Shown one piece after another: positions 1 through 28,174 of a stretch of 28,174 bases of DNA. This DNA is from a bacterium. GTDB taxonomy: Bacteria; JAHJDO01. The notes under the pieces are model-generated. The model made no database searches, was not told the origin of the DNA, and saw only the letters and a list, made by a program, of their open reading frames with translations. The DNA lies in assembly GCA_030611945.1 (NCBI GenBank), contig JAUWOV010000010.1:1-28174 (forward strand). Reading direction: 5' to 3'. Position numbers and translations under genes: made by a program. Numbering within the stretch: the first letter of the stretch is position 1; each line of letters begins with the position of its first letter.

Positions 1-1796
1 AAAAACTCTGGTTTGCCAATAAATAAATCATCATTTATTGTGCTGGAAAGTCCTGCTCCAGTGTCAGAATCAACCTCAACTCCATCAAAATATAACTTCT
101 GATTGCCACTGCTATCCATTGTTCCTGCAAGATGATGCCAAGCTTCTGCAAGTAGTGTTTGAGTTTGACTTGTGTTCGTTATAGTTGTTCCATCATTTGT
201 TATAAATCTAATTATATCATCGCTAGCTGCGTATTCTAATATAAAACCCCTACCTCCAGGAACCATTTGACTAGCGCCCTTGCTTACTATTCTCTGTCTT
301 TTAATATCATCATTCGTATTAAACCACGCCTCAACCGTGATCGCATCAGTGATGTTAAGCGAGGCGTCATGACCGCAATTAATATAATCCCCACTCCCAT
401 CAAAACTCAACGCGCTCTGAAAAACTGCTGAATCCTCTGACGCATCTCCCCACTTACAGCCGTGAACAATGCCTGTATTGCTGTATGTGGATTCATCATA
501 CACAGTGGAATTATTTGCAGACTCGCCAGATAAGCCTACCCCTTCGTCAAAGTGCCAAAGAGCTCTCAAGTCACCCTCGTCTTTTCTCAGGCGCGAGTCT
601 CCTCTTCTGTATGGTTCGTCGCCACTGCCTGGAATACTCGGGTCATTCCATTCTATTGTTTTCCACACAACAGGAGAATCAGCATCGTAAGTGGAGGAAA
701 GCAGCACACCTGTGTCGTAATAAACACAGGTTGTTTCATCTCCTACTGTTGCTGCCGGCTCAGATGAAGCATATTTACGGATCCTAATCAAATCAACCCA
801 GTAATCATGCCCGCCAAAAATGTATACTCGTGTGAATGAAGAATAAGATGAATCTGAACTGCTATGCTGACCATCCAATGACCCACCCACATATCTATTA
901 GCAATTATCTCATTATTTGATTTTACAATAAACTGCGCTTCAACCCAAGTATCCGTATAACTTGTTACTCCTGATGTAGAGGTAGCAGCCCCGCTATAAG
1001 CGGTTCTTATATCTTTTCCAATTGCTCCAGAGTGTACATAACGCCATCCATAACCATTGCCACTATTATCTATTAAACCAATTCTATCAGCAGCGCCTCC
1101 ACCGTAACCAGAATTTCTATTTAACCAAAATTCCAAAACTATATCTCTTCCCAAAGTTTGCCCTATATCTTTATAAGCACCATTTGGGTCGTTTGCAGTT
1201 GTTTTATGCGCTGAATAGGTTCCTTCATATTTTCTTGTGTTATCATGTTCCACTTCCCCGCTACCATATTTTGTCCATCCTGACCATGTTTCCATGTCGT
1301 CAAAGAACTCAAAAACTGCAGTTCCATTGCTTGCGGAACTCGCTGAAGAGTTGCCGTAATACATATATATCCTGCTTGTTCCGGAATTAGTAACTTTAAC
1401 CCAAATAGTTGAAGTTCCAGTATCATCCCATTCCTCAATCCAGTAGGATAGAGAATTGTGATCAGCGTCATAAAATCTAATGTCTTCTCCAGCGGCTTCT
1501 ACGTTATCATAAGGATTACCCATTTTCTCAGTAGTAAGTTCAACTTTTACTTGATAGTTATCCTGTGAAGTTGCAGGGACTAAAGTTATTGGTCTTTTAT
1601 ATTGCCATTCATTTGCGTCGATTGTATCAATTGATATTTGTCCCTCTACGCCAGTGTCAACATAGACTCCTGTATCGTAGCGGTCTGCAGCATACCAGAG
1701 ACACTGCGAATCGCCTTCTGACCAATCGGTCTGGGTCCAGGAGAAGGCAGGAACGGAAGAGGCAAATAGTAAACAGATACCAAGAAACAATGGCAA
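1..1796 (-). CDS. Secreted DUF2341/LamG-domain protein, C-terminus beyond window
   Basis: One minus-strand frame stays open from about 1877 to the window edge, about 598 codons from the TTG at 1796. I followed it by conserved Trp codons (plus-strand cca at 1737, 1605, 1440, 798, 648, 555, 324), all in phase. A hydrophobic export signal (PLFLGICLLFASSVPAFS) comes first. A DUF2341 domain follows at about residues 60-156 (NEWQYKRPITL ... IRFYDADHNSLSYWIEEW ... IYMYYGN), then a second lectin-like stretch with FFDDMETWSGW. A LamG/concanavalin A-like jelly roll begins near residue 461 (ALSFDGSGDYINCG ... ITVEAWFNT ... WHHLAGTMD ... KLYFDGVEVD) and runs off the edge. Such proteins are usually large surface or extracellular adhesins, often binding carbohydrate; the ligand here is unknown. 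The start is uncertain: one extra T in the run at 1795-1798 would join an ATG at 1807 in frame. An alternative TTG at 1874 would read through the upstream repeat. Confidence 0.88.
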   Translation of the reverse strand, partial: MPLFLGICLLFASSVPAFSWTQTDWSEGDSQCLWYAADRYDTGVYVDTGVEGQISIDTIDANEWQYKRPITLVPATSQDNYQVKVELTTEKMGNPYDNVEAAGEDIRFYDADHNSLSYWIEEWDDTGTSTIWVKVTNSGTSRIYMYYGNSSASSASNGTAVFEFFDDMETWSGWTKYGSGEVEHDNTRKYEGTYSAHKTTANDPNGAYKDIGQTLGRDIVLEFWLNRNSGYGGGAADRIGLIDNSGNGYGWRYVHSGAIGKDIRTAYSGAATSTSGVTSYTDTWVEAQFIVKSNNEIIANRYVGGSLDGQHSSSDSSYSSFTRVYIFGGHDYWVDLIRIRKYASSEPAATVGDETTCVYYDTGVLLSSTYDADSPVVWKTIEWNDPSIPGSGDEPYRRGDSRLRKDEGDLRALWHFDEGVGLSGESANNSTVYDESTYSNTGIVHGCKWGDASEDSAVFQSALSFDGSGDYINCGHDASLNITDAITVEAWFNTNDDIKRQRIVSKGASQMVPGGRGFILEYAASDDIIRFITNDGTTITNTSQTQTLLAEAWHHLAGTMDSSGNQKLYFDGVEVDSDTGAGLSSTINDDLFIGKPEF

Positions 1797-1798
1797 AA

Positions 1799-1838
1799 TT
1801 TCCGCATTGTAGGGGCGGGGGCTTGCCTCCGCCCGTCC
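1799..1838 (-). repeat. GC-rich hairpin repeat, copy 1 (CTACAATG type)
   Basis: Read on the minus strand the element is GGACGGGCGGAGGC...GCCCCTACAATGCGGAAAT. GGGCGG and CCGCCC form a stem around a GGC/GCC inner stem. It abuts the signal-peptide codons of the LamG protein and supplies a potential ATG at 1807. Related copies lie at 1961-2003, 3571-3611 and 11067-11095. Confidence 0.85.
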
Positions 1839-1860
1839 ACAGATTAAATCTTGAGTGCGT

Positions 1861-1899
1861 TTTAGAATTTTCAATTTTCAATTTCTAATTTCCAATCAA
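1861..1899. repeat. AT-rich interspersed repeat (GGAAATTAGAAATTGAAAATT type)
   Basis: Tandem-like AATTTTCAATTTTCAATTTCTAATTTCC on the plus strand. Its reverse complement resembles 13239-13264 (GGAAATTAGAAACTAAAAAATT) and the right half of the long palindromic repeats at 5827 and 17879. It is one of several units stacked in the 388-base leader of the LamG gene, which otherwise holds no gene. Confidence 0.5.
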
Positions 1900-1929
1900 T
1901 TATTAATTCTATAATTTCTAAGCCAATCA

Positions 1930-1949
1930 GGGCACGGCGCGCCGTGCCC
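1930..1949. repeat. Perfect 20-bp GC palindrome
   Basis: GGGCACGGCG followed by CGCCGTGCCC is fully self-complementary and is then followed by CTAC, as in the CTACAATG repeats. It looks like a sister family of GC-rich hairpin. It lies between copies 1 and 2 of the CTACAATG element. Confidence 0.85.
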
Positions 1950-1960
1950 CTACATTTAAC

Positions 1961-2003
1961 CCGATTTCCGCATTGTAGGGACGGCGCTTGCCTCCGCCCG
2001 TCC
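1961..2003 (-). repeat. GC-rich hairpin repeat, copy 2
   Basis: On the minus strand this reads GGACGGGCGGAGGCAAGC, then GCCGTCCCTACAATGCGG and AAATCGGG. It is nearly identical to copy 1 and in the same orientation. It follows directly after an orphan start site at 2024. Confidence 0.85.
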
Positions 2004-2021
2004 TTCGATATTCGCATTTGT

Positions 2022-2035
2022 CATTCTTCCTCACC
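2022..2035 (-). promoter_or_regulatory. Orphan ribosome-binding site and ATG upstream of the LamG gene
   Basis: The minus strand carries GGTGAGGAAGA directly before ATG (2024). This is a good Shine-Dalgarno and start arrangement, and the ATG is in the same phase as the LamG frame. After about eight codons the frame enters repeat copy 2 and stops near 1957. It may be the original start of the LamG gene, now cut off by inserted repeats. That is inference. Confidence 0.45.
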
Positions 2036-2074
2036 TAATATATAAACAAGCAACTTTCGTGCCAAAACTTAAAG

Positions 2075-2178
2075 ACAGGCACAGAGGCACAGAGTTAGTA
2101 GAATGGCAGACGTTTTTGCTTTGTGCCTTTGGAACTTTGTGCCTATTCTTTCGTTTGCCTCTGTCACTTTGTGCCTTT
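2075..2178. repeat. GGCACAGAG/CTTTGTGCC inverted-repeat hairpin, solo copy A
   Basis: Left arm GGCACAGAGGCACAGAG (from 2077) faces several right-arm units of CTTTGTGCC up to about 2176, with about 25 unrelated bases between. The stretch carries no gene. It lies just beyond the 3' end of the DUF1015 gene. It shares its arm sequence with the repeats flanking the four-helix-bundle gene (27035-27486) and with copy B at 20489. Confidence 0.8.
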
Positions 2179-2184
2179 TTAAAT

Positions 2185-3480
2185 TTATAATTTATTTATA
2201 ACCAGTCCTGTAAGTAATTTGGGATAGAAATATGTGGATTTTTGAGGCATAACTTCACCTTTAAGCGATATATTCTTAATCTGGCTGAGCTTCGTTGGAT
2301 TTAAGAACAAGACAATTTGATAATTCTCATTATCCAGACAACTTATTGCTTCTTCTCTGTCAGATACGTAGTTTATATTCTTCTGGTGTTTCACACTTTC
2401 ATCTGTAATTCCAAGTATGTTTTCAATAATTATCTTATGCAGGATTGCAACATCAAGCTCTTTCCACGCATCAGGTATATTTTCTTGAACAAGGGGTTTC
2501 AACCCCTTGCTTTTCAGAGTTAATGCGTAAAATTCTCCTTTTGAGGTATTACCTCTTCCCAAATATAGACCAAACACGTGTTTATCTATATTTTTATCCA
2601 TATATTCAAATAGTTCTTTTTTGTTTGTACTGAGGACATCAAAATAAGCAGATAAATTTTGTTTAAATGTAGATTTGTCAAATCCAGGCAGATCTTTTAT
2701 GAGTCTGTGGGTCGGAAGAACAACGAGTCCAGAATCATCCATTGCGCATAAGTACATCATGATGAAGTTATAAGGTTCGTCTCCCGTATGATTTTTATTT
2801 TTTTTAGCCATTTGTTTTTTATAATTAAGCGCTGTTTCATATCTGTGATGTCCGTCGGCAATGAAGACTTTTTTGTCATGCATGGCGCTAGTAATTGTAT
2901 GAATGTCACTTTTGTCCGCAACTGCCCATAGTTTGTGTTTTTCTCCTTTTGTATCTGTAATATCTATAATAGGTGAGTCAGAAGTGTATTTTTTTAGTAT
3001 TTGAGATATTGCGTTTCCATTCTCCTGATACAGCCCGAATATTTGAGAAAGATTCGCTTTGCATGCGCTCATTAATTTTAGCCTGTCTTCTTTGGGAGCG
3101 CTCAACGTTTTCTCATGGGGCAGAACAGTTCCCTGCTTAAAGTCTTCCAATTCCAGCAGACATATAAAACCTGTTCTTGTTATATCCTCTCCATTAATAT
3201 TGAAGATCTGCCGATATATGTATATTGAGGGACTTTCGTCTCTTTTTATAATATCAGAGTCCAACCATTGATTAAGCAGGTTGCCTGCAGTGCTGTATTT
3301 ATCACTTTCTCCGTCAGGCTCAGGCAGTATGAGTCTTGTGATATTATACGGACTGGAATCTAGATAGTCTTGTTTTTCCTGTTCAGAGATTACGTCATAC
3401 GGCGGCGAAACAACCTTTTCTAAATCTCCAATTTTTTTACTGTTGTACTTAATCCCTCTAAAGGGTTTGATGACAGCCAT
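2185..3480 (-). CDS. DUF1015 family protein
   Basis: A 431-residue protein of the DUF1015 family, whose biochemical function is not established. The start at 3480 gives the family's usual opening (MAVIKPFRGIKYN); an upstream in-frame ATG at 3522 would add 14 atypical residues. Recognisable family motifs are VVSPPYDVIS near the N-terminus, LPHEKTLSAPKEDRL in the middle, and FIADGHHRYETAL. The protein is likely cytoplasmic, with no signal peptide or membrane segment. It is transcribed divergently from the NfnAB-like pair. No clear Shine-Dalgarno precedes either start. Near residue 325 the coding sequence contains a perfect palindrome (2490-2509) that looks like an in-frame repeat insertion. DUF1015 genes often sit near serine/amino-acid metabolism genes in other genomes; nothing here tests that. 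Confidence 0.9.
   Translation of the reverse strand: MAVIKPFRGIKYNSKKIGDLEKVVSPPYDVISEQEKQDYLDSSPYNITRLILPEPDGESDKYSTAGNLLNQWLDSDIIKRDESPSIYIYRQIFNINGEDITRTGFICLLELEDFKQGTVLPHEKTLSAPKEDRLKLMSACKANLSQIFGLYQENGNAISQILKKYTSDSPIIDITDTKGEKHKLWAVADKSDIHTITSAMHDKKVFIADGHHRYETALNYKKQMAKKNKNHTGDEPYNFIMMYLCAMDDSGLVVLPTHRLIKDLPGFDKSTFKQNLSAYFDVLSTNKKELFEYMDKNIDKHVFGLYLGRGNTSKGEFYALTLKSKGLKPLVQENIPDAWKELDVAILHKIIIENILGITDESVKHQKNINYVSDREEAISCLDNENYQIVLFLNPTKLSQIKNISLKGEVMPQKSTYFYPKLLTGLVINKL
2490..2509. repeat. 20-bp palindrome inside the DUF1015 gene
   Basis: CAAGGGGTT, a two-base centre TC, then AACCCCTTG: perfect 9-bp arms. On the coding strand it is translated in frame as part of KSKGLKPLVQE. Confidence 0.75.
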
Positions 3481-3530
3481 AGTAGATAAAGCGTACTGTA
3501 TTTGGGAATAAAATTCAAGCATTTTTGCGC

Positions 3531-3559
3531 TTGTAATTTAATAGGTGCTAAAGTATATT
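3531..3559 (+). promoter_or_regulatory. Possible sigma70-type promoter for the NfnAB-like operon
   Basis: TTGTAA (3531-3536) and TATATT (3554-3559) with a 17-base spacer, in the divergent intergenic region about 65 bases upstream of the start at 3623. The -35 match is weak (4 of 6), so this is tentative. Confidence 0.35.
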
Positions 3560-3570
3560 AAAAATGGAAA

Positions 3571-3611
3571 CGGGCGGAGGCAAGCCCCGCCCCTACAATG
3601 TGGAAATCGGG
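3571..3611 (+). repeat. GC-rich hairpin repeat, copy 3
   Basis: CGGGCGGAGGCAAGCCCCGC then CCCTACAATGTGGAAATCGGG on the plus strand. It lies in the leader of the gene starting at 3623, in the same orientation relative to that gene as the other copies. Its terminal GGG merges with the Shine-Dalgarno GGGAAGG. Confidence 0.85.
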
Positions 3612-3622
3612 AAGGATTTTAT

Positions 3623-4468
3623 ATGCACAAAATATTAGATGTAAAACAGTTATCAAAAGACATAAAAAGCATGACGGTCTCAGCACCAGAAATATCCAAA
3701 AGAGCAAAGCCAGGGCAATTTATAGTGCTTAGGATAGATGAGAAAGGAGAAAGAATACCTCTTACGATAAATGATTTTGATGTAAAAACAGGCAGTATTA
3801 CCATAATATTTCAGGAAGTTGGGAAAACAACTAGAAAATTGGGAATGCTGAAAAAGGGGGATTTCTTAATTGATGTTGCGGGACCGCTCGGGCATCCGGG
3901 AAGGGTGGAGAAACTCGGCACGGTTGTATGTATCGGAGGAGGAGTCGGAGCAGCGGTTATATATCCTGAAGCCAGGGCATTAAAGGAGATAGGGAATAAC
4001 GTTCTCTCAATAATTGGGGCAAGAAGCGGAGATATGATTATTCTTGAAGACAAAATGCGGAAAATCAGCGATGAATTGTTTATTACAACAGACGATGGCT
4101 CATACGGAAGAAAAGGCGTTGTTACAGATCCGTTAAAGGAGATATTGACAAAAAAGAAGATAGATCTGGTCATAGCTATCGGACCTATAATTATGATGAA
4201 GTTTGTATGTCTTATGACAAAGCAGTTCAACATTCCGACAATTGTTAATCTCAACCCTATAATGGTGGATGGTACAGGTATGTGCGGTTCGTGCAGGGTA
4301 ACTGTGGGGAATGAGGTAAAGTTTGCGTGTGTTGATGGTCCTGAATTTGACGGACATCTTGTTGATTTTGATGAGCTTGCAAAAAGAAATGCCAGATTTG
4401 CAGAGGAAGAGAAGAAGTCTTCGTATGAATTTAAAAAGGAGTTATGCAGATGCAAAAAAGACTCCTAA
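3623..4468 (+). CDS. Ferredoxin-NADP reductase/sulfide dehydrogenase small subunit (NfnA/SudB-like)
   Basis: A 281-residue flavin and Fe-S subunit of the ferredoxin:NADP+ oxidoreductase superfamily. The start at 3623 is chosen because GGGAAGG lies 8 bases upstream; the longer open frame back to 3545 only translates the repeat. In order: flavin-binding barrel with RIPLTI (44-49), NAD(P)-binding CIGGGVG (103-109), and a C-terminal 2Fe-2S site with Cys221, Cys224 and Cys236 in MCGSC ... FACVDGPEFDGH. Asp216 just before the cysteines may be the fourth ligand, as reported for NfnA. Its 3' end overlaps the next gene, the usual NfnA-NfnB (or SudB-SudA) arrangement. The pair would transfer electrons between NAD(P)H, ferredoxin and a second acceptor. 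Whether it bifurcates electrons or reduces polysulfide cannot be told from sequence alone. Confidence 0.88.
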   Translation: MHKILDVKQLSKDIKSMTVSAPEISKRAKPGQFIVLRIDEKGERIPLTINDFDVKTGSITIIFQEVGKTTRKLGMLKKGDFLIDVAGPLGHPGRVEKLGTVVCIGGGVGAAVIYPEARALKEIGNNVLSIIGARSGDMIILEDKMRKISDELFITTDDGSYGRKGVVTDPLKEILTKKKIDLVIAIGPIIMMKFVCLMTKQFNIPTIVNLNPIMVDGTGMCGSCRVTVGNEVKFACVDGPEFDGHLVDFDELAKRNARFAEEEKKSSYEFKKELCRCKKDS

Positions 4469-5880
4469 TGCCTGAGCAGCTGCCGCAGGATAGAATAAAG
4501 AACTTTAATGAGGTTGCCCTTGGATATACCGAGGATCAAGCAGTTGCAGAGGCAAAAAGATGTCTGCAATGTAAAAAAGCTCCGTGTATGCCGGGATGCC
4601 CTGTAGAAATAGATATTCCGGGATTTATAGAACTTATTGCAAAACGCAAGTTTTCCGAGGCGCTGAATATACTAAGAGAGAAGAATAATCTTCCTGCTAT
4701 TTGCGGTCGTGTTTGTCCTCAGGAGACACAATGTGAAATAGTATGTACTTTGAAGAAAAAGGGAGAACCTGTTGCAATTGGGAGGTTGGAAAGATTTGCC
4801 GCAGACTGGGGGAGAAAGAATAGACGACAGACCACAGACCATAGACCACAGACAACAGGCGAAAAACCGCGAGCAGCAGTTATAGGGGCGGGACCGGCCG
4901 GGTTGACATGCGCTGGGGATCTGGCAAAAACAGGTTGGAAGGTTACTATCTTTGAATCTTTGCATGCGCCTGGAGGGGTGTTAAGATACGGTATTCCTGA
5001 ATTCAGGATGCCGAGAGATGTTCTTGATTATGAGATAGAATATGTTAAAAATCTGGGAGTAGAGATTAAGACAAATATTATAGTTGGAAGAACTGTTACA
5101 ATTGAGGAATTATTTGACGCAGGTTACAAAGCTGTATTTATTGGTACAGGCGCAGGATTTCCGTATTTTTTGGGAATACCGGGTGAAAATTATAATGGTG
5201 TTTATTCTGCCAATGAATTTCTTACAAGAGCAAATCTTATGAAGGCTTACAAGTTCCCTGAATATGACACTCCGATCAAGGTAGGAAAGAAGGTTGCTGT
5301 AGTTGGGGCAGGGAATGTGGCTATGGATTCAGCAAGAGTTGCGCTGCGTCTTGGAGCAGAAAAGGTTTGCATAATCTATCGCCGTTCGCGTTCTGAAATG
5401 CCTGCGAGAGCTGAAGAGATCCATCATGCAGAAGAAGAAGGAATAGAACTTAATCTGCTTACATTGCCTATTGAGATAATTGGGGATGACAAAGGCTGGG
5501 TCAAGCAGATGAGATGTCTCAAAATGAAACTTGGAGAACCTGACGATTCAGGAAGAAGAAGACCTGTCAAAATAGATGGGTCAGAGTATTTGGAAGACAT
5601 AGATACAGTAGTTATTGCAATTGGGCAAGGACCGAATCCGTTATTGTTATCCCAAACTTCCGGACTGAAGCTGAATAAAAGAGGAAACATAGTTGCCGAT
5701 GATATTACAGGAGAAACCTCTCTTGAGGGAGTATACGCTGGAGGGGACATTGTAACAGGCGCAGCTACAGTAATTGAGGCTATGGGAGCAGGTAAGAGAG
5801 TTGCCAGAGCTATAGATAACGGCGTAAATTCGAAGCACGAAGCACGAAATACTAAACAATATCAAATGACCAAAATATAA
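4450..5880 (+). CDS. NADPH-dependent glutamate synthase small chain-like subunit (NfnB/SudA/GltD family)
   Basis: A 476-residue partner of the preceding subunit. ATG 4450 lies 8 bases after AAGGAG; ATG 4444, also possible, would be only 2 bases from it. The N-terminal Fe-S domain has CLQCKKAPCMPGCPVEIDIP and CGRVCPQETQCEIVC, the two four-Cys sets for 4Fe-4S clusters. Then come the FAD Rossmann motif VIGAGPAGLTCA, the NAD(P) motif VAVVGAGNVAMDSARVALRLG with YRRSRSEMPAR, and the C-terminal VYAGGDIVTGAATVIEAMGAG. Two parts appear repeat-derived. RRQTTDHRPQTTGEK (about 125-139) sits exactly in the linker between the Fe-S and FAD domains. The last 17 residues (NSKHEARNTKQYQMTKI) are encoded by the palindromic repeat starting at 5827. 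Catalytic motifs are intact, so the gene is probably functional. Confidence 0.9.
   Translation: MQKRLLMPEQLPQDRIKNFNEVALGYTEDQAVAEAKRCLQCKKAPCMPGCPVEIDIPGFIELIAKRKFSEALNILREKNNLPAICGRVCPQETQCEIVCTLKKKGEPVAIGRLERFAADWGRKNRRQTTDHRPQTTGEKPRAAVIGAGPAGLTCAGDLAKTGWKVTIFESLHAPGGVLRYGIPEFRMPRDVLDYEIEYVKNLGVEIKTNIIVGRTVTIEELFDAGYKAVFIGTGAGFPYFLGIPGENYNGVYSANEFLTRANLMKAYKFPEYDTPIKVGKKVAVVGAGNVAMDSARVALRLGAEKVCIIYRRSRSEMPARAEEIHHAEEEGIELNLLTLPIEIIGDDKGWVKQMRCLKMKLGEPDDSGRRRPVKIDGSEYLEDIDTVVIAIGQGPNPLLLSQTSGLKLNKRGNIVADDITGETSLEGVYAGGDIVTGAATVIEAMGAGKRVARAIDNGVNSKHEARNTKQYQMTKI
4823..4855 (+). repeat. ACCACAGACC-type tandem repeat within coding sequence
   Basis: GACGACAGACCACAGACC followed by ATAGACCACAGAC: degenerate copies of a roughly 9-10 base unit in frame inside the NfnB-like gene. 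It encodes RRQTTDHRPQTT between the Fe-S and FAD domains. Confidence 0.75.
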
Positions 5881-5960
5881 ATGTTCAAAACAACGTTTTG
5901 AATTTTGAGAATTAGAATTTTAAATTTGTTTCGAGTTTCGGATTTAGGATTTCGAGTTTT
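5827..5960. repeat. Long imperfect palindromic repeat, copy D1
   Basis: Begins AATTCGAAGCACGAAGCACG and ends near GGATTTCGAGTTTT, with a central hairpin TTCAAAAC-AAC-GTTTTGAA at 5884-5902. Outer parts are also roughly complementary (TTCGAAGCACGAAAT against TTTCGAGTTTCGG). A close second copy, D2, lies at 17879-18012. The left end codes the C-terminal tail of the NfnB-like protein. The element fills the whole 96-base gap before the racemase gene. Confidence 0.85.
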
Positions 5961-5976
5961 GCTTTAAAGGAGTTCA

Positions 5977-6693
5977 GTGAATATTTACAAAGAAAAGACT
6001 ATCGGCATTATAGGCGGAATGGGTCCTGCTGCAACTTCTGATTTACTCAGCAGAATAATAAAACTCACTAAAGCAAAAAAAGATCAGGATCATATCCATG
6101 TAATTGTTGATAATAATCCCAAGATTCCTGACAGATCTCAAGCAATATTCGAAAAGGGCAAGAGTCCTGTTCCTGCATTAATAGAATCAGGGAAAATGCT
6201 TGAGCGGGCAAAAGCAGATTTTATTATAATTCCTTGTAACACAGCACATTTCTTCTATGATGAACTTAAAGGGCATCTCAAAATTCCAATAGTTCATATG
6301 ATAAGAGAAGTTGCAAAAAAGATTCATAAGGAATATCCTGATATTAGAAAAGTTGGATTACTATCTACTCAAGGCACAATAAAAGCCGGGTTGTATCAGA
6401 AAGAGCTGAAGGATTTTGGGATAGAGGTAATCAAAGTTGATGAGAAAGTACAGGATATGGTTACTGAGGCAATATTCGGGGCGGGGGGAATAAAATGCGG
6501 ATGTCTGGAAGGAAAGAGTAAGAAGCTGATTTATAATGCAATTGATAATCTTATAAACAATGGTGCAGAACTTATAATAGGCGGATGTACGGAGATCCCG
6601 CTTGTGGTAGATTTAGAAACAGTTGTTTTGCCATTTATTAATTCTAATCAGGTATTAGCAGAGTCAGCTGTAAGTATAGCTAAAGGCGATTGA
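5977..6693 (+). CDS. Aspartate/glutamate racemase family protein
   Basis: A 238-residue member of the cofactor-independent Asp/Glu racemase family. It has the typical IIGGMGPAAT start, VDNNPKIPDR, and the two catalytic cysteines Cys87 (IIPCNTAHFF) and Cys204 (GGCTEIPLV). It would interconvert L- and D-aspartate, or a related amino acid, in the cytoplasm. Start is GTG 5977 with AAGGAG a few bases upstream. The stop overlaps the next start (TGATG at 6691-6695), so the two genes are translationally coupled. D-aspartate can enter peptidoglycan cross-links, but the substrate is not proven here. The motifs favour aspartate racemase over MurI glutamate racemase. Confidence 0.88.
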   Translation: MNIYKEKTIGIIGGMGPAATSDLLSRIIKLTKAKKDQDHIHVIVDNNPKIPDRSQAIFEKGKSPVPALIESGKMLERAKADFIIIPCNTAHFFYDELKGHLKIPIVHMIREVAKKIHKEYPDIRKVGLLSTQGTIKAGLYQKELKDFGIEVIKVDEKVQDMVTEAIFGAGGIKCGCLEGKSKKLIYNAIDNLINNGAELIIGGCTEIPLVVDLETVVLPFINSNQVLAESAVSIAKGD

Positions 6694-8042
6694 TGCATAA
6701 GGATATAAAAAAGAAGCTTAAGCAGATTGATCTGGACCATATCTGGCATCCCTTTACTCAGATGCAGGAGTATGAAAAAGAGGAGCCGGTTATAATAGAG
6801 AAAGCGTATGATTCTTTTCTCGTTGATATTGACGGCAAGAAATATCTTGATGGTGTTTCATCTCTCTGGGTTAACGTTCACGGCCACAGAAAAAAAGAAA
6901 TAGACAGAGCAATAATAAAACAGATCAAGAAAGTATCGCATACAACACTTCTTGGATTGTCTAATACACAAGCAATATGTCTTGCTAAGAAACTAGTTGA
7001 GATTACACCTCCGAATCTTAAAAGGGTATTTTTCTCTGATAACGGCTCTACAGGGGTAGAAATAGCTTTGAAAATAGCTTTCCAATACTGGCAGCAGAAA
7101 GGAGAATCTCAAAAAAACAAGTTTGTCTCCTTTATTGGGGGATATCATGGAGATACTTTAGGCGCAGTTAGTGTTGGCGGTATGGACGTTTTTCATAAGA
7201 AATATAAGCCGCTTTTATTTAGTAATTTTAAAGCGCCATATCCATATTGTTACAGATGCTCAAAAACATTTCGGCTGTGTAATATGGCATGTTTGAAAAA
7301 ATTAGAAAGCATACTGGAGCGAAAACACGACAAGATTATTAGCGTGATTATAGAGCCGTTGGTGCAGGGCGCAGGAGGGATTATAATAGCTCCAAAGGGT
7401 TTTCTTAGGGCAGTAAGCAGGTTATGTAAAAAGCATGAGGTATTATTAATAGCAGACGAAGTAGCTACGGGTTTTGGCAGAACAGGGAAGATGTTTGCTT
7501 GTGAGCATGAAAAAGTGAGACCCGACATTATGGTTGTATCTAAGGGGATAACAGGTGGATATCTTCCTCTGGCAGCCACATTAACTACAGAAGAAATCTA
7601 TAATCAGTTTTTAGGTGAGCACGATGAGTATAAAACTTTTTATCATGGACATAGTTATACTGGGAACTCTCTAGCCTGTGCAGCTGCATTGGCAAATATA
7701 AGTATTTTTGAAGAAGACAGAGTTCTTGAATCCATGGAGGAAAAGATAGAATTTTTACAGGTCGGGCTTAAAGGCTTTAATAAGCTGGCTCATGTAGGAG
7801 AGATCAGACAAAAGGGTATGATAGTAGGAATTGAGTTGGTTAAGGACAAGGATAGTAGGAAACAATATCCTTCAGGAGCGCGAATAGGGCATAAAGTGAT
7901 TCTGGAGGCTAGAAAAAGAGGATTGATTATTCGTCCTCTGGAAGACGTCATTGTTTTAATGCCTCCATTGAGTATTAGAATTAAGGAACTCAGCCATATT
8001 CTAAAGATAACCTATGATTCCATTCAGGCAGTTACGGAATAG
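6693..8042 (+). CDS. bioA: Adenosylmethionine-8-amino-7-oxononanoate aminotransferase (BioA)
   Basis: A 449-residue class III PLP aminotransferase. DHIWHPFTQMQEYEKEEP at the N-terminus is characteristic of BioA, which makes 7,8-diaminononanoate in biotin synthesis. The PLP site is visible: ADEVATGFGRTG with Asp255 and VVSKGITGG with Lys284. The region near HGHSYTGNSLACAAALANI is typical of the family. The start at 6693 overlaps the racemase stop; the TTG three bases upstream is less likely. No other biotin gene is present, and pairing with a racemase is not the usual bio operon. A related omega-aminotransferase role therefore cannot be excluded, though the BioA signature is strong. Confidence 0.88.
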   Translation: MHKDIKKKLKQIDLDHIWHPFTQMQEYEKEEPVIIEKAYDSFLVDIDGKKYLDGVSSLWVNVHGHRKKEIDRAIIKQIKKVSHTTLLGLSNTQAICLAKKLVEITPPNLKRVFFSDNGSTGVEIALKIAFQYWQQKGESQKNKFVSFIGGYHGDTLGAVSVGGMDVFHKKYKPLLFSNFKAPYPYCYRCSKTFRLCNMACLKKLESILERKHDKIISVIIEPLVQGAGGIIIAPKGFLRAVSRLCKKHEVLLIADEVATGFGRTGKMFACEHEKVRPDIMVVSKGITGGYLPLAATLTTEEIYNQFLGEHDEYKTFYHGHSYTGNSLACAAALANISIFEEDRVLESMEEKIEFLQVGLKGFNKLAHVGEIRQKGMIVGIELVKDKDSRKQYPSGARIGHKVILEARKRGLIIRPLEDVIVLMPPLSIRIKELSHILKITYDSIQAVTE

Positions 8043-8072
8043 AGCAAGGCACAAAAAGTCCCCCTTTGAAAT

Positions 8073-8112
8073 TTGACATATATGCATGTTTGATGCATAA
8101 TAATGCATATAT
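8073..8112 (+). promoter_or_regulatory. vapBC promoter with palindromic operator
   Basis: TTGACA (8073-8078), 17-base spacer, CATAAT (8096-8101). Inside lie TATGCAT-GTTTG-ATGCATA and a longer inverted repeat, TATATGCAT ... ATGCATATA. This is the expected place for VapB-VapC autoregulatory binding, covering the -10. A near-identical copy occurs at 11385-11421. Confidence 0.65.
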
Positions 8113-8134
8113 ATTATATGAAAGGAGTTGCTAT

Positions 8135-8326
8135 ATGAGAACAACATTAAATATTAAAGACGACTTGATAAAAAAGGCATCAAGGCTTACTGGAATCAAT
8201 GAAAAAACCACTCTGGTCAGATTAGGTTTGGAAGCATTAATTGCTCGAGAAGGAAGCAAAAGACTGGCTAAATTAGGAGGGAGTGAAAAGAACTTACATA
8301 TTATACCCCGCAGGAGAGTGAATTAA
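8135..8326 (+). CDS. vapB: VapB-type antitoxin
   Basis: A 63-residue protein beginning MRTTLNIKDDLIKKASRLTG, the ribbon-helix-helix opening of the VapB antitoxin family that pairs with PIN toxins. The start at 8135 is set by AAAGGAG 8 bases upstream; the longer open frame to 8066 only reads the operator. The N-terminus would bind the palindrome at 8073-8112, and the basic C-terminal part would neutralise VapC. Its stop overlaps the toxin start by one base (TAATG), so the two are co-translated. Confidence 0.85.
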   Translation: MRTTLNIKDDLIKKASRLTGINEKTTLVRLGLEALIAREGSKRLAKLGGSEKNLHIIPRRRVN

Positions 8327-8697
8327 TGGTTCTTGTTGATACATCAATATGGGTTTCTCATTTACGCAATGGTAATTCTAAACTAGAGCAGTTCCTGAAT
8401 GATGGAGATGTAGTTTGCCATCCTTTTATTATTGGAGAACTTGCATGCGGCAATATTAAGAACAGGAGGCTAATTCTATCATTGCTTAGTTATCTCCCCA
8501 TTGTTGACATGATAGATAATGAGGAAGTATTGTTATTTATTGAAAAACAGGACTTAATGGGTAAAGGGGTTGGTCTTATTGATGTTCATATTCTTGCAAG
8601 TGCGCTATTAAGCGAGGTTCCTTTATGGACATTGGATGTCAAGTTACAACACGAAGCTTCTATATTAGGGATAGCGTATCATATAAATATTACATAG
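8326..8697 (+). CDS. vapC: VapC-type PIN-domain ribonuclease toxin
   Basis: A 123-residue PIN-domain protein. Acidic active-site residues are visible: Asp in MVLVDTSIW, Glu in IIGELACG, Asp in GLIDVHILASAL and Asp in LWTLDVKL. VapC toxins are Mg2+-dependent RNases that usually cut tRNA or rRNA; the target here is unknown. The length is normal and the motifs intact, so it is presumably active with the upstream antitoxin. It forms a two-gene operon with vapB. Confidence 0.88.
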   Translation: MVLVDTSIWVSHLRNGNSKLEQFLNDGDVVCHPFIIGELACGNIKNRRLILSLLSYLPIVDMIDNEEVLLFIEKQDLMGKGVGLIDVHILASALLSEVPLWTLDVKLQHEASILGIAYHINIT

Positions 8698-8761
8698 ATA
8701 ATAAAATGTCATGAATAAAAAATCTCTTGAAGCGAATAATGGATAAGGATATATTGAGCAA

Positions 8762-9313
8762 ATGGATATAATAACAAAAAATTATCGCAGGTTTTTATGC
8801 GCGATCTTTGTGGTTGTTGTACTCTGCACAGGCTGCGCTACAAAAATCCCGTTTACTCATCAGCTTAGAGAGAAGTACAATTTAACGCCTCAGAAACTGA
8901 AAAATATTCAGTATTATGTCTCTGCGCCCATCACTCTCCAAAGGGAATTAGCGAAAGAGGAAACAAGTTTAGATAAACATGGTCTTCGTATTGTAGACAA
9001 GGGAAAAGTAGAGGAAATAAGAATAAAGCGCGGGACTCCCTGTATCGCAAAAGAAATAGGCGAATATTGGATAAAAGTCAGTTTTGAGTCGGATAACACT
9101 CTTATGTTTGGATCTCTTGTGAAAGACAGCGATGTTTGGGGAGGCAGATATAATCTGGTAGCAGAAGATGCTAAGGGGAAAATGACTTATAATGATAAAA
9201 CTTTCTATGCAATAGACAGAAGCTGGTCTGCATACCTGCAGATAAAATTTAAGTCTTTAAAAAGCGAACTTAAGAAAAAGTCTAAGAAGATAAAAGGCCG
9301 TCAATTAAAATGA
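8762..9313 (+). CDS. Putative lipoprotein, no family recognised
   Basis: A 183-residue protein. It has a positively charged start, a hydrophobic stretch FLCAIFVVVVL and a probable lipobox ending at Cys25 (CTGCA; Cys at -3 is unusual). The mature part is about 158 residues, rich in Lys near the C-terminus (KKKSKKIKGRQLK), with no recognised domain. It would sit at the periplasmic face of a membrane. The last four bases overlap the next gene (ATGA), so it is the first of a coupled lipoprotein set. GGATAAGGA precedes the start. Function unknown. Confidence 0.7.
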   Translation: MDIITKNYRRFLCAIFVVVVLCTGCATKIPFTHQLREKYNLTPQKLKNIQYYVSAPITLQRELAKEETSLDKHGLRIVDKGKVEEIRIKRGTPCIAKEIGEYWIKVSFESDNTLMFGSLVKDSDVWGGRYNLVAEDAKGKMTYNDKTFYAIDRSWSAYLQIKFKSLKSELKKKSKKIKGRQLK

Positions 9314-10086
9314 TAAAAATGTTAGCTTTGGTTGTTTTTGTAGTTTTGAGTTCTGTTCTTTTTACAGGGTGCGCCTCGTCAATAATGAAGATTAAGGTGG
9401 ATACAGGGGTGAGTAAAGAGGAGCATGAAGCCGTAAAGGGCAGGATTGAGGAGTTTTATGGCAATAATCCACAATTAATTGAGGACCAGAGGCTGAAGCA
9501 GAAGAACGTACTCAAATTTCTTGATGACAACAATATCAAGTATTATAGATATCATGATCTGGCTCAGATATATGTAAACGTAACCGGCCAAATTTTTCTG
9601 GGAAAGTGTTCCGGAGCAGGAGGAATGAAAAGTGGGAAAGCAACTGGAGGAGAGGAGTGCGTAGTTAGGATGAATTTGCGTTCAGGCTTGTCTAAAGATA
9701 TCATTGCTGTGTACGTTTTTGGGAGTCTTGGAGGAAGCGCGTATATTCATGCTCCCTACGTATTTAGCATTATTGAAAGAACAGTGGAAATTACAGGGCA
9801 TACATTTTACGGCAGGCTCAACATTAACAGAACTGAAACGTACTGGGCAGAAACCTCCATTGCCATGGATTCTTACACTATAGCGAGCCGGATAATGCCG
9901 TACCCGAACGGCACTTGGGTCAACAGCCTTGACACTTATGTGGTGCCGGCTTCGTCGTTTCGCGGCAAAGAAAGTGGCTTACATACAGAATTTCAGAATT
10001 TGCTGGACTTATTGGTAAAGCTGGGAGGCAGAGGTGAAACAAACAAAAACATCATGGGAGCAGACGATATTTTAAAAAAGCAGTAA
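9310..10086 (+). CDS. Putative lipoprotein, no family recognised
   Basis: A 258-residue lipoprotein: hydrophobic signal LALVVFVVLSSVLFTG, then Cys21 as the lipid anchor. The mature sequence has a Gly-rich middle (LGKCSGAGGMKSGKATGGEE) and aromatic segments such as FYGRLNINRTETYWAET. I recognise no domain. Its leader is very similar, also at the DNA level, to that of the third lipoprotein at 10139, suggesting duplication of the 5' end. Translation is coupled to the upstream gene through ATGA. Confidence 0.7.
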   Translation: MIKMLALVVFVVLSSVLFTGCASSIMKIKVDTGVSKEEHEAVKGRIEEFYGNNPQLIEDQRLKQKNVLKFLDDNNIKYYRYHDLAQIYVNVTGQIFLGKCSGAGGMKSGKATGGEECVVRMNLRSGLSKDIIAVYVFGSLGGSAYIHAPYVFSIIERTVEITGHTFYGRLNINRTETYWAETSIAMDSYTIASRIMPYPNGTWVNSLDTYVVPASSFRGKESGLHTEFQNLLDLLVKLGGRGETNKNIMGADDILKKQ

Positions 10087-10102
10087 AAAACAAATCTGTT
10101 TA

Positions 10103-10111
10103 TGATATAAT
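10103..10111 (+). promoter_or_regulatory. Extended -10 promoter candidate before the third lipoprotein
   Basis: TGATATAAT is a perfect extended -10 (TGn-TATAAT) 27 bases before the start at 10139, with AAGGAGAG between. No convincing -35 is visible, as extended -10 promoters allow. Confidence 0.4.
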
Positions 10112-10138
10112 GTTATTAATCAAAAAAAAGGAGAGATG

Positions 10139-11056
10139 ATGAAAAAATTAGTTTTGGTTGCTTTGGCGGTTTTAAGTTCTGTTTTCTTTGCAGGATGCGC
10201 AACATACAGGCTTGTAGGAGTATCAGTGCAAACGGATATTAATAGAGATGTTTTTTCTGAAACAACCAAGGTTCCTGATTTTCAGCAGCGCATGGAAAAA
10301 TACAAGAATATTGTAGTAAGTCTTCCAAAGGATTATTATGACTCAGGTACTACTTCAGCAAGTAAAGGCATAAGCGGGGCAGAAGTTCTTCTTAGGGAAT
10401 CGCATGCTTTATGGATAACGGAGATTGAGCGGGAATTTCTGAAGAAAGGATATCGCGTACTCTCCAGACAAAAATATCAGGAACTGCTTAGAGAAAAGAA
10501 AGTCAAGACTTCAAAGGAAGCTGGAGCTTTGCTTGGAGCTGACATAATCGTGCAAATTAATTCGCTGGAATATAATCCAAAGGTATCAATCAAGCAGAAG
10601 ACAAAAGCGGACTTGAGCTTCTATAAATCTAACTCAAAAGGCAGGAAAAAGGGGATTATGGCAGTCTCGCCGAAAGAGGCAAAGATCTTGTCGGATATGG
10701 TAAGCTGGCTTGTTGACACCAGCTTTGAACCGTTTGCGTATATGGCTCTTCTTGATTGCAAGCTGATTGACGCCAAAACAGGTGAGATTGTCTTTTTCTA
10801 CAAAACACAGCTTCTCAGATTAAAATCCGGACGTGAGCCACGCATGGAAACAAGTTACCTTTTTAGACGTCTTGATTCAAAATGGCAGCACCTGCGTTTA
10901 CCTAAGCAGGGGAAAACGGCCAAAGAAAAAGTGCTGACTTTCCAAATACATGCACAAGCAGGTGGAACCAGAGAAGCTTCACAGTTGATTCAGTCAGAAA
11001 TGATCCGCACAATATGTTCCGACTTTGCGAGCAATCTTCGAGGTCGCGGCAATTAA
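10139..11056 (+). CDS. CsgG-like outer-membrane-type lipoprotein
   Basis: A 305-residue lipoprotein with signal MKKLVLVALAVLSSVFFAGC and Cys20 as anchor. ATG 10139 is preferred over 10136 because of its spacing from AGGAG. The middle has EREFLKKGYRVLSRQKYQELL, then KTSKEAGALLGADIIVQINSLEY. This resembles the pattern in CsgG and related lipoproteins, where a helix and 'R.kl..ll.e' lead to 'lgad.ii.g.i'. It continues with YMALLDCKLIDAKTGEIVFFY, also typical. Such proteins act at the outer membrane in secretion or envelope processes. The match is by motif memory only, so the family is likely but not certain. Confidence 0.65.
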   Translation: MKKLVLVALAVLSSVFFAGCATYRLVGVSVQTDINRDVFSETTKVPDFQQRMEKYKNIVVSLPKDYYDSGTTSASKGISGAEVLLRESHALWITEIEREFLKKGYRVLSRQKYQELLREKKVKTSKEAGALLGADIIVQINSLEYNPKVSIKQKTKADLSFYKSNSKGRKKGIMAVSPKEAKILSDMVSWLVDTSFEPFAYMALLDCKLIDAKTGEIVFFYKTQLLRLKSGREPRMETSYLFRRLDSKWQHLRLPKQGKTAKEKVLTFQIHAQAGGTREASQLIQSEMIRTICSDFASNLRGRGN

Positions 11057-11066
11057 TACTTGGAAT

Positions 11067-11095
11067 GGGCGGAGGCAAGCCACGCCCCTACAATG
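11067..11095 (+). repeat. GC-rich hairpin repeat, copy 4, ending in a start codon
   Basis: GGGCGGAGGCAAGCCACGCC then CCTACAATG. The closing ATG (11093-11095) is the natural start of the following lipoprotein frame. No Shine-Dalgarno is present; the repeat occupies its place. Confidence 0.85.
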
Positions 11096-11374
11096 AATAT
11101 TTATTACAGAACTATAATTGCGTTGACAGTATGTTTTCTTATTACATCATGCGCCGGAAGTAGGCAGCAGGTAACGCTTAATAAGCATCCGCAGGCTCCT
11201 GATTTTACATTAACGAGTCTTGATGGCAATAGAGTCTCTCTCTCTTCATTCATTGGCAAAGTTGTTATTCTGGAGTTCTGCTATAGCTGGGATCCTCTTT
11301 CAAAAAAGCAGGCAGAATATATGGAAAAGGATTTGGCTTGCAAAAACTGGATGTGTTGGAACCTGTTATCTTAA
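11093..11374 (+). pseudogene. Truncated thioredoxin-fold (TlpA/AhpC-type) lipoprotein
   Basis: 93 residues from the repeat-borne ATG. A lipoprotein signal (IIALTVCFLITSCAG) is followed by APDFTLTSLDGNRVSLSSFIGKVVILEF, the opening of TlpA/peroxiredoxin-like proteins. The family continues for another 70-100 residues, but this frame ends after DLACKNWMCWNLLS. The active-site WCxxC is replaced by CYSWDPLS. A +1 shift near 11330 would continue briefly (GFGLQKLDVLEPVILKLL) and stop too. Immediately after lies a copy of the vapBC operator, so the gene was probably cut by a rearrangement. It could still be a short expressed lipoprotein. Confidence 0.6.
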
Positions 11375-11384
11375 AATTATTGTA

Positions 11385-11421
11385 GACATATATGCAGGTT
11401 TGATACATAATAATGCATATA
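11385..11421 (+). promoter_or_regulatory. Second copy of the vapBC promoter/operator
   Basis: 35 of 37 bases match 8075-8111 (GACATATATGCA-x-GTTTGAT-x-CATAATAATGCATATA). The -10 CATAAT is kept and the -35 becomes TAGACA. No vapBC genes follow; the next start is the radical SAM gene at 11441 with AAGGA 8 bases before it. Confidence 0.75.
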
Positions 11422-11440
11422 GCGCTAAAGGATTGTAAAA

Positions 11441-12394
11441 ATGACTTATGTTCAGGATGGCGAAAAAACCAAGATTCTACTATCAGCTCAAGTGCGTAGT
11501 TCGGGATATCGACGCAATCTGAAATCGTTCGCAATCTCAAAAATCGCGACCAGGGTTCTGAGCGCGCTTTATAACGAATTTCCTCCGGTGGTCCGTGTCG
11601 AATCCACAAATTACTGTAACTCTCGCTGCATTATGTGTCCTCATCCCAAGCAGACCCGTAAATTAGCAACGATGTCGGTTGACCTGTTCAGGAAAATCGC
11701 CAGGGAGTGTTCCCACCATCGGATCCGAAAGATGCATTTGCACAATTTCGGAGAGCCACTGCTTGACAACTCCTTGGGAGAAAAGCTCGCCATTGCCAGA
11801 GATATGGGTATCAACCAGATTAAATTTTTTACCAACGGCTCATTGCTTTACGGCAGGAAATTGGAAGCGATACTGAATGCCCCGCCGAGCGAAATCAAGA
11901 TCAGTGTTGACGGCGCGACGAAGGAAACATACGAGAAGATACGCGTTGGCCTGAAGTTTGAACAGACGCGCAACAACATACTTAATCTGATGGAAGAAAA
12001 AAAGCGGCGGAAACTGAAAACGAGGGTAGTCATTACTTGGGTTACATTGCCAGAAAACAGGCACGAAGTAGAGGCCTTCCGAAAATTTTGGGAGGCAAAG
12101 GTAGATAAGATAGATATCGGTAGGGAGCACAACTGGGCGATGGAACCTGTTTCGCAGGGACTGCCTGCTATTCATGCCTGTCTGCGCCCATGGGAGTCGT
12201 TAACGATTTTGGCTACCGGTGAGGTTGCCCTCTGCTGCCTTGATTGGGACGGCAAGGTGATTCTGGGAGATGTCAACAAACAAAGCATCAGTGAAATCTG
12301 GAAAGGTTCTCTCTTAAAGGAGATCCGCAAAGCGCATATTGCCACGGATTTTTCAAATCTCCCGCTCTGCCAGAGATGCAGCAAGATTTTGTGA
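11441..12394 (+). CDS. Radical SAM/SPASM domain protein (first of a tandem pair)
   Basis: A 317-residue radical SAM enzyme. CNSRCIMC (CxxxCxxC) binds the SAM-activating 4Fe-4S cluster, followed by HNFGEPLLD and KISVDGATKETYEKIR, typical of the SPASM subgroup. The C-terminus has the auxiliary-cluster cysteines: CLRPWESLTI ... CCLDWDGKVILGDV ... LPLCQRCSKIL. Such enzymes modify peptides, cofactors or sugars; no precursor peptide gene is visible, so the substrate is unknown. Base composition is richer in GC and in GCC/CGC codons than its neighbours, suggesting transfer. It overlaps the next gene, its apparent paralogue. Expression may come from the vapBC-like promoter at 11385. Confidence 0.88.
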   Translation: MTYVQDGEKTKILLSAQVRSSGYRRNLKSFAISKIATRVLSALYNEFPPVVRVESTNYCNSRCIMCPHPKQTRKLATMSVDLFRKIARECSHHRIRKMHLHNFGEPLLDNSLGEKLAIARDMGINQIKFFTNGSLLYGRKLEAILNAPPSEIKISVDGATKETYEKIRVGLKFEQTRNNILNLMEEKKRRKLKTRVVITWVTLPENRHEVEAFRKFWEAKVDKIDIGREHNWAMEPVSQGLPAIHACLRPWESLTILATGEVALCCLDWDGKVILGDVNKQSISEIWKGSLLKEIRKAHIATDFSNLPLCQRCSKIL

Positions 12395-13236
12395 AAAATA
12401 TGAGCATAAGCGAAGTCACACCATTCCCCGAACAGATACGCCTTGAAAACACAAACGCCTGCAATGCCCACTGCGTGATATGTCCGCGGGAATTGCAGAC
12501 CCGCAAGATCGGTTTTATGGAATCAGTGATGCTTGACCGCATTCTCTCTGAAGCGAAGGGCAGAAGAATTACGAAGTTCACCATTCAGGGCTATGGCGAG
12601 CCGCTCCTTGACAAGCACTTTTGCGAATATATGCAGCGTGCAAAGAACGAGCTTGGCTGCCCGACATTTACGGTCAGCAACGGTTCCATCATCACGCCGG
12701 AGCTGGCGTGGGAACTGGTTGCCTGCGGACTTGACAAGATCAAAATAAGCTTCTACGGTACTAACAAAAAAGAGTATGAGGAAATCCACAAGCCATTGAA
12801 ATACGAGGAAACGTACCGGAGTATAATGAACTTGGTGGAAGCGAAACGCAAAGCATGTTCAAAGATGGTAATCCGGCTGCAGTATATTGGTAAGCTGTGG
12901 AAATTCATCCCGTTCAGCATCCGCTGGCTTGGCAAGGTGATGGTTGGTTACAACACCCTCCACAACTATGGCAATGGACGCAGTTACAGAACGCCTGAAG
13001 AGAAAGCTAAAGACTGCCCTATTCTTTCCGCTTCCATCCTGCAGGTGTTGTGGAACGGTGATGTTGTCCCATGCTGTTATGACTTTGACGGCAAGATGGT
13101 GCTCGGCAACCTCTACGAAGAAAACATTGAAAGGATCTGGCATGGCGAACGCTACACGGAACTTCGCAGAGCCCATGTGAGTCGTGACTTCTCCGATTGG
13201 CCGATTTGTAGAATTTGTGACAAACGCTTCAGATAA
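12376..13236 (+). CDS. Radical SAM/SPASM domain protein (second of a tandem pair)
   Basis: Up to 286 residues. The start may be ATG 12376, GTG 12391 (GTGA overlap with the upstream stop) or ATG 12400; none has a strong ribosome site. CNAHCVIC (CxxxCxxC) is the radical SAM cluster motif, followed by IQGYGEPLLDKHF and KISFYGTNKKEYEEIHK. The SPASM-like tail has DCPILSASILQVLWNGDVVPCCYDFDGKMVLGNL and WPICRICDKRF. It is clearly related to the upstream protein in layout and motifs, so the pair probably arose by duplication and may act together. GC is high: 35 of 60 in 12661-12720 against 21 of 60 in 13381-13440. Substrate unknown. Confidence 0.86.
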   Translation: MQQDFVKNMSISEVTPFPEQIRLENTNACNAHCVICPRELQTRKIGFMESVMLDRILSEAKGRRITKFTIQGYGEPLLDKHFCEYMQRAKNELGCPTFTVSNGSIITPELAWELVACGLDKIKISFYGTNKKEYEEIHKPLKYEETYRSIMNLVEAKRKACSKMVIRLQYIGKLWKFIPFSIRWLGKVMVGYNTLHNYGNGRSYRTPEEKAKDCPILSASILQVLWNGDVVPCCYDFDGKMVLGNLYEENIERIWHGERYTELRRAHVSRDFSDWPICRICDKRFR

Positions 13237-13238
13237 AA

Positions 13239-13264
13239 TGGAAATTAGAAACTAAAAAATTAAA
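13239..13264 (+). repeat. Fragment of the AT-rich GGAAATTAGAAA repeat
   Basis: TGGAAATTAGAAACTAAAAAATT resembles the reverse complement of 1861-1893. It fills the short gap at the right edge of the radical SAM pair. Confidence 0.35.
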
Positions 13265-13290
13265 GATACAGTCTTTTGGATTTTTAACAT

Positions 13291-14412
13291 ATGATGAGTA
13301 ACTTAATGAACAGTGCAATTGCTGACAGGATGTCTTTAATAGATTCTTCCGGGATAAGGAAGGTTTTTGCTTTGGCTTCTAAATTAAAAAATCCGGTAAA
13401 TCTGAGTATAGGTCAGCCGCATTTTGATGTACCTCAAGAAATTAAGAAAGCGGCTATAAAGTCAATTCAAAAAGGATTGAATAAATATACACTTACTCAG
13501 GGTATCCCTGAATTAAGGGAAAAGATTAAGACTCAACAAAAGGAGAAAAATATAAGTTTAGAGGAGATAATGATTACTTCCGGGGTCTCAGGCGGGCTTA
13601 TGTTAGCCTTTATGTCTCTTATTAACACTGGAGATGAGGTTATCGTATTTGACCCTTATTTTGTAATGTATAAACATCTGATTAGGGTAATTGGAGGCAT
13701 TCCTGTTTTTGTTGATACATATCCGTCATTTAATACTTCTGTTGATAAGGTTGAGCAGGCGATATCTAAAAAAACCAAAATTATTGTTCTAAACAGTCCG
13801 TGCAACCCGACAGGCGCTGTATATAGCAAGGGTCAGTTAAAAAATCTTGCGGATATAGCCAAAAAATACAATATTCTTATAATTTCGGATGAAATTTATA
13901 ATGAATTTGTTTACGTGGAAGATTCTGTTTCAATTGCAGAAATCTATAAAAACACATTAGTACTGAATGGGTTCTCAAAGACATACGCTATGACAGGATG
14001 GAGACTTGGCTGGGCTGGGGGACCGAAATGGCTGATTGATGAGATGATTAAATTGCAGCAGTATACTTTTGTCTGCGCTCCTTCAATTGTTCAGTATGCA
14101 GGGCTTAACGCATTAGAGTATAATCCGGGACACTTAATAGATTCATATAAAGAGAAAAGGGATTTGATGTATAATGGGCTAAAGGATTATTTTGAGATAT
14201 TAAAGCCGGAAGGCGCATTTTATATGTTTGTAAAGACTCCGGACGGGGTGACTGACGAAGAATTTGTTAGCGAAGCTGTGGAGAACAATTTATTAGTCAT
14301 ACCAGGAAGTGTGTTTTCAGAAAGAAATACCCATTTTCGCATCTGCTATGCTGCGGAGAATAAGGTGCTTTATAAAGGTATAGAAATTCTTCAAAACTTA
14401 TCAGGGAAGTAA
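13291..14412 (+). CDS. Class I/II PLP-dependent aminotransferase
   Basis: A 373-residue fold-type I aminotransferase of the aspartate aminotransferase group. Visible motifs are NLSIGQPHFDVP near the N-terminus, NSPCNPTGAVY, ISDEIYNEFVY with the PLP Asp and Tyr, and NGFSKTYAMTGWRLGW with the PLP-binding Lys. A C-terminal Arg in HFRICYA probably binds the substrate carboxylate. The amino-acid specificity (Asp, Tyr/Phe or Ala) is not readable. ATG 13291 and 13294 are both possible; no Shine-Dalgarno is evident. It starts a tight run of genes through 17849, with only one base before the next gene. Confidence 0.9.
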   Translation: MMSNLMNSAIADRMSLIDSSGIRKVFALASKLKNPVNLSIGQPHFDVPQEIKKAAIKSIQKGLNKYTLTQGIPELREKIKTQQKEKNISLEEIMITSGVSGGLMLAFMSLINTGDEVIVFDPYFVMYKHLIRVIGGIPVFVDTYPSFNTSVDKVEQAISKKTKIIVLNSPCNPTGAVYSKGQLKNLADIAKKYNILIISDEIYNEFVYVEDSVSIAEIYKNTLVLNGFSKTYAMTGWRLGWAGGPKWLIDEMIKLQQYTFVCAPSIVQYAGLNALEYNPGHLIDSYKEKRDLMYNGLKDYFEILKPEGAFYMFVKTPDGVTDEEFVSEAVENNLLVIPGSVFSERNTHFRICYAAENKVLYKGIEILQNLSGK

Positions 14413-14413
14413 T

Positions 14414-15163
14414 ATGTCTAGCTTATCTGCAATAGTCTTGACCAATAATTCATTCAGTACATTAGAGAAATGTCTTGAAAGCATTAAATGGATAACCGAC
14501 ATAGTTATAGTAGATTCAGGAAGCACGGACAGAACAATTGAAATAGCTAAAACGTATACTGATAGAATATATTATAACAAGTACATAAATTATGGAAGAC
14601 AACTAAATTGGGCACTGAAGAAGATAGCGAGTGACTGGATATTGGTAGTTGACTCTGACGAAGCAGTAACAGCTGAGTTATCAAAGAATATAAAAGAGCT
14701 TATAAATGGCAAACCTGTTCCGAACGGCTATTATATACCTCGCAAGAATTATTTTTTAGGAAAACCAGTTAACTATTGCGGATGGTATCCTGACTATGTC
14801 TTGCGGCTATTTCGGCGTGAGGGAGCAGTATACAAAGATAGAGAATTAGGTTCAAGCGTTGAGTTGAAAGGGGAAAAAGGCTATTTATGCGGAGATCTGA
14901 TTCATCAGCCGTACCGTAATCTGGAGCATTATTTCCAAAAGTTCAATAGATATACTGATTCAGCTGCTAAGGAAATATTAAAGAGGAAACATAGGATAGG
15001 AATATTTCATTTAGTTTTATGGCCTTTTGGTAAGTTCTTCAAAATGTATATTCTTAAAATGGGATTTTTGGATGGAGTTGTAGGAATAGTGGTGTGCGCA
15101 TTAGGCGCTTTTTATGTGTTCTCTAAATATGCAAAAGCATGGGAAAGAAAATGCCGGAGATAA
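14414..15163 (+). CDS. Family 2 glycosyltransferase (WaaE/KdtX-like)
   Basis: A 249-residue GT-A glycosyltransferase. SAIVLTNNSFSTLEKCLESI and IVIVDSGSTDRTIEIA form the nucleotide-binding start, DWILVVDSDEAV gives the DxD-like metal site, and YYIPRKNYFLG ... YPDYVLRLFRR matches the LPS-core WaaE-type subgroup. A hydrophobic stretch near the C-terminus (GIVVCALGAFYVFSKY) could associate with the membrane. It probably adds a sugar to LPS core or another glycan, consistent with the heptosyltransferase gene that overlaps its 3' end. Donor and acceptor are unknown. Confidence 0.88.
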   Translation: MSSLSAIVLTNNSFSTLEKCLESIKWITDIVIVDSGSTDRTIEIAKTYTDRIYYNKYINYGRQLNWALKKIASDWILVVDSDEAVTAELSKNIKELINGKPVPNGYYIPRKNYFLGKPVNYCGWYPDYVLRLFRREGAVYKDRELGSSVELKGEKGYLCGDLIHQPYRNLEHYFQKFNRYTDSAAKEILKRKHRIGIFHLVLWPFGKFFKMYILKMGFLDGVVGIVVCALGAFYVFSKYAKAWERKCRR

Positions 15164-16191
15164 ATACCGCGCAAGTTAAAAAAATTGTCATCAGAAGCGT
15201 TAACTGGATAGGCGACGCTGTTATGACTACGCCGGCAATCACACAACTGGCAGAGAATTTTCCAGATGCAAAAATTACCGTTGTTGTAAAAGAGTGGGTT
15301 AAAGATGTGTTTATTGGCAATCCATTTGTTGACGATATTATTGTTTGCAATCCAAGGAACCTGATCGGATATATCAGATTGATTAAGAAGTTAAGAAAGG
15401 AAAGATTAGATATAGGAATAGCCTTTCCTAATTCTTTTAGTTCAGCATTATTTTTATTTTTAATTGGCTCAAAGTATAGAGTGGGATATAAGACGGATTG
15501 TAGAGGCATGTTTTTAAACATAAAGACTCCACGCACAAGGGAATGGGAATTCGAAAAGCTCAGGATAGATTATTTTTTAAATATAGCTAATTTAATAGGC
15601 GAAAAGCAAGCAGATAGAGAACTGGTTCTAAATGTTTCAAAAGAGGCAGAAGCCTTTGCAAAAAATTTTCTTAAGGAAAATAAGATAGATGAAACAAATA
15701 CAATAATAGGATTTAATCCCGGAGCTGCGTATGGGAAAGCAAAGCGCTGGCCTGCTAAAAAATACGCAGAATTAGGCTACAGATTGATTAGCGCTTATAA
15801 TGCAAAATTAATTCTCTTTGGCAGTTCGCATGAGCAAAGCCTTTTAAATGCGCTGGCAAAAGAGTTGAGAAATAAATGCGCTATAGCAGCTGGAAGAACA
15901 ACTCTTCAGGATAGTATAGGGCTGGTTAATAAATGCAAATTATTTGTAACGGGAGATACAGGTCCTCTGTATATTGCATCTGCGTTAAGAGTTTCAACAC
16001 TGGCAATCTTTGGCCCGACAGATCCTGATACAGTTGCAATTCCATCTGAAAAATTACAGATAATATATAAGAGAGTTAGCTGCTCACCGTGCTTTCAACG
16101 AGAATGTCCAAATGACCACAGATGTATGGAAGGGGTGAGTGTGGAAGAAGTGTTTGCTGAAATTTCAAGAATGATAAGGAAATTCGTGTAA
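15139..16191 (+). CDS. Family 9 glycosyltransferase, ADP-heptose:LPS heptosyltransferase type
   Basis: A 350-residue GT-B enzyme of family 9. VIRSVNWIGDAVMTTPA is the WaaF/WaaC-type N-terminus. FNPGAAYGKAKRWPAKKYAEL and FVTGDTGPLYIASALRVSTLAIFGPTDP are the heptose-donor motifs. The tail CSPCFQRECPNDHRCMEGVSVEEV is common in WaaF-type proteins. It would add heptose to the inner core of LPS at the cytoplasmic face of the inner membrane, supporting a diderm envelope. It overlaps the upstream glycosyltransferase by 25 bases; ATG 15151 is an alternative start. Its stop overlaps the cobS start. Confidence 0.88.
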   Translation: MGKKMPEINTAQVKKIVIRSVNWIGDAVMTTPAITQLAENFPDAKITVVVKEWVKDVFIGNPFVDDIIVCNPRNLIGYIRLIKKLRKERLDIGIAFPNSFSSALFLFLIGSKYRVGYKTDCRGMFLNIKTPRTREWEFEKLRIDYFLNIANLIGEKQADRELVLNVSKEAEAFAKNFLKENKIDETNTIIGFNPGAAYGKAKRWPAKKYAELGYRLISAYNAKLILFGSSHEQSLLNALAKELRNKCAIAAGRTTLQDSIGLVNKCKLFVTGDTGPLYIASALRVSTLAIFGPTDPDTVAIPSEKLQIIYKRVSCSPCFQRECPNDHRCMEGVSVEEVFAEISRMIRKFV

Positions 16192-16928
16192 TGGAAAGTC
16201 TATTCTTTGCAATAAATTTTTTAACTATTCTTCCATTTGAGAAATTCTCAAGAGATATTAAAGAAGAGAAAATAAAGGACTCCGTCCTGTTTTTTCCTGT
16301 TGTTGGCATACTTCTTGGATTGATGCTTTCTATTATCTATTTAATCTTTAGAAACGTGTTCTCTCCACTTGTGTTGAGCGCATTCATTGTAACAATACTT
16401 GCAATACTAACAGGAGGACTGCATCTGGACGGATTTATAGATTCTATAGACGGCTTATTCGGAGGTAAAAATAAAGAAGACATTCTAAAGATAATGAAGG
16501 ATCATAATGTGGGCGCGTTCGGCGTTATTGGAGTAGTATGCTTGTTAATGATAAAATTTGCGCTTATAGGTTCTTTTTCTAAAGATATATTTTTAAAGGC
16601 AATATTCATAATGCCTGTTCTTTCCAGAAGCAGCATGAGTTTCGTTTTATTATTAACGCCAAGTTCAAAGAGTAATGGATTAGGAAGCGCTTTTGCTGGA
16701 GAAAGGAAAGCGGTGTATTGGTTAATTCCTGTACTTATTCCTTACATTCTTACAATCTTACTGTTCGGAATAAAGGGGAATTTCATCGCTTTTTTCGTTT
16801 TGTTGTTTGCGCTTATTGTGCGAGGATATTTTTTGAAGAAGATAGGTGGTATCACAGGAGACACTCTGGGCATGTTGAATGAGTTAGTGGAGGTGTTTGT
16901 TCTATTTAATGTGATATTGTTTATTTAA
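16191..16928 (+). CDS. cobS: Adenosylcobinamide-GDP ribazoletransferase (CobS)
   Basis: A 245-residue integral membrane protein of the CobS family. It joins adenosylcobinamide-GDP and alpha-ribazole in the last steps of coenzyme B12 assembly. Diagnostic motifs are NFLTILPF at the start, GGLHLDGFIDSIDGLFGG and the metal-binding KDHNVGAFGVIG, then LPVLSRS-like MPVLSRSSM and GGITGDTLGMLNEL near the end. About six hydrophobic segments are present. The start overlaps the upstream stop (TAATG). No cobU, cobT or cobC gene accompanies it, so the pathway genes must be scattered. Confidence 0.93.
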   Translation: MESLFFAINFLTILPFEKFSRDIKEEKIKDSVLFFPVVGILLGLMLSIIYLIFRNVFSPLVLSAFIVTILAILTGGLHLDGFIDSIDGLFGGKNKEDILKIMKDHNVGAFGVIGVVCLLMIKFALIGSFSKDIFLKAIFIMPVLSRSSMSFVLLLTPSSKSNGLGSAFAGERKAVYWLIPVLIPYILTILLFGIKGNFIAFFVLLFALIVRGYFLKKIGGITGDTLGMLNELVEVFVLFNVILFI

Positions 16929-16937
16929 GGGGATGAG

Positions 16938-17849
16938 TTGAGTATATTAGTAGTAGGTTCTGTTGCTTTGGATTCTGTCAGGACTCCATTAAAAGAAGCA
17001 AAGGATGTTCTGGGCGGTTCAGCATCTTATTTTGCATATGCAGCGAGCTATTTTGGAGAAGTCAGTTTAGTAGCAGCGGTAGGACACGATTTTCCACAGC
17101 AGTATATGGAGCTGTTTAATAAAAAGGGAATAGATATTACCGGGTTGAAAAAAAAAGATGGTAAAACATTCAGATGGTCAGGAGTTTATAAGAAAGACAT
17201 TAATCAAAGAGAAACATTATCTGTGGATCTGGGTGTTTTAGGGGACTTCTATCCTGAACTTTCAGATGGACACAAGAAATCAGAATATGTTTTTCTCGCA
17301 AATATTGATCCTGAACTTCAGCTACATGTTTTAAATCAGATTAAAAATCCGAAACTTGTTGTCTGCGATACAATGGATATTTGGATAGAGAACAAAAAGA
17401 GCGAACTTCTGGAGGTATTTAAGCGAGTAGATGTAGTTATGCTGAACGACAGCGAGGCAAGGCAGCTGGCTAAGGAATCTAATCTAGCAAAAGCGGCTGA
17501 TAAAATATTAAAGTTAGGCGCGAGATATGTAGTGATAAAAAGGGGAGAACACGGAGTGATGTTCTTTAGTAAGGACACCAACTTTGCTTTACCGGCGTAT
17601 CCGGTAAAAAACGTGCTTGATCCTACAGGCGCAGGAGACAGTTTCGGCGGCGGATTCTTAGGATATATTTCTAAAAAGAATGATACAAGCTGCAATGCTA
17701 TTCGTAACGCACTTATTTATGCAACAATAATAGCATCTTTCACTGTGGAGGATTTTAGTCTTAACAGGTTAATAACTCTTAAAGAGCATGAAATAAAAAA
17801 GCGTATCGGGGAGTTTAGGAAGATACTAGCAGTAGAAAGTTTGACATAG
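16938..17849 (+). CDS. PfkB-family sugar kinase
   Basis: A 303-residue ribokinase/PfkB-family kinase. Start is TTG 16938 after AGGGGATGAG. GGSASYFAYAASYFG is the N-terminal substrate region. LDPTGAGDSFGGGFLGY carries the anion hole and catalytic Asp of PfkB signature 2. VKRGEHGVMFF precedes it, as usual. It phosphorylates a sugar or nucleoside; the substrate is unknown. A link to heptose or nucleotide-loop metabolism is only suggested by its glycan and cobS neighbours. The stop codon lies inside a strong promoter-like sequence for the downstream tRNA. Confidence 0.88.
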   Translation: MSILVVGSVALDSVRTPLKEAKDVLGGSASYFAYAASYFGEVSLVAAVGHDFPQQYMELFNKKGIDITGLKKKDGKTFRWSGVYKKDINQRETLSVDLGVLGDFYPELSDGHKKSEYVFLANIDPELQLHVLNQIKNPKLVVCDTMDIWIENKKSELLEVFKRVDVVMLNDSEARQLAKESNLAKAADKILKLGARYVVIKRGEHGVMFFSKDTNFALPAYPVKNVLDPTGAGDSFGGGFLGYISKKNDTSCNAIRNALIYATIIASFTVEDFSLNRLITLKEHEIKKRIGEFRKILAVESLT

Positions 17850-17868
17850 CCTTTTGGCTATGTATAAT
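17841..17868 (+). promoter_or_regulatory. Consensus sigma70 promoter with a palindromic spacer, upstream of tRNA-Gly
   Basis: TTGACA (17841-17846) and TATAAT (17863-17868), both perfect, 16 bases apart. The spacer is largely the inverted repeat ACATAGCC-TTTT-GGCTATGT (17844-17863). The -35 includes the pfkB stop. The only likely target is the tRNA at 18020, from which it is separated by repeat D2. The palindrome has no T-run after it, so a terminator is less likely. Confidence 0.65.
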
Positions 17869-17878
17869 AAAAGCATTA

Positions 17879-18012
17879 AATTCGAAGCACTAAGCACGAA
17901 ATACTAAACAATATTAAATAACAAAAATTCAAATGTCCAAAACAATGTTTTGAATTTAGAAAATTAGAATTTAGAATTTGTTTAGGGTTTCGGATTTAGA
18001 ATTTGGGATTTA
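17879..18012. repeat. Long imperfect palindromic repeat, copy D2
   Basis: Starts AATTCGAAGCACTAAGCACG and ends near TTTAGAATTTGGGATTT, with central hairpin CAAAAC-AAT-GTTTTG. It matches copy D1 (5827-5960) along its length with scattered changes. It lies between the consensus promoter and the tRNA. Confidence 0.85.
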
Positions 18013-18019
18013 TAGAGAT

Positions 18020-18093
18020 GCGGGTGTAGTTCAGTGGTAGAACTTTAGCCTTCCAAGCTAATAGCGTGGGTCCGATTCCCATCACCCGCTCCA
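18020..18093 (+). tRNA. tRNA-Gly (anticodon TCC)
   Basis: A 74-base cloverleaf with encoded CCA. Acceptor GCGGGTG/CACCCGC, discriminator T. D arm GTTC-AGTGGTA-GAAC with G18G19 intact. Anticodon arm TTAGC-CTTCCAA-GCTAA gives TCC (18052-18054). T arm GTGGG-TCCGATT-CCCAT. Position 55 is C instead of the nearly universal T (TCC rather than TTC), which is odd. It reads GGA and GGG codons. Confidence 0.95.
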
Positions 18094-18102
18094 GACAGAG
18101 AA

Positions 18103-18127
18103 GCGCTTGACAAAGCGCCATTTCTTG
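18103..18127 (+). terminator. Terminator-like hairpin after tRNA-Gly
   Basis: GCGCTT-GACA-AAGCGC (18103-18118) followed by CATTTCTT. The stem is short and the T-run is broken, so it is a modest intrinsic terminator. Its position, 10 bases after the tRNA, supports the call. Confidence 0.5.
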
Positions 18128-18153
18128 ACAATATAAAACGGCAATGATAGAAT
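18125..18153 (+). promoter_or_regulatory. Sigma70-type promoter of the pilus gene cluster
   Basis: TTGACA (18125-18130), 17-base spacer, TAGAAT (18148-18153), ending 37 bases before the pilM start. Five of six in the -10 and a perfect -35. Confidence 0.65.
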
Positions 18154-18190
18154 CCTGTTTGAAATATGTTAATTGAGCGGAAGATTTTTT

Positions 18191-19759
18191 ATGGCTAAAG
18201 CTAAAAACGGCATAGGTCTTGATATCGGAAGCAATTCCATTAAGATTGTAGAGCTTGAAAAAGCTTCTCAGGGAATAGAGCTTAAGAACGCAAGTATTGT
18301 CAGTATAAAGACGAAGGATGGAAAGTCGGAAGAGGAAAATATACTCTCTGCGCTTACAGAGGCAATCGCTTCTTTCGGAAAACTCACAAAATCTCAACTG
18401 GTTGTATCTATGCCAGGGCGGTCTGTTATTGTCCGTCATTTTAAGGTTCCGTCCGTAGGAGCGAGCAGAATAAAACAGATCATAAAGTACGAAGCCCAAC
18501 AACAAGTTCCATTCCCATTAGAAGAGGTTATTTGGGACTATCAAATTCTAAAAAGTGAGGATAAAGCAGCCCAAGAAATAAATATTGCATTAGTTGCTGT
18601 AAAATCAGGGTTGATTAATGATCTTCTAGCCAGAATTTCCGGACTAGGAATAGCCCCGAATCTAATTGAAGCTACTTCATTTGCAGTATTCAATTGTGCT
18701 AAATTTAATGATGTGCTGGACAATGGACCGATTGTACTAATAGATATAGGAGCAACATCATCGGATATTAGTGTTGCAAAGGGGAAGCAATTAGTTTTTA
18801 CCAGATCAATACATATTGCAGGAAATGACATTACTAAAGCAATTCAAAAGGAGCAGAGCATAGGGTTTGAAGATGCTGAGAAGGTAAAATTTAAAAAAGA
18901 AGACCTTAATGCAGCTGTATCTGTTTTGGAAACCTTGAGTGGTGAGATACATCGGTCAATTAGTTTTTATATGTCTCAGATGGATAGAAAATCAGAATTT
19001 AGGAAGGTTGTTTTAACCGGACAGACTTCTAACTTGAAAGAGATTGCAGAGTTCCTATCTAATAATCTCAAAATGGAAGTGGTTGGATTAAATCCTTTTT
19101 CAAATATTCTGATCAGTGACAAAAAGATGCTGGATATTGTTAATCAAAGTCCTAATGCATGGAGTGTCGCTATTGGGTCCTCCTTAACAGCGCTTAAGGA
19201 ATCTGATACAAAAGCAAACCTTCTTCCTCCAGAATTAATTACAGAGAAGAAACTTAAGAAGAAAAGAGCACCATTAATTATGTCAGCGGTTCTGTTGATA
19301 TTAATCTTTATAACAATGCATATATTTACGCTTCAAAATTATATGATCAAGGATTCCAAGCTGCAGAGGATAAAGGATATATTAAAGAAGTACGACTCCT
19401 TTATTCCCGGAATAAAGGAGCTGGAAGAAGAAAGAACAAAGGTAAAGCAGAGATTAAAGGTTTCTAAGTCTGTAATTTTTAAGAGAGATTTGTGGACCAG
19501 GACGCTAATGGAAATAAGCAGACTTACTCCTTCCGATATTGTTATTTCACAATTTTCTTCAATGGTAAAAGAAAATGATAATACTTTGCTGATAAGCGGA
19601 CTGGCAGACTCGTATCCTGCTCTGAATAATTTTATTTTACGATTGAAATTTTCTCCGTATTTTAAAGATGCTAAGCTGGTTTCCACAAAAGAAAACAAAG
19701 GTTCTGTTGATCAGGTTAATATCCAATTTGAGTTAAATCTTGAATTAAAGAAGAGATAG
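18191..19759 (+). CDS. PilM-PilN fusion, type IV pilus/type II secretion inner-membrane platform
   Basis: 522 residues from ATG 18191 (GGAAG upstream); a TTG at 18173 would add six residues. Residues 1-345 are the actin-like PilM: GIGLDIGSNSIKIVEL (phosphate-1 loop), SMPGRSVIVRHFKVP, EAQQQVPFPLEEVIWDYQ, VLIDIGATSSDISV (phosphate-2) and VVLTGQTSNL. Residues 344-522 are PilN-like: NLLPPEL, a Lys-rich stretch, one transmembrane segment at 361-380, a coiled coil at 385-425, then a periplasmic domain. In most species these are two proteins, with PilM binding the cytoplasmic NLLP motif of PilN. Here they are one chain. PilO, a PilP-like protein and a secretin follow. Confidence 0.88.
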   Translation: MAKAKNGIGLDIGSNSIKIVELEKASQGIELKNASIVSIKTKDGKSEEENILSALTEAIASFGKLTKSQLVVSMPGRSVIVRHFKVPSVGASRIKQIIKYEAQQQVPFPLEEVIWDYQILKSEDKAAQEINIALVAVKSGLINDLLARISGLGIAPNLIEATSFAVFNCAKFNDVLDNGPIVLIDIGATSSDISVAKGKQLVFTRSIHIAGNDITKAIQKEQSIGFEDAEKVKFKKEDLNAAVSVLETLSGEIHRSISFYMSQMDRKSEFRKVVLTGQTSNLKEIAEFLSNNLKMEVVGLNPFSNILISDKKMLDIVNQSPNAWSVAIGSSLTALKESDTKANLLPPELITEKKLKKKRAPLIMSAVLLILIFITMHIFTLQNYMIKDSKLQRIKDILKKYDSFIPGIKELEEERTKVKQRLKVSKSVIFKRDLWTRTLMEISRLTPSDIVISQFSSMVKENDNTLLISGLADSYPALNNFILRLKFSPYFKDAKLVSTKENKGSVDQVNIQFELNLELKKR

Positions 19760-19763
19760 AATA

Positions 19764-20483
19764 TTGAAACGTATTTCTGAAAAATATATCCTTATAGGAA
19801 TAGGTGTCCTAACTTTGATTATTCTTGCTGTGTTGTATTTTTCGTTAGCCGGTCCTGTAAGAAAAAAAGAACGCATTGCAGACCGCCAATACACTTCTGA
19901 ATCCGCTAAACTGAGAAAGTATCTGTCCAGAATTGAAGGACCTCCGTCAAAAGAAATTATCAAGGTATTGGAGGAAGGTAATAAGAGGTTAGAAAAAGAA
20001 TATGAATTAGTAAAGAAGCGGCTGACTTTTGAACAAAGCGCCAAGATACCAACCTCAGGGAATCCTGTGCTTTTCTTTCAGCAGGAGTTGCTTACTGTAA
20101 GAGGACAGATGCTTAAACTCTCCAGTAAATCAGGTGTAGAGATTCCTCTATCATTGGGATTTTCTGATGCAATGCCGGATGGGAAACAGGTTCCCGCTTT
20201 ATTGAGGCAGTTAAGAGTTGTACAGGATATTCTTAAACTTAGTATCAATAGCAACTTACTTTCGGTTAATAGCTTAACATTTGGTGAAATTTCAAATAAG
20301 TCCTATTTTGAAGAAGTTCCTATAGAACTTACTGTGAATGGCAGCCTTATGGCAATCACTCAGTTTTTATATAACGTGCAAAACGCTTCTGAACTATATG
20401 TTGTAGAGAAAATTTCTATAACTTCAAAGGGAGCAAATATGCTTTCTCTTGAATTGTTAATAAATACAATTGTTTGGATTTGA
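19764..20483 (+). CDS. pilO: PilO-like type IV pilus assembly protein
   Basis: A 239-residue bitopic protein. It has a short cytoplasmic MKRISEKY, a transmembrane helix at about 8-28, a coiled coil (about 60-90, KVLEEGNKRLEKEYELVKKR) and a periplasmic ferredoxin-like domain ending VVEKISITSKGANMLSLELLINT. This is the standard PilO layout. It follows the PilM-PilN fusion by four bases. The start is TTG 19764. PilO pairs with PilN in the periplasm to form the alignment complex. Sequence identity in this family is low, so context carries much of the call. Confidence 0.78.
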   Translation: MKRISEKYILIGIGVLTLIILAVLYFSLAGPVRKKERIADRQYTSESAKLRKYLSRIEGPPSKEIIKVLEEGNKRLEKEYELVKKRLTFEQSAKIPTSGNPVLFFQQELLTVRGQMLKLSSKSGVEIPLSLGFSDAMPDGKQVPALLRQLRVVQDILKLSINSNLLSVNSLTFGEISNKSYFEEVPIELTVNGSLMAITQFLYNVQNASELYVVEKISITSKGANMLSLELLINTIVWI

Positions 20484-20488
20484 AATAA

Positions 20489-20567
20489 GGCACAAAGTGA
20501 CAAAGTTACAAAGGCACAAAGAGAGCAAAAAGCATAAACTATGTGCCTTTTGTGCCTATGTGCCTCT
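20489..20567. repeat. GGCACAAAG/CTTTGTGCC inverted-repeat hairpin, solo copy B
   Basis: Left arm GGCACAAAGTGACAAAG then TTACAAAGGCACAAAG. About 20 bases later come right-arm units TGTGCCTTTTGTGCC and TATGTGCCTCT. It sits inside the pilus operon between pilO and the pilP-like gene, with no gene of its own. Same family as 2075-2178 and the flanks of the four-helix-bundle gene. Confidence 0.8.
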
Positions 20568-20598
20568 ACTTGAACATCCATAGAATTGGAGACGAGAA

Positions 20599-21159
20599 TT
20601 GAAGACAAGATTAATTCAAATTTTAGCTTTTCTCAAAGATAGTTTTGAGAGAGTGATTTTTTGGTTTATTCTTGCTGTTTTTCTCTTTCTTTCTGTTAAA
20701 CTTGGTACACAGTGGGGCAGTAAAGGAGCGGGTATGTCTGTGGAGGCTGAATTTGGGTTGGAACAAAGATATAATCCAGATGTCTTGAATAAGGATATTC
20801 CAAAAGAGGAAACTTTAGGCGCTTCTGCCGGACTTTTTACTAAAAAGCCTATTCTATACTATCGCGATTTTTATAAACGTAACGCGTTTTCTTCTGTGCC
20901 AGGACTTAAGATTAAAGAAAAGCCTGTAATAAAAGGGACAGTTATAAAGAAAGTACCAGCAGTAGCGTATGAGTATATCGGTGTTATTGATATTGGAGGA
21001 CTGGTTGCAACAGTAAGAAATAAAAGTACAGGAGAAGGATTTTATGTGAGAAAAGGTGAGCTTGTTGAAAAACTTAAAGTTCTTGACATAACAAAAACTT
21101 ACGTGCTATTATCCGACGAAGATAAGAAGAAGGACATAAAGATAGAGATTAAGAAATAA
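20599..21159 (+). CDS. PilP/GspC-like inner-membrane protein
   Basis: 186 residues. Start TTG 20599 after GGAG. One transmembrane segment at about 20-36 (IFWFILAVFLFLSVKL), a flexible periplasmic linker, and a C-terminal beta domain: YEYIGVIDIGGLVATVRNKS ... FYVRKGELVEKLKVLDI ... YVLLSDEDKKK. That pattern resembles the homology region of GspC and PilP, which docks on the N-terminal domain of the secretin. PilP is usually a lipoprotein, whereas this has a membrane anchor like GspC. Position between pilO and the secretin supports the role. Confidence 0.7.
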   Translation: MKTRLIQILAFLKDSFERVIFWFILAVFLFLSVKLGTQWGSKGAGMSVEAEFGLEQRYNPDVLNKDIPKEETLGASAGLFTKKPILYYRDFYKRNAFSSVPGLKIKEKPVIKGTVIKKVPAVAYEYIGVIDIGGLVATVRNKSTGEGFYVRKGELVEKLKVLDITKTYVLLSDEDKKKDIKIEIKK

Positions 21160-21176
21160 TCCCAGGAGGTTCAACA

Positions 21177-24100
21177 ATGAAAAAATATAAATTAGGTGTA
21201 GTTTTATTGACTTTTTCTTTCCTAGTCGTTCACTTTACATGTCCAAAAGTATTTAATTTTTGCCCTCAGGTCTCTTCAGTATTTTCCAGTCAAGTTGTTT
21301 ACGCTGATACAAATTTGTCAAAGAGTGATCAGGAGAAAGTAAAGGAATATTATAAATTAGCCAGGCAGTATTATAAAAAAGGTAACTATGAAAGAACAAT
21401 TGCTGAATGTCAGAAGATGCTTGAAATTGATGCCTACAATGCCAATGCTCATAAGCTGATTAAAAAATCAGAGGAACGACTGAAAAAGTTAAAAGCGAAA
21501 AAGGTTGAAAAACAGCGCGAGAAGGAAAAACAGATAGAAAAACAAGCCGAGAAGCAGAAGCAGAGAAAGATTGCTGAATTGTTTGGTGTTGCAAATGGTC
21601 TGTATTCAGATAAGAAGTATGATGAGACAATAGCGCAATGTATGGGAATCCTTAAAATTGATTCAGATAATAAGTCCGCAAAAAAACTGACTGTAAAATC
21701 GGAAGAGCGCATTCAAATTGCCAGAGAAAAGGAATTAGTTGATAAGAAAAAGATTGCTGAACAAGCGCGTTTAGAAGCGCAGAAGCAGGCAGAGAAAGAT
21801 CGCAAGCTCAGGGAAGAAGCCAAAGAGGAAAAGATAGACAGGTTAGTGAGGAAAGCCAAACAGCTATATAAAGATAAGGATTACAAACAGGCTCTTATTA
21901 TATACCAAGAAGTTCTCAGCATAGATTCCGAGAATAAAAAAGCTTTAAAAATGGCAGAGAAGACAAGAGAAAAAATTGACATCTCTGAACAGGAGACAGC
22001 AAAGAAGGCATCAAAACTTGCGAAACTGAAAGCAGAAGAAGACACCAAGAAAGAATCAGCGTTAATAGCTCTTCAGAAAAAGAAGATAAAAGAGCGCAAG
22101 CAGACTGAAAAAGAAGAATTAGAGGACAGAATAGAAACACATTATAAGAACGGCAAAAAATTATACCGTAATGACGAATATTCTGACGCAATTAAAGAAT
22201 TCAATGCTGTTTTGAGTCTTGATTCTGCGCATGAAGGGGCGAAGGAATACCTAACAGCCTCAGAGGAGTCGCTTAAAGAGCAGAATGAAAGGATATCTGT
22301 CCAGCAGGCAAATACTGCAAAAAAAGAAATAGCGAGGAAAGAGAGTTTAAGGAAGAGGGATATACAGGATGGCATTAATAATGCCAGAGTACAAATCGGG
22401 AATGGAGAATATGATAAGGCAGTTAATATCCTTGAGAAATTGCTTCCTGGTATTCCCGAAGAATCCTTGCGTAAATCAGCAGAGTTATTAATAAATGAAG
22501 CTAAAGAGAAAAAAGTTCTCAGTGAAGAAAAGATTGTTCAGAAAAAATTAGAAACAGCTAAGAAGGATAGAATGCTGGCTGTTGCAGAGGCGCAGCTCCC
22601 TCCGTCTGAAGCGAGAAGAAGAAAAGAATTAGAACTCAAGGAGAAAAAAGCGGATACGGCAGCTAAAAGATTAAGAAATAAGGCATCAAGCATTAAGGTG
22701 CCGCTTGTGAAGTATACAGGCGCGGATTTAAGAGATGTGGTACTATTTTTGATAAAGCAGACAGGCATTAATATTGTTGTTGACGAAGCGATATTTTCCG
22801 GCGGAGTGCCTGCTCCGGTCGCAGCTCCTGCGGCTCCTCCTGCTGAAGGCGGCGAAGAAGTTGCTGCTCAGCCAGCTGTCCAGCCGGCAGCAGGTCCCAC
22901 AAACACAAAGGTAACATGTTTCCTGCAGAATATGACTCTTTTAAGTGTGCTTGAAGCAATATTAAGACCTAAGGGGCTAGATTATAAATTTACAAATGAG
23001 TACATATGGGTGTCCACCAAGGATAGGATTATAAAACAGCCTCTTGAAGATTTGGAAGTAAGATGGTTTTCTCTTGACTTTGGCGCGGAGGTTACTCCTA
23101 TGAGATTGACAGAGGCAGGTTTTGAAGAAGGTGGAGACGTGGGTTTTGCTGGCGCAGATGCAGGGGCGGATGCAGAAGGCGGAGGAAAACTAAGCGGTGA
23201 AGATGTTGTAGAGTTTATAAGAGAATTTGTTGCGCAGCCAGTGGGAAGCAGCTTGAAGCTGCTTTCTACACAGAATAAGCTTGTTGCTAAGAATACACCT
23301 GAGAATCTGGATAAAATTCAGAAGCTTCTGGATAAACTGGCTATGCCTATGCAGGTATCTATTGAGGCGCGTTTTGTGGATTTAACAGAAACAGATCTGC
23401 AGGATTTAGGGGTTTATTTTACAAGTCTTTCAAAATCATGGCAGGCAGGAAAAGTAGGTCCTATTGGAGGGAAAGGTGAATCGCACACGGTTTTGGGCGA
23501 TCTGAATTATGGGACATCAAATTTAGCAAGCGGCGGAGTGAATTATTTGACTAACACTGGGTTAAATCTTTTGTGGAGCGCTGTTCTTAACAGATTCTCA
23601 TTTGGTATGGTCGTCAACGCGTTAGAAGAAATGTCTAATGTGAATACCTTATTCGCGCCAAAAGTTACGACAGTAAATGGGAAATCGGCTATTATAAGAT
23701 TTATCACGAAATACAAATTTGCATCAGATATTGAGGTAGATAGTTCAACATCAGACAGCACTCCTCCTGTTACTACCGTAACCTATAATTACACATTCAC
23801 AGACTATGAAGTGGGCACAGTGCTTAATGTTACTCCGCGTATATCGGAAACCACAAAGGATATAAATCTTTTCATACAGCCTGTTGTAAGCTCAATATCC
23901 GGTTGGACATCGTTTACTCTGTCAGTGATTGGCGGAGTGCCTCACGGAGTTTCTCAGCCTATCAAGAGTATCAAAGACGTAGAAACTAATTTGATTATAC
24001 ATGATGGAGACACTGTAGTCTTGGGCGGATTTATAACAGACGATACAACGAAGTATACCAGAAAAGTACCTTTCTTAGGAGATATCCCTTTACTAGGAAA

Positions 24101-24200
24101 ACTGTTCAGTTGGACAGCTTCCAGAGGAACAAAGAGAAACCTGTTGATATTCGTTACAGTCAATCTTGTTACTTCTTCAGGTCGCAAAATATCTGAATGA
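21177..24200 (+). CDS. Secretin (PilQ/GspD family) with TPR and coiled-coil N-terminal region
   Basis: 1007 residues, with a strong ribosome site (AGGAGG, 7 bases) and a signal peptide cleaved near VYADTN (about 43). Residues 50-450 hold five TPR-like units (about 55-90, 135-170, 225-260, 320-355, 400-440), marked by A..YKkgnY..Ai..y..vL.iD, each separated by Lys/Glu-rich coiled-coil runs. Residues 508-620 form secretin N-domains (YTGADLRDVVLFLIKQTGINIVVDEAIF), split by an Ala/Pro-rich insert at 541-574. The conserved secretin core follows: SIEARFVDLTETDLQDLGVYF, VLNVTPRI and TNLIIHDGDTVVLGGF...KVPFLGDIPLLGKLF. It forms the outer-membrane gate. The long TPR region is not standard in PilQ or GspD and may bind pilotins or peptidoglycan-linked partners. 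Confidence 0.92.
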   Translation: MKKYKLGVVLLTFSFLVVHFTCPKVFNFCPQVSSVFSSQVVYADTNLSKSDQEKVKEYYKLARQYYKKGNYERTIAECQKMLEIDAYNANAHKLIKKSEERLKKLKAKKVEKQREKEKQIEKQAEKQKQRKIAELFGVANGLYSDKKYDETIAQCMGILKIDSDNKSAKKLTVKSEERIQIAREKELVDKKKIAEQARLEAQKQAEKDRKLREEAKEEKIDRLVRKAKQLYKDKDYKQALIIYQEVLSIDSENKKALKMAEKTREKIDISEQETAKKASKLAKLKAEEDTKKESALIALQKKKIKERKQTEKEELEDRIETHYKNGKKLYRNDEYSDAIKEFNAVLSLDSAHEGAKEYLTASEESLKEQNERISVQQANTAKKEIARKESLRKRDIQDGINNARVQIGNGEYDKAVNILEKLLPGIPEESLRKSAELLINEAKEKKVLSEEKIVQKKLETAKKDRMLAVAEAQLPPSEARRRKELELKEKKADTAAKRLRNKASSIKVPLVKYTGADLRDVVLFLIKQTGINIVVDEAIFSGGVPAPVAAPAAPPAEGGEEVAAQPAVQPAAGPTNTKVTCFLQNMTLLSVLEAILRPKGLDYKFTNEYIWVSTKDRIIKQPLEDLEVRWFSLDFGAEVTPMRLTEAGFEEGGDVGFAGADAGADAEGGGKLSGEDVVEFIREFVAQPVGSSLKLLSTQNKLVAKNTPENLDKIQKLLDKLAMPMQVSIEARFVDLTETDLQDLGVYFTSLSKSWQAGKVGPIGGKGESHTVLGDLNYGTSNLASGGVNYLTNTGLNLLWSAVLNRFSFGMVVNALEEMSNVNTLFAPKVTTVNGKSAIIRFITKYKFASDIEVDSSTSDSTPPVTTVTYNYTFTDYEVGTVLNVTPRISETTKDINLFIQPVVSSISGWTSFTLSVIGGVPHGVSQPIKSIKDVETNLIIHDGDTVVLGGFITDDTTKYTRKVPFLGDIPLLGKLFSWTASRGTKRNLLIFVTVNLVTSSGRKISE

Positions 24201-24241
24201 TAATATATTCAGTAACGAAGTAATTCCTAGATAAAAATCTG

Positions 24242-25072
24242 ATGACAAAGTTCGGTCTTTTTATTGTTTTTATTTACGCTTTATTCTGTTTCTCAAATAG
24301 CAGTAGCGCGGCGGAATATAAAATTCCGGAGTTACCGCGTGTTAAACAGGAAACAAAGAACTTTATAATCTATCATCATAATACAAGAAAAGGGCGATTT
24401 CTTGCTATTAGAGCTGAAGAAATAAGAAAGAAAGTAATAAAAGATTCAGGTGTTAAAAAATTTGGAAGCTGGAAGAATAAATGCATAATCGCTTTATACA
24501 AGACAAGAGAAGAATATCTTGTAAAAAGCGGTATGCAGAAGTGGTCAGGAGCTTGCGCCGTATCGTATCATACTGAGCAAGGCATGTTTAGAATGCTTCT
24601 TTTGTGCGAGGATACGCCAAATTTATTCAACCACTATCTGCCTCATGAACTGACTCATGTGATACTGGCTCAGATAATGGGAACAAAGGGAAATCTCCCT
24701 CTATGGTTAAATGAGGGACTTGCTCAATATGAGGAAGGCTGGGAAAAAGCGGCAAACATTAAAATCAGCGCAGCGATGAAAATTAAAAACGGGAATTACA
24801 TATCCATAAAAGAACTTATTGAAATGAAAAATGTTCCAAATGATAAGGTTATATTATTTTATGGCGAATCAGCGTCTTTTGTAGAGTATCTTTTGGATGT
24901 ACAGCCAAAATACCGTTTTACCAAAATGTTTAGTTCTTTAAAAAATGGGAAATCATCCTTTGACGCGATAAGCGTAGCTTACAAAACAGCATTTTCTTCT
25001 TTCAGCGCTATGGAAAGAGAATGGAATAAACATATGTTAAGGCGATATTATGAAATACAGAAAATTAAATAA
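24242..25072 (+). CDS. Exported gluzincin-type metallopeptidase (peptidase MA-like)
   Basis: 276 residues with a signal peptide (MTKFGLFIVFIYALFCFSNSSSAA). The zinc site is HELTH at 135-139 with the third ligand Glu158 in WLNEGLAQY, the gluzincin HExxH ... E arrangement of peptidase MA-like proteins. Gly/Ser elements after it (ILFYGESASFVEYLL) match the family's helix. It acts in the periplasm or outside the cell; the substrate is unknown. It lies 41 bases after the secretin gene without a clear ribosome site and overlaps its paralogue at the 3' end. Processing or assembly of secretion-system components is possible but unproven. Confidence 0.82.
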   Translation: MTKFGLFIVFIYALFCFSNSSSAAEYKIPELPRVKQETKNFIIYHHNTRKGRFLAIRAEEIRKKVIKDSGVKKFGSWKNKCIIALYKTREEYLVKSGMQKWSGACAVSYHTEQGMFRMLLLCEDTPNLFNHYLPHELTHVILAQIMGTKGNLPLWLNEGLAQYEEGWEKAANIKISAAMKIKNGNYISIKELIEMKNVPNDKVILFYGESASFVEYLLDVQPKYRFTKMFSSLKNGKSSFDAISVAYKTAFSSFSAMEREWNKHMLRRYYEIQKIK

Positions 25073-26189
25073 ATCCATAATCACTATAAGTTTTTTTATA
25101 TGTATTAGTTTTGCCAGTGATTCTTTTTGCGAATTTTCTTCTGCAAGAGAATTAATGTTTGACTATAAACTTAACAGCGCGCTAACTGCATTTTCAAGAA
25201 TAAAAAAAGAACAAAAAAAATACCTGCAGGCAAGAATAAACATGGGGCTTATCTGCGAAAAGTTAGCTAAATTTAATGAAGCAAAGAAATATTTTCGTGA
25301 TGTAATGGAAAATGACAAGGAAAACAGGTATAAGGGTTTCGTTCAATGGCATTTAAAATATTGTAAAAATATCTATATAAAAGAATCTCAAAAATTAAGA
25401 GATATAAAAACAGGTTGCGTATTGCAAGATTTAGCTGACAGAAAACTTGAGGCTTTGAGTAATGACACATCCAGGAGAGGTAAATTCATTATTGTTTCCC
25501 ATAATAAGCATATTGGCGAACTGGTTGAGAAAAGTCTTGAGAAGAATGTTAGAAAAATATTTGATACTTTTCTTAATAGAGGATATACAAATTGGAATAC
25601 GAAAAAGCGGATTGTTTTTATTTTTTATGACGCTCAGGAATTTGCTGCAGAGACAGGATCAAATGCGTTAGCTTTTTGCAGATATATTCCCAAGCAAGGA
25701 CAGCAGATGTTGTGTTTTAACCAAAGCGATGGAGAATTATTGGATAATACGATACCACATGAACTAACGCATGCTGTATTATTTGAAATAATTGGTCCCG
25801 GAGTAGCTAATTTACTTTGGCTACATGAAGGAACAGCAAGCTACCATGAATATAGAATGGGTTATTATAAACGATTGGTTAGAAAAGCGATAGAAAATGG
25901 AGAATATATACCAATAAGGGAATTGTTTTATATGAAGAAATATCCAGACACTTCTAAAATGAACACGCTTTTTTATGCAGAATCAGCAAGCGTGGTAGAT
26001 TTTCTTGTTAATTGTTATGGAAAAGACAATTTTGGTTTATTTATTAGTTTTATGAGCAGATTGAGAGATTATAATTATGACACTGTCAGGATACTGAGAG
26101 GAGTGTATGCTCATGATTTTAATTTGAATAATCTGACAGATTTTGAACGAAAATGGAAAGCTTATGTTAGGGGAAATTATAAAACGTGA
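25050..26189 (+). CDS. Exported gluzincin-type metallopeptidase with TPR-like N-terminus
   Basis: 379 residues. Signal peptide (KSIITISFFICISFASDSFC), then a helical TPR-like segment at about 30-105 (ARELMFDYKLNSALTAFSRI ... KFNEAKKYFRDVMENDK), then the peptidase domain. It has HELTH at 237-241 and Glu260 in WLHEGTASYHEY. The middle SRRGKFIIVSHNKHIGELVEK matches the opening of the upstream protein's domain (KQETKNFIIYHHN). So it is a paralogue with an added N-terminal module. It overlaps the upstream gene by 23 bases and the next gene by GTGA, so all three are probably co-transcribed. Confidence 0.82.
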   Translation: MKYRKLNKSIITISFFICISFASDSFCEFSSARELMFDYKLNSALTAFSRIKKEQKKYLQARINMGLICEKLAKFNEAKKYFRDVMENDKENRYKGFVQWHLKYCKNIYIKESQKLRDIKTGCVLQDLADRKLEALSNDTSRRGKFIIVSHNKHIGELVEKSLEKNVRKIFDTFLNRGYTNWNTKKRIVFIFYDAQEFAAETGSNALAFCRYIPKQGQQMLCFNQSDGELLDNTIPHELTHAVLFEIIGPGVANLLWLHEGTASYHEYRMGYYKRLVRKAIENGEYIPIRELFYMKKYPDTSKMNTLFYAESASVVDFLVNCYGKDNFGLFISFMSRLRDYNYDTVRILRGVYAHDFNLNNLTDFERKWKAYVRGNYKT

Positions 26190-27028
26190 AGAAAGCCTTA
26201 TATCTTATAGATGGCAATTCATACGCTTACAGGTCTTTTTACGCTATAAAGGATTTGAAGACAAAGGAAGGACTGCCGACAAACGCTGTGTATGGATTTA
26301 CTGTTTCGCTTACAAAAATATTGCGCATGAAGAAACCGGATTATATTGGAGTAGTTTTTGATCTGCCGGAGCCTACTTTCAGGCATAAAGAATTTGCTTC
26401 TTATAAAGCGAATCGCCCTAAAATGCCGGATGATCTGATTATCCAGTTTCCAATACTTAAGGAGGTTATCCGCGCTTTTAATATTCCTATCTTTGAGCTG
26501 GGAGGATATGAGGCGGATGATATTCTTGCTACACTTGCCAAAGAGGGAGAGAAAAAGGGGCTTGATGTATTTGTTATGAGTCCTGATAAAGATCTTCTGC
26601 AGATTGTAACTGACAATATTAGGGTTGTACGTCCTATTAAAGGAGACACTATTTTTAATAGGAACAAGGTTCGCGAAAAATATGGTGTTGAGCCTGAAAA
26701 ACTTGTTGATATTGCGGCTCTTGGAGGAGATAGTTCTGATAATGTTCCAGGAGTTCCTGGGATTGGAGAAAAAACAGCTATGAAACTGATTAAGCAGTTC
26801 GGTGATCTAAAAGGGGTTTTGAAAAATATAGACAAAATACCGAACGAAAGGATTAGGAAAAATTTGGAACAGTATTCTCATCAAGCGGAATTAAGCAGAA
26901 GGTTGGTTTGTCTGGATATGAATGTCCCAGTCAGAATATGCTGGGAAGATTGCGCAGTAGTGGATTTTGATAAAAAACAAGTTAATAGGCTTTTTGCGGA
27001 ATTGGGGTTTAATAAACTGATTTTGTAA
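26186..27028 (+). CDS. DNA polymerase I 5'-3' exonuclease domain without polymerase
   Basis: 280 residues, start GTG 26186 overlapping the upstream stop. All the acidic metal-binding residues of the 5' nuclease are present: Asp9 (LIDGN), Asp59 (VFDLPEPTFRHK), Glu109/Asp111/Asp112 (YEADDILA), Asp134/Asp136 (SPDKDLLQ) and Asp182/Asp185 (LGGDSSDNVPGVPGIGEKTA). In a normal PolA (about 900 residues) the 3'-5' exonuclease-like and polymerase domains follow. Here the protein ends at LFAELGFNKLIL, the usual last motif of the nuclease domain, and a GGCACAAAG repeat begins 6 bases after the stop. Its polA-coaE-rho setting suggests a truncated polA rather than a stand-alone ExoIX-type protein. It should still act as a flap nuclease. 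Confidence 0.9.
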   Translation: MKKALYLIDGNSYAYRSFYAIKDLKTKEGLPTNAVYGFTVSLTKILRMKKPDYIGVVFDLPEPTFRHKEFASYKANRPKMPDDLIIQFPILKEVIRAFNIPIFELGGYEADDILATLAKEGEKKGLDVFVMSPDKDLLQIVTDNIRVVRPIKGDTIFNRNKVREKYGVEPEKLVDIAALGGDSSDNVPGVPGIGEKTAMKLIKQFGDLKGVLKNIDKIPNERIRKNLEQYSHQAELSRRLVCLDMNVPVRICWEDCAVVDFDKKQVNRLFAELGFNKLIL

Positions 27029-27034
27029 GGGCAA

Positions 27035-27083
27035 GGCACAAAGTTACAAAGGCACAGAGGCACAAAGTTATAAAGGGACAAAG
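27035..27083 (+). repeat. Left inverted-repeat arm of the four-helix-bundle cassette
   Basis: GGCACAAAGTTACAAAGGCA then CAGAGGCACAAAGTTATAAAGGGACAAAG in pieces of the same unit. It lies between the polA fragment and the next start codon and faces the right arm at 27450-27486 in inverted orientation. Confidence 0.85.
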
Positions 27084-27085
27084 AA

Positions 27086-27445
27086 ATGGTGAAGACGTAT
27101 AGGGATTTGATTGTTTGGCAAAAATCAATGGAACTGGTAACACAAATTTATAAGATAACAAAAACATTTCCTAAAGAAGAAAACTACGGATTGATTTCAC
27201 AAATAAGACGTTGTGCTGTTTCTATTCCCAGTAATATAGCAGAGGGATATGGCAGACAGTCCACAAATGATTATCTTCGTTTCTTAAAAATATCAATTGG
27301 TTCGCTTTACGAAACACAGACTCAGCTTGAGATTGCTCTGAATCTGGAATATTTGTCTGGCGATGAATTTAAGATGATATATGAATTAAGCAGAGAAATA
27401 GAGAGGATGCTTAGTAGTTTATGCAAAAAAATAACGAACAATTAG
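27086..27445 (+). CDS. Four-helix-bundle protein, 23S rRNA intervening-sequence (S23/IVP) family
   Basis: 119 residues. YRDLIVWQKSMELVTQIYKIT at the start, QIRRCAVSIPSNIAEGYGRQS in the middle and FLKISIGSLYETQTQLEIAL are the family hallmarks; the length is typical. These small proteins form pentameric helical bundles and are encoded in insertions in 23S rRNA genes or free in genomes. A related protein, bAvd, serves diversity-generating retroelements. Biochemical function is unresolved. The gene is bracketed by inverted GGCACAAAG arms and lies between polA's nuclease part and coaE, so it appears inserted. No reverse transcriptase or transposase is near. Confidence 0.92.
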   Translation: MVKTYRDLIVWQKSMELVTQIYKITKTFPKEENYGLISQIRRCAVSIPSNIAEGYGRQSTNDYLRFLKISIGSLYETQTQLEIALNLEYLSGDEFKMIYELSREIERMLSSLCKKITNN

Positions 27446-27449
27446 GTTG

Positions 27450-27486
27450 CTCTGTGCCTCTGTGCCTTTGTGCCTCTGTGCCTTTA
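27450..27486 (-). repeat. Right inverted-repeat arm of the four-helix-bundle cassette
   Basis: CTCTGTGCCTCTGTGCC then TTTGTGCCTCTGTGCCTTTAT on the plus strand. Its reverse complement matches the left arm (27035-27083). It ends 2 bases before the coaE start and replaces any Shine-Dalgarno there. Confidence 0.85.
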
Positions 27487-27488
27487 TC

Positions 27489-28085
27489 ATGTTAATGATA
27501 ATTGGTCTAACAGGCGGTATTGCTTCTGGAAAAGATACAGTAGCAGTAATGTTTAATGATCTTGGAGCAAAGATAATAGACGCAGACAAAATAGGGAATG
27601 CCTTAATAAATGCTGGGATTAGCGGAGATAATGTTCCAGCAAAAATAGTTAGCTTCTTTGGAAATGATATTCTTAATAACTCCGGGAGGATTGATAAAAA
27701 AAGGTTAGCAGATATTGTTTTTAAAGATAGAAAAAAACTTGAGAGTCTTAATAGTTTAACGCACCCGGAAATTATCAAGAATATAAAAAAACAAATAGCT
27801 TCGCAGATTGCTTCTGTAGTTATTATTAACGCGCCTCTTATTGTAGAGGCAGACGCTATCTCGATTGTTGATAAGTTAATAGTAATTTCTGCAAGTATGG
27901 AGAACCAGATAGCAAGATTAAGAGCAAGATCATCCTTAGCCAGAGAAGAAGCCTGCAAAAGAATAAATGCGCAGATGCCAATAAAAGAAAAGGAGAAATT
28001 TGCCGATTTTATAATTGATAACAATAACGAATTAGAAGAAACAAAAAAACAAGTCAAAAAAATATGGAAGGAGTTATGCATATGA
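27489..28085 (+). CDS. coaE: Dephospho-CoA kinase (CoaE)
   Basis: 198 residues from ATG 27489 (ATG 27495 also possible). The open frame further upstream only translates the repeat (LCASVPLCLCAF). It phosphorylates dephospho-CoA in the last step of CoA synthesis. GLTGGIASGKDTVAVMF is the P-loop, DADKIGNALI the CoaE substrate motif, and LTHPEIIKNI and VIINAPLIVEAD match family positions. RARSSLAREEACKRINAQMP is the lid region. The P-loop has GKD where most have GKS or GKT (Asp16), with Thr17 next. The stop overlaps the rho start (ATGA). Confidence 0.92.
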   Translation: MLMIIGLTGGIASGKDTVAVMFNDLGAKIIDADKIGNALINAGISGDNVPAKIVSFFGNDILNNSGRIDKKRLADIVFKDRKKLESLNSLTHPEIIKNIKKQIASQIASVVIINAPLIVEADAISIVDKLIVISASMENQIARLRARSSLAREEACKRINAQMPIKEKEKFADFIIDNNNELEETKKQVKKIWKELCI

Positions 28086-28174
28086 ATAAACGTTTAGATG
28101 TTATAGCACTTAAAAGAATGGATATTGATGAAATTCAGGGAATGGCTGAGGAACTTAAAATTAAAGATTATACC
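28082..28174 (+). CDS. rho: Transcription termination factor Rho, N-terminus only
   Basis: 31 codons before the window ends. It begins MNKRLDVIALKRMDIDEIQG and continues MAEELKIKDYT, the start of the Rho N-terminal helical domain (LK..di.EL..mA..l.I). It overlaps coaE by four bases. The coaE-rho pairing is known in several bacterial lineages. RNA-binding and ATPase parts lie beyond the window. Confidence 0.75.
   Translation, partial: MNKRLDVIALKRMDIDEIQGMAEELKIKDYT

What the first reader, a model, noticed from the sequence alone, without database searches (positions are those of the whole stretch)
27035..27486. Four-helix-bundle gene bracketed by inverted repeats, with gene-less copies elsewhere: a candidate unrecognised mobile cassette
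Seen: the S23/IVP-family gene lies between inverted arms made of GGCACAAAG/GGCACAGAG units. The same arms occur as solo hairpins at 2075-2178 and 20489-20567 with only about 20-60 bases between them. This mirrors a full element and its miniature derivatives. The insertion point is the end of polA's nuclease domain. Known: IVP genes move between 23S rRNA genes and occur free, with no assigned transposition mechanism. Inference: the arms are the mobile unit, and the protein either binds their hairpins or is carried along; a Y1/REP-type transposase may act in trans.
Basis: partly seen in the sequence, partly recalled or inferred. Interest (0 to 1): 0.75.

Follow-up and report, generated by a model that had tools for sequence, protein, structure and literature searches.

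The report
Widespread jumping cassette with repeat arms
A small gene of unknown role (the four-helix 'IVP' protein), found here and in bacteria of many phyla, usually sits between two mirror-image runs of 7- or 8-letter DNA repeats, and the repeats, with or without the gene, are scattered through genomes, so this looks like an unrecognised family of very small mobile elements.

Summary
Confirmed and extended. The IVP gene (27086-27445; PF05635/TIGR02436) lies between inverted arrays of the 8-nt unit AAGGCACA. Gene-less array pairs lie at 2077-2178 and 20488-20565. Three congeners lack the insert at the polA-exo/coaE junction; two checked also lack the 20488 hairpin. The genome has one IVP gene but about 30 array sites; one 35-nt arm recurs at 17 further sites with unrelated flanks.

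New: the architecture is general. Of 79 IVP genes from named genomes of many phyla, 61 have inverted arms above the 99th percentile of same-locus controls. Unit sequences differ between elements but follow a rule (7-mers ~AGKNNYY, 8-mers ~AGKNNCAR, fixed inward polarity), and unit length clusters on the IVP protein tree across phyla. Conversely, 67 of 76 inverted period-7/8 pairs in 1.02 Mb of IVP-enriched DNA bracket an IVP gene. A second genome (G090) has gene-less hairpins with its own IVP units, one in about 8 near-identical copies.

Best reading: a widespread 'IVP cassette' whose protein recognises the arrays. The mobility enzyme is unknown: resident Y1/REP transposases have different ends, and no reverse transcriptase was found here. 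Mobility and binding are inferred, not shown. I found no prior report in the open-access library searched.

The parts
27033..27083 (+). 5' array: about 6 units of AAGGCACA-type octamer, inward-facing; its first 35 nt are a 2-mismatch copy of the dispersed solo arm
27086..27445 (+). IVP gene (23S rRNA-intervening-sequence-type four-helix bundle protein, 119 aa)
   Evidence: PF05635 E=5e-44, TIGR02436 E=4e-42; only IVP gene found in the genome; solved relatives 2gsc and 2rld
27450..27484 (-). 3' array: inverse complement of about 4 octamer units; 35 nt, 89% complementary to 27033-27067
27029..27488 (.). approximate extent of the insertion between the polA-exonuclease ORF and coaE, by comparison with sites lacking it in G002, G003 and G004; exact ends not resolved, no target duplication seen
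2077..2178 (.). gene-less array pair (solo hairpin), same octamer
   Evidence: RNA fold z=-2.8
20488..20565 (.). gene-less array pair (solo hairpin), same octamer; absent at the orthologous site in G002 and G004
   Evidence: RNA fold z=-5.2
26186..27028 (+). left host flank: complete stand-alone 5'-3' exonuclease (polA N-terminal domain)
27489..28085 (+). right host flank: dephospho-CoA kinase (coaE)

Best explanation
This is one member of a widespread family of tiny mobile elements, here called IVP cassettes: 5'-(unit)n - IVP gene - (inverse unit)n-3', with a 7- or 8-nt unit carrying a phased AG(K) and facing inward. The arrays are the mobile and recognised part. They spread with the gene (full element), as an inverted pair without it (miniature hairpin) or as a single arm. 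The IVP protein, whose solved relative is a toroidal homopentamer, probably binds the array units, as single-stranded DNA or RNA or as hairpin, and pairs the two arms. That would explain why unit length and sequence follow the protein lineage across phyla. SHOWN: anatomy, generality, polarity, unit rule, absence at orthologous sites in congeners, dispersal within genomes, and protein-arm co-variation. INFERRED: that the whole moves as a cassette, and that the protein binds the arrays. UNKNOWN: the enzyme that cuts or joins.
For: Inverted arms around IVP genes: 17 of 27 loci of the first sample above the 99% control threshold, 1 in direct orientation, and 61 of 79 in named genomes, 10 direct. 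Arrays on at least one side 80% vs 6.5% of control windows, on both sides 50% vs 0.4%. Most of the highest-scoring 'control' windows bracketed a second IVP gene; a systematic scan found 67 of 76 inverted period-7/8 pairs around IVP ORFs and none in 360 kb of two array-rich genomes in which no IVP gene was found. Polarity 75:8 (5' arm) and 63:14 (3' arm). Unit rule. Unit length clusters on the protein tree (8-mers: 13 changes vs shuffled mean 18.4, 0 of 500). Arm and protein similarity correlate between phyla (Mantel 1 of 2000). The closest relatives, in Nitrospirota, Syntrophaceae and Elusimicrobia (71-77% identity), carry AAGGCACA-like arms too, as does the IVP of G095. Sites lacking the insert. 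One 35-nt arm at 17 further sites. Gene-less hairpins in G090 with its own IVP units, 8 near-identical copies of one.
Against: No transposition event, excision product or binding was observed. No target-site duplication and no recognisable nuclease or recombinase in the cassette. Arrays can be abundant where no IVP gene was found (G069: 97 matches, 0 IVP), so their spread may not need the protein, and most array sites in the own genome are single arms. About 20% of IVP genes lack detectable arrays. The arm-protein correlation is modest (r=0.15) and carried mainly by pairs above 60% identity; the tree has many weak forks. In-register pairing of the two arms is only weakly better than shuffled unit order. 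The reverse test used DNA enriched for IVP loci, and the named set is the best 80 of a truncated list of 591 hits, chosen for similarity to the window protein.
Confidence: 0.68

Rival explanations
1. RNA-level intervening sequence outside rRNA. The cassette inserts into transcribed spacers; its arms pair in the transcript and RNase III cuts the stem, so the host operon is tolerated, as in 23S rRNA IVSs. The arms are kept for pairing and excision, not for protein recognition.
For: The element transcript folds with the arms paired end to end (z=-4.3, 0 of 100 shuffles). rRNA IVSs carry the same protein gene between complementary ends and are excised by RNase III (PMC4990558). The window copy lies between two co-directional genes.
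Against: In-register pairing is only weakly favoured (5 of 73 at p<0.05). Pairing alone does not explain the shared AGK unit rule, the 7/8 period, the strand polarity, or why the unit follows the protein lineage. Single arms are dispersed too.
Confidence: 0.3
2. REP/RAYT-like system: the arrays are REP-type elements moved by a Y1 (HUH) transposase in trans, with the IVP gene a passenger.
For: All 24 IVP-bearing genomes have a Y1 gene versus 17 of 35 without IVP (p=8e-6). G069, rich in arrays and with no IVP found, has 6 Y1 genes. The dispersal pattern resembles REPINs.
Against: RAYT-type Y1 genes in several genomes have their own inverted ends (GGGGTCAGGTCTTGACATTTGACA type), not these arrays. 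The own genome's three Y1 matches are weak and have no arm-like ends. The co-occurrence may reflect genomes that tolerate mobile elements.
Confidence: 0.15
3. The arrays are locally generated slippage repeats (heptamer SSRs as in Xanthomonas and Nostoc) and IVP genes merely accumulate next to them.
For: Heptamer arrays are over-represented in some genomes and can form convergent pairs (PMC4692102); array-rich genomes without a detected IVP gene exist.
Against: The 35-nt arm recurs with the same order of variant units and sharp ends in unrelated flanks. Gene-less hairpins share one loop sequence in 8 copies. Inverted pairs around IVP genes are far above control and largely IVP-specific.
Confidence: 0.07
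4. TRAP-like autoregulation: the arrays in the IVP mRNA are binding sites through which the ring-shaped protein controls its own translation; mobility is secondary.
For: Phased AG, median 4.4-4.7 units per arm, pentameric relative (PMC4990558); the last 5' unit overlaps the ribosome-binding region (sequence). TRAP binding to repeated (G/U)AG is from my own knowledge.
Against: Does not explain the downstream array, gene-less copies, or dispersal. No expression data.
Confidence: 0.15

Closest known systems
23S rRNA intervening sequences (IVS) with an S23p/IVP ORF (Coxiella, Leptospira, Salmonella)
   Same: Same protein family, complementary ends that fold into a long stem, sporadic distribution; mobility proposed in the past (Burgin 1990, Ralph and McClelland 1993, as reviewed in PMC4990558)
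   Different: Here between protein genes; arms are tandem 7/8-nt arrays; gene-less dispersed copies exist
Tandem heptamer repeats: STRR of cyanobacteria, GGGAATC of Xanthomonas (PMC4692102), TAACTGA of Beggiatoaceae (PMC4679880)
   Same: Short 7-nt arrays dispersed between genes; convergent pairs noted in Xanthomonas
   Different: No link to IVP genes found in those two papers; whether their arrays flank IVP genes could not be tested here
REP/REPIN elements with RAYT (Y1) transposases
   Same: Small dispersed palindromic units, also in inverted pairs
   Different: No Y1 gene in the cassette; RAYT genes examined have different ends
MITEs
   Same: Gene-less inverted-repeat derivatives in several copies
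   Different: No transposase-bearing parent, no target duplication seen; ends are degenerate arrays
Avd of diversity-generating retroelements
   Same: Homologous four-helix protein (bAvd model E=1e-8, below its cut-off)
   Different: No reverse transcriptase found in this genome and no DGR

Membership tests
IVP / TIGR02436 four-helix bundle protein | Match above curated cut-off over full length | tested here: met
23S rRNA intervening sequence | Located inside a 23S rRNA helix | tested here: not met
   Lies between polA-exonuclease and coaE; no rRNA match in L001
23S rRNA intervening sequence | Complementary ends pairing into a stem | tested here: met
   z=-4.3
23S rRNA intervening sequence | Excised from RNA by RNase III | not testable with these tools
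   needs RNA data
REP/RAYT | Y1 transposase gene flanked by the same ends | tested here: not met
   Y1 genes of G000 and of eight other genomes: own ends or none, no matching arrays
REP/RAYT | Co-occurrence with a Y1 gene in the genome | tested here: met
   24 of 24 vs 17 of 35
MITE | Terminal inverted repeats, gene-less, several copies | tested here: met
   for the gene-less pairs:
MITE | Target-site duplication | tested here: inconclusive
   none visible; spacer in congeners too diverged
Diversity-generating retroelement (Avd) | Reverse transcriptase in the genome | tested here: not met
   no RVT_1 match in G000, 91% complete
Tandem heptamer/STRR arrays | Tandem 7-nt units dispersed between genes | tested here: inconclusive
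   met for most related loci; the window copy has 8-nt units
IVP cassette (proposed here) | IVP gene between inverted, inward-facing 7/8-nt arrays | tested here: met

The most novel reading that the evidence does not exclude
IVP proteins are the specificity factor of a transposase-less class of mobile element spread over many bacterial phyla. Ring-shaped IVP oligomers read arrays of a lineage-specific 7- or 8-nt unit, and these arrays, with or without the gene, account for many of the unexplained heptamer repeats and hairpins of bacterial genomes and for the origin of 23S rRNA intervening sequences.
Probability: 0.35. Interest if true: 0.9.

Novelty: new variant of a known kind. Interest (0 to 1): 0.76.

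Why it matters
IVP/S23p proteins have no known function, and dispersed heptamer repeats have been described without an agreed cause. A tight, polarity-conserving, cross-phylum link between the two gives each a testable role. It predicts a ligand for the protein (its own array), a discriminating experiment (7-mer versus 8-mer clades), and a possible origin for rRNA intervening sequences. It would also define one of the smallest gene-bearing mobile elements (about 450 bp), moved by an unknown mechanism.

Tried and rejected
Generic AG-every-7 pattern over 59 genomes: too noisy against its reversed control. Protein alignment of 20 IVPs too diverse for the search for related loci, replaced by 5 sequences. 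The first array null was contaminated, probably by IVP arms and codon-period repeats, and is not used; replaced. Reverse transcriptase as partner (Avd analogy): no association (7 of 24 vs 9 of 35) and none in this genome. Y1 transposase acting on the arms: ends do not match. Strict RNA-stem selection: only a weak in-register signal. Arm-less IVP loci as rRNA IVSs: no rRNA found in the eleven tested.

Full report
Observation. The window holds an IVP gene (27086-27445, 119 aa; PF05635 E=5e-44, TIGR02436 E=4e-42) between a 5' array of about six units (27033-27083) and a 3' array of about four inverse units (27450-27484). The first 35 nt of the 5' array are 89% complementary to the 3' arm. The unit is eight bases, AAGGCACA with variants. 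Fifteen window matches to GGCACARAGNNAC (up to 1 mismatch) compare with 0.42 expected. Gene-less pairs of the same arrays lie at 2077-2178 and 20488-20565. The neighbouring 'polA' is a complete stand-alone exonuclease, not a truncated polymerase: it ends at the same place in three congeners.

In the own genome (1.66 Mb, 91% complete) there is one IVP gene but 60 array matches at up to 1 mismatch, none for the reversed pattern. These fall in about 30 sites, of which one encloses the gene, about five are gene-less pairs and the rest are single arms. One 35-nt arm, AAGGCACAAAGTGRCAAAGGCACATAGGCACAAAG (up to 5 mismatches), recurs at 17 further sites besides the two IVP arms. Unit order is mostly conserved, the ends are sharp and the flanks unrelated, often A-rich on the 3' side. 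Local slippage does not readily give this; copying does.

Sites lacking the insert. Three same-genus genomes (G002, G003, G004) have the exonuclease and coaE (82-87% DNA identity) separated by only about 30-110 nt without gene or arrays. The gene-less hairpin at 20488-20565 is likewise missing from the orthologous spacer of G002 and G004. These are absences at orthologous sites; which state is ancestral was not formally tested, though absence in several congeners favours gain in this lineage. Exact ends and a target duplication could not be established, because the spacers have diverged.

Generality. Reading the flanks of IVP genes in unrelated genomes showed that most are bracketed by inverted arrays of other units, for example GGTAAAG, AGAAGAC, GGGATTA, GTAGGTC. 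In the first sample 17 of 27 loci exceed the 99th percentile of same-locus control windows, 1 in direct orientation. In loci of named genomes from Bacteroidota, Bacillota, Planctomycetota, Pseudomonadota, Thermodesulfobacteriota, Acidobacteriota, Nitrospirota, Verrucomicrobiota and others, 61 of 79 do. With a separate measure, 80% of 109 IVP genes have a period-7/8 array on at least one side and 50% on both, against 6.5% and 0.4% of control windows; other periods are rare (7%).

Specificity. Most of the best 'control' windows of the named set turned out to enclose a second IVP gene. A scan of 1.02 Mb of fetched DNA found 76 inverted pairs of period-7/8 arrays at cassette spacing. Of these, 67 enclose an IVP ORF, and several of the other nine lie beside IVP arms or between two of them. 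Two array-rich genomes in which no IVP gene was found (360 kb sampled) have single arrays but no such pair. The scanned DNA was enriched for IVP loci, so the ratio is not a genome-wide rate. One pair (L154, 4234-4785) lies inside a long ORF and encloses no gene of its own.

Unit rule and co-variation. Of 75 clear units, 63 contain AG, which is the most conserved dinucleotide in 35. Seven-mers approach AGKNNYY and eight-mers AGKNNCAR. The 5' arm carries AG on the coding strand in 75 cases and CT in 8; the 3' arm is the mirror image, 63 to 14. The 8-nt label needs 13 changes on the protein tree against a shuffled mean of 18.4, none of 500 as low, although the tree is weakly resolved. Arm similarity rises with protein identity between phyla (Mantel r=0.15, 1 of 2000). 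Cross-phylum pairs above 60% identity have mean arm similarity 0.52 against 0.24-0.28 elsewhere. The closest relatives of the window protein, in Nitrospirota, Syntrophaceae and Elusimicrobia, carry AAGGCACA-like arms too, and so does the only IVP gene of G095, from another group. In G090 several IVP genes each have their own unit. The unit therefore follows the protein more than the host.

Gene-less copies elsewhere. In 0.27-0.5 Mb of G090 the period-7/8 arrays found are gene-less hairpins or single arms. Two hairpins use the AGAACAA unit of its IVP locus L095, and others use the GGTTATTG/GGTCATTA octamer of its IVP locus L099. One of these shares a loop that occurs 8 times in the genome at up to 2 mismatches, none for the reversed pattern.

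Mechanism. No nuclease or recombinase lies in the cassette. Y1 genes occur in all 24 IVP genomes of the sample (17 of 35 others; p=8e-6), but RAYT-type Y1 genes have their own inverted ends of the GGGGTCAG type, and those of this genome have none that resemble the arms. Reverse transcriptases show no association and none was found here. The cassette transcript folds with the arms paired (z=-4.3), so RNA excision as for rRNA IVSs is possible, but the two arms are only weakly in register. What fits best is that the protein reads the units: the solved relative XCC0516 is a toroidal homopentamer (PMC4990558; 2gsc), and arms have a median of 4.4-4.7 units. The parallel with TRAP, a ring that binds repeated AG triplets, is my own inference.

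Prior knowledge. rRNA IVSs were proposed to be mobile long ago (reviewed in PMC4990558). Heptamer arrays are known in Xanthomonas, Nostoc and Beggiatoaceae (PMC4692102, PMC4679880). I found no paper in the searched open-access library that links the two; most subscription journals and preprints were not searchable.

Verdict. The cassette reading is well supported, protein-array recognition is likely but unproven, and the Y1-in-trans idea is not supported by end sequences.

Noticed in passing
window 1960-2001, 3570-3611, 1813-1849, 11052-11095: A second family of dispersed G+C-rich inverted repeats (TTTCCGCATTGTAGGG-CGG-GCTTGCCTCCGCCC type), unrelated to the arms.
   Followed up: no
window 5825-5959 and 17877-18011: A 135-nt direct repeat, 87% identical.
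   Followed up: no
window 8066-8697; repeat 8075-8111 and 11385-11421: VapB/PIN toxin-antitoxin pair whose start overlaps a 37-nt sequence repeated (95%) at 11385-11421.
   Followed up: no
L202-L220 (G044, G033, G022, G018, G025): RAYT-type Y1 genes (about 317 aa) have inverted ends of the type GGGGTCAGGTCTTGACATTTGACA; the inner part is often two copies of a short heptamer-like unit, a possible parallel to the IVP arms.
   Followed up: partly
L154:4234-4785: A gene-less pair of 7-nt arrays lies inside a long ORF resembling UDP-GlcNAc 2-epimerase and is translated in frame as repeats.
   Followed up: partly
G069 (L221-L229), G051 (L230-L238): Genomes with many single 7/8-nt arrays, often mosaics of different units, but no IVP gene detected; in G051 several arrays end in AAAAGACGTA or similar.
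   Followed up: partly
L079, L082, L021: Three solo arms are followed by the same A-rich stretch and hairpin AAAAGTCCCCCTTTGAAGGGGGA, another dispersed repeat.
   Followed up: no
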